A stretch of 64,000 bases of DNA from positions 1,579,819 to 1,643,818 of the forward strand of contig NZ_CP072642.1 in assembly GCF_018304765.1 (NCBI RefSeq), written 5' to 3'. A program made the position numbers and the translations under genes. The notes beneath the pieces were generated by a model. That model did not search any database, had not been told where the DNA came from, and saw nothing but the letters and a program-made list of their open reading frames with translations. Positions 1 through 64,000 of this stretch are shown here, piece by piece. The stretch comes from Chloracidobacterium sp. N (lineage in GTDB: Bacteria > Acidobacteriota > Blastocatellia > Chloracidobacteriales > Chloracidobacteriaceae). Within the stretch, counting starts at the first letter, position 1. Each line of letters opens with the position of its first letter.

Positions 1-675
1 CAAATCGAAGAACACCACGCCGTCGTGACATTCGCCCACCTGACGGAAAATCTCGATGGCGCGCTCATGACGCGCCTGAATGGGCGCAAAGGCCGCCTGG
101 ATTTCCGGCCCGGCGGCGACTTCGGCCAGGGAGCGTACCTGCAGGGCCCGGACGATGGATTGCCGCAGCCGATGGTCCTTCGACCCTTCCAGCACCAGCG
201 TCAGTTGCATGGCTGGGGCGCTGAGATTGACGGCCGTTTCGGCGTCGGGATACTGCGCCCCGTCAATGATGTCCGCCCAGTGAATCAACTCGGCCAGCTC
301 CGGCAGCTCCACCCCGAAACGGTCACGCGCAATGTCGGCAATGAACTTCGTGCAGGACTTGTAACCCGGATCAAAGAACTTCCTGCCACTCGTATCCGCC
401 CGGAACAGGGCTTCATCCACGACGGTCAGAAAGGCGCTCTGGTGATGGTCAAACCACCAGGTGATTTTTTCACTTGGATGAAACTTGAAATCGAGGAGGG
501 CATGCTCATCAGCATCAAACTGCATCTCGCCAAAACTGCCCCCCGGACGGTGCATCAGGCCGGCGTAACTGAACTCGGTCTGTGCGTCAAAAGCCCGCCG
601 GTAAAAACAGGCGAAGACGGCCGCGGAGCAGGCGCCATCGAAACAGTGATCGTGGTAGAAAATCTTGACCCTCAT
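1..675 (-). CDS. DHH-family phosphoesterase, 3' end outside the window
   Basis: The frame is open from an ATG at 673-675 to the window edge, so about 225 N-terminal residues are visible and the C-terminus is missing. It begins MRVKIFYHDHCFDGACSAAV. The D-H-x-x-D-G motif near residues 9-14 and a later WFDHHQS motif are the metal-binding signatures of the DHH superfamily (RecJ, NrnA/Orn-like nucleases, pyrophosphatases). A phosphodiesterase acting on short oligonucleotides or cyclic dinucleotides is possible, but without the C-terminal DHHA1 region the substrate cannot be chosen. It lies 77 bp downstream of the small I9-like gene on the same strand and may share its transcript. Confidence 0.82.
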   Translation of the reverse strand, partial: MRVKIFYHDHCFDGACSAAVFACFYRRAFDAQTEFSYAGLMHRPGGSFGEMQFDADEHALLDFKFHPSEKITWWFDHHQSAFLTVVDEALFRADTSGRKFFDPGYKSCTKFIADIARDRFGVELPELAELIHWADIIDGAQYPDAETAVNLSAPAMQLTLVLEGSKDHRLRQSIVRALQVRSLAEVAAGPEIQAAFAPIQARHERAIEIFRQVGECHDGVVFFDL

Positions 676-752
676 GGCGTCAGTACGGAGACCGCACCGG
701 ATGCCGGACACCGTTCGGGGCCGGCACCACAGCCCGTTCTTCCGTTCGGTAT

Positions 753-986
753 TTACAGGGCGTGATAATCACCCGACAGTTCAACGTAGGCCACGCCCGG
801 CACCCGCTCCAGTTCGGGCAGACGCTCCCGTGGCACGGAACCTGTCACCTGGCCAAGTGCAAGCAGCCGGCGGGCCACCGTCAATCCGGCCGCCTGCAAA
901 GCGGCCACGACTTCGGCCATGCGTTCCCGGTGGCTTTCAGCCACGCTGACGACGACCGCAACGGAAGGTGAAGACGAAACCGACAT
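753..986 (-). CDS. Small protein with a protease-inhibitor I9-like fold pattern
   Basis: This 77-residue protein has no signal peptide. Its pattern is a beta strand (VAVVVSV), a helix with RMAEVVAALQAAG, a second strand, then VTGSVPRERLPELERVPGVAYVEL. Length and pattern resemble subtilisin-propeptide (I9)-like domains, often mis-annotated as ketohydroxyglutarate aldolase; this is fold-level recognition only. No catalytic residues are evident. It precedes the DHH phosphoesterase gene on the same strand, 77 bp away. No protease gene adjoins it in the window, so an inhibitor role is not supported by context. Confidence 0.6.
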   Translation of the reverse strand: MSVSSSPSVAVVVSVAESHRERMAEVVAALQAAGLTVARRLLALGQVTGSVPRERLPELERVPGVAYVELSGDYHAL

Positions 987-1194
987 AGGGCGCTACCCTG
1001 AAATGAAGATGTGCCTTGCTGGGCCGAACGCGCTCATCATGACTGAAATGTACCGTTTCGGCGATAGGTCTTTTCTGGAAAGGCGCTTCAATGGAGTCAA
1101 GGGCGCTTGCCGAAGTCACTGTGGATGGGCACAATCGCCGTTTCACCCGGACCGTGCCAGCAACACGAAACCCGAAGGGTGAGCGGTTGGACCT

Positions 1195-3171
1195 ATGCTG
1201 TTTCGCTTTGAAGATGTCCATAAAAGCTACGGCGGGCATGACATCCTGCGCGGCGTGACCTGTCAGGTCAATCCGGGCGAAAAGATTGGCCTTGTCGGGC
1301 GCAACGGCGCCGGCAAATCCACCATGCTGCGGCTGCTGTGCGGGCTGGACCAACCCGACCGGGGACAGATCATCCGCGCCACCAACCTGTCCTTCGGCCT
1401 CCTGGAACAACACCCCCACTTCCCCCCGGAAGTGACGGTGCTGGAAGCAGCCCTCAGTGTCTTTTCCACACTTCAGGCCATGGAGCGCGAGATGCGCCAG
1501 CTCGAACACACCATGGCCGAGCCGGAGCAGGATGCAGACCACCTGGCAGACCTGCTCGAACGCTACAGCGAACTCCAGCACCGTTTTGAAGAACAGGGCG
1601 GCTTTACCTACCCGGCCCGCACCGAGGAAGTTCTGCTCGGTCTCGGTTTCACCAAAGAGGACTTTTCCACACCGGCCGTCCGGCTGAGTGGCGGCCAGCA
1701 GGGACGCCTCCACCTGGGGATGCTGCTGCTGCGGCAGCCCGACATCCTGCTGCTCGACGAACCGACCAACCACCTCGATCTGCGCGCCATCGAGTGGCTG
1801 GAAAACTTCCTCACCGGCTACGCCGCCGCCTATCTGGTCATTTCCCACGACCGCTTTTTTCTCGACCAGGTGACGACCCGCACCATCGAACTCGACCGTG
1901 GAAAGACGACTTCCTACACGGGCGGCTTTACCGAATACGTCGCCAAACGGGACGCGCTGCGGGAAATCCAGCAGCGGCACTACGAAAAACAGCAGGAAGA
2001 GATTGCCCGCCAGGAAGAGTTCATCCGGCGCAACATCGCCGGACAGAAGACCAAACAGGCCAAGTCGCGGCGCAACCTGCTGGCCCGTATGGAGCGCATC
2101 GAAGCCGCCACGGTGGATGCCCCGCAGGGCAACTTCTCGATGAAGCACGTGCCGCGTTCGGGCGAATGGGTCCTCACACTCGAAGACCTCCGCGTGGGGT
2201 ATGGCGGCAAGGCGGTGGCCGGCCCCTTCAATCTGGTTGTCCGCCGGGGCGAAAAGCTGGGCATCGTCGGCCCCAACGGCGCCGGCAAAACCACCCTGCT
2301 CAAAACGCTGCTCGGCATCCTGCCGCCGGTGACAGGCACGCTGCGCTGGGGAACGGGCGTCAAAACCGCCTACTACGACCAGCGGCTGGAGTCACTGACC
2401 CTCGCCAACTCGATTTTTGCCGAACTTCAAAGTCTCAACCCGTCGGCTACCGAATTGGAGCTGCGCTCGTTTCTGGCCCAGTTCCTGTTTACCGGCGACG
2501 ATATTTTCAAGCCAATCCGGGCATTGTCCGGCGGCGAGCGGGGACGGCTGGCGCTGGCCAAGCTCATTTACAGCCGCTCAAACGTGCTGATCCTCGACGA
2601 GCCGACCAACCACCTCGATATTCCCTCCTGCGAGGCGCTGGAAATGGCGCTGGTGCAGTATCCGGGCACGTGCCTCATCGTGTCGCACGACCGCTATTTT
2701 CTGGACAACGTCGCCACCCGCCTGCTCTGGCTTGAACCCGGCAGCAGCCGCGATTTTGACGGCAGCTACAGCGAGTTGTGGGAAATCCGCCAGGCGGAGC
2801 AGCGCGAAGCCGCCCGGCGCGCCAAAGCCGCCGAGACCGCCAGACCCACTGCCCAGCCAGCCGAGACGCATGCTCAGGCGCATGCTCCGTCACCGGCTGC
2901 GCCCCCAGCCGCGCCCCCAGCCGCCCCCACCGGGACATCACCCGGAGCCAAAAAGAAACCCAGGGGCAAGGTGCGCCCCGTGGAAGCCATCGAGTCCGAC
3001 ATTGCCCGCGCCGAGGCCGACCTGGCTACGGTCTCCGCCGCCATGGCCACGCCGGAAGTGGCGACCGACCCGGTTCGTTACAGCGAGTTTCACCAGCAGT
3101 ACGAAAAGCTGACGCAGCAGCTCGAAGCCCTCTACGCCGAGTGGGAACTCGTCGCCGAAGCCGGGGCATAG
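1195..3171 (+). CDS. ABC-F family ATPase (Uup/YheS-like)
   Basis: This 658-residue soluble protein has two ATP-binding cassettes and no membrane segment, the hallmark of ABC-F proteins, which act on the ribosome. The first Walker A (GRNGAGKS, residues 35-42) is followed by LSGGQQGR and LLLDEPTNHLD. The second cassette has [17 protein letters not shown] and LILDEPTNHLD. Between them is a charged helical linker (about residues 240-310), corresponding to the P-site tRNA interaction motif of the family. An Ala/Pro-rich spacer and a basic coiled-coil tail end the protein, as in Uup. Whether it is a translation or repair factor or a resistance factor cannot be read from sequence. It is monocistronic and converges on hmuV. 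Confidence 0.9.
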   Translation: MLFRFEDVHKSYGGHDILRGVTCQVNPGEKIGLVGRNGAGKSTMLRLLCGLDQPDRGQIIRATNLSFGLLEQHPHFPPEVTVLEAALSVFSTLQAMEREMRQLEHTMAEPEQDADHLADLLERYSELQHRFEEQGGFTYPARTEEVLLGLGFTKEDFSTPAVRLSGGQQGRLHLGMLLLRQPDILLLDEPTNHLDLRAIEWLENFLTGYAAAYLVISHDRFFLDQVTTRTIELDRGKTTSYTGGFTEYVAKRDALREIQQRHYEKQQEEIARQEEFIRRNIAGQKTKQAKSRRNLLARMERIEAATVDAPQGNFSMKHVPRSGEWVLTLEDLRVGYGGKAVAGPFNLVVRRGEKLGIVGPNGAGKTTLLKTLLGILPPVTGTLRWGTGVKTAYYDQRLESLTLANSIFAELQSLNPSATELELRSFLAQFLFTGDDIFKPIRALSGGERGRLALAKLIYSRSNVLILDEPTNHLDIPSCEALEMALVQYPGTCLIVSHDRYFLDNVATRLLWLEPGSSRDFDGSYSELWEIRQAEQREAARRAKAAETARPTAQPAETHAQAHAPSPAAPPAAPPAAPTGTSPGAKKKPRGKVRPVEAIESDIARAEADLATVSAAMATPEVATDPVRYSEFHQQYEKLTQQLEALYAEWELVAEAGA

Positions 3172-3273
3172 CCAGGCGGCCTCGGCCCGGCCAGACAGCC
3201 GGGCAAACATGGCCGGGTTCGGACGTTTCATCCCGTCACCACCCGCCACTCGCTACTCGCCACTCGCTAGTAC

Positions 3274-3293
3274 GGGCGACTCGCGAGTCGCCC
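3274..3293. repeat. Perfect 20-bp palindrome between convergent genes
   Basis: GGGCGACTCG followed by its exact reverse complement CGAGTCGCCC lies between the end of the ABC-F gene and the end of hmuV. It is preceded at about 3244-3270 by a short tandem duplication of CGCCACTCGCTA. A cruciform or RNA hairpin here could act as a bidirectional terminator. It belongs with the other GC-rich palindromic intergenic elements of this window. Confidence 0.7.
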
Positions 3294-3307
3294 CTACCAC
3301 TCACCAC

Positions 3308-4174
3308 CTACCGTGAAACCAGGCGGAAACGCAGGATCGGTGAGGACATCGGGCGCTCCCGCCGCCCTTCACTGCCCGGCCGGGACGGCGGAAGCGGCAC
3401 GACACAGGGCCGGCCGTGATGCGGGTGTGGCGTCACGACGACATCCAGCCCGAATACGGCCCGGATGCGCTCCGCCGTGAGCACGTCTTCCGGGCGGCCT
3501 TCCGCCGTGATGCGTCCCCGGTCAAGCAGCACAATGTCATCGGCCACGTAAGCCGCCAGGTTGAGGTCATGCACGACCACCACGACGCCGACGCCCTCCT
3601 GGGCAAGCTGCCGCGCCACGGCCATCGCTTCGTACTGGTGCGCCAGATCGAGGCTGGAAGTTGGCTCGTCGAGCAGCAGCCACCGTGCAGACCCGCCGGG
3701 CAGGGCTTCCCAAATCTGGGCCAGGGCGCGGGAAAACTGCACGCGCTGGCGTTCACCGCCGGAAAGTGACGGATAGGCCCGCGCAGCCAGATGGTCAACA
3801 CGGGTCTGCGCCATGGCCTGCTGGGCAATGGCGACATCCTGCGGTGTTTCACGCAGAGCCACGTGCGGCGCGCGCCCCAGCAGAACAACCTCAAAGGCCG
3901 TGAACGGAAAAGCCAGGGAGGATTCCTGGGGCACCACGGCCCGCCGCCGTGCCCGCTCCACGAGCGACCACCCCTCCAGCGGGCGGCCATCGAGATACAC
4001 CGCGCCGTAGGTCGGCGTCACATCGCCGGTCAGCACCTTGAGCAACGTGGACTTCCCCGCTCCATTCGGCCCCAGCAGGGCCGTGACCTGACCGGGCAGC
4101 AGGGTCAGCGAAATGTTGTCCAGCAGGACTTTGCCGCCCAGAACGACGCCAACCTGACGCGCTTCAAGCATCAT
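3308..4174 (-). CDS. hmuV: Hemin ABC transporter ATP-binding protein
   Basis: This 288-residue ATPase powers heme import across the inner membrane with HmuU. Visible motifs are Walker A GPNGAGKST, signature LSGGERQRVQFSRAL, Walker B WLLLDEPTSSLD and a switch His in VVVVHDLNLA. I chose the ATG at 4174 because it overlaps the hmuU stop codon as ATGA, the usual arrangement for translational coupling; an in-frame upstream start at 4216 would overlap hmuU further. It is the last gene of the heme cluster. The assignment as HmuV rather than a cobalamin or siderophore ATPase rests on the adjacent hmuU, hmuT and hmuS. Confidence 0.92.
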   Translation of the reverse strand: MMLEARQVGVVLGGKVLLDNISLTLLPGQVTALLGPNGAGKSTLLKVLTGDVTPTYGAVYLDGRPLEGWSLVERARRRAVVPQESSLAFPFTAFEVVLLGRAPHVALRETPQDVAIAQQAMAQTRVDHLAARAYPSLSGGERQRVQFSRALAQIWEALPGGSARWLLLDEPTSSLDLAHQYEAMAVARQLAQEGVGVVVVVHDLNLAAYVADDIVLLDRGRITAEGRPEDVLTAERIRAVFGLDVVVTPHPHHGRPCVVPLPPSRPGSEGRRERPMSSPILRFRLVSR

Positions 4175-5253
4175 GACCGAAACCCCCGCTCCCGTAACAA
4201 CAGCCACAGAAAACACGGCGCACCCAGGCTGGCTGTGACAACCCCCAAGGGCATTTCAGCCGGACTGACGATGGTCCGGGCCAGCAAATCCGCCAGCACG
4301 ACCAGACATGCTCCGAGCAGGGCCGACCCCGGAAGCAGCGTCCGGTGGCCCGGGCCGGCGGCAAGCCGGATGAGGTGGGGCGCCACGAGACCGATAAACC
4401 CGATGATGCCGGCAAAAGCTACTGCGGCGCCGACGATGAGCGTTGCAGCCAGCATTGCCAGGCGTGTGACCGTGGTGACATCGAAGCCAAGATGCCGGGC
4501 TTCGGCCTCGCCCAGCAACAGGGCATCGAGCGGGCGCGCCAGGCGTCCCAGCCAGACCATAGCCGGGACAGCCAGCACAGCGACAATCGAGAGATTCACC
4601 CACGAAGCGGCTCCCAGACTCCCCAGACTCCAGAAGGTCACGCTCCGCAGTTGGTCATCTGTGGCGGCAAAAATGAGCGCTCCCCGCAACGCCTCCGCCA
4701 GCATCGCCAGGGCAATGCCGGCCAGCAGCAACAGACCAACCGACAGCGTTCCTTCGCGGCGCGCCAGGCGATAGACGATGAAAGCGGCCAGGCTCCCGCC
4801 CAGAAACGCCGCAATGGGCAACTGATAGACGGCCAGCGTCCCGCCGGCCTTGCCAAACAACCACCCGTTGGTGCGAATGCACAGCACGGCGGCCAGCGCC
4901 GCGCCGCTCGAAACCCCGATGATGCCGGGGTCGGCCAGGGGATTACGAAAAACGCCCTGCATTGCGGCACCCGCCATGGCCAGACCGGCCCCGACCAGCG
5001 CGCCAAACAGCACCCGTGGCAGGCGAATCGTGAGCAGCACCGCCTGTTGCTGTTCGGTAAAGGGCACGCCAACGTCCAGTCCAATCAACTCAGCCAGAAT
5101 GGAAAGGCTTTGCGCCGGTGTGATGGCCACGGCGCCAATGCCCACGGCCAACAACACGATCCCGCACAGTGCGCCGGCCAGGCCACCAATCAGCCAGTGG
5201 CCGGGAAGTCGAAGGGCTTGCGGACGGGTTGCCAGGATGTTCACAGCCGCCAT
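4171..5253 (-). CDS. hmuU: Hemin ABC transporter permease
   Basis: This 360-residue FecCD-family permease has about ten hydrophobic segments, beginning WLIGGLAGALCGIVLL near residue 18. Typical family sequences are visible: LPRVLFGALVGAGLAMAGAA near residue 80, and GIIGFIGLVAPH in the C-terminal half, the region that contacts the ATPase. The start at 5253 (MAAVNILATR) was preferred because it falls 7 bp after the hmuT stop; an upstream in-frame start would lie inside hmuT. The stop overlaps the hmuV start. It forms the channel through which heme delivered by HmuT enters the cytoplasm. Confidence 0.92.
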   Translation of the reverse strand: MAAVNILATRPQALRLPGHWLIGGLAGALCGIVLLAVGIGAVAITPAQSLSILAELIGLDVGVPFTEQQQAVLLTIRLPRVLFGALVGAGLAMAGAAMQGVFRNPLADPGIIGVSSGAALAAVLCIRTNGWLFGKAGGTLAVYQLPIAAFLGGSLAAFIVYRLARREGTLSVGLLLLAGIALAMLAEALRGALIFAATDDQLRSVTFWSLGSLGAASWVNLSIVAVLAVPAMVWLGRLARPLDALLLGEAEARHLGFDVTTVTRLAMLAATLIVGAAVAFAGIIGFIGLVAPHLIRLAAGPGHRTLLPGSALLGACLVVLADLLARTIVSPAEMPLGVVTASLGAPCFLWLLLRERGFRS

Positions 5254-5260
5254 GCCACGC

Positions 5261-6202
5261 TCACTTTTCGGGTGCGTTTTCGGGGTGCAGCAAACGCGCC
5301 AGTTCCATGACGCCCTGCCCGGTTCGCGGGCCGAAGCCCAGCAGCAACAGGTCATCCACCGCCACAATCCGCCGGTTGCGCCCGGCCGGAGTCTGGTTCA
5401 CACCGGGCATGGACAGCACCCCGGCAATACCGCCGGAGCTTTCCAATCCACGTGCCGGGAGCAAAATGACCTCCGGGGCAGCAGCCACGGCGGCTTCGGC
5501 CGTCAGTGGCTTGTAGCCTTCAAAATCAAAGGCATTGACGCCACCCGCCAGCCGAATCATCTCCGCTGCCGCCGTATCGCGTCCGGCGACGTTGGCCGCG
5601 CCCTGCCCACGGGCGTAGATGAACATCACCTTCGGTCTGGCAGGCCGTTCGGCAAGGTAGGTCTGAACCTGCGCCATGTCAGCTTCCAACTGCCGGATGA
5701 GCGCCTCGCCCTGGGCTTCGCGGTCAAGCGCCTGCGCCACAGCGCGAATCTTGCGCCTGACGCCCTCCAGTGAGTGGTCAGCCGGCACGGTCAGAACCGG
5801 TGTCCCGCTGGCGCGCAACTGCGCCAGCGCCTCCGGCGGACCGGCTTCCGGGACGGTCAACACCAGCGTTGGACGCAGCGACAGGACTCCTTCGGACGAC
5901 AGGGCCCGGACATACCCCACCTGGGGCAGCTTCGTGGCGGCTTCCGGGTAGAGACTCGATGCGTCACACCCGACCAGTGCCGATTCAGCCCCAAGGGCAT
6001 AGACAATTTCGGTGACGGACCCGCCGGCGGCGACCACCCGCGACACATCCCGGATGGCCACCGGCTGCCCGGCGGCGTCTGTCACCGTCCGCACCGCGGC
6101 CTGGGTCGTCACATCGCGCCGACAACCGCTCCCGGCCCCCAGAATGCCCAGGCCAAGGCTGACCAGCCCGACAACGGCACACCAACGTCTCAGGGTCATC
6201 AT
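5261..6202 (-). CDS. hmuT: Periplasmic hemin-binding protein
   Basis: This 313-residue class III periplasmic binding protein passes heme to HmuUV. The N-terminus is a hydrophobic signal ending GAGSGC, a possible lipobox with Cys27. The stretch DASSLYPEAATKLPQVGY followed by SSEGVLSLRP matches the HmuT signature, where a Tyr is the usual heme axial ligand. The C-terminal half contains GRDTAAAEMIRLAGGVNAF, typical of the second lobe. It is followed at 7 bp by hmuU. The 202-bp gap upstream to hmuS is the longest internal gap of the heme cluster, so a secondary promoter there is possible. Confidence 0.9.
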   Translation of the reverse strand: MMTLRRWCAVVGLVSLGLGILGAGSGCRRDVTTQAAVRTVTDAAGQPVAIRDVSRVVAAGGSVTEIVYALGAESALVGCDASSLYPEAATKLPQVGYVRALSSEGVLSLRPTLVLTVPEAGPPEALAQLRASGTPVLTVPADHSLEGVRRKIRAVAQALDREAQGEALIRQLEADMAQVQTYLAERPARPKVMFIYARGQGAANVAGRDTAAAEMIRLAGGVNAFDFEGYKPLTAEAAVAAAPEVILLPARGLESSGGIAGVLSMPGVNQTPAGRNRRIVAVDDLLLLGFGPRTGQGVMELARLLHPENAPEK

Positions 6203-6404
6203 GGCTTCCCTTTCATCAGGCCTTTCATCAGGCGGCGCGGTTCCGCCAGAAGCCGCGCCGGAGGATCAAGAAAAAAACGTCGGGGCCGAGTTGCGAAGTA
6301 CGCGACCTGACCAACCAATACCCCGTCCGCGCCCCGACGGCCGCGCAGGTCTCAGGAGTGTCTTGGCTTTCCCTGCGCGGCAAAAAGCCTTTATTCCAAC
6401 TGCG

Positions 6405-7496
6405 TCATGAAACCCGCGTCAGACACTCACACAGCTCCGCCCAGAACGGAGAGGGCGTCTCACCTTCCCGGCGTTTGGCATGGAGAATGGCAATCTGTTC
6501 GCCGGTTGCATCGAAAAACTCCACTCCGGTCACAATCCCGCGCACCGTCGGCTTTTTGACCACCCAGGCGCTGTGGACCTTCGGCTCGTGGACGTGGAGG
6601 TTGAACCCGTCATCCAGAACGTTGAGCCACTCGCCAATGAGCTTGACGTTGTGAATCGGCCCGCTGTGAATCTGGATGCAGCCCGGGTTGCCGACGAAAA
6701 TCATGATGTTTTCCCGCGCGGCGGCGACTTCTTCGAGAATGCGTCCGAAGCTGTCCGGGCGCACCTGCCAGGCCATTTCCGGTTCCGCCAGACGGAGCGC
6801 CTGCGTCCGGCTCAGCTTGAAGCGATGTGTCAGGCGGATGAAGTCGTGCGTGTCTTTGAGTTCGCGCCAGCCCTGCCGAAAACCGGCCACATCCACTTCG
6901 GCATCGGGGATTTCGGCCACTGGCGGCGGCGGGGCACTTACGGCCTGTTCCCGGCTCTGATCGGGTGCGGCAAACCGTTTGGTCAATGCCTCGAAGGCTT
7001 CCACATGACTGGCTTCCCGCAGGTAGGTTTTGTGAATGGCCGTGCCCGTGGCGTCAAAAAACTGAAAACTGCGGCGCGGCCCACGGGGCGAGTCTTCGCA
7101 CACAGCAAACCCGATAGCCCAGCGGTCAAGGAACAGCCGCAGATCAATGCCGCTGTCGAGCACCTGCCCCATCCGGGTGTGCCCGGCAAAGATTTCGACG
7201 TTCCGGTAGTGGCCGTCCTTTTCGCTCACCGCGCCGTCATTGCGGGTCAGCGCCATGACGGGCCCCAGGGCTTCCAGTTCGCGGATGAAGTCGCCCCAGT
7301 CGGCGCTCAGGCGGGTGGCCGTCGTCCCACAGCCCAGCGCCACAAGCTGGGCCTCGCTGACGCCCAGCTTTGCGGCTGCGTCACGGATGCGGAGTTTGGG
7401 TTCGGTCTGGCGCAACTGTGACCACTGCTGCGCAATGTCTTCGGCCGTATAGCCGGCGTCGGTTGTCAACTCAGCCGCTGGATTTGGTGCAGTCAT
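6405..7496 (-). CDS. hmuS: Hemin-degrading / heme-trafficking factor
   Basis: This 363-residue cytoplasmic protein matches the HmuS/HemS/ChuS family in length and internal duplication. Each half carries the repeat pattern seen at VEIFAGHTRMGQVLDSG-like and IQIHSGPIHNVKLIGEW sequences, the latter near residue 275. Family members bind imported heme and either chaperone it or open the macrocycle to release iron. The gene lies between the ferredoxin gene upstream and hmuT downstream, which suggests electron supply by that ferredoxin (inference). The tail ends near 6405, with a 9-bp inverted repeat (CGTCGGGGC/GCCCCGACG) in the following gap that might fold in the transcript. Confidence 0.9.
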   Translation of the reverse strand: MTAPNPAAELTTDAGYTAEDIAQQWSQLRQTEPKLRIRDAAAKLGVSEAQLVALGCGTTATRLSADWGDFIRELEALGPVMALTRNDGAVSEKDGHYRNVEIFAGHTRMGQVLDSGIDLRLFLDRWAIGFAVCEDSPRGPRRSFQFFDATGTAIHKTYLREASHVEAFEALTKRFAAPDQSREQAVSAPPPPVAEIPDAEVDVAGFRQGWRELKDTHDFIRLTHRFKLSRTQALRLAEPEMAWQVRPDSFGRILEEVAAARENIMIFVGNPGCIQIHSGPIHNVKLIGEWLNVLDDGFNLHVHEPKVHSAWVVKKPTVRGIVTGVEFFDATGEQIAILHAKRREGETPSPFWAELCECLTRVS

Positions 7497-7553
7497 CGGA
7501 TGGTTCTCCTTTGTGTGTCAGGTCGGAATAAAAACATTTCGGCCATGGGGCGC

Positions 7554-7790
7554 TCACCAGTCGCCATCATCGCCGATGGCTTCCACCGGGCAGGATTCCA
7601 TCGCCTCCCGGCACAGTTCCCGTTCTTCCTCGTTTTCGGGTTGACGCAGCACGTACGAGTGAGCTCCCCGGTCATGACGCACGAAGATGTCGGGCGCAAT
7701 CGAACGGCACACGTCACAGTCAATGCACTGGTGGTCCACATAAAACGGCCCCTCGGCATTTTCCGGGAAGCGGTCACGCACCTTTGCCAT
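7554..7790 (-). CDS. Small [4Fe-4S] ferredoxin of the heme locus
   Basis: This 78-residue protein has one C-x2-C-x2-C motif (CIDCDVC, residues 22-28) and a distant CPVEAI, enough for a single [4Fe-4S] cluster. The region between the motifs is acidic. The start is the ATG of MAKVRDRF at 7790; longer in-frame extensions run back into the neighbouring gene and GC-rich repeat. Placement directly upstream of hmuS suggests it donates electrons for reductive heme breakdown or iron release (inference). Regulation is presumably shared with the Fur-controlled receptor. Confidence 0.85.
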   Translation of the reverse strand: MAKVRDRFPENAEGPFYVDHQCIDCDVCRSIAPDIFVRHDRGAHSYVLRQPENEEERELCREAMESCPVEAIGDDGDW

Positions 7791-7798
7791 GATGCCCT

Positions 7799-7826
7799 CC
7801 CTGGGAGCGCGGGCGTCCTGCCCGCC
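7799..7826. repeat. GC-rich palindromic intergenic element (GGGAGCGCGGGCGTCCTGCCCGCC type)
   Basis: A GGGCG-TCCTG-CCCGCC hairpin-forming element of the same family as the copies at 21163-21254 and 28222-28262. It sits between the ferredoxin gene and the small CxxC gene in the heme cluster, where it could trim or attenuate the long transcript. Confidence 0.5.
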
Positions 7827-7858
7827 GGCTGGCCTGCGCTTTTCCCATATTGCCCCCC

Positions 7859-8116
7859 TTAGTTTTGCGCCCCGAACGGATCGGTGGCGCAGCACTGGCG
7901 CAGGGTTTCGGCAAACCCGACGCCACTCAGTCCATAGTGAACGGCGCACTCGTTGACGCCACGCACAAAGTGGCGAAACTGCTCCGGCGAAAATGTGTAG
8001 TGGGCGCCACCGATGGCCAGGTGAAAGTTGCCACACTCCAGACACAGCCACATTCGCACAGGGATGGGTATCTGGTCCGGGTCTTCGGGCAGACGAAACA
8101 GCGATTGAATGTCCAT
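7859..8116 (-). CDS. Small CxxC protein of unknown function in the heme locus
   Basis: This 85-residue protein begins 21 bp after the TonB receptor stop, so it is almost certainly co-transcribed. It contains a C-x2-C pair (LCLECGNFHLAIGG) near residues 25-28 and further Cys residues at the C-terminus (QCCATDP). The middle, TFSPEQFRHFVRGV, looks helical. There is no signal peptide or membrane segment. I do not recognise the family with certainty. Cys/His content and position suggest metal or heme handling, but this is context only. Confidence 0.72.
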   Translation of the reverse strand: MDIQSLFRLPEDPDQIPIPVRMWLCLECGNFHLAIGGAHYTFSPEQFRHFVRGVNECAVHYGLSGVGFAETLRQCCATDPFGAQN

Positions 8117-8137
8117 AAGTGACAGGCTCCTGGAGCA

Positions 8138-10768
8138 TTAGAAAAACCGCAACCGCACTCCGGCGACGAACGCACGCCCCCGCGCCGGCGCATCGAACAG
8201 TGAAAACAGGTCCTGGTAAAAGCGATTGCCCAGGTTTTCCACCCCAAGGGTCAGCGCCACACCGTAGCGTTCGCGGTCAAAGTTGACGCCGCCGCGCACG
8301 TCGTGCACCGTGAAACCCAGGCGTGCCGTGCCTGGCCGTGCGTAGAGGCTGCCGGGCGGCAACCGGCGCTGGGTCGTGACGATGCGCGACCGATACTCCA
8401 TCCAGTAGCGGTTCGTGGCCGAGTTCCAGCGCGTCCCCAGCACGGCTTTGACCGGCACGACCGGAAAGTTGAACGGGTCCACCGGCTGGTTCGCCCGCAG
8501 GTCGTCTCCGCGCGTCACACTCAGATTGCCCAGCAGCGTCACGAACGATGACCGCAATGCATCGGGCAGCCGGAAGGGCGCTTCAAACTCGGCTTCAATC
8601 CCCTGCATGCGGATGCGGCCGAGGTTCTGGCGCTGAAGCACAGCCAGCGGCACGCCCCCTGGAATCGGGTTGGGTATCGGCGCCAGACCCGGCACCGGCG
8701 TGCCAAAGTTGCCAATGAAGTTGGTGTAGTTGTTGCGGAAGTAGGTGAAAGCACCCGAAAACCGCGTAAAGCGCACCTTGGCTCCCAGATCGAGATTGAT
8801 GCCGGTTTCCGGGCGCAAATCCGGGTTTGGAATCGTGATACTGCGCGTCGTCGGGCTAAGCGTGTGGGATGCCCCGGCATTGTAGCGGTCAAAGATGTTC
8901 GGTTCGCGGTAACTGCGCGCCCCCCGCGCCACGAGACTGACCGCCGGGATAGGGCTGACGACGATGCCGCCCGACCCCGTGACGGCCACATTCGCATGGC
9001 GCAGCGACTCCAGACCGTTGATACCAGCCGTTCCGGGCGGTATGAGGTTGAAGATGTCGTAACTCGGTGTATCCAGCGCTCGTGAACGGTAGCCATCCAC
9101 CCGCAGCCCGCCGATCAGCCGCACATAACGGCTGGGGGTGTATTCGTCCTGCACGAAAAAGGCCAGGTCCTGAAAGTTGGCGTTCGGAACATCCCGCCGG
9201 GGCTGGCTGTTGCGCAGCGAACGCAGCACATCGCCGTCGGTACGGATGCGCGCGGCCAGCGTCTGCGCCTCAGCCGGGGTCAGACCGCCAGACGACGTCG
9301 GCAATGTTCCCCGGATGACAATCCGATCATCGGCGCTGGTGTCCCGGTAGAAACTGATCCCGGCCGTGATGACGTGGTTGCGGAACGGCGTCAGGATGAC
9401 CTGCCCATCAAAGCCGCCCGTCGTGGGATTGATCTGCCGGTCCGTGACCTGAAACAGCGCTGGCAACGCCCGTACGATGACCTGGTCGCGCCGCTGCTGC
9501 CACTGGTAGTAGCCGCTGATCTGGACACTGGCAATCACCGGTGACAGATCACGGACGACGAATCCCATATTGACCTTGTCGCGGTTGCTGAACAGGAAGT
9601 CGAACGTGCCCTGAAGCGGATACCGGTAGGGCGCGGACGCAAGCCGCTCATAACTCGACCGCAGGAAAGTCTGCTCCGTGAAGAAGAACCGACCTTCGAC
9701 GCGCGTGGCATTTGTCCGGTAGGTCGAACCCGTCACCCGGCGCGTCACCGGGTCAAACTGTGGCACCACCGAGGCGTAGCCGGCTTCCACGGGGCCGCCG
9801 GCTGTATAGTCGCTGAAGTTTTCAAACGACTGCCGGACGCGGGCCGTGAAGCGGCGGGTCGCCAGACTCAGGCTGCCGCCGTAGCGTCCACCGGGGCCGT
9901 TCGAGGTGAAAAAGGGATCAACCACGCCGCTCACCCGCACCCCGCTGTCCACCGTGGCCGGCGGGCGCGTGATGAAGTTGATCGTACCGCCCAGCGCCTC
10001 CGTGCCGTAGAGCACCGACCCAGCCCCCCGGATGACTTCAATGGCTTCCAGCGTACCGACATCCACCAGTCCCGTCTCGACGCCATTGCCGACGTGGCTC
10101 GTCGGCGTGCGCCCGTGGTTGAGGCGCTCGCCATCCACCAGCACCAGCACACGGTTTCCTTCGAGTCCACGGATGATGGGGCGCGTCTGGAAGCTCTGCG
10201 ACTGGGTATAAGTTCCGGGCAAATCGCGGAGAATGTCGGCGGCCGTCCCCGGCAGCCGCTCCTGCAACTGCTGCTCCGTCACGACCGAAACGGCTTCCGG
10301 CGTTGTCATCGTGTCCCGAACGGTACGGCTGGCCGTGATGGTGACGATTTCCCGGATCGTCCCCGGCGCAAGGCGAATGGGATCGAGGGTTGCACCTGGT
10401 GCCGCAAGCCGCACTTCGACGACGGCATCTGAAAATCCTTCCCGTGTGACACGGATTTGATAGACGCCATAGCGCAGTTCGCCGACGGTAAACGTGCCAT
10501 CGGCGGCCGTCAGGGCCATGCGCGTACTTCCGGTCGCCACACTGCGGACAAGCACACTGGCTTCGGCGATTGGCGCTCCCTGCCCATCGGTTACGCTGCC
10601 GGTCAGAGCGCCCCGGTCTTCAGCCTGCGCGCCGGCAACGCCCACCACCCCCAACCACACGGCCATCACCAGAACACCAATCCACGAATAACCACGGCCA
10701 GCCCGGAGGCCAGACCAAGGGAAAGCCGCGCGTTTCGCAAACGAAATCACCATCACTGCATTTGACAT
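8138..10768 (-). CDS. TonB-dependent outer-membrane receptor, probable heme receptor
   Basis: This 876-residue protein has a signal segment (SWIGVLVMAVWLGVVGVAG), then a carboxypeptidase-regulatory-like domain (about residues 45-125: GSVTDGQGAPIAEASV to LRYGVYQIRV). A plug domain follows (TPEAVSVVTEQQLQERLPGT to IRGLEGNRVLVLVDGERLNHG), then a beta barrel ending in the aromatic-terminated strand AGVRLRFF. The barrel includes YREPNIFDRY and NPDLRPETG, which resemble the FRAP/NPNL region of heme receptors. The ATG at 10768 is preceded by GGAG. Being first in the heme cluster and about 210 bp downstream of a Fur-type palindrome, it probably imports heme or hemoproteins. A siderophore substrate cannot be excluded. 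Confidence 0.9.
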   Translation of the reverse strand: MSNAVMVISFAKRAAFPWSGLRAGRGYSWIGVLVMAVWLGVVGVAGAQAEDRGALTGSVTDGQGAPIAEASVLVRSVATGSTRMALTAADGTFTVGELRYGVYQIRVTREGFSDAVVEVRLAAPGATLDPIRLAPGTIREIVTITASRTVRDTMTTPEAVSVVTEQQLQERLPGTAADILRDLPGTYTQSQSFQTRPIIRGLEGNRVLVLVDGERLNHGRTPTSHVGNGVETGLVDVGTLEAIEVIRGAGSVLYGTEALGGTINFITRPPATVDSGVRVSGVVDPFFTSNGPGGRYGGSLSLATRRFTARVRQSFENFSDYTAGGPVEAGYASVVPQFDPVTRRVTGSTYRTNATRVEGRFFFTEQTFLRSSYERLASAPYRYPLQGTFDFLFSNRDKVNMGFVVRDLSPVIASVQISGYYQWQQRRDQVIVRALPALFQVTDRQINPTTGGFDGQVILTPFRNHVITAGISFYRDTSADDRIVIRGTLPTSSGGLTPAEAQTLAARIRTDGDVLRSLRNSQPRRDVPNANFQDLAFFVQDEYTPSRYVRLIGGLRVDGYRSRALDTPSYDIFNLIPPGTAGINGLESLRHANVAVTGSGGIVVSPIPAVSLVARGARSYREPNIFDRYNAGASHTLSPTTRSITIPNPDLRPETGINLDLGAKVRFTRFSGAFTYFRNNYTNFIGNFGTPVPGLAPIPNPIPGGVPLAVLQRQNLGRIRMQGIEAEFEAPFRLPDALRSSFVTLLGNLSVTRGDDLRANQPVDPFNFPVVPVKAVLGTRWNSATNRYWMEYRSRIVTTQRRLPPGSLYARPGTARLGFTVHDVRGGVNFDRERYGVALTLGVENLGNRFYQDLFSLFDAPARGRAFVAGVRLRFF

Positions 10769-10888
10769 AACACTCCACTCCCTGCACGCCGGACAAACGG
10801 CTTTTAGAGCTTCATTGCGGACGGCGCATCGGGTAGAGTGCCCGCGCACACGCGCCATCCTGTTGCCTACCGGGTGGACACTGTGCTC

Positions 10889-10922
10889 AAAGCCTTCGGT
10901 GTTGCCGCACCGGAGGCTTTTT
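10889..10922 (+). terminator. Strong hairpin with plus-strand T-run inside the receptor leader
   Basis: AAGCCTTCGGTG pairs with CACCGGAGGCTT across the loop TTGCCG, and the plus strand continues with a T-run. Read on plus it is a good intrinsic terminator, but no plus-strand gene precedes it. It lies opposite the 5' leader of the minus-strand TonB receptor. It may end an antisense RNA, or act as a leader hairpin on minus. Confidence 0.5.
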
Positions 10923-10980
10923 GCTTGGGGGACGTAAAAGATTTCAGGGCGGCATGGCGGCACTTGGCAAACTTAGTAAA

Positions 10981-10995
10981 TGAAAATGATTTTCA
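10981..10995. promoter_or_regulatory. Fur-type operator
   Basis: TGAAAATGATTTTCA is a perfect 7-1-7 inverted repeat and matches the core TGATAATnATTATCA of Fur boxes at most positions. It lies upstream of the TonB receptor that starts the heme gene cluster, the place expected for iron-dependent repression. No fur gene is in the window. Confidence 0.72.
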
Positions 10996-11189
10996 AGTTG
11001 AAGCCAACATGCTACACCAAGCTGCGGTTGTCAAGCCCTGTGCTCGCCCGGACGGAAGAATTGCACGGGCACACCCTTCCCACGGGCGCGTCTGCGGCAG
11101 AGGCACAACGCGGGTCCGGCCAGTGGGCGTGGCCAACGGATGATCAGCCGCCAGCGTAGCGTCGGATGAATTCGGATAAATGAAGGGTG

Positions 11190-12692
11190 TCAGGACGGGC
11201 GGGAGGTTGCCGTGACCACCGGCGGCACCGCCGGGCGCGTGGCCTCCAGAAAGAACCGGGGGGCGATGCCCATCACCAGCATCAGAGCTGCCAGCGGCGC
11301 CACGGTCAGCACTTCCCGCCAGTCGGCATCCGGCATCTCGAAGGTGGCTTTGTGCGGCCCAAAAAGCGTACGCCGCACGGCCGTCAGCAGATACACCGCC
11401 GACAACACCATGCCGCTGGCCGCCACGACGGCAAACCAGCGTCCCGGTGTGGCCGTGAAAGCCCCCAGCAGAGTCAGGAACTCACCGATGAAGCCGTTGG
11501 TGAACGGTACGCCGGCTGAGGCCAGGCTGGCCAGAACCATCAGGAAGGCAAACCGGGGCATCGCTTGGGCCAAACCGCCAAACTCGCCCAGGTCGGTCGT
11601 CTGCCGCCGGGTTTCCAGCATGGCGACGAGCAAAAAGAGCGCGCCGGTTGTGACGCCGTGCGCCACCATGTGAAACATCGCGCCTTCGACGCCATACGCC
11701 GTGAACGAAAAGACCCCCAGCGTCACAAACCCCAAGTGACTGAGCGATGAATAGGCCAGCAGCCGTTTCAGATCGGTCTGCACCATGGCGACCAGCGCCC
11801 CGTGCAGGATGCTGACCACGGCCAGCACCAGCACCGGCAGCGCCCACGCCTGAGCCTCTTCGGGAAACAGTCCGACGCCAAACCGGACGAGGGCATAGGT
11901 GCCCATTTTCGACATGGCCCCCGCCAGCAGCGCCGTGATGGGCGTCGGGCACTCGGCGTAGGTGTCAGCCTGCCAGGTGTGGAGCGGAAACACCGGAATT
12001 TTGACGAAAAACGCAATGGCAAACCCCCAGAAGCACCACTGGCGCAGGTCCGGCGAAAGCAGATTGCGCGCCTTGACGAGCGTTTCCAGGTCAAAGGTAT
12101 AGCGCCCGGTGGCCTGCCCATGCGCCACATAGAGGCCGATGATCGCCGCGAGCATCAGCAGGCTTCCGGCAACGGTGTAGAGGAAAAATTTGGTGACGGC
12201 TGCCAGACGGTTCTCCCCGCCCCACAGGCCGATGAGGAAGTAGGCCGGGATGAGCACGACTTCCCAGAACACATAGAACGTCACCAGGTCGCGCGCCAGA
12301 AAAACGCCGATCAGCCCGCTTTCAAACAGCAGCACCAGCATGAAGTAGATGTGGCGCCGGGTCGTGATCGCCGTACTGGCCAGCATCGCCAGCGGCGTCA
12401 GCAGCGTCACCAGCAGGATCAGCCACAGGCTGAGACCATCCACAGCCAGGTGAAACCAGACGCCCAGCGTGGGAATCCACGGCGCATTGACGACGAGCAC
12501 CGGGGCGGTCTGGCGGCCAATCAACCGCCATGACAGCCCGCATGTCAGCAGAGCCGTTGTCAGGGCAACGGCCAGGGCATACCGCCGGCCGGCTTCGGCC
12601 GAGGTGGCCGCGAGAGCCGCAATGACGAGCGCGCCCATCACCGGCGCAACAATCAGAAGGACGAGCAACAGGCCAGAATCAAGGAAGGTCAC
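11190..12692 (-). CDS. nuoM: NADH-quinone oxidoreductase subunit M
   Basis: This antiporter-like subunit of respiratory complex I has about 500 residues from the GTG at 12692 (VTFLDSGLLLVLL) and around 14 hydrophobic segments. Diagnostic sequences include FYVFWEVVLIPAYFLIG, carrying the proton-pathway Glu of the NuoM family, FPLHTWQADTYAECPTPITALLAG, and KRLLAYSSLSHLGFVTLG. The start is uncertain: a TTG at 12740 would extend it 16 residues and overlap nuoL. It follows nuoL and ends the cluster; no nuoN follows. Its job is proton translocation in the membrane arm. Confidence 0.93.
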   Translation of the reverse strand: MTFLDSGLLLVLLIVAPVMGALVIAALAATSAEAGRRYALAVALTTALLTCGLSWRLIGRQTAPVLVVNAPWIPTLGVWFHLAVDGLSLWLILLVTLLTPLAMLASTAITTRRHIYFMLVLLFESGLIGVFLARDLVTFYVFWEVVLIPAYFLIGLWGGENRLAAVTKFFLYTVAGSLLMLAAIIGLYVAHGQATGRYTFDLETLVKARNLLSPDLRQWCFWGFAIAFFVKIPVFPLHTWQADTYAECPTPITALLAGAMSKMGTYALVRFGVGLFPEEAQAWALPVLVLAVVSILHGALVAMVQTDLKRLLAYSSLSHLGFVTLGVFSFTAYGVEGAMFHMVAHGVTTGALFLLVAMLETRRQTTDLGEFGGLAQAMPRFAFLMVLASLASAGVPFTNGFIGEFLTLLGAFTATPGRWFAVVAASGMVLSAVYLLTAVRRTLFGPHKATFEMPDADWREVLTVAPLAALMLVMGIAPRFFLEATRPAVPPVVTATSRPS

Positions 12693-12726
12693 AGTACACT
12701 CACTTCTACAACGGTCGCCGGGCGTA

Positions 12727-14661
12727 CTATCCGGGGCCAAACACGAAATAGCCCAGGATGAGCAACGCCGCGAGAAAGATCATCACGACGTAGCCACGGG
12801 CATAGCCCGACTGCATTTCACGCAGGGTAGCCCCAAGTCCCGACAGGCTGCGCCCGATGCCGCCCACCAGTCCGTCCACCACGGAGACATCCAGCCCCTG
12901 CCACAGGCCGCGCCGGGCCAGGGCTTCCAGCGGACGCGCCACCGCCAGGTCATACGCTTCGTCCACCCGGTATTTCGCCTGCAGGATGCGCGGCGCTTCC
13001 CAGAGCGGATGGCGTTGAAAGAACCACCATCCGCCGGCAATGCCGGTCAGGGCAATGGCGGCCGAAATGCCCATCAGCACGAGCTCCGTCGTATGGGAAG
13101 CCGCTTCGTGGGTGAACTCGGTCGGCATCGTCACCAGTGGACTGAGGAAGCCGCGCATCCACGGATGGGCGCCAAAGGCTTCCGGCAGACCGAGCACGCC
13201 ACCAAACACTGACAACACGGCCAGCACCACCAGCGGCAGGGTCATCACCAGCGGCGATTCGTGCGGCTGGCCGTGGGCGACGGCCTCACGCGGTTCCCCG
13301 TGGAAGGTCAGCACCATAAGCCGCGTCATATAGACGGCCGTAAGCAGCGAGGTCAGCAGGCCCACCACCCAGAGGGTTTTGGCCAGTCCACCGGGCAGCA
13401 CGGCCGAAGCGAAGGTTTCCAGCAATACTTCATCCTTGCTGAAAAAGCCCGACAGCAGTGGGAAACCGGCCAGGGCCAGCCAGCCGGCCGTCATCGTCCA
13501 GCGGGTCAGGGGCATGAAGCGTCCCAGCCCACCCATGCGCCGCAGGTTCTGCTCTTCGTGCAGCGCGTGAATGACACTGCCGGCGCCCAGAAAGAGCAGC
13601 GCCTTGAAGAAGGCATGCGTGGTGACGTGAAAGATGCCGGCCGTAAAGGCTCCGGCTCCGCAGGCCATGACCATGAGACCGAGCTGGGAAACCGTCGAGT
13701 AGGCCAGCACCTTTTTGATGTCGTCCTGCCCAAGGGCAATCGTGGCGGACAGCAGCGCCGTTGCCCCGCCGACAACCGCAACGACGACCAGCGCCGTCGG
13801 CGCGTGCAGGAAAACAACATTGAGCCGCGCCAGCAGATAGACTCCGGCCGTAACCATTGTTGCCGCGTGAATGAGGGCCGAAACCGGCGTTGGCCCCGCC
13901 ATGGCATCGGGCAGCCAGACGAACAGCGGAATCTGCGCACTTTTTCCCGTGACCCCCAGCAGCACCAACAGGCCGACGGTGGTCAGGCCGCCCGCGCCAA
14001 CCGCCGTCCAGCCCAGTGTTTCGACGGGCTGCTGCGCCGCCCAGCGTGCAATGTCCGCAAAGTTGATACTTCCAGCTTTCGTCACCAGAAGCAGGGTGGC
14101 CAGCACCAGCCCGGCATCCCCGATGCGGTTGTAAATGAAAGCCTTGCGGGCAGCGTCCGCAGCTTCATCACGGGTGAAGTAGTGCCCGATGAGCAGGTAG
14201 GAGCAGACCCCGACGCCTTCCCACCCGACAAACATCAGCAGCAGGTTGTCGGCCAGCACCAGCGTCAGCATGGCCGCCACAAAGAGATTCAGCGCAGCAA
14301 AAAAGCGGACGTAGCCTTCGTCGCCGTGCATGTAGCCGGTGGCAAAGATGTGGATGAGCAGTCCGACGCCCGTAATGAACAGCACCATGATGCCCGACAG
14401 CGGATCGAGCGCCAGACCAAAGTCAGCGGTCAGACTGCCCACGCTGAACCACATCCCGAGGCGTTCCGTCACCCGGCGTACGCCTTCTGCATCCGGCGCC
14501 GCTGGCAGCAACTTCAGAAAAAAGGCCGCGAAAGCCAGTCCCGCTGCCACGGCCACAGCGAGGCAGGCCAGGGCCCCGGCCAGACGTTCACCCAGCCGAC
14601 GTCCGGCCACGGTCAGCAGCAGTGCGCCAAGCAGTGGCGCGAGAATCATCACGGTCAACAT
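12727..14661 (-). CDS. nuoL: NADH-quinone oxidoreductase subunit L
   Basis: This 644-residue distal antiporter-like subunit of complex I has the family motifs FVGWEGVGVCSYLLIGHY, FVWLPDAMAGPTPVSALIHAATMVTAGVYLLAR (shown in part by LIHAATMVTAGVYLL) and KKVLAYSTVSQLGLM. The C-terminal lateral-helix region follows, then a terminal hydrophobic segment VMIFLAALLILGYFVFG. Length is normal for the family. The gene starts 50 bp after nuoK and ends 34 bp before the chosen nuoM start, consistent with one transcript. Confidence 0.95.
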   Translation of the reverse strand: MLTVMILAPLLGALLLTVAGRRLGERLAGALACLAVAVAAGLAFAAFFLKLLPAAPDAEGVRRVTERLGMWFSVGSLTADFGLALDPLSGIMVLFITGVGLLIHIFATGYMHGDEGYVRFFAALNLFVAAMLTLVLADNLLLMFVGWEGVGVCSYLLIGHYFTRDEAADAARKAFIYNRIGDAGLVLATLLLVTKAGSINFADIARWAAQQPVETLGWTAVGAGGLTTVGLLVLLGVTGKSAQIPLFVWLPDAMAGPTPVSALIHAATMVTAGVYLLARLNVVFLHAPTALVVVAVVGGATALLSATIALGQDDIKKVLAYSTVSQLGLMVMACGAGAFTAGIFHVTTHAFFKALLFLGAGSVIHALHEEQNLRRMGGLGRFMPLTRWTMTAGWLALAGFPLLSGFFSKDEVLLETFASAVLPGGLAKTLWVVGLLTSLLTAVYMTRLMVLTFHGEPREAVAHGQPHESPLVMTLPLVVLAVLSVFGGVLGLPEAFGAHPWMRGFLSPLVTMPTEFTHEAASHTTELVLMGISAAIALTGIAGGWWFFQRHPLWEAPRILQAKYRVDEAYDLAVARPLEALARRGLWQGLDVSVVDGLVGGIGRSLSGLGATLREMQSGYARGYVVMIFLAALLILGYFVFGPG

Positions 14662-14711
14662 GCCAGTCGTTTATCCACAGCGTCCCCGGAGGGAAGTCCA
14701 CGCAGGGGCCG

Positions 14712-15014
14712 TCAAAGTTTCAGCAGGCTGGATTCATCCACATCGAGGGTTTCGCGGTTGCGGAACAGCGCAATGACGATCGCCAGTCCCACACCAGCTT
14801 CGGCAGCGGCCACCGCCATGACGAGGATGACGAAAAGCTGTCCTTCCACCGTCCCCTGGAACACCGAAAACGCCACAAAAGCCAGATTGGCCGCGTTGAG
14901 CATGAGTTCCAGGCACAGCAGGGTCGAAATAATGTTGTTTTTGACGAAGACACCGGCCGCCCCGATGGCAAAGAGGGCAGCACTGAGGATGAGATACCAG
15001 GACAAAGGCACCAT
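14712..15014 (-). CDS. nuoK: NADH-quinone oxidoreductase subunit K
   Basis: This 100-residue protein has three membrane helices. The second helix contains the conserved Glu in [15 protein letters not shown], and the third contains [19 protein letters not shown], also with the conserved Glu. Both belong to the proton relay between the quinone site and NuoL/M/N. It precedes nuoL directly. It is separated from nuoJ by an unrelated secreted-protein gene, which is unusual because nuoJ and nuoK normally adjoin. Confidence 0.95.
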
Positions 15015-15032
15015 AGTGTTTCACCCGACGTT

Positions 15033-15722
15033 TCACCTGGCGGTGGTCAGCAGACCGACGCCGACTTCACCCGTTGACCATGCCAGACGGTAGGCATTTC
15101 CTTCCTTGGTAATCGTGACGGCAGCTTCGTAGGGCTGCCCCGTGGGCGATACGCCCTTGGTGCGGTGGGTGGCGGTCAAGCCGCCGCCGCCGTAGAACTG
15201 CTCGCGCCCGATTCCCCCTTGCATGTCCAAGGTTGTCCATCCGCCATCGCCGCTGCCGTCGGCTTTGAGGGCATAGAGCGCAACACCGGGCTGCTCACCA
15301 TAGCCGACCACGAGAACCTGCCCGGCCAGAATGCCGACGCCGGTTTCGCCATTCGTCCAGGCGAAGAGATACACCTTGTCGCCGAGTTTGCGGATGCCCA
15401 GTTTTCCACGGTACAACCGCCCGTCAGGATTCGTGCCGGTCGTTTCGTAGGTTCCTTCGATGCCGTCAGTCAGGGACTGCGGGACAGCCGTTTCGGTCAG
15501 AATGCGCCCCTGCGCCTGCCCGTTTGTCCACCGGCCGCGCAAGGTCCCGTTTTCATTGCGATACACGGCAACCCCCGGCACCCGCCCTTTGGAGGTATAG
15601 CCCACCATCAGGTATTCGGTGCGCCCGGCATCCTGGGCGCACGCCTGCCCTTCCGGCCGACCGACACCGGCCGGCAGCAGCCACAGACATAACCCCAGGA
15701 ACACCCAAAGCCCGGAACGCAT
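15033..15722 (-). CDS. Secreted repeat protein inserted between nuoJ and nuoK
   Basis: This 229-residue protein starts at the ATG of MRSGLWVFLGLCLWLL (15722), a clear signal peptide, and begins 4 bp after nuoJ ends. The mature part holds several related motifs of the type Y-x-G-x-L-x-I-x-K-x-G-D-x-Y-x-F-x-W-T-N-G-E-T-G-V-G-I-L, followed by LVVGYG. A second copy ends YRLAWSTGEVGVGLL. This pattern resembles the exported beta-rich proteins annotated as LIC10280-like or fibronectin-binding-like; the identification is tentative. There is no redox motif or membrane anchor in the mature region. Tight spacing to nuoJ and nuoK implies co-transcription with complex I, but no complex I function is known to me. 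Confidence 0.8.
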   Translation of the reverse strand: MRSGLWVFLGLCLWLLPAGVGRPEGQACAQDAGRTEYLMVGYTSKGRVPGVAVYRNENGTLRGRWTNGQAQGRILTETAVPQSLTDGIEGTYETTGTNPDGRLYRGKLGIRKLGDKVYLFAWTNGETGVGILAGQVLVVGYGEQPGVALYALKADGSGDGGWTTLDMQGGIGREQFYGGGGLTATHRTKGVSPTGQPYEAAVTITKEGNAYRLAWSTGEVGVGLLTTAR

Positions 15723-15726
15723 GGCG

Positions 15727-16224
15727 TTACTCCTTCTCACGTTTTGCCAGGTGCAAAGCGCCAACCACGGCCAGCAGAATCAGCACCGAGGTCAGCTCGA
15801 ACGGCAGCAGATAACGGGTCATGAGGTTTTTGCCGACCCGCTCGACCGTACCGGCTTCGCCGGAAGGCGCGCGCTCACCCGTCATGCCCCAGACGGCAAA
15901 CCAGACCTGCACCGTGAATGCGAGTCCCAGCGGCAGCGCCAGCCAGACGAGAAAGCGGTGCCGTGGCGGACGTTCTTCATCGGCACGCACGTTGAGCAGC
16001 ATGATGACGAACACGAACAGCATCATAATGGCGCCGGCATAGACGACAATCTGCGCCGCGCCGATAAACTGCGCGCCCATCAGAACGTAGAGTGCTGACA
16101 GTCCGACAAAGGAAGTAATGAGCGCAAAAGCGCCGTAGAGCGGGTTGCGCAACAGCACCACCGACACGGCGCCACTGAGCACCAGGGCCGCAAAACCGAC
16201 GAACAAAAGCTGCTGAAAGGTCAT
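15727..16224 (-). CDS. nuoJ: NADH-quinone oxidoreductase subunit J
   Basis: This 165-residue membrane subunit of complex I has five hydrophobic segments. MLAAL-like openings are replaced here by MTFQQLLFVGFAALVL. The conserved third helix is QIVVYAGAIMMLFVFVIMLL, the pi-bulge helix characteristic of NuoJ. I chose the ATG at 16224 because the upstream in-frame residues are arginine- and serine-rich without family similarity. It is the first nuo gene of this cluster; nuoA-I are not in the window. Confidence 0.93.
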   Translation of the reverse strand: MTFQQLLFVGFAALVLSGAVSVVLLRNPLYGAFALITSFVGLSALYVLMGAQFIGAAQIVVYAGAIMMLFVFVIMLLNVRADEERPPRHRFLVWLALPLGLAFTVQVWFAVWGMTGERAPSGEAGTVERVGKNLMTRYLLPFELTSVLILLAVVGALHLAKREKE

Positions 16225-16401
16225 GGCTGCGTTTGACGATGGACACCGGCCGCGCAAGGCACGGCTGTCACCCATCGTGAGTTTTCATACACCCCGATGG
16301 AATGCTTTTCGCGGCCAAAAATCAAGCCTTTACTGCCAGGGTACGGGCGATGAAACCCGGCATTGATGCGTCAGCCACCCGGACCGGCCGCCCGGAGACG
16401 C

Positions 16402-16782
16402 CTACCGGAAATGGCGGATGATGTCGGTAATGGAAACAATGCCGATGATTTTTCCGACTTCGACGACCGGCGCGCGGGTGAGTTTATGGGCCCGGAGCAG
16501 CCGGGCGATGGCGCGAATGTCGTGCAACGGCTCGACAAAGAACATGGGTTTCGTCATCACCTGATGGACGTACGCCTTGTCGAGGTTGCCGCCCGTGGCA
16601 ATGACCTTATAGACGATGTCGCGGTCGGTGATGATGCCGTGGCCGTCGTACTCATCACGGGGCAGGACAATGAGGCAGTGAACGCGCGTCTGGTTCATCA
16701 ACTCCAGGGCCTGCCGCACGGTCGCGTCGCCGGAAATGAAATCAAAGTCACTGGTCATCAAGTCTTTGGCTCTCATGCCCAT
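16402..16782 (-). CDS. CBS-domain pair protein
   Basis: This 126-residue protein consists almost entirely of two CBS motifs: KDLMTSDFDFISGDATVRQALELM to HGIITDRDI (only short pieces cited), and HQVMTKPMFFVEPLHDIRAIARLL with KIIGIVSITDII. CBS pairs bind adenosine nucleotides and act as regulatory modules. No catalytic domain is fused. ATG at 16782 or 16776 are both possible. It follows the zinc-ribbon gene by 44 bp on the same strand and lies upstream of nuoJ across a 177-bp gap that should contain the nuo promoter. Confidence 0.88.
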   Translation of the reverse strand: MGMRAKDLMTSDFDFISGDATVRQALELMNQTRVHCLIVLPRDEYDGHGIITDRDIVYKVIATGGNLDKAYVHQVMTKPMFFVEPLHDIRAIARLLRAHKLTRAPVVEVGKIIGIVSITDIIRHFR

Positions 16783-16826
16783 GGCTCCAGAACGGCTGGC
16801 AGCGGCCGGCGCAGATTGTCGGGCGG

Positions 16827-17126
16827 TCAGCTCTTTTTCTTGAACAACTGCTCAAAGGCTTTGCGGGCATCATCCGCAGCCGTGCGGGACTTCGAGGCGC
16901 CGGTCAGTGCCACTTTTGTGTTTGGAGCAAAATGCTCACAGTGATTGGCGGCGGCTTTGTCACGTACCGGCTCGGCAATGGGTTCACGGCATTCAAACCG
17001 CGCGCCGGCGTCAAAAAAGCGACAGTTGCGGCAGCAGTGCAGGTCGGCGCCACATTCGTTGCAGCGGTCGAGGCGTCCGACCCTCCCCAGCAAACGCACT
17101 TCGCGCCCACAGGCGTGGCAAATCAT
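16827..17126 (-). CDS. Small zinc-ribbon protein
   Basis: This 99-residue protein has repeated Cys pairs: MICHACGRE at the N-terminus, CNECGADLHCCRNCRFF in the middle, then FECREP and HCEHF. Together these provide ligands for one or two zinc sites. A lysine-rich tail ends the protein. It overlaps the upstream NapH-like iron-sulfur gene by 4 bp (ATGA), so the two are translationally coupled. I know similar short proteins in acidobacteria only as conserved hypotheticals. A metallochaperone or nucleic-acid-binding role is possible but unproven. Confidence 0.8.
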   Translation of the reverse strand: MICHACGREVRLLGRVGRLDRCNECGADLHCCRNCRFFDAGARFECREPIAEPVRDKAAANHCEHFAPNTKVALTGASKSRTAADDARKAFEQLFKKKS

Positions 17127-17770
17127 GCAGTTTTCCCCCGGTTGGTGGTGGCATTGGCAGCGGCCTCAGCAGCAGGCGTCGTGGGACTCACCCGGCGGCG
17201 TTTGAGTGTGACGAGGCCCGGCTGCGACGACGCTTGGTGCATCTTACGGCATCCGTCCACCACCATGCCAAACGGACAGAAGTACCGGCAAGCGCCACGT
17301 TTTCCGAGAACGAACACACTGCCGACGACGAAAGCCAGCAGCCCCAGGTGCAGGGCGTGCGACCACCAGTTTTCGGCATCAAAGCCCATGGAGCTGGTGT
17401 GGGCGGTCATGGCATCGCGCCAGAACAGCCAGGCCAGCGGCACCCACAGGGCAGCCACCACCAGCACGCCGATTTGCGTCCACCGTGGGTTGAACGACAC
17501 CCGCGCCCTGGCGAAGCGAGCAAAGAGGTCCTGCGCGCCGCCCAGCCAGCAAATCCAGGCACACACCCACCGGCCCGTGCGCATCGTCAGATAGACCAGC
17601 GCCGCCCAGAAGAGGATGCCATAGATGGCCCAGGCCAGGTTCGGGATGGCCGCGCGGATGAGCAGGACGTGAATGAGCACGAACACCATCTGCGTTGCCA
17701 ACCGGTACGGCAGCAGGTTGCGCCGGGGTGGCGTGGGCGCGGACGTAACGGATGTCGTCACAGAGGCCAT
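17123..17770 (-). CDS. NapH/NosR-like iron-sulfur membrane protein
   Basis: This 215-residue protein starts at the ATG of MASVTTSVTS (17770); earlier in-frame codons run into non-coding sequence. It has four or five hydrophobic segments. One Cys motif lies between them (WICWLGGAQDL), and a second near the C-terminus is C-R-Y-F-C-P-F-G. This combination matches membrane polyferredoxin-like proteins of the NapH/NosR/RdxA type, which move electrons at the membrane. The usual C-terminal double-cluster ferredoxin domain is absent, so it is a short form. It overlaps the zinc-ribbon gene by 4 bp. Confidence 0.78.
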   Translation of the reverse strand: MASVTTSVTSAPTPPRRNLLPYRLATQMVFVLIHVLLIRAAIPNLAWAIYGILFWAALVYLTMRTGRWVCAWICWLGGAQDLFARFARARVSFNPRWTQIGVLVVAALWVPLAWLFWRDAMTAHTSSMGFDAENWWSHALHLGLLAFVVGSVFVLGKRGACRYFCPFGMVVDGCRKMHQASSQPGLVTLKRRRVSPTTPAAEAAANATTNRGKTA

Positions 17771-18137
17771 GGAAGAACCCAACTTTCTTCGGGAAATGTT
17801 GGTTGCCGTCGCCAGGGGGGTGGCAACACCACTGAATTTCACACTACACTGCGCCCATAAAACTTCAGCAATCCTTTTTCGGAAGGCGTCCGGGTTGGGC
17901 GCAGGCCCTTCGCCACGGGGCTTTGGGTTCGGCATTTTTGCGTTCATTGCCTGGGTGGTGCTGATTGGGCAGGACTGGGATGGTGTCGGAAACCTGTCGG
18001 GCGGGAAGTCAAAAAAATCCAAACTTTTCCGTGCCCGGTCGCCTCTCTCAAACAAACACAACGGCTTTACCTGGCCGCCAGGTCTCCTTCTCCGCAGGGT
18101 GTAGAGACCCACGGCCACGTCTTCAGGAGACAACGTC
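17771..18137. other. Divergent intergenic region
   Basis: This 367-bp region separates the minus-strand NapH-like gene from the plus-strand DUF1800 gene, so it must hold promoters for both. The only site I can name is the plus-strand ribosome binding sequence CAGGAGACAACGTC just before the ATG at 18138. Open frames across it have no family resemblance. Confidence 0.5.
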
Positions 18138-19841
18138 ATGAGCTCGGCTACTGCTTCCTACGCACGGCGTCATTGGTTCGAGGGGTTTACCGGCCTCAGT
18201 GACCAGACCACCAGCGACGACCCGCCTTTGTACCAGGACACGGCAAAGGCGGCAGGCGTTCCTGACCGGCCGCCGATTGAAGTCATCGCAGCCAACCGCA
18301 TGGGGTTTGGGCCGCGTCCCGGCGATCTCGACCGCATTCGGACCATCGGATTCAGGGCATACGTTGAAGAGCAGCTTCATCCAAATGAGCCCGACGATGC
18401 CCTCTTTCTGGCCAAGCGCCAGAGCGCCCGCCTGCGCATCAACTATTCGGCTGGCGACGGTTATCCGGCGCTCGATGAACAGCGCCCCCTCACTGCACTC
18501 GATAAGCCGCTGAGTGAGTTATGGCGGCTGGGTGATTTCAGTATTCCCATGGGACAGCCTGAGCGGACGCGCCCGCTGGAAGAGGTCCGCGCGGAAACGG
18601 TGCTGCGGGCCGTGTACAGCAAGTGGCAACTCCGGGAAGTCCTGGTGGACTTCTGGCACGACCACTTCAACGTGGATGCACGCACCAACGGCCGCATTTA
18701 TGCCACCTGGCCCATCTACAACCGCCTGTTCCGGCAGCATGCCTTTGGCAACTTCCGGGTTCTGCTCGAAGAAGTCACCAAGAGCATTGCCATGATGTAC
18801 TACCTGAACCTGGTCAGCAGCCGGAACACCGCCCCCAACAAGAACTTTGCCCGTGAGTTGCTTGAACTTCACACGCTGGGCGCACGCAACTACTTCCCCA
18901 ACGCGGCCGATGCGCCGGTGTTCCCCAGCGGACAGATGTCCACCGGTTACACGGAAAACGATGTCAACCAGATTGCAGCCGCGCTGACCGGATGGACTAT
19001 TGCTGCCGGGCAGCGGGTGGGGAGTACCACTTTGCCCAACACCGGGCAGTTTATTTTCGTCCCCCAGTGGAACGACCCGGCAGCGCGTACGGTTCTCAAC
19101 GTACCCATTCCGGCCGCCACATCGTCCAACCCGATGATCCAAGGGCAGCGCATCCTGGACATGCTCGCCACCAACCCAAGCACGGCGATCTTTGTGTGCA
19201 GCAAGCTCTGCCGCCGACTCATCGCCGATAACCCGCCTCCCAGCGTCATCAAACAGGCGGTTGTCACCTGGCTGGAAAACCTGTCGGCGCCCGACCAGCT
19301 TGGACGGGTCGTGCGCACCATTCTGCTGTCGCCGGAATTTGCCGAAACATGGGGGCAGAAAACCAAGCGGCCGTTTGACTACATGGCGTCGTTCCTGCGT
19401 GCGATAGATGCCAATCTGGTTGACAACGGAGGGAGTTATACGCCCTACAACCTTGTGACCGAAGCCGGTCAGCAGCTTTTTGCCTGGCCGCCACCAAACG
19501 GGTTCCCCGATGTCAGTGCCTACTGGCTCAACACCAATACCTTCCGCGCAAGCTGGCGGAATGTGCTTGTCACCCTGACCAACGGCTACTCATCTATCCA
19601 GCACAACCTGCGCGCCAGCCTGCCCTCCGGCGTGACGACCACCCGCCAGATCGTGGATTTCTTCATTGCGCGCATCATGGGACGGCCCGTGCGGCCGGAA
19701 GTGTACACCGAGCTTATCGAGTACCTGCGCGGCAGCGCACCCCCGGATGCGCCGCCATCGGGCACGACGGCAGAAGTGACCAACCGCATCAACCTGACCG
19801 TGGCACGCCTGTGCGTGTCGCCGGATTTCTGGTGGCGATAA
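18138..19841 (+). CDS. DUF1800 family protein
   Basis: This 567-residue protein has the DUF1800 hallmarks: HWFEGFTGL-type opening, AANRMGFGPRPGDLDRI near residue 53, LVDFWHDHFNV, NKNFARELLELHTLGA near residue 236, and AAALTGWT. The catalytic or structural role of DUF1800 is unknown. Its constant partner is a DUF1501 protein, which follows here 25 bp downstream. No classic signal peptide is visible at the N-terminus. A strong RBS precedes the ATG. Such pairs are abundant in planctomycetes, acidobacteria and myxobacteria and are usually thought to act in the cell envelope. Confidence 0.9.
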   Translation: MSSATASYARRHWFEGFTGLSDQTTSDDPPLYQDTAKAAGVPDRPPIEVIAANRMGFGPRPGDLDRIRTIGFRAYVEEQLHPNEPDDALFLAKRQSARLRINYSAGDGYPALDEQRPLTALDKPLSELWRLGDFSIPMGQPERTRPLEEVRAETVLRAVYSKWQLREVLVDFWHDHFNVDARTNGRIYATWPIYNRLFRQHAFGNFRVLLEEVTKSIAMMYYLNLVSSRNTAPNKNFARELLELHTLGARNYFPNAADAPVFPSGQMSTGYTENDVNQIAAALTGWTIAAGQRVGSTTLPNTGQFIFVPQWNDPAARTVLNVPIPAATSSNPMIQGQRILDMLATNPSTAIFVCSKLCRRLIADNPPPSVIKQAVVTWLENLSAPDQLGRVVRTILLSPEFAETWGQKTKRPFDYMASFLRAIDANLVDNGGSYTPYNLVTEAGQQLFAWPPPNGFPDVSAYWLNTNTFRASWRNVLVTLTNGYSSIQHNLRASLPSGVTTTRQIVDFFIARIMGRPVRPEVYTELIEYLRGSAPPDAPPSGTTAEVTNRINLTVARLCVSPDFWWR

Positions 19842-19866
19842 GCCGAGAACAGAAAAGGAGCCAAGT

Positions 19867-21156
19867 ATGCCCCTTACAAGACGCCAATTCGTTGTTGGTT
19901 CGAGTCTGACGGCGGCCTATGCCGCCAGCGGTATGGCGCGCATCGGGGGACTGGTTTACGGCCAGACCAGCGGCGTCAACGAAATTCTCGTGGTGCTCTA
20001 CCTGCGCGGCGGGATTGATGGCTTGAACTTCGCGGCGCCGGTCAATGAGCCGAACTATGTGGCTTCGCGGTCCAATCTCCGCCTGCGCGAAAGCGGCACG
20101 GACGCCGGACTGCCACTCGCGAATCCCATCGGGAACGGGATTGACTTCCGGCTGCACCCAAGCGCCCGGCCGTTGCTTGATGTGTATCAGGCGGGCGCGC
20201 TGGCGATTGTTCATGCGACCGGGTTGACGGTGTCCAACCGGAGCCACTTTGACGCCCAAAGCCTGATGGAAGGCGGTGTGCCTTCCTCGCGCCAGCCGAC
20301 CGGGTGGCTTACGCGCCATATCACCACTTCCGGCGGCCAGAGCGGGGCGATCCCCACGCTGGCGGCATCCAACAGTCTGCCTGGCTCGTTGATTGGCAGT
20401 GGCAGCGCCATTGCAATGCCCAACCTGACCAACTTTGCCCTGCCGGGCGACCCGACCATCTTTCCGGCGATGACGCGGATGTACAACGGCACAACACCGC
20501 TTCATCTCTCCGGCTTCAATGCCATCAGTGCCATTCAAAGCATCAACAATGCCATTGGGCGGCCGGCAACGGGGGGAACACTCCCGGCCTACAGCCCGGA
20601 AAATGGGGCGAGCTACGCGCAGCCGGAAACGCAGACCGGCTCGCTGGGCAGTGCGCTGATCACCATTGCGCGGCTCATCAAGCTCGACATCGGCCTGCGG
20701 ATTGCAACGCTCGATGTCGGCGGCTGGGACACCCACAACAACCAGGGACTGACCACCGGCACGTATGCGACGAACGTGGACTCGCTGGCGCGCAACCTGC
20801 TGGCGTTTTACAACGACATGGTGCGCTATCGGCAGCGGGTCACGCTGGTGGCGATGAGTGAGTTCGGCCGGACGCTGCGGGAAAACCAGAGCGGCGGCAC
20901 CGACCATGGACGGGCCTCGATTATGCTGGTACTGGGCGGCACGGTGAACGGTGGAAGGATGTATGGGCAGTGGCCCGGTCTGGCCAGCCAGGCGTTGGAC
21001 GGCGGAGACCTGGCGGTGACAACGGACTACCGGCAGGTGCTGGCAGAGATTGTCGTCCGGCGCCTGCGGAATCCGCAGTTGAGTGCGGTATTTCCAGGCC
21101 TTGGGAACTATCGTCCGCTGGGTATCGTCCAGGGCAGCGACCTGCCCACCACATAA
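19867..21156 (+). CDS. DUF1501 family protein with Tat-type signal
   Basis: This 429-residue protein begins MPLTRRQFVVGSSLTAAYAA; the twin-arginine motif TRRQF followed by a hydrophobic stretch indicates Tat export, so the protein probably folds with a cofactor or metal before secretion. Family sequences include LYLRGGIDGLNF near residue 45, SHFDAQSLMEGG, DVGGWDTHNNQG, MSEFGRTLRENQSGGTDHGR and LGGTVNGGRMYG. These recall the alkaline-phosphatase/sulfatase fold. It is preceded by an AAAAGGAG RBS and the DUF1800 partner gene. Substrate unknown. Confidence 0.9.
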   Translation: MPLTRRQFVVGSSLTAAYAASGMARIGGLVYGQTSGVNEILVVLYLRGGIDGLNFAAPVNEPNYVASRSNLRLRESGTDAGLPLANPIGNGIDFRLHPSARPLLDVYQAGALAIVHATGLTVSNRSHFDAQSLMEGGVPSSRQPTGWLTRHITTSGGQSGAIPTLAASNSLPGSLIGSGSAIAMPNLTNFALPGDPTIFPAMTRMYNGTTPLHLSGFNAISAIQSINNAIGRPATGGTLPAYSPENGASYAQPETQTGSLGSALITIARLIKLDIGLRIATLDVGGWDTHNNQGLTTGTYATNVDSLARNLLAFYNDMVRYRQRVTLVAMSEFGRTLRENQSGGTDHGRASIMLVLGGTVNGGRMYGQWPGLASQALDGGDLAVTTDYRQVLAEIVVRRLRNPQLSAVFPGLGNYRPLGIVQGSDLPTT

Positions 21157-21162
21157 CCAGAG

Positions 21163-21254
21163 AGGGCGGGCGTCACCCTGGGAGGGCGGGCGTCCCGCCC
21201 GCCTGTTTCACGCGGGCGGGACGCCCGCGCTCAGGGACGCCCGCGCTCCCAGGG
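21163..21254. repeat. Multi-unit GC-rich inverted repeat, likely bidirectional terminator
   Basis: Four related units (GGGCGGGCGTC, GGGCGTCCCGCCCGC, GCGGGCGGGACGCCC, GGGACGCCCGCGCTCCC) are packed between the convergent ends of the DUF1501 and TolC genes. The second and third units are perfect complements across the spacer CTGTTTCAC. The same word family recurs at 7799 and 28222, so this is an interspersed repeat and not unique terminator sequence. Confidence 0.75.
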
Positions 21255-22805
21255 TTAGAACTGCATCATGGCGAGGCGGAGTGCGGCCCGCGCCTGTTCG
21301 TACTCCGCCTGCACGTCAATCAGCTTGTTACGGGCTTCCGCCGTGGCGCGTTCACGCTGGTTGACCAGAAACAGCGAGCTGTCACCGAGCATGAAACGTT
21401 GGTTTTCGCCCCGCTCCAGAACAATCGCGGCTTCAAGTTCGCGTTTCGTGGCGAGATACCGCTGCCAGGCGGTATTGATGGCCGAGGCGGTGTCGTAAAT
21501 TTCCGTCGTAATCTGTTGCCGCAGCGTCCGTTCTTCGAGATCGAGCTTCTGAAGCTTCAATTGTGCCTGGGCGATGCGCCCGTCGGCTGTCCGCTGGCGC
21601 AGGGGAAGTTCAAAAATCACGCCGGCTTTGAGCGTCGTTCCAATGCCCCCGGGCCCGGCATCGCGTCCCGGCACAAGCGCCAGATCGAGAATGGGACGCC
21701 GTTGGTTGCGGGCCAGTTCCAGGTCCAACCGCACCGTGTCTTTGAGAACCGCAATGGCCTGCAACTCCGGGCGGCGCTGAAGCGCCAGCGCAATGGCATC
21801 GTTGATTTCAGCCGCCGTGATTTCCGTTGGCTCAAGTTGCAGGCTGACATCGAGTACACTGCCTTCATCCGGTGGCGGCTGGGCGGTGACATCATCCAGC
21901 CACAGGGAAAGGGAGAGCTTGAACTGTGCCTTCTGGAAGTCACGCTCGGCTTTGGCCAGCGCCGCCTGACGGCGTTGCACTTCCTGTTCGGCTTCAACGG
22001 CGTCAATGGGCGGCAGGTCACCGGCGATTGTTCGCTGCCGGATGGCGTCGTTGCGGATTTCAGCCAGTTTGAGCAGGTTGCGCGCCACATCCAACCGGCG
22101 CTTGGCGGCGACCCAGTCCCAGTAGTCATCGGCCGCCTTGCGGAACAGCTCCAGGCGGGTTTGCACGACGGCAATATCCGCCTGGGATTCGCCCAGAAAA
22201 GCCTGCCGTTCCCCGACGGATTTTTCATTGATGCGGAAATCCCGGAAAAGCGGCACTTTGAGACCAAACTCGTAGGTGCCGAAATCCCCGGTGGCAGAAA
22301 GCGGAGACTTGGTCGCGCCCAGATTGAGATTCGAGGACGCAAAGAATTTGATCCCGGAGCGGGTCAGGAAGTTGACTTCCGTCCCAATGCCAAAGGCCTC
22401 CGATGCTTTTCCCCGTTTGGAGGCGCTGTTGTAACGCAGGTAGTCAGTCGAAATGGACAGGATGGGATCAAAAGCCCCCTGTTTCTCAATGCGCTTCGCC
22501 GTGGCGACGCGGCGTTCGATAACGGAGCCACGCAGCTTTGGGTGCTGGTCATCAATGATTTGAAAAACCCGTTCCAAAAGCAGTGGGGGCGCACCTCCCG
22601 GACCGGGGACAGGCGCACCGGGGCGGCGTCCCGATTGCGGATCAGAACCGGCATGGGCGACGGCCGCTGCCAAACGGCGTTCATCCTCGGTTGGGGACAC
22701 GACGATACCCGGCAGGGGAGCCTGCGCCCAGGCCGCTGATGCACAGCCGCCGCCCAGCCATATCCCCAGCCAGGCCACAGCGCCAAACCACAGCTTACTT
22801 GTCAT
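21255..22805 (-). CDS. TolC-family outer-membrane efflux protein of a type I secretion system
   Basis: This protein is 516 residues from the ATG at 22805 (MTSKLWFGAVAWLGIWLGGGCASAAWAQ, cited only to identify the signal segment near residues 5-27). It has two repeated helical halves rich in Ala, Gln, Arg and Glu, with ERGENQRFMLGDSSLFLVNQRERATAEARNKLIDVQAEY at the C-terminus (typical pieces FMLGDSS and NQRE). This is the TolC/OprM pattern of a trimeric outer-membrane channel. The start overlaps the HlyD stop by 11 bp, so the two are coupled. It probably exports a protein or peptide with the HlyD and ABC proteins upstream. No candidate cargo gene adjoins. Confidence 0.87.
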   Translation of the reverse strand: MTSKLWFGAVAWLGIWLGGGCASAAWAQAPLPGIVVSPTEDERRLAAAVAHAGSDPQSGRRPGAPVPGPGGAPPLLLERVFQIIDDQHPKLRGSVIERRVATAKRIEKQGAFDPILSISTDYLRYNSASKRGKASEAFGIGTEVNFLTRSGIKFFASSNLNLGATKSPLSATGDFGTYEFGLKVPLFRDFRINEKSVGERQAFLGESQADIAVVQTRLELFRKAADDYWDWVAAKRRLDVARNLLKLAEIRNDAIRQRTIAGDLPPIDAVEAEQEVQRRQAALAKAERDFQKAQFKLSLSLWLDDVTAQPPPDEGSVLDVSLQLEPTEITAAEINDAIALALQRRPELQAIAVLKDTVRLDLELARNQRRPILDLALVPGRDAGPGGIGTTLKAGVIFELPLRQRTADGRIAQAQLKLQKLDLEERTLRQQITTEIYDTASAINTAWQRYLATKRELEAAIVLERGENQRFMLGDSSLFLVNQRERATAEARNKLIDVQAEYEQARAALRLAMMQF

Positions 22806-24288
22806 CTTTGTCCCCGTCGTCGTCTTTGCCGGACTTGCCCTTGGCTTTGACCTTGTCCTTGTCGTCCTTGGGCTTTTTCTTTCTTTCGATGGGATTGCGG
22901 TCAAACATCGGCGGGAAGCCGTTGAACTGCCGCCACAGCTCAAACCCAAGGGACACCACCCGGAGCATCACCCAGCCCGTTACCTGGGTTCCCGGACGCA
23001 GCATGGTCGGGTCGGGCCAGGGATCATCCTTGCCGAGATTGATGGCGTCGTAGTCGGGTCGGATGAGGAGACGAAAGCGACTGAGTCCGTCATCCACGGA
23101 ATCTATGGAGACGACCCGCCCGCCGAACGTGCCAATGGCCACCGAAGGCCAGCCGACAAACTGTACAGCCGGAAAGCCCTCAAACTGCAGGCGTACCGGA
23201 TCGCCAAGCCGCACCAGTGGGGCGTCGAAGTCACTGATCAGCAGTTCCACGGCCTGCTCCTCCTCTTTCATCTGGGGAATCAGGACGCAGAGGACATCGC
23301 CCGACTTGAGGGTTTCGGTTTCACCGACGGCCCGCAGTTGGGTCACCTGCCCTGCGCGTGGCGCGATGACCTGCCGCTGCTGGATGCGCTCGCGGAAGTT
23401 CTGAATTTCGATGTCGAGCTTTTGAATGCTGTTACTGAGGGAGGCAATGGTTTCCTGCGCCGAGGCGTACGAGCTTTGGGCGCTGCTCAGGGTAGCCAGC
23501 GTGTCATTTTCAACCCGGCGGGCATCGAGTTCTCCCACCTTCGTGTCACGAATGGCGGCGTCGAGCATGGCTTGCAGGCGGATGACATCAGCGCGTGATG
23601 TTTCCACGGTCTGTCGGGCCAACTCGAAGTCGCGGTCTGAACGGAGACCCGGTTGAATGATCCAGTTGCCGTCAGCGTCTTTTTTTCCTTTGTTGAGGTC
23701 ACGAATCCGCTCGAAGTTGAGTTCATCGGCCAGCAGTTTCTGCTTGGCCGCTTCCAGTGCCTGCTCAGCCGAGCGGAGGCGGTCGGCGGCCTGCCGTGCC
23801 CGCTCCTCAGCCGCCGGGATAGCAAGGTTGCGCGACTGTTCGAGCGCCTTGATCTGCTGAAGCAGAGCGGCCGCGCGCGACTGCGCGGCTTCCCGCTGGG
23901 CGAAAAGAAACTCACGCTGGCGCTCCAAGCGCTCGAGCTGGTTCGGATCGAGAAACTTGGCATCAATTTCAGCGATCTCGGCAATGACCATCCCGGCTTC
24001 AACAAAATCACCTTCCTTGACTTTCCATCCCTTGAGGCGGCCGGGTATCTGGGACTGAACGTTCTGGGGGCGGTCATTTGGTGAAAACACGATTATCTGC
24101 CCAACGCCGGTGATGGACTGCTGCCAGGGAACATAAATCAGTGCAAAGATGAGCAGGATCAGAAACAACACCATGATGAGCGCCAGCGGGCGCGCCGGCC
24201 GCGGCGACTCAACCAACTGCAAAGCCTGTGGTTTGGACGACGGCAACGTGGCCGGGATCGCTTTCAGTTGACGCGCAGGTTGTGCCAT
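22795..24288 (-). CDS. HlyD-family membrane fusion protein
   Basis: This 497-residue protein has a short cytoplasmic N-terminus, one transmembrane helix (LALIMVLFLILLIFALIYV, about residues 35-53), and a lipoyl-like segment (VQSQIPGRLKGWKVKEGDFVEAG). A long alpha-hairpin with many Arg, Glu and Gln follows (about residues 115-310), then a second lipoyl half (QVIAPRAGQVTQLRAVGE) and a beta-barrel domain. The tail is a run of Lys/Asp/Gly (KDDKDKVKAKGKSGKDDDG), which is unusual for the family. It bridges the inner-membrane ABC protein and the TolC channel. Confidence 0.88.
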   Translation of the reverse strand: MAQPARQLKAIPATLPSSKPQALQLVESPRPARPLALIMVLFLILLIFALIYVPWQQSITGVGQIIVFSPNDRPQNVQSQIPGRLKGWKVKEGDFVEAGMVIAEIAEIDAKFLDPNQLERLERQREFLFAQREAAQSRAAALLQQIKALEQSRNLAIPAAEERARQAADRLRSAEQALEAAKQKLLADELNFERIRDLNKGKKDADGNWIIQPGLRSDRDFELARQTVETSRADVIRLQAMLDAAIRDTKVGELDARRVENDTLATLSSAQSSYASAQETIASLSNSIQKLDIEIQNFRERIQQRQVIAPRAGQVTQLRAVGETETLKSGDVLCVLIPQMKEEEQAVELLISDFDAPLVRLGDPVRLQFEGFPAVQFVGWPSVAIGTFGGRVVSIDSVDDGLSRFRLLIRPDYDAINLGKDDPWPDPTMLRPGTQVTGWVMLRVVSLGFELWRQFNGFPPMFDRNPIERKKKPKDDKDKVKAKGKSGKDDDGDKDDK

Positions 24289-24320
24289 GGCGTGCGGTTT
24301 CCTCCCTCAAGAGATGGGGC

Positions 24321-26141
24321 TTACACCTTGCCCGTCGTGAGCCGCTTGCCGACAAGCTGCCGGGAGACTTCCGGGAACAGCGAGGCAAAGGCTCCACCAC
24401 GTCGCCAGGAGAGTTCCTCCGGCGAGCCGGTTTCGACAATTACGCCCTTGTCCAGGACGTGAATGACAGAAGACCGCACGACGACTTCCGAATCGTGGGA
24501 GATGTCAATGATCGTCCAGCGATGGGTGCGGTCATAGATGGCATCCAGAATTTTCAGCTTGGTACGTTCGTCAATGCCCATGAAGGCCTCATCGAGGATG
24601 AGCAGCTTGGGCCGCCGCACGATAGTCCGCGCCAGAAGCAGGCGCTGGACCTGCCCCCGCGACAGGTTATAGCCGCCACTGACCAGCGGTGTTTGCAGTC
24701 CCTGTGGGAGTTCGGCCAGCTCATCCGTCAGGTGAACCATCTCCAGAGCCCAGCGCAGGTCTTCCTGGGTCAACCAGTCGGCGCCGACCCGGATGTTTTC
24801 CTCGATGGTGCCCTCGAAGATTTCCTCCCGGTCGCCCACCATCCCCACGATCAGCCGGAGCGCATCGAGATTGGCATCCCGGACATCAGTTCCGTTGACC
24901 TCGACCGTTCCGTGTGACGGTTCGAGCAATCCGCAGATCAGCGCCATGAGGGTGGACTTCCCCGCCCCGCTGAACCCGACGACACTCACCCAATCGCCGG
25001 AATTGACGCTCAAATCCACTCCCGACAGGACTTCCGCACCTGGACGGTAGCTGAAGCGGACATTACGACACACCACCGCCGCGCCCTCCTCGCGGACGGG
25101 AACCTCGATGCCTTTTGCCCGCTCAATGGGCAGGTCCTCCACGTGTCCCACCTTGTCGAGGGCTGTCAGCAGGTCATAGACATGTTCGAGCTGACTGATG
25201 ACCTTGTCCATTCCGGCCAGCACCGATACGACCACGATTTCGGAGGCCACCAGTTGCCCGATGGTCAACTCACGGTTGATGACCAGCCACCCACCAACCG
25301 CCAAAATGCCAGCGCTGGCAATGGCATAGAAAAAGTAGTTTCCAACGGCCTGTCGAAAGAGAACGGCGAAGTGCGAGCGGCGGGCTTTGAGATAGGCGAC
25401 AGAAAGGGCATCCGTCCGTTCCCCCAGAAAGTCCAGCGTGCCGCTCATCTTGAAACTGATGTGGCAGCGCGCCAGTTCTTCAAGCCAGGCAGCAACTTTG
25501 TATTTTTTCTTGGATTCGAGAATGCTGGTGCGCAAGCCATTGATGCCCAGCACGAAAATGATGAACAGCCCGGCCAGCACCACTGCCACGTCAAAGCCAA
25601 GCAGGTAAGGACTGTAAAAGGCCAGCAGGAGCAACCCGACGAACACCTTCAGGACAGCGTCGAGCCCATCGAGCGCCAGCTTGGCGAAGGCCTTCTGAAT
25701 GTTGATGACATCAAAGAAGCGGTTGACCAGCTCCGGGGCATACTCACCGGTCAGCGAGCCAAGTTGCACCCGTGGCAGGCGCTCTCCCAGGTTGATAGCC
25801 ACCCGAACAAAGATGCGCTGCTGCAAACGCTCAATGAGCACCAACTGGAACAGCCGCAAAATACCGCTCAGGCTCAGAAAAAACAGCACCAGCGAGGTGA
25901 GCACCACGAGCTGCTGCAGGGACTGCCCTTGGGCAATGTTGTTGACAAGGACCTGCGCCGTGATGGGCACCGCAAGGGAAAACAGACCGGCAACCGTGGT
26001 GTAGGCCAGAATGGCCAGAATGTCACGTGAGTCGAGGGAGACGAGACGCCAGAACCGTTGGGGGGGCGTCAGGTGCACGTGTTCGCCGTCTGGGGCTGAC
26101 AAGGTTTTCGTCCCTTCGTGAACAATGGCGTCGCCACCCAT
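24321..26141 (-). CDS. Type I secretion ABC transporter with non-canonical ATPase motifs
   Basis: This protein is 606 residues from the ATG at 26141 (MGGDAIVHEG), preceded by GAGGAG. A six-helix exporter domain (about residues 40-310) precedes one nucleotide-binding domain. Walker A is GFSGAGKST, Walker B LLILDEAFMGID with the catalytic Glu, and the switch His is in ISHDSE. Compared with HlyB-type exporters the signature is LSRGQ instead of LSGGQ, and the Q-loop Gln is replaced by Asp (VGMVGDREEIFEG). No C39 peptidase domain is present at the N-terminus. It heads the three-gene secretion cluster with HlyD and TolC genes downstream. Confidence 0.85.
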   Translation of the reverse strand: MGGDAIVHEGTKTLSAPDGEHVHLTPPQRFWRLVSLDSRDILAILAYTTVAGLFSLAVPITAQVLVNNIAQGQSLQQLVVLTSLVLFFLSLSGILRLFQLVLIERLQQRIFVRVAINLGERLPRVQLGSLTGEYAPELVNRFFDVINIQKAFAKLALDGLDAVLKVFVGLLLLAFYSPYLLGFDVAVVLAGLFIIFVLGINGLRTSILESKKKYKVAAWLEELARCHISFKMSGTLDFLGERTDALSVAYLKARRSHFAVLFRQAVGNYFFYAIASAGILAVGGWLVINRELTIGQLVASEIVVVSVLAGMDKVISQLEHVYDLLTALDKVGHVEDLPIERAKGIEVPVREEGAAVVCRNVRFSYRPGAEVLSGVDLSVNSGDWVSVVGFSGAGKSTLMALICGLLEPSHGTVEVNGTDVRDANLDALRLIVGMVGDREEIFEGTIEENIRVGADWLTQEDLRWALEMVHLTDELAELPQGLQTPLVSGGYNLSRGQVQRLLLARTIVRRPKLLILDEAFMGIDERTKLKILDAIYDRTHRWTIIDISHDSEVVVRSSVIHVLDKGVIVETGSPEELSWRRGGAFASLFPEVSRQLVGKRLTTGKV

Positions 26142-26434
26142 GACGGTACTCTCCTCAAGGCAGAACAGAAAGTGTGCCAACCCGGAACCATGCGCCCGTT
26201 TGTAGCCGAGCGCCAGAAAACCTCAGTGCGAGATTCCACACGTTTCCGACTTTTATGACCGCCTACACTGCAAGTTGAACAATTTGGCACATTTGGTGGT
26301 TTTGGCAACGAATCGGCACCCAAGCCCATACCTTGCATGAGGGCGGGCAGACCGACTAGATTTTTGTACACCAGACCGTCGTGACTCGCTGAATTCACTG
26401 TATCCTGACCTGTATCCTTAGCGGAGGGTGCGCC
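26142..26434. other. Divergent promoter region between the secretion cluster and the PilT-like gene
   Basis: This 293-bp region feeds both strands. On the plus side GCGGAGGG lies just before the ATG of the PilT-like gene, and CTGTATCCT occurs twice close together about 20-35 bp upstream of that ATG. On the minus side GAGGAG precedes the ABC exporter. I looked for sigma-54 -24/-12 elements around the several TTGGCAC words and found none with correct spacing. Confidence 0.45.
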
Positions 26435-28174
26435 ATGTCGGCGACGATTGAAAGCCTGCTCAAGGACCCGCGGATGGCGGGCGCTGACCAACTCGTTCTC
26501 CAGGCGGGCAAGGTTCCGACCGTTTTCAACTCATCCGGGGCAACCGAACTGACCCGCAGCCCGATGACGCCCTTTGACATTTATCGGCTCCTGCAACCGC
26601 ACCTCCCCGACGACAAGAAAACCGCCCTGATGAGTCAACCGACCACCAATTTCCGGTTGAACGTCAACGGCGCCGGGACATTCGACGTGTCCATCACGAA
26701 AGAAGGCGGCGGGATGAAGGTCTCGTTCGTTCCGGTTGACAGCGCCCCGGCCAGGCCGGCTACGCCGAGCGCGCCCATACCTCCGCCCCCCGTATCCAGA
26801 CCCTCTGGAACGTTTACTCCGACACCTACTCCGGCAACCAGCATCACCCCACCCCGCCCGACCCCGCCGATTCCGCCCACCCGCCCGGTGCCCCGTCCCC
26901 CGACACCGGCTTCCGGGATGACCGTGCCGGAACAGGTATCCGGGCGGCAGCCGGCGGTCAACCCGCCAGCTTCCACCACTGGCTCCAGCCCCTCTGTGGC
27001 CCCGGCGCACAGTCCGGCAACAACCGGTGCGGGTGCGGCCGTCCACCTGCGCAAGCGCGGTCCGCTCGAAATTGACAAGCTGTTTGAAAAACAGCTCGAA
27101 CTCAAGGCGTCCGACATGCACATTTCGGCGTCCATGCCGCCGATGCTGCGCCTGGACGGAGATATGGTTGTCATGCAGGGCTATGAAGGACAAACCCTGA
27201 CGGCCGCTGACACCGAACGCATCCTGTGGGAGCTGATGCCCGATAAAAACCGGGAGGAATTCAATCGCCGGCACGACACCGACTTTGCCTATGAGTTCGG
27301 CGATGCCGCCCGTTTCCGCTGCAACATCTTTATGGACCGCAAAGGCATGGGCGGCGTGTTCCGGGTCATCCCCAGCAAAATCCTGACCGCCGAAATGCTT
27401 GGACTGTCCAAAGAAATCCTCAAGCTCTGCTTTCTGAGCAAGGGGCTGGTGCTGGTGACGGGCCCGACCGGAAGCGGCAAGTCCACGACGCTGTGTGCGC
27501 TCATTGATTTCATCAACCGCAACCGCCGCGACCACATCATCACCATTGAAGACCCCATCGAGTTTGTCCACGAGAACAAAAACTGCCTCATCAACCAGCG
27601 CGAAGTGCACAACCACACCGACTCGTTCAAGGATGCGCTCCGTGCGGCCCTGCGTGAAGACCCCGACATCGTTCTGGTCGGCGAAATGCGCGACCTCGAA
27701 ACCATCTCCATTGCCATTGAGACGGCTGAAACCGGACACCTCGTGTTTGGTACGCTGCACACCTCCACCGCCCCTTCCACCGTTGACCGCATCATTGACC
27801 AGTTCCCGGCCGACCGGCAGGCGCAAATCCGGGTGATGCTTTCTGAATCGCTCAAGGGCGTTATTGCCCAGACGTTGTGCAAGAAAATTGGCGGCGGACG
27901 GGTGGCTGCCCTTGAAACACTCATCTGTGACACCGGGATTGCCAACCTCATCCGTGAAGGCAAAACCTTCCAGATTCCTTCGGCCATGCAGACCGGCAAG
28001 GCCAAAGGCAATGTCACGCTCAATGATGCGCTCCTCGACCACGTCAAAAACAAACGGGTCGAACCACAGGAAGCCTATATCAAAGCCGTGGACAAAAACG
28101 GGTTTGAAGGGCTGCTCAAGCGCCACAACCTGGACGTGAGCTTCCTGACCAATCTGGCCAACTCGAACGCCTGA
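26435..28174 (+). CDS. PilT-like twitching motility ATPase with extra N-terminal domain
   Basis: This 579-residue protein has a canonical PilT module in its C-terminal part: N-domain from about residue 213 (KASDMHISASMPP), Walker A GPTGSGKST (343-351), the Asp box ITIEDPIEFVHEN, Walker B LREDPDIVLVGEMRD, and the His box TGHLVFGTLHTSTA. PilT hexamers retract type IV pili. About 210 residues precede it. Residues 18-102 look like a second, degenerate copy of the PilT N-domain, and residues 105-200 are Pro/Thr-rich. A normal PilT is about 350 residues. It is transcribed alone; no pil genes adjoin. Confidence 0.9.
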   Translation: MSATIESLLKDPRMAGADQLVLQAGKVPTVFNSSGATELTRSPMTPFDIYRLLQPHLPDDKKTALMSQPTTNFRLNVNGAGTFDVSITKEGGGMKVSFVPVDSAPARPATPSAPIPPPPVSRPSGTFTPTPTPATSITPPRPTPPIPPTRPVPRPPTPASGMTVPEQVSGRQPAVNPPASTTGSSPSVAPAHSPATTGAGAAVHLRKRGPLEIDKLFEKQLELKASDMHISASMPPMLRLDGDMVVMQGYEGQTLTAADTERILWELMPDKNREEFNRRHDTDFAYEFGDAARFRCNIFMDRKGMGGVFRVIPSKILTAEMLGLSKEILKLCFLSKGLVLVTGPTGSGKSTTLCALIDFINRNRRDHIITIEDPIEFVHENKNCLINQREVHNHTDSFKDALRAALREDPDIVLVGEMRDLETISIAIETAETGHLVFGTLHTSTAPSTVDRIIDQFPADRQAQIRVMLSESLKGVIAQTLCKKIGGGRVAALETLICDTGIANLIREGKTFQIPSAMQTGKAKGNVTLNDALLDHVKNKRVEPQEAYIKAVDKNGFEGLLKRHNLDVSFLTNLANSNA

Positions 28175-28221
28175 TACCCGGCGACTTCCCCGGGCCTGCC
28201 GGCCGAGCCGGAAAACCGGCC

Positions 28222-28262
28222 GCTGAGCAGGGGGCGGGCGTCTGGCGGGGACGCCCCGGCTG
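28222..28262 (+). terminator. GC-rich hairpin after the PilT-like gene
   Basis: GGGCGGGCGTC and GGGGACGCCCC flank a short loop, followed by GGCTGGCTTTTCC. This is the same interspersed GC-rich repeat family as at 7799 and 21163. Its position 48 bp after the stop and the short T-run suggest termination of the PilT-like transcript. Confidence 0.5.
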
Positions 28263-28425
28263 GCTTTTCCGTGTCAGCCCGTCCGCCGCACAACCACCAT
28301 CCAGCGCGAAAAAGGTGTGACAACCCCCAACGCGCGGTGTATAGTCCCCGGCTTGCGCAAGCGACCCAACGCTTCGCCACAGCAAGACCAGAAACGACTG
28401 ACCTGACACAAAGGTAAGCCAGCTC

Positions 28426-29874
28426 ATGGCGGCGGCCGACATTGGAATCATTGTTTCATTGTGCAAACGACGGGGATTTATCTTCCCGGCAAGTGAAATC
28501 TACGGGGGGCTGGGTTCGACCTGGGATTACGGACCGCTGGGCGTCGAACTCAAAAACAACGTCAAACGCGCCTGGTGGAAAGCCGTCGTCTATGACCGCG
28601 ATGACATCGAGGGTATGGATGGCGCGATTCTGATGAATCGCCTGGTGTGGAAGTATTCCGGGCACGAAGCCACGTTCAGCGACCCGCTGGTGGATTGCCG
28701 CGAGTGCAAGGGACGCTTCCGGGCCGACAAAACCTACGAACTCGACTGTCCCCGGTACAAACGCAAGGTTGCCGCCTGTAGCGCCAACCTCACCGAGCCA
28801 CGGGCGTTCAACCTGATGTTCAAAACCCAGGTGGGCCCCGTCGAAGAGGATGCCGCGCTGGCGTACCTGCGCCCGGAAACGGCGCAGAGTATGTTCGTCA
28901 ACTTCAAGAACATCGTGGATTCGCGCTGGCGCAAGATTCCCTTTGGCATTGCCCAGATCGGCAAGGCCTTTCGCAATGAAATCGTGCCGGGCAACTTCAC
29001 CTTTCGGACGCGCGAATTCGAGCAGATGGAAATCGAGTTCTTCTGCAAGCCGGGAACAGACGCCGACTGGCACGCCCACTGGATTGAGGAACGCCACAAC
29101 TGGTATCTGCGCTATGGCATCCGGGCCGAAAACCTGCGCCGGTACGTCCAGCAGCCGGAGGAACTCGCGCACTACGCCCGCGCCTGCACGGACTTGCAGT
29201 ACCGCTTTTTTCCCGAACGCGAAGACGAAGAAAAACAGTGGGATGAACTGGAAGGTATCGCCAACCGGACGGACTACGACCTTAGTGTTCACTCCAAAGG
29301 CAAGCACGACAAATGGCAGGTGCACAACGAGCACTCGACGCAGAGCCTCGTGTACCGCGACCCGGTGACGAACGAAAAATTCATCCCCTATGTCATCGAG
29401 CCGTCGGCCGGGGCTGACCGCGCCACACTGGCGTTTCTGATGGACGCCTACAGCGAAAAGCCCGGCCCGGATGGCGAATCACGGGTCGTCCTGAAACTGC
29501 ATCCGGCATTGGCCCCCATCAAGGTGGCGGTGCTGCCGCTGGCGCGCAACAAGCCGGAACTCGTCGAGAAGGCCAAAGCCATCAAGGCTGACCTGCAACG
29601 TCACGGCATCCGCGCCGTGTATGATGACACGGCTGCGATTGGCAAACTCTATGCCCGGCAGGACGAGATTGGCACACCGTTCTGTGTCACGGTAGATTAC
29701 GACACGCTGGGTATCGGTAAGACCAAGGATGGCGCAAAGGAAGAAGACGCCCCAGCTTCTCCAGCCGGTTTACTGGATACCGTCACCGTACGTGACCGCG
29801 ACACCTGGGAACAGGTTCGTGTCCCGATTGCCGGGCTACGGGACTTTCTTGCCGACCGTCTTGGCACGGTGTAA
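28426..29874 (+). CDS. glyS: Glycine--tRNA ligase, single-chain class II type
   Basis: This 482-residue enzyme charges tRNA-Gly with glycine. It starts [18 protein letters not shown] and shows [20 protein letters not shown], the GlyRS signature. It also has [14 protein letters not shown], class II motif 2 ([25 protein letters not shown], cited in part by [10 protein letters not shown]), and motif 3 in [16 protein letters not shown]-terminal anticodon-binding domain begins near [11 protein letters not shown]. This is the dimeric archaeal/eukaryal-like form and not the alpha2beta2 GlyQS form. A Cys group ([15 protein letters not shown]) near residue 90 may bind zinc. Two cytochrome genes follow on the same strand. 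Confidence 0.95.
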
Positions 29875-29925
29875 CGGTTGGCACAACAGCCCCTCGCACA
29901 TTCCTCTCAAGGAGTTTTATCCGGT

Positions 29926-30402
29926 ATGCACAACCTGAAGCGATTCCTGACCCTCTGCGCCGCTGTGGCGGCCGGCGTACTGTCTGCCTGTGTTGTCAAA
30001 GACAACGTTCCTCCACCGCCGCCGATGAAGCCCAAGGAAGAACAGGTCAAGACGGTTGAACCAACCAAACCCACGACGGAAACGAGTGCCAAGCCGGCGG
30101 AACCGGCCAAGCCAGCCGAAGGGGCGGAAGACCCGCTGATTGCCAAAGGGCGGGAGTTATACAACGGCAATGCCTGCGCCGGCTGCCATGGAGACAAGGG
30201 GCAGGGTGTGCTTCCCAATGCGCCCAAGTTCACCGATGCGGCCTGGCAGCAGAAGGAAAAGGACGAGGAAATCGTTGCCTCCCTCAAGGGGGCCAAGGCT
30301 GCCCAGGGCATGCCGGCCTTCAAAGGGGGTAACGGCACCGACGAAGAACACAAGGCGCTGGTGGCTTACATCCGCTTCCTGGGCAAACCGGCCGGGAAGT
30401 AA
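29926..30402 (+). CDS. Lipoprotein cytochrome c (class I, mono-heme)
   Basis: This 158-residue protein has a lipoprotein signal (LTLCAAVAAGVLSAC, lipobox LSAC with Cys22). A Pro/Lys/Glu/Thr-rich tether (about residues 25-70) leads to a cytochrome c domain with heme site CAGCH and distal Met in GMPAF. The ATG at 29926 is chosen because AAGGAG precedes it and the signal peptide starts there. The tether would let an anchored heme domain reach partners in the periplasm. It probably shuttles electrons to an oxidase or reaction centre; no such gene is in the window. A related cytochrome gene follows across a terminator. Confidence 0.9.
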   Translation: MHNLKRFLTLCAAVAAGVLSACVVKDNVPPPPPMKPKEEQVKTVEPTKPTTETSAKPAEPAKPAEGAEDPLIAKGRELYNGNACAGCHGDKGQGVLPNAPKFTDAAWQQKEKDEEIVASLKGAKAAQGMPAFKGGNGTDEEHKALVAYIRFLGKPAGK

Positions 30403-30443
30403 GCACCACCACAACCCTTTTGTCGTCGCTGACAGGCGTGTGG

Positions 30444-30484
30444 AGCCGGGCACAAGGTCGCTGGGAGACCAAGCCCGGCTTTTA
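30444..30484 (+). terminator. Intrinsic terminator between the two cytochrome genes
   Basis: AGCCGGGC pairs with GCCCGGCT across a 21-nt loop and is followed by TTTTAT. It lies 41 bp after the stop of the lipoprotein cytochrome gene, so the next cytochrome may be expressed separately or at a reduced level. Confidence 0.75.
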
Positions 30485-30531
30485 TCGTGCTGCATCGAAA
30501 GCAAGGTCGTCGCCAGGTTGGGGAGGCAGTC

Positions 30532-30897
30532 ATGTTCTTTCAGTCAAAAACGTTTGTCGCCGGGCTGGCCGGGATGGCGTTCCTGACGACACTGTTGGGT
30601 AGCGGACCGGCAACCGGACGCGCACCGGCCACGCGGGACGAAAGCGCCGGGAAGCGGCTTGCCCGTGGAAAGCGGCTTTACAACGGGGCCGGGGCCTGTG
30701 TGGCCTGTCACGGGACGGACGGGCGTCCCACCGTACCCGATGCTCCCGACCTGACAGACGCCGACTGGCAGCGCCAACGTACGGATGAGGAACTGTCCAA
30801 ATCCATTGCCAACGGCAAAGGAACGATGCCGGCTTTCAAAGGCTCACCGGCGGACATTGAAGCTCTGGTGGCTTACGTCCGGTCACTGGCCAGGTGA
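30532..30897 (+). CDS. Small exported cytochrome c
   Basis: This 121-residue protein has a signal peptide (FVAGLAGMAFLTTLLGSG), then a cytochrome c fold with heme motif CVACH near residue 57 and distal Met in TMPAF. It resembles the preceding lipoprotein cytochrome (shared RLYNG/ELYNG, C-x2-CHG, MPAFKG), so the pair likely arose by duplication. It lacks the lipobox and long tether and should be soluble or anchored by its uncleaved signal. GGGAGG precedes the ATG at 30532. An electron-carrier role in respiration or photosynthesis is inferred. Confidence 0.88.
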   Translation: MFFQSKTFVAGLAGMAFLTTLLGSGPATGRAPATRDESAGKRLARGKRLYNGAGACVACHGTDGRPTVPDAPDLTDADWQRQRTDEELSKSIANGKGTMPAFKGSPADIEALVAYVRSLAR

Positions 30898-30926
30898 CAC
30901 CGGCACGGGCTGCGTGAGCACCGGTC

Positions 30927-31988
30927 ATGGTTGAAGGTCATCTGGAAAATCCACACGACCGCTTCTTCAAGGACCTGCTCGGCCGGCCCGGCGTCGCCGC
31001 CGACTTTCTGGCGAATTACCTGCCCCCGGAGTTGCTTGCCCACCTGGATGTCACGGACCCGGAGGCGCTGTCCGGCACCTTTGTGGACGACGACTTGCGG
31101 GAGCACCTTTCTGACGCCCTGTTTCGCGTGCGTGACCGGACCGGAGCGGCGGCGCTGGTGTACGTCCTGCTCGAACACAAAAGCACCCCCTGGCCGTGGA
31201 CGCCGCTTCAGCTTTTGCGGTACGTCGTCGCCATCTGGGAACAGGCGCGACGCGAAGGCCACACCTCCCTGCCGGTCATCATTCCGGTGGTGTTCTATCA
31301 CGGGCAGACGCGCTGGAACGTGGCCACGGACGTTGCCGGGCTGGTGGCACACCACGACGAGCCGGCGCTGCGCGCCTGGACGCCCTCTTTCCGGTACTGG
31401 CTGTGTGACCTGTCCCGCTTCAGCCCGGAAGTCATCAAAGGCGGGGCCCTGTTGCGGGCTGGCTTATCGGTGTTACGTTATGTCTTTACCGATGAGCTGC
31501 CGGAGCGGCTGCGGGAGATTTTTCAGCTCATTGCCCTGCTGGAGCAGCAGAGTGTGACAGAATATCTGGGAACGGTGCTGCGGTATCTGGCCGCTACCGG
31601 AACCCCCCTTCGGTGGCAAACCGTCAAGACAGCCGCCAAAGAAGCCTTGAAGGAGCAGGCAGAAGCACTTATGAAAGCGCCATTTGTGACAGAAATCTGG
31701 CAGGAAGCCTTGGCACAAGGTCTGGAGCAAGGTCGGGAGCAAGGTCGGGAGCAAGGCCACGCCCAAGGGAGTGAACAGGGCAAACGGCTCGAAGCCCTGC
31801 ACATTGTTCTGCGCCAACTCCGGCGGCGCGTCGGGCCGCTTCCGCCTGAGCTGGAGTCCACGCTCACGACCTTTCCCCTGGAAACCCTGGAAGCCCTGAG
31901 CGAGGCGCTGCTGGACTTCCAGACGCAGGCGGAAGCCTTGGCCTGGGTGCAGCAGGCACAGCACCAGACACCGCCTCGTGCCGAATAA
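30927..31988 (+). CDS. Rpn-family PD-(D/E)XK nuclease / transposase-like protein
   Basis: This 353-residue protein opens HDRFFKDLLGRPGVAADFL, the Rpn/YhgA opening, and has the nuclease core SDALFRVR plus LVYVLLEHKS (E-x-K) near residues 68-92. Rpn proteins cut DNA and promote recA-independent recombination, and are often linked to mobile DNA or phage defence. Near residues 264-290 a short repeat EQGREQGREQGHAQGSEQG forms a charged linker typical of the family. No inverted repeats or target duplications flank it. It is unrelated to the cytochrome genes upstream and ychF downstream. Confidence 0.88.
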   Translation: MVEGHLENPHDRFFKDLLGRPGVAADFLANYLPPELLAHLDVTDPEALSGTFVDDDLREHLSDALFRVRDRTGAAALVYVLLEHKSTPWPWTPLQLLRYVVAIWEQARREGHTSLPVIIPVVFYHGQTRWNVATDVAGLVAHHDEPALRAWTPSFRYWLCDLSRFSPEVIKGGALLRAGLSVLRYVFTDELPERLREIFQLIALLEQQSVTEYLGTVLRYLAATGTPLRWQTVKTAAKEALKEQAEALMKAPFVTEIWQEALAQGLEQGREQGREQGHAQGSEQGKRLEALHIVLRQLRRRVGPLPPELESTLTTFPLETLEALSEALLDFQTQAEALAWVQQAQHQTPPRAE

Positions 31989-32015
31989 TCTTCACCTTTC
32001 TGGAATCAGACACTT

Positions 32016-33074
32016 ATGAAAGTAGGCATCGTCGGCTTCGCCGGCGCCGGCAAAACCACTGTCTTCAACGCCCTGACGGGCCTGACGGCCGAAGTTGGCG
32101 GCTACGGCAGCAAGGAACGCCCCAACCTTGGCAACATCAAAGTCCCGGATGCCCGCGTGGACACCCTGGGCGACATCTACCGCACCAGAAAACGCACCTA
32201 CGCGGAAGTCGCTTTTGTGGACGTGGCCGGCCCGGCCGAACAGCACAGCACAACCGGGCTGGATGCCAAACTCGTCACGGCGATGCGCGATGTGGATGCC
32301 CTGGCCCACGTCGTACGGGCCTTCCCTGACCCACTGGGAACCCGACCGACCGACCCGGCGGCCGACATCGCCAGCTTTGATGCCGAACTCATGCTCTCTG
32401 ATCTGATCCAGGTGGAAAACCGTCTGGCGCGTCTCAAAAAGGACCAGAAAGCGACACCCCAGGAACGGGCGCTGTTTGAGCGGTGCCACTCCGCCCTCGA
32501 CGCCGGACAACCGCTTCGGTCGCTGGATTTCGATGACGAAGAACGCCAGCTTATGGCCGGTTTCCGGTTTCTTTCACTCAAGCCACAGATGATTTTGCTC
32601 AACGTGGCGGAAGCTGACGTGGCGGCCGGTGTCCCGCCAGCCATCCAGGAAGCGGCTCGGACGCGGGCGATCCCGACATTCGTCGCCATGTGCGGGCAAA
32701 CGGAAATGGACATCGCCCAGCTTGACCCGGCGGAACAGGCAGAGTTCCTGCGTGACCTGGGGCTGACCGCCCCGGCGCGGGACCGCTTCATTGTGGCCGC
32801 CTACGGGCTGCTCGACCTCATCAGTTTCCTGACGGCCGGCGAGGACGAATGCCGCGCCTGGCCTGTCCGGCGTGGGACCAAAGCCCAGCGGGCCGCCGGA
32901 AAGATTCACTCGGACATTGAACGCGGGTTTATCCGCGCCGAAGTCATTGCCTACGAGGACTTCATCAGCCACGGCTCGGAAGCCAGGTGCAAGGAAGCCG
33001 GCAAGCTTCGCCTCGAAGGCAAAGACTACGTCGTCCGGGACGGCGACATCATCCACTTCCGGTTCAATGTCTGA
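32016..33074 (+). CDS. ychF: YchF/OLA1-family P-loop NTPase
   Basis: This 352-residue protein begins MKVGIVGFAGAGKTTVFNAL, where GFAGAGKTT replaces the more common GxPNVGKST loop. The switch region FVDVAGPA and the base-recognition motif NVAE (in place of NKxD) mark the YchF group, which prefers ATP. The C-terminal part ends in a TGS domain (RAEVIAYEDF to VVRDGDIIHFRF). YchF binds ribosomes and down-regulates oxidative stress responses in other bacteria. The length is normal (about 360). Upstream spacing of 27 bp to the rpn gene may be incidental. Confidence 0.92.
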   Translation: MKVGIVGFAGAGKTTVFNALTGLTAEVGGYGSKERPNLGNIKVPDARVDTLGDIYRTRKRTYAEVAFVDVAGPAEQHSTTGLDAKLVTAMRDVDALAHVVRAFPDPLGTRPTDPAADIASFDAELMLSDLIQVENRLARLKKDQKATPQERALFERCHSALDAGQPLRSLDFDDEERQLMAGFRFLSLKPQMILLNVAEADVAAGVPPAIQEAARTRAIPTFVAMCGQTEMDIAQLDPAEQAEFLRDLGLTAPARDRFIVAAYGLLDLISFLTAGEDECRAWPVRRGTKAQRAAGKIHSDIERGFIRAEVIAYEDFISHGSEARCKEAGKLRLEGKDYVVRDGDIIHFRFNV

Positions 33075-33093
33075 TGAACTTCAGCGGTTTCAG

Positions 33094-33129
33094 CCTTGGA
33101 CGGGCCGGTTCCGGCCTGCTCAGCCAAGG
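33094..33129. terminator. Nested hairpin between convergent genes
   Basis: CCTTGG pairs with CCAAGG and encloses a second stem GGCCGG/CCGGCC with loop TT. It lies just after ychF and 40 bp from the end of the convergent thioredoxin-like gene. No long T-run follows on either side, so termination is plausible but not certain. Confidence 0.5.
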
Positions 33130-33170
33130 TACTCTCCCCTGACGCTTGAGGATGTGTTCCCCCTGACAAC

Positions 33171-33407
33171 TCAGGAACACAACCACTGCTCAATCCTGTC
33201 ACGGGACGGCATCCCGCCGGCATGGACGACCTTCCCATCAACCACGACAGCCGGCGTACTCATCACCCCATAATGCATGATGTCCTTGATGTCCTCGACC
33301 TTTTGCAGCGATACCGCAATGCCCTTCGTCCGGGCAACTTCCTCAATGAGGGCAACTGTGCTTTTGCAAGTGGCGCACCCCGTACCAAGCACCTTGATGT
33401 CTTTCAT
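33171..33407 (-). CDS. Small thioredoxin-like protein
   Basis: This 78-residue redox protein has the active-site motif C-A-T-C (residues 10-13) and cis-Pro segment MSTPAVVVDGKVV, matching the short archaeal/bacterial redox-active disulfide family (TM0996/MTH895-like). It is half the size of a normal thioredoxin. It starts 10 bp after the permease stop and is surely co-transcribed with it. Such pairs of permease and mini-thioredoxin occur with metal or arsenic resistance genes, suggesting it reduces or delivers a thiol-bound substrate (inference). Confidence 0.87.
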   Translation of the reverse strand: MKDIKVLGTGCATCKSTVALIEEVARTKGIAVSLQKVEDIKDIMHYGVMSTPAVVVDGKVVHAGGMPSRDRIEQWLCS

Positions 33408-33417
33408 GGCAACCTCC

Positions 33418-34455
33418 TTATAACACCCAGTTGAAGACGTATCCCACGATCAAAATGCCGGTGGCGACGATGCCAATGAAGGCAGCTATCAGCCTGACTT
33501 TGAGCACCTTGCGCAGAATCACCATCTCTGGCAGGGACAACGCGATGACGCTCATCATAAAGGCCAGCACTGTGCCGACGGCTGCCCCCTTGTCCAGCAG
33601 TGCCTGAACCACCGGAATGATCCCGGCAGCGTTGGTGTACATCGGAACACCAAGCACAACCGCCAGCGGCACCGACCACCAGGCGGATTTGCCCATGAAG
33701 CTGGCCATGAAGTCCTGCGGCACATAGCCGTGAATGCCAGCCCCAATGGCAATGCCGGCCAGAATATACGGCCAGACCTTCCCGACGATGTCGCGCACAC
33801 TTTGAAAGCCGGCGGCGAGACGTTCACCAAAGTCAACCTCCACGGCGGTGAACTGGGCTTCAGCTCTGGGAATGTCGCGCACCCAGTCTTCCAGATACGG
33901 CTCCATGTTCAACTTGCCGATGATCAAGCCAGCCACGATGGCCACGGATAAACCAAGTCCCAGATACAGCAGGGCGATTTTCCAGCCCAGCATGCCAAAC
34001 AGGAGCGTCAGGGCAACCTCATTGACCATCGGGGCGGCAATCAGGAATGAGAATGTCACACCAAGCGGCACCCCGGCCTGTAAAAAGCCGATAAACAACG
34101 GCACGGCTGAACACGAACAGAAGGGCGTCACAATTCCCAGCAAAGCCGCCATGACATTGGCCAGCCCCTCTCTCCGACCAGCCAGCAGGGCGCGGGTTCG
34201 CTCAGGCGTGAAATAGGTATTAATCACCCCCATCACAAAGACAATGCCCGTCAGTAGCAGCAGCACCTTGGGCGTGTCGTAGAGGAAAAATTGCAACGTC
34301 GCACCAAGGTGGCTTTGGCGGTCAACCGGCAAAGCAGCCACTACCACTTCTGAAAGGGGCTGCAAGGTTTGATACAGGCCCCACCACAGCAGGGCCGCCA
34401 GGACAAGAAAGATTCGCGGGTGGTGTTGTGTCCAACGCACAGCCAGGGCACTCAT
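33418..34455 (-). CDS. DUF318/YraQ-type permease
   Basis: This 345-residue protein has about eight to ten hydrophobic segments. The motif GIVTPFCSCSAVPLFIGF, with paired Cys, and APMVNEVALTLL are characteristic of DUF318 permeases, which include arsenical and metal or sulfur-compound exporters. The ATG at 34455 is chosen because GGGGGAGAG lies just before it. It is followed by the mini-thioredoxin gene and preceded by a SigZ-like sigma factor. The substrate is not determined. Confidence 0.87.
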   Translation of the reverse strand: MSALAVRWTQHHPRIFLVLAALLWWGLYQTLQPLSEVVVAALPVDRQSHLGATLQFFLYDTPKVLLLLTGIVFVMGVINTYFTPERTRALLAGRREGLANVMAALLGIVTPFCSCSAVPLFIGFLQAGVPLGVTFSFLIAAPMVNEVALTLLFGMLGWKIALLYLGLGLSVAIVAGLIIGKLNMEPYLEDWVRDIPRAEAQFTAVEVDFGERLAAGFQSVRDIVGKVWPYILAGIAIGAGIHGYVPQDFMASFMGKSAWWSVPLAVVLGVPMYTNAAGIIPVVQALLDKGAAVGTVLAFMMSVIALSLPEMVILRKVLKVRLIAAFIGIVATGILIVGYVFNWVL

Positions 34456-34540
34456 GGCTCTCTCCCCCATTGTTCTCGGCAGCACAAAATCACTGGCTAG
34501 CAGCCATCTGTCAGGGAGACGAACAAGGTGGCAAAAGGAT

Positions 34541-35098
34541 TCAGGATGCAGCCGAAGGTGACACGTGGCAACAGACGCGCCCGGACTCATCAAAGCGCAC
34601 CTGGCAGTTCTCCACCAGGCGGTCGCGTAATCGTTTTCTGGCGCGCAGCAGGCGCGACTTGGCGGCCGGCAGTGTCAGACCATGGGCTTCGGCGTAGGCG
34701 CGCACCGTTTGCCCCCGAAGATCGCAGGCTTCAATAATGTGCCGGTCCTCGGCTTCCAGTCGCAGCAGGTTGTGGCTGAGACACGCCTCCAGTTCATCTA
34801 CGGGACGCCGTTCCACAACCGGTGCCGCCGCCAGGTGCTCCGGCAAGGACTCAACCGGCTTGGACAGACGCGCCCGGTCAATCACGGCATGACGGGCGAC
34901 CTGGAACAGCCAGGCGCGGGGATTGTCGAGCGCGCAAAACGCCTGCCCCTGCCGCAGGGCCTTGAGAAACACTTCCTGGAGGAGGTCTTCCGCCGCGTCA
35001 GGATCGCTGGTCCGGTGTAACAGAAAAGCCAGCAGGGCTTTTTCGTATGCCTGCCAGGCATCCAGGAGACACCCGGACGCGCTATGTGCCTGGTTCAT
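34541..35098 (-). CDS. SigZ-like ECF sigma factor
   Basis: This 185-residue protein has sigma region 2 (DPDAAEDLLQEVFLKAL with DNPRAWLFQVARHAVIDRAR, cited in pieces) and region 4 (LRGQTVRAYAEAHGLTLPAAKSRLLRARKRL, cited by AAKSRLLRARKRL). It ends with a Cys-containing tail (RVCCHVSPSAAS), a feature I associate with SigZ-type factors. The start is placed at MNQAHSASG (35098); an upstream ATG at 35167 would add 23 residues. No anti-sigma gene adjoins. The C-terminal Cys pair and thiol-rich neighbours suggest redox or metal sensing (inference). Confidence 0.82.
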   Translation of the reverse strand: MNQAHSASGCLLDAWQAYEKALLAFLLHRTSDPDAAEDLLQEVFLKALRQGQAFCALDNPRAWLFQVARHAVIDRARLSKPVESLPEHLAAAPVVERRPVDELEACLSHNLLRLEAEDRHIIEACDLRGQTVRAYAEAHGLTLPAAKSRLLRARKRLRDRLVENCQVRFDESGRVCCHVSPSAAS

Positions 35099-35313
35099 GA
35101 TTTTCGTACCACGGTTTTTTGGCCACGGTTTTTTGGCATTGTTGGCTGGCGTTGACGGCTCTGACAACCAGACTTTGACAGCTCTTGAGGCGCAATGGCA
35201 TCCTCACTGACTTTGGGCCAGTGGCTTTGGCCAACCATGACCACTATGGAATGTGGTCGCTTTGGATGTCCAGTCAAGGTCACGCCCCCTCCCCAAGTAC
35301 AGGATGCGCGGCC

Positions 35314-35529
35314 ATGACCTCCATCATCTGGGAATCGCAACTTACCTGCCCGGTCTGTGGGGCAACCACGGTGGAAACCATGCCGGCCAACGCCTGCCAG
35401 TTTTCTTACACCTGTGACACCTGTGAGACCCAGTTACGCCCGCAACCCGGTGACTGCTGTGTGTTCTGCTCATTCGGTTCAGTTCCCTGCCCACCGGTTC
35501 AGTTGATGCAGCATTCTGACCAACCGTGA
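35314..35529 (+). CDS. GDCCVxC-motif small Cys-rich protein
   Basis: This 71-residue protein has two CxxC pairs (CPVCG, CDTCE) and the strongly conserved end GDCCVFCSFGSVPCPP. That ending defines the GDCCVxC domain family, in which some members are selenoproteins; here Cys codons are used throughout. The start is the ATG of MTSIIWESQL (35314). It is transcribed away from the sigma factor, permease and thioredoxin-like genes. The family commonly sits near mercury or other metal transport and thiol genes, so a metal-binding role is likely but unproven. Confidence 0.85.
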   Translation: MTSIIWESQLTCPVCGATTVETMPANACQFSYTCDTCETQLRPQPGDCCVFCSFGSVPCPPVQLMQHSDQP

Positions 35530-35586
35530 CTTTGGACTGGCTTCGCTGGACTGGCTTTGCGTCCGGCGCACGATGACCTGAACCCT

Positions 35587-36420
35587 ATGGAAACCAAAAA
35601 CAGTTCCCAGACTTCCGCTGCGTCCGAAAAGCCCAAGCGATCGGAGCTGCGCGAGTTCATCGAGATGATCATCACGACGCTCATCATGGCGTTGTTCGGC
35701 ATTACTTTCGTCATCCGTTCGGTCAATGTCCCGACCGGCTCGATGAACAACACCATCTATTCCGGCGATTTTCTGCTCGTCAACAAATTCATTTTCGGCT
35801 ACGAGGGCGGTGTCCCCCTTGACGGCTTCACCCCCCACCGCCCGATCCGGCGGGGCGACATCATCGTGTTCAAGTTTCCGCAAAGCGAAGACCAGAACTA
35901 CGTCAAACGGGTCATCGGCCTGCCGGGTGAGACCATCGAGATTCGGGGGCAGCGCGTGTACATCAACGGGCAGGAACTCCCTGAAACGCGCGTCATTGCC
36001 GAAAGCGACCTGGAAGACAGCGGCCGGCTGAGCATTCTCGAAGAACATCCCACCGCCGGGGCGCAGTGGAAGGTCTATTACCGCCCGGGGTCAGACTTTG
36101 AGTATGAAACCCAGGATGCGGAGCCGCTCCCGGAACTGCCCCTGCCAAGCGGTCGCTACCGCGACTACAAGAACGAACCGCACTACGGCATCGGGCGGCC
36201 GTTCAAGATTCCAGAGGGCTGCTACTTCGCCATGGGGGACAACCGCGACAACAGCCTCGACAGCCGCTACTGGGGACCCGTTCCACGGGACTATGTCATT
36301 GGGCGGCCGCTGTTTGTCTATGCCTCGTTCGACCCCAATCCGCAGGCTTCGCTGGGCGAACGGCTGGGGTCTTTCTTTTCCAAGGGGCGCTGGAAACGGC
36401 TGGGGTCACTGGTGAAGTAG
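35587..36420 (+). CDS. lepB: Signal peptidase I
   Basis: This 277-residue protein starts METKNSSQTS and has one transmembrane helix (IEMIITTLIMALFGITFVI). The catalytic Ser is in VPTGSMNNTI, and the Lys in NYVKRVIGLPGE completes the Ser/Lys dyad. Box E is MGDNRDNSLDSRYWGPV. It cleaves signal peptides from exported proteins at the outer face of the inner membrane. An insertion of about 60 residues (IAESDLEDSGRL to YKNEPHYGIGRP) separates boxes D and E, as in many acidobacterial forms. The next gene is acsF on the same strand, 127 bp away. Confidence 0.94.
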   Translation: METKNSSQTSAASEKPKRSELREFIEMIITTLIMALFGITFVIRSVNVPTGSMNNTIYSGDFLLVNKFIFGYEGGVPLDGFTPHRPIRRGDIIVFKFPQSEDQNYVKRVIGLPGETIEIRGQRVYINGQELPETRVIAESDLEDSGRLSILEEHPTAGAQWKVYYRPGSDFEYETQDAEPLPELPLPSGRYRDYKNEPHYGIGRPFKIPEGCYFAMGDNRDNSLDSRYWGPVPRDYVIGRPLFVYASFDPNPQASLGERLGSFFSKGRWKRLGSLVK

Positions 36421-36493
36421 GCGCGGTGGTGGCGACCCATGGCGTCCCCGCCAGAAAATTCATTTCAAATCGGAGCGGCCGCAAAGTAGGTTG

Positions 36494-36506
36494 GAAACGA
36501 AGTTTC
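36494..36506. promoter_or_regulatory. Possible operator upstream of acsF
   Basis: GAAAC-GAA-GTTTC is a 5-3-5 inverted repeat about 40 bp before the chosen acsF start. It could bind a regulator responding to oxygen or light, but a short palindrome can occur by chance and I recognise no specific protein for it. Confidence 0.3.
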
Positions 36507-36547
36507 GGCTTCCATCCACTTTGGTTCCTTCTGCGAGGTCGTGCCCT

Positions 36548-37648
36548 ATGATTGCCACGGAATCCGTCATTCAGGAGACGAAAGCGGCGGCGGCAGACAA
36601 AAGTCTCATCAGTCCGCGTTTTTATGTCACGGATTACAAGAAGATGAATGCCCTGCGGTTCGATCACATGGCCGAAGCGTTCAAAGCCATGCACAAACGC
36701 TTTGCCGATGATCCGAACAAGCATTTCTTCAAACGGGACGACGACCCGGACTTCGAGCAGGATTTCTCCCATCTTCCGCCGTCGTTCAAGGATTTTCTCA
36801 TTCGTGGTTGTTTGGGCGAGTTTTCGGGGGCGCTGCTGTACAAGGAAATCGCGGACCGCATTGAAGACCCCATCCTGAGCGACACCTACCGGCTGATGGC
36901 GCGCGATGAAGGGCGGCACAGCGGCTTCATCCGGCTGGCGATGCGCGACATCAAGGCTGACCTTGACCTCCAGATGCTGCAGGGCGAAAAGGAATTCGTC
37001 AGCATGCATCCGAAAATCATCCTCTACACCACGTACCTTTCGGAAGTCATCGGCTACTTCCGCTACATCAACATCTATTCCCACCTCGAAGCCCATCCTG
37101 AATACCGTTACCATCCGATCTTCAAGTACTTCGGTGGCTGGTGCCAGGATGAACTCAAGCACGGCGACTTTATCGGTCTTCAGCTCGAAGCCCAGAAAAA
37201 CCTGTACCTGAGCGGCGGCGTCAACCGGACGCTTATCCGCTTCTTCTCGCTGGCCGTCTATGTGACGATGTGGCTGCGTGATCTCAAAGCGCAGGACTTT
37301 TATGCGTCCATCGGCATGAACTGGCGGGAATATGACCTGAAGGTGATCCGGGAAACGAATGCCTATGCCCAGCGCGTGTTTGGGCTGCGGCTCGATGTGG
37401 ATAATCCAAAGTTCATCCGCATTCTGGACCGCATGGCGGCACGTTACACGGAGATGAACAGGCGTGAGGACGAAGGCGCCGGCAAGCTGGCACTCCTGCC
37501 CATGCAGGCGGCCATGGCGGCGGATTATCTGCGTTTGTTTGCCATGAAAGTGCGTACCGATGCACCACCGCCCATCCCCGAATACCCGGTGGCGCCGGTC
37601 ATCAAGGGCTTTGCCAGCCAGTCCAAAGGTCAGCCGGCTATGGCCTGA
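36548..37648 (+). CDS. acsF: Mg-protoporphyrin IX monomethyl ester oxidative cyclase, aerobic
   Basis: This 366-residue di-iron enzyme forms the isocyclic E ring of (bacterio)chlorophyll using oxygen. The start is the ATG of MIATESVIQE at 36548. Two E-x-x-H motifs are visible: RDEGRH (E121-H124) and DELKH (E202-H205). Further Glu residues in GEFSGALLYKEIADR supply the remaining ligands, as in AcsF/CHL27 proteins. Length matches the family. It is followed 11 bp later by a BvdR-like oxidoreductase gene, implying co-transcription. Its presence shows that the organism makes chlorophyll under oxic conditions. No bch genes adjoin, so pigment genes are dispersed. Confidence 0.95.
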   Translation: MIATESVIQETKAAAADKSLISPRFYVTDYKKMNALRFDHMAEAFKAMHKRFADDPNKHFFKRDDDPDFEQDFSHLPPSFKDFLIRGCLGEFSGALLYKEIADRIEDPILSDTYRLMARDEGRHSGFIRLAMRDIKADLDLQMLQGEKEFVSMHPKIILYTTYLSEVIGYFRYINIYSHLEAHPEYRYHPIFKYFGGWCQDELKHGDFIGLQLEAQKNLYLSGGVNRTLIRFFSLAVYVTMWLRDLKAQDFYASIGMNWREYDLKVIRETNAYAQRVFGLRLDVDNPKFIRILDRMAARYTEMNRREDEGAGKLALLPMQAAMAADYLRLFAMKVRTDAPPPIPEYPVAPVIKGFASQSKGQPAMA

Positions 37649-37659
37649 GGGCAATTTCC

Positions 37660-38646
37660 ATGCCCACCGTTCTTGGTATTGCCATTCTGGGCAGCGGGCG
37701 CGTCGCACGCGCCCGCCTACGCGAGCTCCACGAGCGCTTTGATACCCGTGTGGCCGTCGTCGCCTCCCACGACTTCAATCGGGCCTACGAACTGGCATTC
37801 CCGATTGCGGCGGCAGCCACTGAAGACTGGGAGGAAGCCATTGCGCGCCCGGATGTGGATGCCGTCATGGTGTGTTCGACCAACCCGCACCATGCCCGCA
37901 TGGCACAGGCGGCAATTGCGGCCGGCAAACCGGTCAGTGTGGACTACCCGCTGGCGCTGACGCTCACCGACGCCGAACAGTTGGTCGAACAGTCCCGGGC
38001 GCGTGGCGTCGTGCTGCACGTCGAACACATTGAGCTGCTCTCAGCCTGGTTCGAGGCTTTTCGGAAAGCCCTGCCCCGCATCGGGCGAGTCCACCACATC
38101 ACCTGGAACAACCTCAGCTCCCGCCCGGCAGCCCCCGAAGACTGGACGTTTGACCGCGCACACGGCTTCTCGCTGTTCCAGCAGGCCAGTGTGCCCAGCC
38201 GCATCGTCGCCTGCGTGGGACAAATCACCTGGATTGAAGGCGAGGAAACGTTTTCCGATGAGCAGGGCACCCGCTTTGGGCGGCGTGCCACGCATCTGCG
38301 CTTCGGCTTCGGCGCAGAAGGCCGTGGAGACATCAACGATGTGCTCACCCGGCACGAGGAAACAGGGCCGGCGGCCGAATTACAGGCCGTGGGCGAGTCC
38401 GGCACACTCATCGGACGACAACACCGGGAGGTGTGGTACACGAACCCGGATGGCGCTACTGAGGCCGTGCCGGTCATGCCACGCAGTGGTCTGTTTGCCC
38501 ACGACATCACGGCGTTCCTCGACGCCATTGCCGGTCGCGGAACGCCGTATGTCTCTCTCGACCATGTACTTGAAGCTCTCCGTTTTGCCGATGCCGCCGA
38601 ACGGGCGGTGAAAAGCGGTCAGCGGGTCACGCTGACATCGGACTGA
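37660..38646 (+). CDS. Biliverdin-reductase-like Gfo/Idh/MocA oxidoreductase
   Basis: This 328-residue protein has an N-terminal Rossmann dinucleotide site (ILGSGRVARARL, residues 9-20) and the segment VSVDYPLALTL. The sequence VLHVEHIELL (residues 118-127) closely resembles cyanobacterial BvdR as I remember it. The C-terminal alpha/beta domain ends SLDHVLEALRFADAAERAV, again as in BvdR. BvdR reduces biliverdin IX alpha to bilirubin with NADPH. The gene starts 11 bp after acsF. The reaction could be on a bilin, or on a tetrapyrrole intermediate of the cyclase pathway. No heme oxygenase gene is in the window. Confidence 0.83.
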   Translation: MPTVLGIAILGSGRVARARLRELHERFDTRVAVVASHDFNRAYELAFPIAAAATEDWEEAIARPDVDAVMVCSTNPHHARMAQAAIAAGKPVSVDYPLALTLTDAEQLVEQSRARGVVLHVEHIELLSAWFEAFRKALPRIGRVHHITWNNLSSRPAAPEDWTFDRAHGFSLFQQASVPSRIVACVGQITWIEGEETFSDEQGTRFGRRATHLRFGFGAEGRGDINDVLTRHEETGPAAELQAVGESGTLIGRQHREVWYTNPDGATEAVPVMPRSGLFAHDITAFLDAIAGRGTPYVSLDHVLEALRFADAAERAVKSGQRVTLTSD

Positions 38647-38705
38647 TCCCCTGCTCACCGGCAGCGAATCCATCACGTGGGGGCTGGACTCGTGGGCGAC
38701 GGGAG

Positions 38706-39050
38706 CTAAATGGACTGGACGTAAGGCAGCAGTGCCAGGTGTTTGGCGCGTTTGATGGCCCGTGCCAGCCGACGCTGCATAGTTGGGTTCACGCCGGTCA
38801 GACGGCGCGGCAGAATACGCTTGTTGTCGCCGATGAACCGTTCGAGCAGCTTCACGTCTTTGTAGTCAATATAGTCAATCTTGGCTTCCAGAAGCGGACA
38901 CCGCTTCTTGCGCCGCCCCATGCGACGGTTGCCGCCAGGACGTCCGCCGCCAGCACGGCGGGCACCGGCATTCCCCGTCCCGGCGGGACGCCGTTCCGGG
39001 GTGGTTGTCGTCCCGGTGACGACTTCAGTGGTTTCGGTCATTTCCGACAT
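38706..39050 (-). CDS. rpsR: 30S ribosomal protein S18
   Basis: This 114-residue protein has the S18 core GRRKKRCPLLEAKIDYIDYKDVKLLERFIGDNKRILPRRLTG (identified by CPLLEAK, IDYKDVKLL, ILPRRLTG) and the C-terminal RAIKRAKHLALLPY. An N-terminal Thr/Arg/Gly-rich extension of about 45 residues is longer than in E. coli (75 residues). The core pieces CPLLEAK and ILPRRLTGV place it beyond doubt. It is not beside rpsF or rplI here. It converges on the bvdR-like gene. Confidence 0.97.
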   Translation of the reverse strand: MSEMTETTEVVTGTTTTPERRPAGTGNAGARRAGGGRPGGNRRMGRRKKRCPLLEAKIDYIDYKDVKLLERFIGDNKRILPRRLTGVNPTMQRRLARAIKRAKHLALLPYVQSI

Positions 39051-39155
39051 ACGCCTCTTTGTTCTCCCTCGATAACATACCGGCGACCGGCAGCACGCCA
39101 GGTCAGAAACCCAGGGGCCGCCGGGGCCGGTGTGGATTGGTGAAAAATGAAATCC

Positions 39156-40295
39156 CTAGTGGATAAGCTCTCCTGGCGGCAAGGTCAGACGGCGTAAAAC
39201 CTCATCGGCTTCACTGACGCCCAAGGCCGCCAGCCGTCGCAGATCGGCGCTGAGTTCGGCTACGGCCTGGGCATCCAGCTCGTCTCCCTGCAAACCATCC
39301 ACAAGCTCATAAGCCCGCCGGGACTGCTCCAGCCCCAGCAGGGTGATGATTTCCTCGTAGCACGTGTCACGGATGTCGCCCCCCTGTGACCGTTCCTCCT
39401 CGAGCAGGTCATACGCCTGCTGGAAGGCCTCACGGGATTCTTCCAGTTGACCGGCCATGCGAAGGGCAATACCCAGTTTGACAAACGTGAGTGGCACTTC
39501 CAGTCCATCCACGATGGCATCCTTCAGCTCGTGGGAAGCGGCTTCGGCTTCGCCGCGCGCCAGCAATGCCGTCCCCAGACCATACCGCGCCAGGGCGTTG
39601 TGAGGATCAATCCGCACAGATTCACGGTACGCCTTCAAGGCTTCCTCGACCCGCTCCATCGCCATGAGCAAATCCCCCAGATCGAGATAAATGCGGGGAT
39701 CGTGCGGGTCGAGGTCAAGCGCAATCTGAAACTGCCGGAGAGCTTCATCATACTTTTCGAGGTCAGCCAGAAGTCCGCCCAGCCCCAGATAGTGCAGCGG
39801 CTCTTCCGGCCCCAGTTCAATGGCCCGCCGGTAAGCCACCTCGGCTTCGGGCAGCCGTCCCATTTCCGACAGGAAGTTGCCGTAGTTGTAATGGCTCAGG
39901 GCCTCGTTGGGTTCGAGCTTGAGCGCGCGCTTGAAGTATTCTTCAGCCAGGTCAAACTCCCCTTCTTCAACGTAGAACACACCGAGCAGGTGGAGCGGAC
40001 GCACATCGTCTGGCGCCAGACGCTCGACTTCGCGCAGGTAATCCACGCCTTCGTTATATCGTTCTGTTTCGAGGAGCATGGCCCCCAGCCGGATGAGCAC
40101 TTCCGGCGATTGCGGAGCCAGGGTCAAAGCCTTGGCATAGGCGGCTTCGGCTTCCTCCAGTTCCCCTTCTTCAAGATAGGCATCGCCTTTTTCCAGAAGT
40201 TTTTCCAAGGAAGGCGAAGCCGGCTTCGGAGACGTTTTCGATTTGCGTGATTTCCCGGGCATAACCGTGTCGTGAATGGTATCCGTGACGCTCAA
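39156..40295 (-). CDS. TPR-repeat protein
   Basis: This 379-residue protein starts with a basic segment (PGKSRKSKTSPKP), followed by about eight tetratricopeptide repeats from residue 32 to about 300. Examples are LEEAEAAYAKALTLAPQSP, FDLAEEYFKRALKLEPNEA and YDEALRQFQIALDLDPHDP. The repeats are acidic (many Glu). There is no signal peptide or membrane segment. TPR arrays bind partner proteins; the partner cannot be inferred. It lies between rpsR and the CobW GTPase gene on the same strand and may belong to their transcript. Confidence 0.85.
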   Translation of the reverse strand: MSVTDTIHDTVMPGKSRKSKTSPKPASPSLEKLLEKGDAYLEEGELEEAEAAYAKALTLAPQSPEVLIRLGAMLLETERYNEGVDYLREVERLAPDDVRPLHLLGVFYVEEGEFDLAEEYFKRALKLEPNEALSHYNYGNFLSEMGRLPEAEVAYRRAIELGPEEPLHYLGLGGLLADLEKYDEALRQFQIALDLDPHDPRIYLDLGDLLMAMERVEEALKAYRESVRIDPHNALARYGLGTALLARGEAEAASHELKDAIVDGLEVPLTFVKLGIALRMAGQLEESREAFQQAYDLLEEERSQGGDIRDTCYEEIITLLGLEQSRRAYELVDGLQGDELDAQAVAELSADLRRLAALGVSEADEVLRRLTLPPGELIH

Positions 40296-40340
40296 AAACA
40301 GGTTTACCCTTGGCAGAAGGGTGTGGTTCTCAAGAGGCGC

Positions 40341-41363
40341 TTATAAAACGGCCAGGGCGCGCCGCCGCCCCTCACAGGCCACCAGGGCGCTGGCAAGCTG
40401 GGCATGGTCAAGCCTGGCACCAATGAAGACGAGGTGCTCTTCCGGTGAAGGTGACAGCGTCACAGGACGGATGTAGAGATCACCGTTGACATACATCATG
40501 ACCCACAACCCGTCTTCGCCCTCGAAACGTACGAAGCCCTTGGCGCGCACAATGTCCGGGGGAAGCTGCCGCATGAATTCCTCGAAACGCTCCCGCACCA
40601 GTGGGCGCAGCAACCGGCACGACATCGAGTGAAAGTCCGTATGGGCTTTGTATTCCTGCTCGTTGAGCGCCGTGAGCTGTTCCCGCATTGCCGCCCGGCG
40701 GCGTTCGCGCTCAGCCGGCTCGACCTCGGCCAGCAGCCACTGGAACGCTTCATCTCCGGGCACGATGCCTTGGGTGGCAAGGTACACTTGGGCGTACGGG
40801 TTGTTTTCTTCAACGTACCGCTGGATGTCGGCAATCTGCTCCGGTGTAGCTTCATCGGCCTTGCCGATAACAATGACATCGGCAAACTGGGTCTGGCGTT
40901 TGACAATCGCCTTGAGCACCTTTGACAGACGGGTGAAGTTTTTGGGGTCGGCCACTGTCACCAGTCGGGTAATCGTCACGCGGTCGAGCAGGTGTGGCGC
41001 TGTCGCCTGATCGAGCAGGTCCACCGGATCGGCCAGCCCCGTGGCTTCGACGAAAATCACTTCCGGCTGCCGGGTAGCGACTTCGGTAAACGCCTGCACA
41101 AAGTCTTCCCCGATCTGGCAGCAGATACAGCCGTCGCTCAGCTCCATGACGCTGAAGCCTTCGCCCCGCAGGATTTCACCATCAATGCTGATGTCGCCAA
41201 ACTCATTCATCAGCACGGCCACCTTACGTCCCAGGCGGCGCATGTGGTGCAGCACGGCGAGCAGCAACGTCGTTTTGCCACTTCCCAGAAAACCGGAAAT
41301 GACAATCGCCGGCACGGGCGAAGCCCCACCGGACGACTCCGGCACAGTTGTCTGAACGCTCAT
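40341..41363 (-). CDS. CobW/CobP47K-family metallochaperone GTPase
   Basis: This 340-residue protein has Walker A GFLGSGKTT near residue 25, and the metal-binding motif CICC in SDGCICCQIGEDF near residue 80, which defines the COG0523 family. Switch and base motifs appear as EATGLADPVD and VIGKADEA. A C-terminal CobW_C domain follows (TDFHSMSCRLLRPLVRERFEEFM). Such proteins insert or traffic Zn, Co or Fe. A His-rich tail is lacking. ATG at 41363 is favoured by GGGGGAAA upstream. A role in cobalt or magnesium-tetrapyrrole supply is possible but not shown. Confidence 0.88.
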   Translation of the reverse strand: MSVQTTVPESSGGASPVPAIVISGFLGSGKTTLLLAVLHHMRRLGRKVAVLMNEFGDISIDGEILRGEGFSVMELSDGCICCQIGEDFVQAFTEVATRQPEVIFVEATGLADPVDLLDQATAPHLLDRVTITRLVTVADPKNFTRLSKVLKAIVKRQTQFADVIVIGKADEATPEQIADIQRYVEENNPYAQVYLATQGIVPGDEAFQWLLAEVEPAERERRRAAMREQLTALNEQEYKAHTDFHSMSCRLLRPLVRERFEEFMRQLPPDIVRAKGFVRFEGEDGLWVMMYVNGDLYIRPVTLSPSPEEHLVFIGARLDHAQLASALVACEGRRRALAVL

Positions 41364-41480
41364 GGCAGTTTCCCCCAGAAATGGTTTCTCATCGCGGGCG
41401 CCAGTCAGGTGTAAAGCAGGCAATAGTATCACCCGGACGCGGTGTTACCAAGCATATATCGGAAAGGCATCGCCTGAAAC

Positions 41481-42911
41481 TCATTCGCCGACCCGCTGGA
41501 GATGGACAAGGTTGTTGACCGGCAGGCCCTTGATTTTGCCGGCCAGCACCACGAGTCGTTCCCCCGACTCGATCCACCCCAACCGCAGCAGCAGCCCCAC
41601 CCCTTCGGCAAACAAGTCTTTCATGTCCGGCGGATTGGGCATCAGCAGCGGTTCAATCCCCCACACGGCCGAAAGCTGCTGATAGACCCCGACATCCGCC
41701 GTAATGGCCGCAATCCGTTGCTTCGGGCGCAGCAACGCCAGCGCCCGCGCCATCTTGCCGCCCTCGGTGAACACGGCAATGACCCGCGCGCCGACATTTT
41801 CCGCCGCAAAAACGGCCGCTTCCGACAGTGCGCGCAGGGACGAACTGCCCTGCAGGTTCATGAACTTGTTGGAACCGGCGCGCCAGGACTGCTGCCCGGC
41901 GAAAGCCTCTTCGGTGTACTCCACAATGCGCCGCATCGTGCGTACGGACTCGACCGGATACTTCCCGGCTGCCGATTCGGCCGACAGCATGACCGCGTCA
42001 GTGCCGTCGAGAATGGCATTGGCCACATCCGACGCTTCGGCGCGTGTCGGGCGCGGGTTATCCACCATGGACTGCAACATCTGCGTCGCCGTGATGACAA
42101 TCCGCCCCTTGCGGTTGGCGTGCCGGATGATTTCTTTCTGGAAAATCGGCACCCGCTCGGTCTCGGCTTCAACGCCCAGATCGCCCCGCGCCACCATGAC
42201 CCCATCCACGATGTCGAGGATTTCATCGAGGTGGTTCAGGGCTTCGGGTTTCTCGATTTTGGCAATGAGCGGCGTCTGGGCTCCAAGGGCGGCAATGTAG
42301 TTTTTGCACTGCCGGCAGTCCTCGGCCGAACGTACGAATGACAGCGCCACGTAATCCACCCCCTGCTCAATGCCAAAGCGCAGGTCATCGCGGTCCTTGT
42401 CGGTCATCGAGGGCAGCGACGTCGGAATGCTCGGCAGGTTGATGCCTTTGCGTTCACTGAGCACGCCGCCATTGAGAATGAGGCATTCGACATCCCGTCC
42501 CTGGACGGCTGTCACACTGAGCTCAATCAGGCCGTCGTCAATCAGGATGCGATCACCGGGCCGGGCATCGTAGGCCAGACCATCGTAGTTGCAACTGATG
42601 CGCTCGGCATTGCCGGGAATATCCTCCGGCGTAATCACAATCCGGTTGCCCGTGACCAGCATGACCGGCTCGCCACCAATCAACCGTCCGGTGCGGATTT
42701 TGGGACCGCACAAATCCAGCAGGATGGCGAGCGGCTGTTGTAGTTCTGCCGCCAACTGACGGAGTGACCCGATGACCTCGGCGTGTCCCTCATGGTTGCC
42801 ATGCGACATGTTGATACGGGCGACATTGACCCCGGCAACCAGCAGGGTGCGGAGGATTTCCGGGGCGCGGGAGGCCGGGCCGATGGTGGCGACGATTTTG
42901 GCGCGTGCCAT
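41481..42911 (-). CDS. pyk: Pyruvate kinase
   Basis: This 476-residue enzyme converts phosphoenolpyruvate and ADP to pyruvate and ATP. It starts MARAKIVATIGPASRAPEIL, with the substrate-site pieces INMSHGNHEGH and DLCGPKIRTG, the catalytic Lys region IAKIEKPEAL, and MVARGDLGVEAE. The signature TATQMLQSMVDNPRPTRAEASDVANAILDGTDAVMLSAESA is recognisable. A C-terminal regulatory domain completes it (VIAVFTEGGKMARALALLRP). The ATG at 42911 gives the family length; upstream in-frame residues do not fit. It starts 88 bp after the Asp-box protein gene ends. Confidence 0.95.
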   Translation of the reverse strand: MARAKIVATIGPASRAPEILRTLLVAGVNVARINMSHGNHEGHAEVIGSLRQLAAELQQPLAILLDLCGPKIRTGRLIGGEPVMLVTGNRIVITPEDIPGNAERISCNYDGLAYDARPGDRILIDDGLIELSVTAVQGRDVECLILNGGVLSERKGINLPSIPTSLPSMTDKDRDDLRFGIEQGVDYVALSFVRSAEDCRQCKNYIAALGAQTPLIAKIEKPEALNHLDEILDIVDGVMVARGDLGVEAETERVPIFQKEIIRHANRKGRIVITATQMLQSMVDNPRPTRAEASDVANAILDGTDAVMLSAESAAGKYPVESVRTMRRIVEYTEEAFAGQQSWRAGSNKFMNLQGSSSLRALSEAAVFAAENVGARVIAVFTEGGKMARALALLRPKQRIAAITADVGVYQQLSAVWGIEPLLMPNPPDMKDLFAEGVGLLLRLGWIESGERLVVLAGKIKGLPVNNLVHLQRVGE

Positions 42912-42999
42912 AGCGGTTCGTTTCCTTTGCAGTGTGGCGGTGACGACCTGCCACAGCATAGCCCAGCCACCCGGCCAGGTCATGGCCGGACAGAACGCC

Positions 43000-45900
43000 C
43001 TACCGCTCCGGCCAGGAGGGAAACCGGCCGGGCGTATGGGGCGCGCCCAGCGACTCCAGCGTTTTCTCGATCCGCCCCAGATCATCGGTCAGCGCGCGTA
43101 AGTCACCCAGCGCCTGCCGCAGTCCTTCGGCCACGATGGCGTACTGGGCTTCATGGGTTTGCGTGGGACGGGTGAGCGTCGCGCTGCGCTCCGCCACAAT
43201 TTCCGACAACCGCTCGGCCAACCCCGGCGGTGTATTTTCATTGCGCGCCTGAAGCACACGGTCCCCGCGCAGGCGGACCATCAGGGCATCGAGTCGCCGG
43301 GTCAGCGCCGTCGTCTCATCGAGCAGCCTAGCATCCGCTGCCGGCGTCTCCAGAATGGCTTGTTTGACAGCCGTGAGCCGCTTCTGGACTTCCTGTGCCG
43401 TCTCCAGTGCACCGTGCATCGTGCGCTGCGCCGTCAGCAACCGCCGGTGAAAATCCTCGAAGGCGCGGACATCCTCGGCCGCCCGCTCATCGAGAAAACG
43501 CACCCGGAAGGTCTGGGGCGTGCCAAGCTGGCTGGTGACGCCATCGGCGCGCTGATACAGGGTGATGGTGTACGTCCCCGGCGGCACGAACCATCCGACC
43601 GGCGGACGGGCAAAGGGATTTTCCTCTTCCCGTGGCGGAGGTGGAAGTTGGGGCGCGGGCGTGCGCAGGTCCCAGGCCACGCGGTTGAAGCCGGCTTCCT
43701 GGGGCGCGGTGATGCGCCGGACAACCTGCCCCTGCTCATCCGTCACCACGGCAAATGTCGCCGGTGCTTCTTCCTGCGCCTCCTCCCGCAGTTCGTCGCG
43801 GGTTGGGTAAGGCACGTCGTCACCTTTCTTTTCGGCTTCCTGGCGGCGCTGTTTCTTCGTTTTGGGGGCCTCCTTCAGATAGTAGGTCAGAACGGCCCCG
43901 AAGGGCGGATTGTCCGCCACATACAACGCATCCCCCTGGAAACCGCGCTTCCCGCCCCCCAGCGGTTCAGACTCGACATACAACCAGGCATCACGCACCG
44001 GAAAAGTCTGCGCCGGCTGCGCCAGCAGGTCTTCCGTCACCGTATGCAGCGCGCGGTAATCATCCAGAACATAAAAACCGCGCCCGAATGTGGCGATGAT
44101 CAGGTCATGCTCGCGGGTCTGAATGGCAATGTCCCGCACCGCGATGGTGGGCAGTCCCCCTTTGAGCTGCACCCAGCGGCTGCCGCCGTTGGGCGTAAAC
44201 CACAACCCGAACTCCGTGCCGACAAACAAAACATTGGGATTGACCGGGTCTTCGGACAGGCACTTGACCGAGCCACGCTCCGGCAGGTTACCCCCACATG
44301 CGCTCCACGTCCGCCCCAGATCAGATGACTTGAGCAGATAGGGCTTGAAATCGCCGTTTTTGTGGTTGTCAAACGCGACATACACCACATTGGCATCGTG
44401 CCGGGACGGGACAATGCGGCTGACGAAGGTCTGCTCCGGTACACCGGGGAAGGTTTCCAGCTTCCGCCAGGTCGCGCCGCCATCTTCGGAAATCTGCACC
44501 AGACCGTCGTCCGTCCCGACAAACAGCAGGTTCTCCCGCATGGGCGACTCGGCAATGGTCGTGATGTTGCCGTAGAAGGAAGTCGAGGCGTGCTTGGCCA
44601 CGGCATCGGGTCCCCAGACCTTGCCAAAGACCTTCAGCCTGTCGCGGTCGAGCTGACGGGTCAGGTCGCCACTGACGGCCCGCCAGCTATTTCCCCGGTC
44701 ATCACTGCGAAAGAGCCGGTTGGCAGCAAAGTACAGCCGTTTGTGATCGTGCGGACTGATGATGAACGGTGAATCCCAGTTCCAGCGCAACGGCGGTTCA
44801 TCGGGGCCGATTTTGGGCTGAATCCCGACGCGCTCGCCGGTGCGGCGGTCGAAACGAAACAGATTGCCGTACTGGTACTCGCAATAGACGATGTTCGGAT
44901 CGGTTGGGTCCACGCGCACGTGGAAGCCGTCCCCGCCGACGGTCACAAACCAGTCGGCATTGGTGATCCCGTGGGCATGGCGCGTCCGCGACGGGCCGCC
45001 AAGGGTGTTGTTGTCCTGTGTCCCCCCATAAATGAAGTAGAACGGCTCGCTGTTATCCACCGTCACGTCATAAAACTGTGTCACCGGCAGGTTGGCTTTG
45101 AACTGCCAGGACTGCCCACGGTCAAAGCTCTCATAGACGCCGCCATCACAGCCCACGAGGTAGTAATCCGGGTCAGCCGGGTCAATCCACAGCGCATGGT
45201 GATCTACGTGGACGTGCCGCATCCCCGGCATCGGCGTCAGGGTCTTGCCCCCGTCATTGGAAACCATGAGAAACACATTCAGGACGTACACCCGCTCGAC
45301 CTGGCGCGGATCGGCGACAATCGTGCTGAAATACATCGCCGTCTGGTCGAAGGGGTTGCGCCGCTCCCAGGTTTCGCCGCCATCGAGCGAACGGAAAATG
45401 CCGCCTTTGCCGTCGGCGGCTTCGACACAGGCATAGATGACATCCGGGTTGGCCGGCGAGATAGCCAGACCAATCCGGCCCAGGTGCACCGTTGGCAGAC
45501 CGGTGGTGACTTTGCGCCAGGTTTTGCCGCCGTCCGTCGTTTTGTAGATGGCGCTTTCGGGCCCGCCATCAATGAGCGTCCAGACGTGCCGCCGCCGCTG
45601 ATACGCCGCAGCCAGCATCACGTCCGGGTTGCGCGGGTCCATGACCACTTCGGTGACGCCGGTGTCGGGGCTGATGTCCAGAATGCGCTGCCAGGTCTGT
45701 CCGCCGTCGGTGGTTTTGTACAACCCACGGTCGCCGCCTGACCGCCAGAGCGGCCCCTGCGCCGCCACATAGACCGTTTCGGAATCCCGCGGGTCAACGA
45801 GAATACGGGCAATGTGCTCGGATTCCTTCAGCCCCAGATTGCGCCAGGTGCGGCCGTCGTCGTCCGAACGATACACACCGTCGCCGTAACTCACGCTGCG

Positions 45901-46329
45901 TTGCGAGTTGTTTTCACCCGTGCCCACCCAGATGCGGAAGGGATGTTTCGGGTCAATGGTGACAGCGCCGATGGAAAAGGAAGGCTGGCTGTCGAAGACC
46001 GGCGTCCAGGTCACGCCGGCGTTGGTGGTTTTCCAGACACCGCCCGAAGCCACGGCGGCGAAGTAGCGGCGGCGGTTGCGCGGATCAACGGCCAGCGCAG
46101 CAATGCGCCCGGAAGCCACCGCCGGGCCGAGCGAGCGGAACTTCAGCCCGGCGAGCGCGGCTTCGTTCAGTGGAGACGTTTCTTTTTTGGTGTCCGCGGC
46201 CGTGGGTGCGGCCGGCTTGGATTCGGTTTTTTTCTGACGGGTGGACTGCGCCAGCGCCCCAGGATGCAACCAAGGGATCACAACCAGGCTGGCGACCAGA
46301 CAGTGTACCAGCAGCAGACGATATGACAT
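43000..46329 (-). CDS. Large exported Asp-box/BNR beta-propeller protein (sortilin/VPS10-like)
   Basis: This 1109-residue protein begins with a signal peptide (LLLVHCLVASLVVIPWLHPGALAQS) and a charged spacer. Many Asp-box motifs of type D-G-G-x-T-W follow: TDGGQTWQRI, TDGGKTWRKV, LDGGETWERR, SEDGGATWRKL and SDLGRTWSACGG. These build one or two beta propellers (about residues 60-720), as in BNR/VPS10 proteins often called glycosyl hydrolase in acidobacteria. The later part has a FlgD-like Ig-type segment (PPGTYTITLYQRADG) and a helical tail. No catalytic residues can be assigned; it is probably a surface or periplasmic binding protein. Confidence 0.88.
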   Translation of the reverse strand: MSYRLLLVHCLVASLVVIPWLHPGALAQSTRQKKTESKPAAPTAADTKKETSPLNEAALAGLKFRSLGPAVASGRIAALAVDPRNRRRYFAAVASGGVWKTTNAGVTWTPVFDSQPSFSIGAVTIDPKHPFRIWVGTGENNSQRSVSYGDGVYRSDDDGRTWRNLGLKESEHIARILVDPRDSETVYVAAQGPLWRSGGDRGLYKTTDGGQTWQRILDISPDTGVTEVVMDPRNPDVMLAAAYQRRRHVWTLIDGGPESAIYKTTDGGKTWRKVTTGLPTVHLGRIGLAISPANPDVIYACVEAADGKGGIFRSLDGGETWERRNPFDQTAMYFSTIVADPRQVERVYVLNVFLMVSNDGGKTLTPMPGMRHVHVDHHALWIDPADPDYYLVGCDGGVYESFDRGQSWQFKANLPVTQFYDVTVDNSEPFYFIYGGTQDNNTLGGPSRTRHAHGITNADWFVTVGGDGFHVRVDPTDPNIVYCEYQYGNLFRFDRRTGERVGIQPKIGPDEPPLRWNWDSPFIISPHDHKRLYFAANRLFRSDDRGNSWRAVSGDLTRQLDRDRLKVFGKVWGPDAVAKHASTSFYGNITTIAESPMRENLLFVGTDDGLVQISEDGGATWRKLETFPGVPEQTFVSRIVPSRHDANVVYVAFDNHKNGDFKPYLLKSSDLGRTWSACGGNLPERGSVKCLSEDPVNPNVLFVGTEFGLWFTPNGGSRWVQLKGGLPTIAVRDIAIQTREHDLIIATFGRGFYVLDDYRALHTVTEDLLAQPAQTFPVRDAWLYVESEPLGGGKRGFQGDALYVADNPPFGAVLTYYLKEAPKTKKQRRQEAEKKGDDVPYPTRDELREEAQEEAPATFAVVTDEQGQVVRRITAPQEAGFNRVAWDLRTPAPQLPPPPREEENPFARPPVGWFVPPGTYTITLYQRADGVTSQLGTPQTFRVRFLDERAAEDVRAFEDFHRRLLTAQRTMHGALETAQEVQKRLTAVKQAILETPAADARLLDETTALTRRLDALMVRLRGDRVLQARNENTPPGLAERLSEIVAERSATLTRPTQTHEAQYAIVAEGLRQALGDLRALTDDLGRIEKTLESLGAPHTPGRFPSWPER

Positions 46330-46475
46330 GGGCTTATGGGTGAGCCATCACCGGATGGTGACGACGCGCGTTTGGATTGATGATTCGGATTGCATACCCA
46401 AAGGGACGAGTGGAAAGCAATCACCAACCGGCAGGTTCGACCGGCATCGGATCCAAAAACCTTGGCAGACCAGTT

Positions 46476-47393
46476 CTATCCGGCCGTTTCGAGCGCGATG
46501 AGCCGCTGCAAATCATCGGCCGAGAGCCGATACACGGCATTGCAGTAGTGGCAGGTGAGTTCGGCCTGTCCCTGTTCGGCCAGCAGGGACTGCATTTCTT
46601 CGACTCCAAGCGCCACGAGCAGGCGTTCCGTCCGCTCCAGCGAACAGGTACAGGCAAACTTCAGCGGCCGTTCCAGCAGCGGCCGCCAGTCCAGCTCTCC
46701 GAGCGCCTGGCGGATGAGGTCTTCCGGTGTCGCACCGGCCTTGACCATTTGGGTAATCGGCGGCGCCATTGCCACCGCGCGTTCCAGGTGGGCCACCGTA
46801 GCCTCGTCAGCATCCGGCAGCACCTGCACCAGAAAGCCACCGGCCGCGCCTACCACCCCGTCCCCGGCTTCCATGTACACCCCCAGACTCATTGCCGACG
46901 GAATCTGCTCCGAGTTGGACAGGTAGTAGGTCAAATCTTCGGCAATCTCGCCCGACACCAGGGGAACCGAACCACGGTAGGCTTCCATCAGTCCAATCTC
47001 GAAGCCGCCTTCCCGGATGACGTGGAGCACACCCTTGCCCACGGCCGCGCCAATGTTCAGCTTGCCATCGGGACGCAGCGGGACATCGGTCTGGGGATGC
47101 TGCACGTAGCCGCGCACCTCCCCCTGCGCATTGGCTTCCGCCGTAATCGTGCCCACGGGCCCGCGCCCTTCGATGTGGATCGTGACCCGTTCGCTGGTCT
47201 TGAGCGAACTGGCCAGCAGCGCCGCCCCGGTCAGTGTCCGCCCCAGCGCCACCGTGGCCGTTTTCCACGACTTGTGCCGCCGGCAGGCTTCCTGTACGAG
47301 GTGGGTGGTCGTGGCCGCCACGACACGCACGCTATCCCCGGCCGCCACAGCTTGCAGCAGGCGATCGGGCGTCGGAGAAGGTGAAAGCTTCAT
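46476..47393 (-). CDS. hslO: Hsp33 redox-regulated chaperonin
   Basis: This 305-residue protein matches Hsp33. The N-terminal chaperone domain has QEACRRHKSWKTATVALGRTLTGAALLAS (pieces TATVALGR and LTGAALL), IEGRGPVGTI and GKGVLHVIREGG. The C-terminal redox switch has CTC (FACTCSLERTERLL) and CHYC (ELTCHYCNAVYRL), which bind zinc when reduced. Under oxidative stress the Cys pairs form disulfides and the protein becomes a holdase. It starts 36 bp after the rpoN stop on the same strand. The tandem rpoN-hslO order replaces the rpoN-hpf order of proteobacteria. Confidence 0.95.
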   Translation of the reverse strand: MKLSPSPTPDRLLQAVAAGDSVRVVAATTTHLVQEACRRHKSWKTATVALGRTLTGAALLASSLKTSERVTIHIEGRGPVGTITAEANAQGEVRGYVQHPQTDVPLRPDGKLNIGAAVGKGVLHVIREGGFEIGLMEAYRGSVPLVSGEIAEDLTYYLSNSEQIPSAMSLGVYMEAGDGVVGAAGGFLVQVLPDADEATVAHLERAVAMAPPITQMVKAGATPEDLIRQALGELDWRPLLERPLKFACTCSLERTERLLVALGVEEMQSLLAEQGQAELTCHYCNAVYRLSADDLQRLIALETAG

Positions 47394-47429
47394 GGGGCGG
47401 AAATTCCAGCAGTCGGGATGGCGGTCACG

Positions 47430-49010
47430 CTAGCCAGTGACCAGGCGGCGTTCACGCGAGCCAGGAATATGCATCTGTTCCCGATATTTCGCCACTGTTC
47501 GCCGCGAAAGACGCTGCCCTTCCCGGGCCAGCAGGCGGGCAATCTGATCATCGGTGAGCGGCTCACGCGGGTCTTCCTCGGCAATGAGCTTTTTGATTTT
47601 CATCCTGATGATGTCGGTCGAGACCACTTCGCCGTTGTCGTTGGTCAACCCTTCGGTGAAAAAGCGCCGCAGCTCGATGATGCCCAGCGGCGTCTGCACA
47701 TACTTGCCGTTGACCACCCGGCTGACCGTTGACAGATGGATTCCAACCCGCTCGGCAATATCCTTGAGCATCATCGGCTTGATGTGGGCTGGGCCGTGAT
47801 CGAGAAAGTCCCGCTGACACTCGACGATGGCCTCGCAAATCCGGTAGATCGTCCGGCGGCGGTAGTCAATGTTGCGGATCAGATCAATGGCCGCCCGCAA
47901 ACGGTCGCGGATAAATTCACGTTCTTCACGCGAAGCGTTGGGGTTTTCCAGAATGCGGCGGTATTTGGCGTTGATACGCAGTTGCGGCAGCCCGTCGTCA
48001 TTGAAGCGGATGATGTAGTCATTTCCCAGTTTCTCGATGAACAGTTCCGGCTGAACCAGTTGCGCCCCCTGGAGCAGTCCGTCGCCAATGCGGGCAAACC
48101 GCCGGCCGGGAAAGGGATCGAGCTGGCGAATGAGCGCGACTTCCCCGGCAATGACCTCACAGCCGACGCCCAGCGTTTTGGCGAGTTCCGGCCAGCGAAA
48201 CGGCACGAGCCGGTCGAGGTGATCGCGCACCAACTGTACGGCCAACCGGTCGCCATGGCCTTGCTGTTCGAGCTGGACGACGAAGCACTCACGCACATCA
48301 CGGGAAGCGCAGCCAACCGGGTCAAGCCGCTGTACCACCTGGCGCGCTGTTTCCACCACTTCGAGCGGCCAGCCGCCAATCGTTGCAATTTCCTCGCAGG
48401 AATCGGCCAGAAAACCGCGCTCGTCCAGACTGGCGGCAATGGCTTCGGCTGCGGCTCGCGTGGCCTCATCCAAGGGTAACAAGGCAATCTGGGCCTGCAG
48501 GTGTTCCTGCAGGGTCAGGTGATGCCTCAGCCGGTTTTCAAGGTTCTGCTCTTCGCGTTCTTCATACTCGCCCAGCGTACGGTAGCCGGGATCAAGGTAA
48601 TGCTCAAACATTGCGCCGAAATCCACTTCCGCAAAGGGATCAGGCGCTTCGGTCGGTTCTTCGTCCGCCGGTGAGACGGCTTCCCCATCCAGCGCCGGGG
48701 CGGCCGTCTCTGTTTCGGCCCCGGTCAGTGCTGGCGCATCGTCTCCGGCGTCTCCCGGAAGCCCACCTATCTCCCCTTCAACTTCCGCCGCCAGCTCATC
48801 CACCGGCGTGATGTCCTCCACCGGCTCGTGGGGGTCCGCCTCTTCCAGAATCGGGTTTTCCACGACTTCCTGCATGGCGAGTTCGGCGAGGTCGGTCAGC
48901 GTCATGCTGAGCATCTCGATGCGTTGCCGCATCTGGGGCGTCAGCACCAACCCAAGACGCTGTTCCGTGCGGGGCGCAAGTTGCGGACGCAGGTTCATAG
49001 CCAATGACAC
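47430..49010 (-). CDS. rpoN: RNA polymerase sigma-54 factor
   Basis: This 526-residue protein has the three RpoN regions. Region I is Gln/Leu-rich (QRLGLVLTPQMRQRIEMLSM). Region II is acidic, with an insertion of Glu/Ala/Pro (about residues 55-130). The core-binding and helix-turn-helix domains follow. The RpoN box SRRTVAKYRE lies near the C-terminus and the HTH piece HLSTVSRVVNGKYVQTPLG before it. It directs enhancer-dependent transcription. The start may be 49010 or 48998. It directly follows lptB, a widely conserved order. Confidence 0.96.
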   Translation of the reverse strand: MSLAMNLRPQLAPRTEQRLGLVLTPQMRQRIEMLSMTLTDLAELAMQEVVENPILEEADPHEPVEDITPVDELAAEVEGEIGGLPGDAGDDAPALTGAETETAAPALDGEAVSPADEEPTEAPDPFAEVDFGAMFEHYLDPGYRTLGEYEEREEQNLENRLRHHLTLQEHLQAQIALLPLDEATRAAAEAIAASLDERGFLADSCEEIATIGGWPLEVVETARQVVQRLDPVGCASRDVRECFVVQLEQQGHGDRLAVQLVRDHLDRLVPFRWPELAKTLGVGCEVIAGEVALIRQLDPFPGRRFARIGDGLLQGAQLVQPELFIEKLGNDYIIRFNDDGLPQLRINAKYRRILENPNASREEREFIRDRLRAAIDLIRNIDYRRRTIYRICEAIVECQRDFLDHGPAHIKPMMLKDIAERVGIHLSTVSRVVNGKYVQTPLGIIELRRFFTEGLTNDNGEVVSTDIIRMKIKKLIAEEDPREPLTDDQIARLLAREGQRLSRRTVAKYREQMHIPGSRERRLVTG

Positions 49011-49015
49011 CCAGC

Positions 49016-49813
49016 CTAAAGACGAAAGTTCTCTCCGAGATAGACCTGCCGCACTTCCTGGTCGGAAGTCAGCTCTTCCGGCCGGCCTGACCGAAAGATG
49101 CGCCCCTCACTGATGATGTAGGCACGATCAGTGATGGCCAGTGTTTCCCGTACGTTGTGGTCGGTGATCAGAACACCGATCCCCTTTTCCCGCAAGCGGG
49201 CCACGATGCCCTGGATTTCAATCACGGCCTTGGGGTCAATCCCGGCAAAGGGTTCATCCAGCAGGATGAACTTGGGTTCGATGGCCAGACAACGGGCAAT
49301 TTCCGTCCGGCGGCGCTCGCCGCCCGAAACGGCATAGCCCATCGTGCGGCGGACGTGCTTGATGTCGAGTTCATCGAGCAGGGCTTCCAGGCGCGTCTGG
49401 CGCTCCATGGCCGACAGATTGAGCGTTTCGAGAATGGCGAGAATGTTGTTTTCGACGGTCAGTTTCCGAAAAATCGAAGCTTCCTGCGGCAGATAGCTGA
49501 TCCCCCGGCGGGCGCGCCGGTACATCGGCAGCGCCGTGATGTCCTCGCCATCGAGGGCAATGATGCCGGCATCCGGTGTTTCCAGTCCGACGATCATGGC
49601 AAAGGTCGTCGTCTTGCCGGCCCCGTTGGGCCCCAAAAGCCCAACGACTTCCCCGCGCCCGATGTGCAGGGTGACATCTGAAACGACTTCGCGCCCACGA
49701 TAGGATTTCCGCAGCCGCTGGGCGGCCAGCGTCTCCGTCTTCTCCGGCTGCATGACGGGTGCGGGTGTGGCGTCAACGACCTGTAAACGGGCAATTTTTT
49801 TCTTGAGCATCAA
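49016..49813 (-). CDS. lptB: LPS export ABC transporter ATP-binding protein
   Basis: This 265-residue ATPase energises lipopolysaccharide extraction from the inner membrane with LptFG. Motifs are Walker [13 protein letters not shown]-loop YLPQEASIF, signature [16 protein letters not shown], Walker [14 protein letters not shown] and switch His [10 protein letters not shown]. This matches the LptB group specifically, including AVSGGERRR and PFAGIDP. A 25-residue N-terminal extension precedes the first strand. It lies 5 bp from rpoN, indicating one transcript. lptA and lptC are not adjacent. Confidence 0.95.
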
Positions 49814-49953
49814 TCGTCACAGACGACACACAAAGGATTCACACCTGGACAGCAGGCAGTCAGAGGCAGGAACACCGCGAATGTAGTGAGAAGCCTGCCG
49901 GGGCGTCAATCAGCCGCAGCCCGCTGGATTGACGCCGGCGCCGGAAGCACGGC

Positions 49954-52185
49954 TCAGCGCCGGGGCAGCCGGGTCAGGGGGGCGGCGGCCGCCACAAACC
50001 GCTTGATGCCCTTGCCCGGAAAAGCGATGTCGAGCTTGCCGTCGGCCACCCGGACGACCTGCCCTGCGCCGTAGGTTGCGTGTTCCACCCGGTCGCCCAG
50101 CCGGAAACCCTCCGCCGTGCCGGTCGCCGGCTGACTCCGCGCCGGCTCCACGGACGGTTTGGCAGCCGATGGTCCGGCCGGTGCACCATACGACGCGCCA
50201 TACGACAGGGGCGACCGCGTGATGCCGCCGGATGAAGGCAGTGCACCGTCGAACTGCACGATCTGTTCCGGGACCTCTTCCAGAAAGCGGGAGGGATCGG
50301 TGATCCGTTCTTCGCCATACACCCGGCGGCGCTGCGCCTGCGTCAGATAGAGCTGATGCCTGGCGCGGGTGATGGCGACGTAAAAGAGCCGCCGTTCCTC
50401 TTCGAGTTCCTCCGCGTCGTCCACGACGCGCGCATGCGGAAACAGCCCTTCTTCGAGACCGACGACAAAGACCAACGGGAACTCAAGCCCCTTGGCGCTG
50501 TGAATCGTCATGAGCGTGACGCGGGCGTTGTCCACGAGGTCATCGGTGTCGGACACCAGCGCGGCCTGGTCCAGGAACTCCCGCAGCGAAGCCCCCCGTT
50601 CGTCGGCTTCGGTTGCCGCCGTGACGAGTTCTTCCAGGTTCTGCCGACGACTTTCGGCTTCAAGTGTGCCTTCCTGGGCCAGCATCTCCAGGTAGCCGGA
50701 GCGGTTGACGACGGCCGACACCAGAGCCGCCAGCGGAGCCCCCTCCAACCGGGCTTGTAGGTCACGAATCAGACCGGCAAAACCGGCCAGCGCCGTTGCC
50801 GCACGTGGATTCAGTGCGCCTTCCGCCAGCACCTGCTCCATGGCGGTCCAGCGTGAAAGCCCGTCGCGTGCGGCCCGGGCGGTGATGATTTCCAGGGTGG
50901 CCTTGCCGATGCCCCGCGCCGGCACATTGATGATGCGCTCGAAAGCGGCGTCGTCATGCGGATTGAGCAGCAGCCGGAGGTAGGCCAGGGCATCCTTGAT
51001 TTCGGCCCGCTGGTAAAAGGAAAACCCGCCCACCAGAACGTAGGGCACGCCACGCCGCCGGCAAGCTTCCTCAAACAACCGGGACTGGGCATTCGTCCGG
51101 TACAGGATGGCCGCACGGGTTTCGGCTTCCGGCAGGTGCGACCGCTGGCGCTGCCACTGCAGCAAGGCTTCCACAACGAGGTCGGCTTCGGCCTCGGCCG
51201 TCGGGGCGATGAGCCCCCGAATCGGCTCCCCAATGGCATTTTGCGTCGTAAGCTGTTTTTCCCGGCGGGCGCGGTTGTGCCGGATGACGGCATTGGCCGC
51301 CTGGAGAATGACTTTCGTCGAACGGTAGTTCTGCGCCAGAACAATGGTTTTGGCCCGTGGGTAGTGCCGCTCGAACTCCAGAATGTTACGGATGTCCGCT
51401 GCCCGAAACCGGTAAATGGACTGGTCGGGATCGCCCACGACGCACAGGTTCTGATGGCGTTGCGTTAGCAGCCGCACCAGGTTGAACTGCGGGGGATTCG
51501 TGTCCTGGTACTCGTCAATGAGGATGTAGCGAAAACGGTCCTGGTAGGCATCCGCCACGTCTGGAAACCGCCGCAGAAGTCGTACCGTCAGCAGCAACAG
51601 GTCGTCAAAATCGAGCGCATTGGCCGCCGCCAGGCGCGTTTCATACAGCCGGAAGGTTTTGATGATGGCATCCCGCTTCGGATCGGAGGCCGGGGCCATG
51701 GTTTCCGGCGTCTCCCCCTGATTCTTGGCGCGGCTGATGGCGTACTGAATCATCCGGGGCGGAAACTGCTTTTCGTCAATCTGGAGTTCCTTCAGACAGG
51801 CTTTGATGAGCCGCCCCTGGTCGTCGGTGTCGTAAATGGTGAAGTCACGGGTGTAGCTCCCGCCAAAGCGGTCGAGATGGCGGCGCAGGACGCGGACACA
51901 GAAGCTGTGAAACGTCGCGACAAGCAGTTCTCCATAGCGGCGGGAAGGCGGCAGAAGCTGGTGGACGCGCGTTTTCATTTCGAGCGCGGCTTTGTTGGTG
52001 AAGGTCACGGCCAGGATTTGTTCGGGCCGCGCCAGCCCCTGATCGAGCAGGTAGGCCATGCGGTGAACGATGACCCGGGTTTTCCCGGAACCGGCGCCGG
52101 CAATGACGAGCAGGGGGCCGTCCGTCGTGGTGACGGCGGCGCGTTGTTCGGGGTTGAGTCCATCAAGCAAAGCATTCATAGCCAT
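49954..52185 (-). CDS. UvrD/PcrA-type 3'-5' DNA helicase
   Basis: This 743-residue superfamily 1A helicase has a Q-motif (LNPEQRAAV), Walker A AGAGSGKTR, motif II DEYQDTN and motif III VVGDPDQSIYRFR. It also has motif IV NYRSTK, motif V TIHSAKGLEF and motif VI ARHQLYLT in the region after ARVTLMTI. The C-terminal 60 residues form a Tudor-like domain (FRLGDRVEHATYGAGQVV and KLDIAFPGKGIKRF), as in PcrA. It unwinds DNA in repair and replication-fork maintenance. The NfeD-like gene ends 26 bp upstream. Confidence 0.95.
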   Translation of the reverse strand: MAMNALLDGLNPEQRAAVTTTDGPLLVIAGAGSGKTRVIVHRMAYLLDQGLARPEQILAVTFTNKAALEMKTRVHQLLPPSRRYGELLVATFHSFCVRVLRRHLDRFGGSYTRDFTIYDTDDQGRLIKACLKELQIDEKQFPPRMIQYAISRAKNQGETPETMAPASDPKRDAIIKTFRLYETRLAAANALDFDDLLLLTVRLLRRFPDVADAYQDRFRYILIDEYQDTNPPQFNLVRLLTQRHQNLCVVGDPDQSIYRFRAADIRNILEFERHYPRAKTIVLAQNYRSTKVILQAANAVIRHNRARREKQLTTQNAIGEPIRGLIAPTAEAEADLVVEALLQWQRQRSHLPEAETRAAILYRTNAQSRLFEEACRRRGVPYVLVGGFSFYQRAEIKDALAYLRLLLNPHDDAAFERIINVPARGIGKATLEIITARAARDGLSRWTAMEQVLAEGALNPRAATALAGFAGLIRDLQARLEGAPLAALVSAVVNRSGYLEMLAQEGTLEAESRRQNLEELVTAATEADERGASLREFLDQAALVSDTDDLVDNARVTLMTIHSAKGLEFPLVFVVGLEEGLFPHARVVDDAEELEEERRLFYVAITRARHQLYLTQAQRRRVYGEERITDPSRFLEEVPEQIVQFDGALPSSGGITRSPLSYGASYGAPAGPSAAKPSVEPARSQPATGTAEGFRLGDRVEHATYGAGQVVRVADGKLDIAFPGKGIKRFVAAAAPLTRLPRR

Positions 52186-52211
52186 GTTCCAGGCAGCGGA
52201 GAGATTGGATG

Positions 52212-52562
52212 TCAGACCGGCGCAGGGGCGTCACCGGGGAAATGTCGTTGCTCGGCCAGCGCCGCGTTCGCAATCCCTTCCTGTCTGCCCGCTGGCGAAC
52301 CATCCTTGACCGTCAGCGGACGCACAACCAGCCAGACGCCTTCGCTTCCGACAACCTTCACCGCTTCCCCACGCCCAACAGGAAATGGAGACCGGGCGGC
52401 CCACAACTCTCCGGCCAGGCAGACGAAGCCCTGTGGGGCCAGGGCGGTTACAGTCTGCCCGGCAACGCCCGGGCCGACCGCCGAAAATCCGGTGCGCTTG
52501 TTTTGCCAGCCCCGCCACCAGCCGGATGCCCAGCGCCTACAGACGGAGAAAAATGTCTTCAT
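52212..52562 (-). CDS. Short NfeD-like protein
   Basis: This 116-residue protein contains the NfeD C-terminal OB-fold pattern: GVAGQTVTALAPQGFVCLAGELWAA followed by VGRGEAVKVVGSEGVWLVVRP (recognised from pieces GQTVTALAP, LAGELWAA and AVKVVGSEG). The membrane region of full NfeD is missing. The start MKTFFSVCRR at 52562 overlaps the last 26 bp of the exported-protein gene in another frame; a later start is possible. Proteins with this domain partner stomatin-like membrane proteins, none of which is in the window. Confidence 0.68.
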   Translation of the reverse strand: MKTFFSVCRRWASGWWRGWQNKRTGFSAVGPGVAGQTVTALAPQGFVCLAGELWAARSPFPVGRGEAVKVVGSEGVWLVVRPLTVKDGSPAGRQEGIANAALAEQRHFPGDAPAPV

Positions 52563-53544
52563 CGAGTTTGGCCAGCCGGAACCGGACATCCCGGAACTCA
52601 ATCCGCTGCTTGAACTTGCCATTTTCGTACAGTTCCTTGCGCATGGGCACGAGCAGGTTCTGTACCGGGCGAAAATCATAAAACGACTCCCGAAACCGCA
52701 GCGGCTTGTCGTCCGGTGTGGGTTGCACTTCATATTCGAGGTGCAGAATACGGTAGGTCTGGCTGCTGATGAAGTATTTCGTCCTGGCTCCATCGCGGTG
52801 GGTCAGTTCCAGGCCAATCGTATCAATGCCCATGATGCGTTCGCCGGGAACGCGCGTTACCGTCGTTCCGTCTTCCTTGTAGCGCAAGAGAGCAAAGTAA
52901 TCGTGCTTGAGCGAGGCCAGAAACGTCGCCTGGGCTTCCGGGGTCAGGGTGATGGACTGGCGGTTTTGTGCCGCCCAGTTGGTGTAGCCGTTGAATCCAA
53001 ACACCAGTTGCTGCGGTTCATCCCCCTGTGGGCCGGGGAGTTCCACCTCGATGCGGACACAGTTGCGGTCAGAAGTCTCACGGCGCAGGATATGTTCCAC
53101 GATTTTGCCTTCAATCGGCGGACGGTTGTCGTCGGTGGCAATCCTGATGCTGCCTTCAAGCCGCGCATTCGTGAACACATAGTCTATGACCGGCCGGCTG
53201 CCATAGGCATAGATGACGATTTCGGCGACGGTTTCGCCATCCCATGTTTCAGGTTTGTTGAGCTTGACGGCCTTGGGCTTTTCAACCTTGGGCGTCTTGT
53301 CGCGGGCGGCCTCGTCCGGGTTGTCGCTGCGCTTCTTCCCGCCGTTTTTGCCGTTCTCACCCGGTTTGCTGTTTTCCCGCGCTTTTTCCTCATCCGGCCT
53401 GGCCGGGGTTCCCGGATTCGGCGTCTGCCCGGCCGGAAGCCGCCCGGCAGCCGAGCGTACCGGTGGCGGGGTCAGGGCAACAACGAAAAAGTAACTCCAC
53501 AGAGCACAGAAGCAGAAAAGCGTCCACCGCTGAAAACCAGGCAT
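52537..53544 (-). CDS. Exported protein of unknown function
   Basis: This 335-residue protein starts MPGFQRWTLFCFCALWSYFFVVAL, a signal peptide. Residues about 40-90 are a hydrophilic low-complexity stretch rich in Lys, Glu, Asn, Gly and Pro. The remainder is beta-rich (ETVAEIVIYAYGSRPVIDYVF; LRYKEDGTTVTRVPGERIMGID; YRILHLEYEVQPTPDDKPLRF), ending KQRIEFRDVRFRLAKLDEDIF. The last part resembles lipoprotein-sorting or LolA-like beta sheets, but I cannot assign a family. It overlaps the NfeD-like gene by 26 bp, so expression is linked. Confidence 0.8.
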   Translation of the reverse strand: MPGFQRWTLFCFCALWSYFFVVALTPPPVRSAAGRLPAGQTPNPGTPARPDEEKARENSKPGENGKNGGKKRSDNPDEAARDKTPKVEKPKAVKLNKPETWDGETVAEIVIYAYGSRPVIDYVFTNARLEGSIRIATDDNRPPIEGKIVEHILRRETSDRNCVRIEVELPGPQGDEPQQLVFGFNGYTNWAAQNRQSITLTPEAQATFLASLKHDYFALLRYKEDGTTVTRVPGERIMGIDTIGLELTHRDGARTKYFISSQTYRILHLEYEVQPTPDDKPLRFRESFYDFRPVQNLLVPMRKELYENGKFKQRIEFRDVRFRLAKLDEDIFLRL

Positions 53545-53897
53545 GTTTTTCCTCCACAAACCGTCTTTTGGGATGCCGTCGGCACGAGTCATCCCTGTTT
53601 TGCCGTCACCGTCGCATCCCAATCTCATCCGCAAACCTTACACACAACCCGCACAGCTTACACGTGCGAACCGGTCCATGTTCCACAGAAAGCACAATCA
53701 GGGTCTCACGCCAGCGGCGGAAGCGGTTTTTTTGCTCCGTCACGCCAGACCTGTGCTGAACATGTGCTGACGACGATTTGGCTTCCGTCATCGGCTGGCC
53801 GCCGCCCAAAAAGATGTTTGTTTCCAGTCCGGGGGTTGCGCTATATCTGCACCACACCAGACACGTTATCCCGCTGCCCAGTCTCATTCGTCCCCCA
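53545..53897. other. Divergent intergenic region, no gene seen
   Basis: This 353-bp region separates the minus-strand exported protein from the plus-strand methyltransferase and should hold both promoters. A longer plus-strand start at 53778 for the methyltransferase is open but its first 40 residues do not fit the family. I see no RNA gene or repeat. Confidence 0.5.
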
Positions 53898-54473
53898 ATG
53901 AAGAGTACGACGGCCATTTTCTGGAAGTCTTTCGTCAAGCATCCGCGCTATACCGGCGCCATTGCCCCCAGTTCACAACGCCTGGCCCAAGGCATGCTCG
54001 CCAGAACCGACTTGCGGACCGCCCGCTTCGTCGTGGAGTTGGGACCCGGGACAGGGGCGTTTACCGCGTCCATTCTGGCCGCCCTGCCGCCCGGAGCCGA
54101 GCTGCTGGCCATCGAGCGCAATCCCGAACTGGCCAGCTTTTTGCGCTACCGCCTGCCACGTGCCCGCGTCGTGTGCGACGACGCCGCGAACCTGGAACGG
54201 CATCTGGCGAACCGCCCCCACCCACCAGCGGCAATTTTCTGTGGGCTGCCCCTGTCGTGGCTTCCGGCGCGCGAGCGCACGCGGATTCTCGACGTGGTCG
54301 CGGACGCGCTGCCGCCGGGAAGCACGTTCACGCTGTTTCAGTACGTCCACGCCGCGCCAACCCCACCGGGGCAGCAGGTTCGCCGGGCGCTTCAGGCACG
54401 CTTCCAGCACGTCGAGCGTTTCCCGGTCTGGTGGAACTTGCCGCCGGCCTATGTTGTACACTGCATCAAATGA
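53898..54473 (+). CDS. PmtA-like SAM-dependent methyltransferase
   Basis: This 191-residue protein has the SAM-binding motif VVELGPGTGAFT (near residue 39) and AIERNPELA. It opens FVKHPRYTGAIAPSSQRLAQGM and ends WWNLPPAYVVHC. These match the phospholipid N-methyltransferase (PmtA)/rRNA-dimethyltransferase-like group, where GAIxPSS and NLPPA are typical. It may methylate phosphatidylethanolamine at the inner membrane, changing lipid head groups; sequence alone does not exclude another substrate. The start MKSTTAIFW (53898) matches the family. The next gene begins 54 bp later. Confidence 0.82.
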   Translation: MKSTTAIFWKSFVKHPRYTGAIAPSSQRLAQGMLARTDLRTARFVVELGPGTGAFTASILAALPPGAELLAIERNPELASFLRYRLPRARVVCDDAANLERHLANRPHPPAAIFCGLPLSWLPARERTRILDVVADALPPGSTFTLFQYVHAAPTPPGQQVRRALQARFQHVERFPVWWNLPPAYVVHCIK

Positions 54474-54527
54474 CCCCATCGCCAGTCCTGCCGATGATCT
54501 GTATCTGATTTCTGGAGACCTTCCTGC

Positions 54528-55346
54528 ATGTCCAAGCGCCATCTGGTGACGCTCCTGACCGACTTTGGCACGATGGACCACTTCGTCGCGGCCATGAAAG
54601 GCGTCATTCTTGACATCCACCGGGACGTGGACATCGTGGACATTTCCCACGACATTCCGCCACACGATGTCTTCGCGGCAGCGTTCGTCCTCAACAGCGC
54701 CATGTCGTACTTCCCACGGTTTACCACGCACGTTGCCGTTGTGGACCCGACGGTTGGCTCGGCGCGGCGGCCGATTCTGGTGATGACCGACAACTACAAC
54801 TTCATCGGCCCCGACAACGGACTGTTCAGTTACGTTTACCAGACGGAAACGGTCAACCGGGTCATCCATATCACCGCTGACTATTACTTCCGCCAGCCGG
54901 TGTGTCCAACCTTTCACGGGCGGGATGTCTTTGCGCCCATTGCCGGCTATCTGGCCAAGGGCGTGGACCCCCGGAAAATGGGCGAGCCGATTACGGACTA
55001 CGTGCGTTTTGACGTGCCGCGCCCGGATGTCTCCGACCCGAAACGTCTGCGCGGTGCCATTCTGCATATTGACCGCTTTGGAAACTGCTTTACCAACTTC
55101 ACCAAAGAGCACATTCAGTTGGCCGCCCTGCGCGCTGGCGGCCGGTTTCTCGTCATCCACCCGCAGGACCCGGCCAAGAGCCGCGAGGTGACGAAGTTCG
55201 TCACCCACTACGCCGAGGCCCAGCCCAATGAGTTGTTCGCCCTTTTTTCGAGCACCGGCTACCTTGAAATCGCAGCCCTGAAGGTCCCGGCGGCGCGCGT
55301 CCTTGAAGCCCGCCGGGGGATGGAAGTGCAGTTTGTTGTGCCGTAG
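54528..55346 (+). CDS. SAM hydroxide adenosyltransferase (DUF62 family)
   Basis: This 272-residue enzyme belongs to the fluorinase-like DUF62 family, which hydrolyses S-adenosylmethionine to adenosine and methionine. Motifs include LLTDFGTMDHFVAAMKG, the Asp-containing DISHDIPPHDV, VVDPTVGSARRP, DNGLFSYV and FHGRDVFAPIAGYLA. The C-terminal part has HIDRFGNCFTNF. The fluorinase-specific insertion loop is not visible, so hydroxide rather than halide is the likely nucleophile. Proximity to the SAM-dependent methyltransferase may be coincidental. Confidence 0.93.
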   Translation: MSKRHLVTLLTDFGTMDHFVAAMKGVILDIHRDVDIVDISHDIPPHDVFAAAFVLNSAMSYFPRFTTHVAVVDPTVGSARRPILVMTDNYNFIGPDNGLFSYVYQTETVNRVIHITADYYFRQPVCPTFHGRDVFAPIAGYLAKGVDPRKMGEPITDYVRFDVPRPDVSDPKRLRGAILHIDRFGNCFTNFTKEHIQLAALRAGGRFLVIHPQDPAKSREVTKFVTHYAEAQPNELFALFSSTGYLEIAALKVPAARVLEARRGMEVQFVVP

Positions 55347-55435
55347 GCAGCCAAGCCCGAAAGGCCGCCGGGGAGCCTGCTCCACCGGGTTTCCCCGCTC
55401 CCTGGGTGAAGGGCAAAGCGCGCGGGCCAGCGTGG

Positions 55436-56935
55436 TCATGGAGTGTCGAGCAGGCGTTTGAGCACTTCGTTGACCACCTGGGGATTGGCTTTGCCCTTCG
55501 TGGCCTTCATCACCTGCCCCACAAAAAACGCCAGCAGGGGTGTTTTTCCGCCCCGGTATTCAGCCGCCTGCTTCGGGTTGGCGGCGATGACCTCGGCGGC
55601 AATGGCTTCAATCTGCCCGACATCCGACACCTGCCCGCCACCCAGTTCCTGGACAATCTCCCGGGCCGCTTTGCCGGTGGTCAACATCCGCTCGAAGACT
55701 TCCTTGGCCAGCTTGGTGCTGAGCGTGCCGTCGGCAACCAGGGCGATGAGTTCCGCCAACGCCGCCGGGCTGATGGGCGAGCTTTCCAGGGAAAGCTTTT
55801 CAGCCGGGATGCGCGCCAGCAACTCATTGGCAATCCAGTTGAAAGCCGCGCGGGCGTTGCCGCTGGCTTCGACACAGGCTTCAAAGAAATCGGCCATTTC
55901 GCGGGTCGTCGTCATCAACGAGGAATCTTCAAACGACAACCCGTAGCTTTCTGCAAAACGCCGGCGGCGGGGTTCGGGCAGTTCCGGCATCCGACTGCGC
56001 AAAGCCGCAATGGTTTCGGCGGTGAGGACCAGCGGCGGCAAGTCAGGTTCGGGAAAGTAGCGGTAGTCGTGCGCCTCTTCCTTGCTCCGCATGGTGTAAG
56101 TCCGGGCTTCACGCTCATTCCACAGGCGCGTTTCCTGCACGATGTGCCCACCTTCTTCGAGAACCCGTATCTGCCGGGCAATTTCGTAGTCAATCGCCCG
56201 CTGGATGAACCGGAACGAGTTGAGGTTTTTGGTCTCCGTACGGGTGCCGAGCGTCGTGCTGCCGCGCCGCCGGATGGAGACATTGGCATCACAGCGCAGG
56301 CTGCCTTCTTCCATGTTGCCGTCGCAGGCATCCACATACAGCAGGGCGCGCCGCAGGTACTGCACATAGTCGTAGGCTTCCCAACTGCTGCGGAAGTCCG
56401 GCTCGCTGACAATCTCCACCAGTGGCACACCGCTCCGGTTGAGGTTCACATAAGATGAGGTATCCGAATCCGGCATCCCTTCGTGAAGGCTTTTGCCAGC
56501 GTCTTCCTCGATGTGCATCCGCTGGATGCGAAACGTCTTCAGGCGCCATTCCACCGGACGGCCGGTTTCATCCCGTTCGCTGGTCGGGATTTCCACGTAC
56601 CCGGAAACTGAAAAGGGCTGGTCGTACTGGGAAATCTGATAGCCCTTGGGCAGGTCCGGGTAGAAGTAATTTTTTCGCGCAAAAACCGAAGTTTCGTTGA
56701 TGTGCAAATTGAGGGCAAACGCAGCCAACGCAGCCTTTTCCACCACCAACTGATTGAGCACCGGAAGCGCTCCGGGCAGCCCCAAACACACCGGACAGGT
56801 GTTGGCATTCGGTTCCGCCCCAAAGTCAGTCGGGCAGGGACAAAAAATTTTTGTACGGGTCTTCAATTGCGCGTGAATTTCCAACCCGATGACCGGCTCG
56901 TACTTTTCACGCAGGAGCTTGGCAAGGTCTGTCAT
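55436..56935 (-). CDS. gatB: Aspartyl/glutamyl-tRNA(Asn/Gln) amidotransferase subunit B
   Basis: This 499-residue subunit converts mischarged Glu-tRNA(Gln) or Asp-tRNA(Asn) with GatA and GatC. It starts at MTDLAKLLREKYEP (56935). Motifs are VIGLEIHAQLKT, the Cys group FCPCPTDFGAEPNANTCPVCLGLPGALPV (cited pieces CPCPTDFG, CPVCLGLPG), FYPDLPKGYQISQYD, and RRKYRYFPEPDLPPL-like EAHDYRYFPEPDLPPL. The C-terminal YqeY-like helical domain ends QVVNEVLKRLL. gatA and gatC are not in the window. Confidence 0.96.
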   Translation of the reverse strand: MTDLAKLLREKYEPVIGLEIHAQLKTRTKIFCPCPTDFGAEPNANTCPVCLGLPGALPVLNQLVVEKAALAAFALNLHINETSVFARKNYFYPDLPKGYQISQYDQPFSVSGYVEIPTSERDETGRPVEWRLKTFRIQRMHIEEDAGKSLHEGMPDSDTSSYVNLNRSGVPLVEIVSEPDFRSSWEAYDYVQYLRRALLYVDACDGNMEEGSLRCDANVSIRRRGSTTLGTRTETKNLNSFRFIQRAIDYEIARQIRVLEEGGHIVQETRLWNEREARTYTMRSKEEAHDYRYFPEPDLPPLVLTAETIAALRSRMPELPEPRRRRFAESYGLSFEDSSLMTTTREMADFFEACVEASGNARAAFNWIANELLARIPAEKLSLESSPISPAALAELIALVADGTLSTKLAKEVFERMLTTGKAAREIVQELGGGQVSDVGQIEAIAAEVIAANPKQAAEYRGGKTPLLAFFVGQVMKATKGKANPQVVNEVLKRLLDTP

Positions 56936-56971
56936 GGAACGAAGTTCTGTTACAGGAAGCGGGAACAAACG

Positions 56972-57343
56972 TTACGGACGATTGCGGGTCGCCGCCTTGA
57001 CAATCGAAAGAAGCTGCGACGGCGAAAAGGGCTTGCGGAAGTAGGTGACGACGCCAGCCTGCAAAGCATCCACTTCAGTTTTCACGCTCGTGTTTCCGGT
57101 GAGAATGATGACCGGCAAATCAGACAGTGCCGGTATCTGCCGCAGCCGGCGATAGGTCTCACTGCCATCCATTTCAGGCATGTCGAGGTCAAGCAGAAGG
57201 CAGGCAAACTGGGGATCGCGCTCCAGCATTTCGAGCGCCAACCGCCCGTTTTCCACCGTCACCACGTCGAATTCACGCCCCAGCGTGCTCTTGATGACGG
57301 CCCGAATCCCGATGTCGTCGTCGGCAGCCAAAACCCGTTTCAT
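56972..57343 (-). CDS. Single-domain response regulator receiver
   Basis: This 123-residue protein is a lone receiver domain: MKRVLAADDDIGIRAVI with the acidic pocket DDD, phospho-acceptor Asp in LLLDLDMPEMDG near residue 52, Thr in VIILTGNT, and Lys in FRKPFSPSQLL. No output domain follows, so it acts as a CheY-like or phosphorelay protein. GGAGGAACGGATTGGA lies before the ATG at 57343. No histidine kinase gene is nearby. It precedes gatB by 36 bp on the same strand. Confidence 0.9.
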   Translation of the reverse strand: MKRVLAADDDIGIRAVIKSTLGREFDVVTVENGRLALEMLERDPQFACLLLDLDMPEMDGSETYRRLRQIPALSDLPVIILTGNTSVKTEVDALQAGVVTYFRKPFSPSQLLSIVKAATRNRP

Positions 57344-57434
57344 TCCAATCCGTTCCTCCTCACGGCTTTTTCTTTTCCACAGCGCTACCGGAAACTGTAC
57401 CGGCTGCCGCAGACAACCATTTGGTCCACTTGCC

Positions 57435-58211
57435 TCATGGGTGTCCCCCTGGACGCCGCGCCCCCCGGTCTTCACGGTTCATACGCTCTTCGAGTTCGTC
57501 CCACATGCGCTGCATTTCGGCCTCGACGACGCGGAAGTTCTTGTACTTGCGCCGGATACGCCAGCGCCGCCAGGGTCCCGTCACCCACTCCCAGGTCGCC
57601 CGCAGTGGCGCCACTTCCCCGCCCCGGATGGTCAGAAAACCAATCCCCAGGGCCCACAGGGCTGAAACGGAATCCGGGTAGCCATACAGCAGAAAGACGA
57701 TGTCTATCGCCGCTGAAACATAGAAAATCGTGCGCCCGCGCAACAGCACGAAATTGAAAAACGTCGGGGTGTTCCACAGGCGCGCAGCAAAGACGCCCAC
57801 CATCAGGGAAAACAGCGTGGCGGAACTCGCGGCAAAAACAAACGAGGGAACCGGCGAAGGCAGGAACTGGCGTACCACCAGCGCCATCAGAAAGGTGCCC
57901 AGGTAGGCGGCCGCCCCGCCCAGGAAGCACAGCGCCAAAAACCGCCCCGTGCCGAGCATGCGCTCCACAACGTTGCCGAAAAGGTAAAGCACAAGCAGCC
58001 CGATCAACCACCCGAACGGCGTCAGCGGGGTAATCGTCGCCGTGAAAAACTGCCAGACCGCACCCTGGAGAACTGCTTCCGGCAAAAAGAAAAACGGCAC
58101 CGGCACGAGCGCCCGCACAATGACCACCACGGTCGTTGCTGCCATGAGGAACAGCGTACCAGGCAGTGGGCCACCGACATTCACCGGCAGATCATCGAAA
58201 ACACGGCGCAT
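57435..58211 (-). CDS. Rhomboid-like membrane protein, probably lacking protease activity
   Basis: This protein is 258 residues from the ATG at 58211 (MRRVFDDLPVNVG). Six hydrophobic segments occupy residues about 15-190 in a rhomboid arrangement (LQGAVWQFFTATITPLTPFGWLIGLLVLYLFGNVVERMLG). The canonical active-site GxSG is replaced by AASSA, and I see no His in the final membrane segment, so it looks like a pseudoprotease (iRhom-like) or DUF1751-type relative. The C-terminal tail is strongly basic and then acidic (RRKYKNFRVVEAEMQRMWDELEERMNRE). Confidence 0.72.
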   Translation of the reverse strand: MRRVFDDLPVNVGGPLPGTLFLMAATTVVVIVRALVPVPFFFLPEAVLQGAVWQFFTATITPLTPFGWLIGLLVLYLFGNVVERMLGTGRFLALCFLGGAAAYLGTFLMALVVRQFLPSPVPSFVFAASSATLFSLMVGVFAARLWNTPTFFNFVLLRGRTIFYVSAAIDIVFLLYGYPDSVSALWALGIGFLTIRGGEVAPLRATWEWVTGPWRRWRIRRKYKNFRVVEAEMQRMWDELEERMNREDRGARRPGGHP

Positions 58212-58431
58212 AGAGCAGACTGGGAAGCCCCTGGCAAAGTGGAGCATCTGCCGGACGGCATCGCACAGGCCGGCAGAAACGACGTGACTATGGCACGGAA
58301 ACGCAGTTCAAGGCAATGAAACCTGTTTCCTTCTGCCCACTTCATCCCAGGGTTTTCATGTCGCTCAGGAACGACATAGAATGCGGCGGCCTCAGTTTCG
58401 TGAACGAGCCCCCTTCCGTGGAGCGCACGTT

Positions 58432-58935
58432 ATGCTGACCACAATCAATCTGCACCAATGGATTGCAGACCACCGGCATCTTCTCCGCCCACCGGTGGGG
58501 AATGCGCAGATATGGAAAGACCGGGAATTTATGGTGACAGTCGTGGGCGGCCCCAACCAGCGCAAGGACTACCACATTGATCCCGGTGAAGAGTTCTTCT
58601 ACCAACTCGAAGGCGACATGACCCTGCGCCTGATTGAAAACGGGGAGTTTCGGGATTTGCCCATCCGCGAAGGTGAAATCTTTTTGCTCCCGCCACTGGT
58701 GCCGCATTCCCCCCAGCGCGGCCCGAACACCCTGGGGTTGGTCATCGAGCGAATCCGGCGACCCGACGAACAGGACCGTTTTGAATGGTACTGCGATCGC
58801 TGTGGGCAGCGGTTGCACGAAGTCGCCCTCCACGTCACCGACCTCACAACCCAACTCAAGCCGCTGTTCGATGCGTTCTGGGCTGATGAGCGCGCCCGCA
58901 CCTGTACGGCCTGCGGCCACGTGCTCCAGCCATGA
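58432..58935 (+). CDS. nbaC: 3-hydroxyanthranilate 3,4-dioxygenase
   Basis: This 167-residue iron cupin opens the ring of 3-hydroxyanthranilate toward quinolinate in the kynurenine route. The start is MLTTINLHQW (58432). Cupin pieces are GGPNQRKDYHIDPGEEFFYQLEGDM (H, E ligands in KDYHIDPGEEFFYQ) and EIFLLPPLVPHSPQR. The C-terminal second metal site is Cys-rich: WYCDRCGQ and CTACGHV, the rubredoxin-like CxxC pairs of bacterial enzymes. No other kynurenine pathway gene adjoins. It could feed NAD synthesis or degrade tryptophan (inference). Confidence 0.93.
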   Translation: MLTTINLHQWIADHRHLLRPPVGNAQIWKDREFMVTVVGGPNQRKDYHIDPGEEFFYQLEGDMTLRLIENGEFRDLPIREGEIFLLPPLVPHSPQRGPNTLGLVIERIRRPDEQDRFEWYCDRCGQRLHEVALHVTDLTTQLKPLFDAFWADERARTCTACGHVLQP

Positions 58936-58980
58936 CCAACGCTGACGACAACGCCGCGCAGCCCTAACCTCACAACCCGT

Positions 58981-61029
58981 ATGAAAGCGAGCTACAACTG
59001 GCTTGAAACCTACGTCAAGCCCGATCTCCCGGCTCAGGAATTAGCCCAGCGGTTCACGGCCGTCGGGCTGGCCGTGGATGCCGTCACCGCCGCCGACGGC
59101 GACTTCATCTTTGATTTCGACCTCACCACGAATCGCCCGGATGCGCTGTGCCATTTCGGTCTGGCGCGGGAGGCGGCCGTGCTGACGGGCACCCGGTTGT
59201 CTTTTCCTGACATCCACCTGACGGAGCAAGCCGTGTCCGGCGGACCAGCAGTGCACGTCCAGATTGCTGCGCCTGATCTGTGCCACCGCTATGCAGCGCG
59301 CCTTATCCAAGGCGTACGGGTTGGCCCGTCGCCGGACTGGCTGGTACGCCGTCTGGCCGCGGTCGGGCAGCGCAGCATCAACAACATCGTGGATGTCACC
59401 AACTTCGTGCTGCTCGAACTGGGACACCCCCTGCACGCCTTCGACTTCGAGCGGCTGGCCGGACGGCGCATTGTAGTTCGCACGGCCAACCCCGGCGAAA
59501 CCCTTGTGACGCTCGACGGGGTGCAACGGACGCTCACGCCGGACATGCTGATGATTTGCGATGCCGAACGCCCGGTGGCCGTCGCCGGCGTCATGGGCGG
59601 CGCGGAGAGCGAGATTTCCGTCGCAACCACGCAGGTGCTGCTCGAAAGCGCCTGGTTCACGCCGTCCACGGTGCGCCGCACGGCGCGCCAGCTCGGCCTG
59701 CACACCGAGGCGTCACGCCGCTTTGAACGGGGTGCGGATTTTGAAAACGTCCGGCGTGCCATTGACCGCTGTGCCCAGCTTATCGTCGAGGTTGCCGGCG
59801 GGGTCGTGGTTGGTGGGCCGGTTGACGTCATCGCCCGGACGCGGACGCCCCACACCGTCCGCCTCCGCCATGCGCGCATCGCGGCGCTGACTGGCGTTGA
59901 AGTCACACCTTCCAGAGCCGCCGACATCCTGACGGGACTGGGCTTCGAGCTGGTGACGGAAGATGAGGGCGAAAGCGAATGGATTGTGCCGGGCTTTCGG
60001 GTGGATGTGAGCATCGAGGAAGACCTCATCGAGGAAGTCGTGCGGCACGTGGGCTATGACGCCATTCCGGCAACGCTCCCCGGCTGGAATGACGCCGGCG
60101 GGTATCTGCCCGGCGAAGAAAAGCGGCGGACACTGCGCCAGACGCTTCTCGCCCACGGCTTCCACGAAGCCATCTCGTTTAGCTGGTGCTCCGGCGAGAC
60201 ACTGGCCGCCACCGGTGCGCCCGGCGGACGACGGATTGCCAATCCGCTTGACCAGCAGGAAAACGAACTGCGCACCTCCCTGCTTCCGGGACTGTTGACG
60301 GCTGTGGCGCGCAACTTCCGCTTCGGCACCGAGGATGTCCGGCTCTTCGAGATGGGCAAAGTCTTCCACACGGTGGACGGTCAGCTTACCGAGAAGGAAT
60401 GCCTGGCGCTGGCCACGGCCGGCCGCGCCATGCCGGAGGACTGGCGTGGGCAACCGGCGGCCGAGAGTTTTCACACCCTGAAGGGCATGCTGGAACTCCT
60501 GTGTGATGCCGTGCGCTGCCCTGCTGTCACCATTGCCGCCCCGGCGGCGGACAGTGCCGTGACGGGCTTCCTGCCCGGACAGGTTGCCCTGCTTCAGATT
60601 GGCGGCCAGCCCGTCGGGCGGCTTGGGCGCGTCAGCCAGGCGCTGGCCGCGCATTTTGACTTCAAGTTGCCGGTCTATGTGGCCGAACTCGAACTGGCCA
60701 CGCTGCTGTCCGGCGCGACGACCTTCTCGGCCTACCGCCCGCTCCCCCGCTATCCACGGGTCGAACGCGACATTTCGGCGCTGTTTGACGCCACACTGCC
60801 GTTGGCCGGCATTCAGGACTTCATTGGCAGCCTGGCCATTCCAGAACTGGAGCAGGTCCGGCTGCGGGATATTTTTACCGGCGCGCAGATTCCAGCGGGA
60901 CAGCGGGCCATAACGCTCAACTTGTGGTATCGTGCAGCCGATCGCACGCTCACAGACGAGGAAGTGTCCGAGCGTCATCGCCAGGTGGTGGAGGCGCTGT
61001 GCGCACACCTCGGCGCGACGATTCGCTGA
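58981..61029 (+). CDS. pheT: Phenylalanine--tRNA ligase beta subunit without EMAP-type domain
   Basis: This 682-residue subunit charges tRNA-Phe together with PheS. It starts MKASYNWLETYVKPDLPAQELAQRF; after GLAVDAV the sequence passes directly to DFDLTTNRPDALCHFG. In a typical bacterial PheT about 110 residues of an EMAP-like tRNA-binding fold lie there. The B3/B4 domains (NNIVDVTNFVLLELGHPLHAFD) and B5 (VDVSIEEDLIEEVVRHVGYD) are present. The C-terminal FDX-ACB domain (YRPLPRYPRVERDISALFD) is also present. pheS is not in the window upstream. The cell-division genes zapB-like and zapA follow. Confidence 0.94.
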   Translation: MKASYNWLETYVKPDLPAQELAQRFTAVGLAVDAVTAADGDFIFDFDLTTNRPDALCHFGLAREAAVLTGTRLSFPDIHLTEQAVSGGPAVHVQIAAPDLCHRYAARLIQGVRVGPSPDWLVRRLAAVGQRSINNIVDVTNFVLLELGHPLHAFDFERLAGRRIVVRTANPGETLVTLDGVQRTLTPDMLMICDAERPVAVAGVMGGAESEISVATTQVLLESAWFTPSTVRRTARQLGLHTEASRRFERGADFENVRRAIDRCAQLIVEVAGGVVVGGPVDVIARTRTPHTVRLRHARIAALTGVEVTPSRAADILTGLGFELVTEDEGESEWIVPGFRVDVSIEEDLIEEVVRHVGYDAIPATLPGWNDAGGYLPGEEKRRTLRQTLLAHGFHEAISFSWCSGETLAATGAPGGRRIANPLDQQENELRTSLLPGLLTAVARNFRFGTEDVRLFEMGKVFHTVDGQLTEKECLALATAGRAMPEDWRGQPAAESFHTLKGMLELLCDAVRCPAVTIAAPAADSAVTGFLPGQVALLQIGGQPVGRLGRVSQALAAHFDFKLPVYVAELELATLLSGATTFSAYRPLPRYPRVERDISALFDATLPLAGIQDFIGSLAIPELEQVRLRDIFTGAQIPAGQRAITLNLWYRAADRTLTDEEVSERHRQVVEALCAHLGATIR

Positions 61030-61136
61030 GCGTGTGGCGGGAACGCGGCCTGTCGCGCCAGGAACGCATCGGGTCAAGCCGGACAGAAGAAATCATCGAA
61101 CCAGAACCATAAGACGACCGAGCCAGAGGGAAAGCC

Positions 61137-61421
61137 GTGACGACGCTCAACGGAATGGAGAAATTCAATCACCTGGAAGACAAGCTGTACCGCATCGTCG
61201 AATACGCCAAGCACCTACGCCAGGAAAAAGAATCGCTGGAACGTGAAGTCGCCGCACTCAAACGCGAGGCGGCGGCACGCGCCGAAGAAAATGAACGGCT
61301 CAACCAGCGCCTGCACCAGATGCTCAATGAACGGGATGCCATCAAGAACAAGGTCGAGGCCATGCTGGATGCCATTGCCCTGGTGGAACCGGAGCTGACA
61401 GAAGCGGCGCGGCGGGGATGA
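61137..61421 (+). CDS. ZapB-like coiled-coil protein
   Basis: This 94-residue protein is nearly all coiled coil: KLYRIVEYAKHLRQEKESLEREVAALKREAAARAEE with regular hydrophobic positions, ending in an amphipathic VEAMLDAIALVEPEL. Composition and length match ZapB-like cell-division proteins, which lie between FtsZ/ZapA and the chromosome. It starts 107 bp after pheT and is followed by zapA 184 bp later. The pheT, coiled-coil, zapA order is a conserved arrangement in many bacteria. Confidence 0.75.
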   Translation: MTTLNGMEKFNHLEDKLYRIVEYAKHLRQEKESLEREVAALKREAAARAEENERLNQRLHQMLNERDAIKNKVEAMLDAIALVEPELTEAARRG

Positions 61422-61431
61422 AGTCAACCTT

Positions 61432-61555
61432 TTCCAGCCTGGACATGGGACAGTGGATGGATGTGAAACGGGCCGGCGGTGACGCCCGGCCCACCCGATG
61501 AGGACACGGAGAACAAGCCAGGGCACCCCACAACCAGAGCCCCCATGGGCTGGGA
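61432..61555 (+). ncRNA. Structured intergenic RNA candidate (possible 6S RNA)
   Basis: The 184-bp gap between the zapB-like and zapA genes can fold on the plus strand into nested stems. TTCCAGCC (61432-61439) pairs with GGCTGGGA (61548-61555), one pair being G-U. Directly inside, CATGGG (61444-61449) pairs with CCCATG (61542-61547). A large bubble follows, and a hairpin GGGCCGGCG-GTGA-CGCCCGGCCC (61470-61492) lies inside it with one bulged base and a GNRA-type loop. Size and the zapA neighbourhood recall 6S RNA (ssrS), which lies after zapA in E. coli. A leader or mRNA element of zapA is the alternative. Confidence 0.4.
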
Positions 61556-61605
61556 CGGCAAGTGATTTTCCCCGTAACCCAGTGCCAATGTAGAGGTTAT
61601 GTCCG

Positions 61606-61944
61606 ATGGCAAATCCACGTGAAGCTGGCACGCAACCGGTTGAAGTCCGTATCTACGGGCAGGTCTATAACATTCGTGGTGACGGCAACAGCGCCTACAT
61701 TTCCGAGCTGGCAGCCTATGTTGACCGCAAGATGCAGGAAGTGATGAGCAGCACCAACACGGTGGACAGCCTGCGGGTGGCCATCCTGTCGGCGCTCAAC
61801 ATTGCCGATGAGCTTTTCCAGGCCAACCGACGCATCGAGCAACTCGACGCCATGGTTGGGGAGCGCAGCCACGACTATGCCAACCTCATTGACTCCGTGC
61901 TCCGCAAGGAAAAGTCCCCAACGCCCGAAACCAAGGCCCAGTAA
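61606..61944 (+). CDS. zapA: Cell division protein ZapA
   Basis: This 112-residue protein has the ZapA pattern: VEVRIYGQVYNIRGDGNSAYISELAAYVDRKM (FtsZ-binding head), SLRVAILSALNIADEL, and a C-terminal helix with RRIEQLDAMVGERSHDYANLI. It crosslinks FtsZ protofilaments in the Z ring. It follows the structured intergenic RNA candidate and precedes a small unknown gene by 50 bp. Length is typical. Confidence 0.9.
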   Translation: MANPREAGTQPVEVRIYGQVYNIRGDGNSAYISELAAYVDRKMQEVMSSTNTVDSLRVAILSALNIADELFQANRRIEQLDAMVGERSHDYANLIDSVLRKEKSPTPETKAQ

Positions 61945-61994
61945 CTGCAATGCACTTCCGGCCGGTCAGCGACGACTCACAGACGAGGTTGCCC

Positions 61995-62360
61995 ATGACA
62001 CCTGAACAGTTCGACACCATCAACCGCCTGTTTCAGTTGACATTCCAGGTGGGAGACCGCCTTGGCTCGGAGTCGAGCGATCCGGCACAACTGCTGCTTA
62101 CGTCGCAGCCGAATCTGGAAGGCTGTCAGGCGTACTTCCCGGCCGAATACACCCTGGAGCCACTTGAAGCCGGGCAGTGGCAGGAACACCTGGCCGATGC
62201 TCCCGCCCTGGCCGAAATGGTCTGTATCCTGGACGCATCTCCGCTGTCCTGTGGGCTTTACCGGCAGGATGAGGTTTCCTGGTGGGTCTGCGCCTTCTGG
62301 GCGGCCCAGGAACAGCTCGGCACGAACCTCCTGTTTCGCGCCCACCGGGTCGAAACGTAG
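61995..62360 (+). CDS. Small acidic protein of unknown function
   Basis: This 121-residue protein starts MTPEQFDTINRLFQLTFQVG (61995), with GAGG shortly before it; an upstream ATG at 61950 is less likely. It has Trp-rich and Cys-containing segments (DEVSWWVCAFWAAQEQL) and ends NLLFRAHRVET. No signal peptide. I do not recognise a family. It follows zapA on the same strand and converges on the next minus-strand gene. Confidence 0.68.
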   Translation: MTPEQFDTINRLFQLTFQVGDRLGSESSDPAQLLLTSQPNLEGCQAYFPAEYTLEPLEAGQWQEHLADAPALAEMVCILDASPLSCGLYRQDEVSWWVCAFWAAQEQLGTNLLFRAHRVET

Positions 62361-62417
62361 GCGTACCGCGCGGCATCCGTTCGGCAATGTGCCTGCGACG
62401 AAGTGGATGACTCCGGG

Positions 62418-62741
62418 CTAACTGATGGATTCTTCTGTCCCAAAGCCCAAGTAGTCGCTCACACTCATGCCAATGCGCTTGGCAAAGAGCTGTCCCATGG
62501 AGTGAATCTCGCCCAGGGATTCATCGAGCAGTATCCGCTCGACGCGCCACATGGGGAAAAAGCTGTGGGTCAGTCCAATGTTGCTTTCCCCATTGGCAAT
62601 GGCGCTGAGCCAGTCATCGAAAGCGTTGATGTCAAGCCCCCGCAGATGGACCCCGGATGGCTCCAGGCTGGTCAAAATCCCCCAGAGTTTTTCGCGCGGG
62701 CTATGCAGCCCAAGAACCACACAAGCGCCTGGACGAATCAT
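62418..62741 (-). CDS. Conserved hypothetical protein (107 residues)
   Basis: This protein begins MIRPGACVVLGLHSPREKLWGILTSLEPSGVHLRGLDINAFDDWL and continues with THSFFPMWRVERILLDES, a pattern I associate with small acidobacterial hypothetical proteins. The first third looks like a small beta barrel (VVLGLHSPREKLWGILTSL, SGVHLRGLD). No motif gives a function. It lies 30 bp downstream of the FHA-domain gene on the same strand and may be its partner. Confidence 0.7.
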   Translation of the reverse strand: MIRPGACVVLGLHSPREKLWGILTSLEPSGVHLRGLDINAFDDWLSAIANGESNIGLTHSFFPMWRVERILLDESLGEIHSMGQLFAKRIGMSVSDYLGFGTEESIS

Positions 62742-62771
62742 ATAAGCCTCCTGGGATTCGGTTGCGGCACG

Positions 62772-63770
62772 TCATTCGGAGTCGAGGACCTTGCTCGTTT
62801 CAAAGATAATTTCGCTGCGCATCACCCGCACGGTCGCATTGCCCGATGTTGGGTTGGCTTCATCGGGCACTGTCTCCACCTCAGCCGCCAAATCGGACAA
62901 CTCGGTCACCGGGGGATCAAGCTCAAAGCGAACCAGGGCCGTGCCCAGACGCAGGATGTCGTCATTCTCCAGCCGGATGCCGGTGGCATCACCCGGTGGC
63001 GTCTCGATGGATTGCCCGGCCCGCTCGACGGCCGTCCCATTGGCGCTCCCGGTGTCAAACAGGTAGAAGTCACCATTGTCAAAAACAATCGAGGCATGCT
63101 GGCGGGAGACGCTTTTGTTGGGGGAGCCGCTCTGGTCGTGGCGTGCATAGACAAAATCATTCCGCCGCAACACTTCGCCGGATTTCAGATCGAGTACCGT
63201 CCGCAGGCGGCCCAGAAACGTCGTGCGCTTGGTGATAATGAACGGTGAGCGATAGACCTCACCGTTGAGCGCCGTCAGACGCGCCAGCCGTGGAATCTGC
63301 GGCTTGACGCCTTTGACCTCGACGATACGCCCGGCCTGCTCATCCACCGTGACGGCAAGGCCTTCGGCCGGCTCAGCCGGTGAGGACCATTCAAAACTCA
63401 CCGAACAATGGGGCGGTGCGCCGGCCGCAGCCACCAGGGGACGAATCTCAACGACCAGCGGCTCCAGCAACCGGAAACCCGACCCCGTAATGTAGTCATA
63501 GACCATCTTCGTAAACACGATGGAGTTGAACAGCACTTCGAGTTCTTCGAGCTTGGCCGGGCGCAGGTTGGGCACCGTAAAGACCATGCGATTGGGCACG
63601 AAGGTCTGGTTCCCAACCCAGATGAAACGCTTGAGCGAAAGCTCGTCCAGAATCTGCCGCACCAGCAGATGGGGCTTGACATCCTCCGGCGTCAGCACCG
63701 GATTGACACGGATGGCTTCGGTCAGGAAACGTTCGAGTTCAAGCAAACTTCGGCGAGTGTCACTGTTCAT
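62772..63770 (-). CDS. FHA-domain protein with FhaA-like N-terminal region
   Basis: This 332-residue protein has an N-terminal region (about residues 1-110: VRQILDELSLKRFIWVGNQTFVPNRM) resembling the FhaA N-terminal domain (DUF3662). A middle beta region leads to an FHA domain (about 215-300) with SRQHASIVF and NGTAVE, which binds phosphothreonine peptides. There is no kinase domain or membrane segment. In actinobacteria FhaA links Ser/Thr kinases to cell-wall synthesis; a similar adaptor role is an inference. It precedes the 107-residue hypothetical. Confidence 0.84.
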   Translation of the reverse strand: MNSDTRRSLLELERFLTEAIRVNPVLTPEDVKPHLLVRQILDELSLKRFIWVGNQTFVPNRMVFTVPNLRPAKLEELEVLFNSIVFTKMVYDYITGSGFRLLEPLVVEIRPLVAAAGAPPHCSVSFEWSSPAEPAEGLAVTVDEQAGRIVEVKGVKPQIPRLARLTALNGEVYRSPFIITKRTTFLGRLRTVLDLKSGEVLRRNDFVYARHDQSGSPNKSVSRQHASIVFDNGDFYLFDTGSANGTAVERAGQSIETPPGDATGIRLENDDILRLGTALVRFELDPPVTELSDLAAEVETVPDEANPTSGNATVRVMRSEIIFETSKVLDSE

Positions 63771-63859
63771 CGGAAGGCACCCACATCACAGGAACATTGC
63801 AAAAGCCAACCGGGACGCGCTGCCAGTCGCCACGGCTGGCAGCCCTCCCGCAACCACCC

Positions 63860-64000
63860 CTAAGCCGAAAAGTCCGCAAGACACGGAATCTCGATTTCGT
63901 AGGCTGAAACCGGCAGCGTGGGATACTTCTGATAGACCACCTGGGCTTCAACGTGGAGACAGCTCAAACAGTCTTCCTCCGTGCAGCCGGTATCCAGCCC
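63860..64000 (-). CDS. C-terminal end of a Cys-containing protein, truncated by the window
   Basis: The last 46 codons of a minus-strand gene are visible, ending at a TAG. The sequence reads LDTGCTEEDCLSCLHVEAQ, then YQKYPTLPVSAYEIEIPCLADFSA (shown here in two pieces). Four Cys are clustered and could bind a metal or form disulfides. Too little is present to name a family. Confidence 0.55.
   Translation of the reverse strand, partial: GLDTGCTEEDCLSCLHVEAQVVYQKYPTLPVSAYEIEIPCLADFSA

Follow-up and report, generated by a model that had tools for sequence, protein, structure and literature searches.

The acsF locus and the product of its second gene

Two genes on the forward strand stand side by side in the window, the 64,000-nucleotide stretch of Chloracidobacterium sp. 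N DNA that was analysed, and form a two-gene unit (Table 1). The first is acsF. Its product scores above the equivalog cut-off of TIGR02029 and carries both di-iron motifs at exactly the positions given in the original prediction; it misses the subfamily model NF010172, where 391 bits are needed and 358.9 are reached. The start has been set at the ATG at 36548, and a longer ORF that opens with TTG extends from 36491. According to PMC12816986, acsF is missing from most strains of C. aggregatum, MS40/45 being the exception, whereas the gene is intact in the strain N genome, which bears the label "C. aggregatum". PMC8245765 describes all strains as able to use both AcsF and BchE.

The second gene follows at the distance that had been predicted. 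A GAGGG sequence (37647–37651), picked out by eye, overlaps the stop of acsF and lies 8 nt before the next ATG; it is a candidate ribosome site and, again by eye, is not kept in all relatives. The encoded protein has an N-terminal Rossmann domain, PF01408 (75.2 bits, cut-off 24, E 8.9e-21), and the C-terminal domain PF02894 stays below its cut-off (19.8 versus 22.9 bits). Nine NCBIfam models touch the protein, that for inositol dehydrogenase included, and none reaches its cut-off. Pfam finds NAD(P)-binding oxidoreductase domains only, with no flavin or Fe-S domain. The genome of strain N (3,715,176 bases, 2 contigs) contains no close paralogue, the next match having E 2.7e-8.

Sequence and predicted structure both point to biliverdin reductase, BvdR, as the nearest relative. 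The best match among solved structures is Synechocystis BvdR, 5b3t (E 4.2e-32 over residues 4–316; the next match has E 9.8e-16). An AlphaFold2 model built from 40 aligned sequences has a mean pLDDT of 92.9 and a pTM of 0.89, and its top fold match is 5b3v_B (E 3.9e-30, TM 0.88/0.92). Superposition on BvdR gives Z 37.1 and an rmsd of 2.1 over 313 residues at 26% identity; the whole fold is alike, and the HVEHIELL segment is common to both proteins. The leading matches are ligand-bound structures of BvdR, apo BvdR ranks only 29th (Z 31.9), and other Gfo/Idh/MocA enzymes are close behind at Z 34.8 and below, so that the fold alone does not settle function. A tree supports the kinship: the acidobacterial and cyanobacterial proteins form two sister clades (support 100/99 and 98/98), rooted with seven other oxidoreductases whose long branches call for caution.

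Table 1. Features of the acsF locus, numbered from the first letter of the window
Feature	Position	Strand	Basis
acsF	36548..37648	+	TIGR02029 331.6 bits, cut-off 192.5; di-iron motifs E121-x-x-H124 and E202-x-x-H205
Intergenic gap, 11 bp	37649..37659	+	coordinates of both ORFs
Gene for a BvdR-fold Gfo/Idh/MocA oxidoreductase, 328 aa, of an acidobacterial clade with a putatively altered substrate pocket	37660..38646	+	PF01408, 5b3t, AlphaFold2 model, 5b3v_B
Asp95 codon (VDYP), at the Glu101 position of BvdR	37942..37944	+	first alignment
Val178 codon, at the Arg185 position of Synechocystis BvdR	38191..38193	+	two alignments and HMMER register
Arg209 codon, at the Cys217 position of BvdR	38284..38286	+	first alignment

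Conservation of the pair

The survey covered 39 genomes, those of strain N and 38 relatives, with one genome per species. The bvdR-like gene (E < 1e-70) is present in 11 and acsF in eight; bchM passes its cut-off in the same eight. Conservation of the neighbourhood had been set beforehand as a refutation test, and the two genes proved to be adjacent and on one strand in every genome with acsF (8/8, strain N included). Seven of these genomes are from Chloracidobacterium, with gaps of 11, 11, 9, 1, 9, 11 and 10 bp. Their region is syntenic around the pair, where the contig allows a look, and the seven cases are therefore not independent. The eighth genome, G008, is of another genus in the Chloracidobacterium family. 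Its gap measures 137 bp, its bvdR-like protein is 53% identical, none of the five ORFs that follow it downstream matches a gene of the window, and the upstream side is a contig end.

Some features of these regions deserve mention in their own right. Within the G008 gap (L030:1396-1532) an inverted repeat, CCCGCTTTAGCGGGG / CCCCGCTAAAGCGGG, can be seen by eye, which would fit the entry of a repeat element into the operon. The record of the pair from the other genus (L053) is titled as an Actinomycetota MAG and has a scaffold named Acidobacteria; G008 is placed in the Chloracidobacterium family. In the window, the block at 33418–35529 (an ArsP-like permease, a sigma-70 family factor and a small ORF), between the gene at 32016–33074 and lepB, stands at the same place in G001 and not in G002, G004, G005 and G006, which suggests insertion or loss. 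A putative YhgA-like transposase (PF04754) with DUF4351, at 30927–31988, is likewise present in G001 and not in the same four genomes. The neighbour comparison used greedy gene calls, some of them in wrong frames in G+C-rich DNA, which served for homology only.

Both genes are constrained, given their low dN relative to dS. Against G001, the nearest genome compared, dN and dS (NG86) are 0.011 and 0.135 for the bvdR-like gene and 0.022 and 0.214 for acsF; only this closest pair is quoted because dS exceeds 1, and is saturated, in wider comparisons. A sample of 396 genomes from the phylum, with three of the seven Chloracidobacterium genomes and not G008 among them, has acsF over the cut-off in three genomes and the bvdR-like gene in five, and yields no further genus with either. 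The same 11 holders, and no further genus, came from a search of 162 genomes of the class. Cyanobacterial bvdR is not accompanied by acsF at any of 74 loci (from the best 80 of 373 relatives), about 10 kb being available on both sides of 38 loci and at least 3 kb in 57.

Three holders, G009, G011 and G013 (99%, 95% and 87% complete), have no cut-off match for acsF or bchM. The 17 ORFs around their orthologs include genes for mnmE, ferritin, redoxin, a band-7 protein and a peptidase, and no tetrapyrrole gene was recognised among the 17. In the gene tree (L027, L028, L029) the G009 protein lies outside the G011/G013 group, and G009 shares the family of Chloracidobacterium; transfer or paralogy is possible.

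The active site compared with that of Synechocystis BvdR

Two alignments were used. The first contains Synechocystis BvdR, 74 cyanobacterial loci and the 11 acidobacterial proteins; two peptide patterns drawn from our own alignment matched 373 relatives, and the 74 loci are what remained of the best 80. The second, made with MAFFT from another set, contains 33 cyanobacterial and seven acidobacterial proteins.

Two segments typical of cyanobacterial BvdR had been predicted, and the protein does contain VVLHVEHIELL and VDYPLALTL. The second is only partly typical, however, for the position of its aspartate, that of Glu101, is Asp in 11/11 acidobacterial proteins and Glu at 73 of the 74 cyanobacterial loci (best 80 of 373). 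The tyrosine of the (E)YP motif, Tyr102 of BvdR, which faces C10 of biliverdin, is kept as Tyr96 in all 11.

The active-site comparison that had been proposed goes against biliverdin reductase at the catalytic arginine, Arg185 in Synechocystis and Arg172 in the human enzyme. Its column in the first alignment holds valine in five, isoleucine in two and leucine in four acidobacterial proteins, replaced in all 11, and arginine at 73 of the 74 cyanobacterial loci (best 80 of 373), with histidine at the other. The second alignment has arginine in 33/33 cyanobacterial proteins versus valine, leucine or isoleucine in 7/7 acidobacterial ones. HMMER aligns the protein to 5b3t in the same ungapped register, with Val178 opposite Arg185. 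In the AlphaFold2 model Val178 is the second residue of a predicted helix, 177–186, which agrees with PMC5309722, where Arg185 stands at the start of helix α8. The same source reports that Arg185 is essential and that its conservation across BVR homologues is complete, and gives kcat/Km values of 3.9 per s per µM for wild type, 0.1 for R185A and 0.07 for R185K. Because R185A keeps a kcat of 0.7 per s, versus 7.1, loss of this arginine alone need not abolish activity.

Other differences accompany this one. The position of Arg167, an NADP contact, is Asp161 in 11/11 acidobacterial proteins, so that cofactor binding may differ too; Glu101 and Arg167 are both described as touching NADP+ in BvdR. 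Arg209 is present in all 11, where cysteine occupies the column in 75/75 others (Synechocystis BvdR and the 74 loci from the best 80 of 373). Lys237 and Arg246, found at 73 and 71 of the 74 cyanobacterial loci (best 80 of 373), have no counterpart in the acidobacterial proteins, the alignment being gapped and less certain there. PMC5309722 lists both near biliverdin, together with Thr169, Ser184 and Arg188, and reports K237A and R246A to be active (kcat/Km 4.9 and 2.2, versus 3.9), so that their loss says little about function. The cyanobacterial YGKGE segment is missing from the acidobacterial proteins in both alignments. A further 17 columns are nearly fixed in each group and yet different between the groups (at least 10/11 and at least 90%, the cyanobacterial loci being from the best 80 of 373); Glu101, H137 to F, C217 to R and Y235 to D are among them.

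Much of the site is nevertheless retained. The HVEHIELL segment and Tyr102, His84, His129, Trp168, Thr169, Arg188 and Asp287 (BvdR numbering) are kept in 11/11. The retention of four of these, Arg188, Tyr102, His84 and Asp287, together with the new invariant Arg209, counts against the reading preferred below. The orthologs of G009, G011 and G013 carry the same active-site substitutions, and the changed pocket is thus not specific to chlorophyll makers; it arose before, or independently of, the link to acsF. At 21 positions the eight proteins of the phototrophs are uniform and the other three differ.

Possible functions of the second gene

Judged by its sequence, the protein departs from the biliverdin reductases on a key point of membership, the catalytic arginine. 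The name biliverdin reductase probably does not apply to it, because all 11 proteins have another residue in place of Arg185 and a search of the holders for a PF01126 heme oxygenase gave no match; reduction of a bilin, one of the roles originally suggested, loses support on both counts. The lack of a heme oxygenase gene that had been noted for the window holds for the whole genome, neither having a PF01126 match, and for all 11 holders, although such a match occurs in three of the 39 genomes. A homologue of ferredoxin-dependent bilin reductase (PF05996) is found in 10/39, over the cut-off in nine and just under it in G006. It occurs in nine of the 11 holders, namely all eight phototrophs and G009, and is absent from G011 and G013. 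One such gene, at L152:6924-7658, scores 45.4 bits, and the ORF after it (L152:7825-8418) has a V4R match below the cut-off, 24.3 versus 31; the two together lie at about 2132420–2133920 of G000:C1, in a genome with no PF01126 match. A PF05996 gene without a PF01126 heme oxygenase is the puzzle raised for pre-PcyA in PMC10151467, where the Chloracidobacterium pre-PcyA cluster is already said to occur without heme oxygenase, with the remark that divergence can hide heme oxygenases from detection. This pre-PcyA (pre-1) cluster resembles the bvdR-like gene in being bilin-reductase-like and without heme oxygenase in the same genome; it differs in its family, in being named ferredoxin-dependent and in its place on the chromosome. 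A bilin made for a phytochrome was rejected, since the PHY domain is absent from all 20 genomes searched, the 11 holders included.

It is distinctly improbable that the protein is a genuine biliverdin reductase that uses another proton donor, such as Arg209 or Arg181, on biliverdin that a non-canonical heme oxygenase, or ring opening without an enzyme, would supply. Its nearest relatives by sequence and fold are BvdR, bilins may exist in the nine holders with a bilin reductase homologue, a heme oxygenase could have escaped detection by divergence, and BvdR stays active after loss of Lys237 or Arg246 and keeps about a tenth of its kcat after loss of Arg185. This has to be set against an arginine described as fully conserved in BVR homologues, the fall in kcat/Km when it is replaced, the absence of heme oxygenase and PHY matches, and two holders, G011 and G013, that lack even the bilin reductase homologue. 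A role beside AcsF raises other considerations. PMC13297055 counts Acidobacteria among the lineages with AcsF as sole cyclase component, has AcsF perform all three cyclase steps with ferredoxin and FNR (NADPH to FNR to ferredoxin), and documents 13(1)-hydroxy and 13(1)-keto intermediates; PMC7570240 likewise derives the electrons of AcsF from ferredoxin/FNR. The suggestion of a reductase for AcsF is therefore unlikely for a protein with no flavin or Fe-S domain; a hydride-transfer enzyme with nicotinamide as its only cofactor would be ill suited to feed electrons to a di-iron site, and direct electron donation was set aside on this mechanism together with the domain content. Nor, on the genomic distribution, is the protein a strict cyclase subunit, which would occur only together with acsF, because orthologs that share the substitutions occur in three relatives lacking acsF and bchM. 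Some partner role is possible. The more specific proposal of an auxiliary or additional enzyme for the acidobacterial cyclase, which would, for instance, use NAD(P)+ to oxidise the 13(1)-hydroxy intermediate, or would stabilise AcsF, in the place of Ycf54 or BciE, seems quite unlikely. The fixed adjacency, the documented intermediates, the 21 positions that set the phototroph proteins apart and the absence of Ycf54 (PF10674) from all 10 genomes searched, seven of the eight with acsF among them (G008 was outside the set), speak for it; the acsF-free orthologs, the published account of AcsF as sole component with ferredoxin/FNR and the domain content speak against it. Ycf54 and BciE are tied to AcsF in their own lineages, as the bvdR-like gene is by position, but its product is a 328-residue dehydrogenase-fold protein that also occurs without acsF. 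Adjacency to a chlorophyll pathway gene would also suit a C8-vinyl reductase or another missing reductase step, a reading that is hardly credible and was set aside. All eight acsF/bchM genomes (among 15 searched) encode a PF04432 (FrhB/FdhB-type) protein, a candidate for the vinyl reductase BciB, which belongs to that family, so that the step is probably not vacant, and three holders have no bchM over the cut-off.

There is a real, if smaller than even, chance that the protein belongs to unrelated metabolism, as an ordinary NAD(P)-dependent oxidoreductase, acsF having landed beside a resident gene of the Blastocatellia with which it came to share an operon. The orthologs without acsF and bchM, near mnmE, ferritin and redoxin, fit such a reading, as do the confinement of seven of the eight pairs to one genus with conserved synteny and the many Gfo/Idh/MocA structures that fit the model nearly as well as BvdR does. 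The pair is kept in another genus, however, at 53% identity and in front of five different ORFs, and no NCBIfam model reaches its cut-off. In sugar dehydrogenases of the Gfo/Idh/MocA superfamily the catalytic residue is the lysine of an EKP motif, whereas the acidobacterial protein retains the tyrosine of BvdR (DYP).

The reading that we prefer, though tentatively and at somewhat short of even confidence, is that the second gene represents a separate acidobacterial branch of BvdR-fold Gfo/Idh/MocA oxidoreductases, likely a hydride-transfer enzyme for the clean-up of oxidised tetrapyrrole-like compounds that is co-transcribed with acsF in Chloracidobacterium. Hydride transfer from NAD(P)H would have been retained, as the Rossmann domain, the HVEHIELL segment and the Tyr96 and Trp162 positions are kept. 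Catalysis would not proceed through a proton relay from Arg185 to a propionate, and the substrate would then not be biliverdin handled in the known way. The enzyme would most likely act as a clean-up or recycling reductase (or dehydrogenase) in an O2-exposed cell, and co-transcription with acsF would tie its production to the times when the O2-dependent route is in use. The leading guess for the substrate is a tetrapyrrole-like by-product in oxidised form. A role in clean-up agrees with the fold, with an O2-using enzyme as neighbour and with the apparent lack of heme oxygenase; since no tetrapyrrole gene was recognised among the 17 ORFs near the acsF-free orthologs, a non-tetrapyrrole substrate is about as possible. 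A bolder version of the clean-up reading is unlikely: a tetrapyrrole oxidoreductase of the Acidobacteriota's own, built on the BvdR scaffold with a changed proton relay, that would act with AcsF on a cyclase intermediate or on oxidised or ring-opened Mg-porphyrin by-products, and would belong with the pre-PcyA homologue to a wider bilin-like chemistry that dispenses with canonical heme oxygenase.

Among the open-access papers searched, none is about the bvdR-like gene, judged by title and opening of the abstract. The acidobacterial AcsF is listed as partner-free in PMC13297055, yet the same gene follows it in all eight acsF genomes found. The protein is also a second orphan relative of bilin enzymes in a lineage reported to be without heme oxygenase, and it warns that overall similarity alone does not suffice for naming proteins biliverdin reductase. 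The fixed pairing makes a role as partner of AcsF, or in the clean-up of pigment, directly testable.
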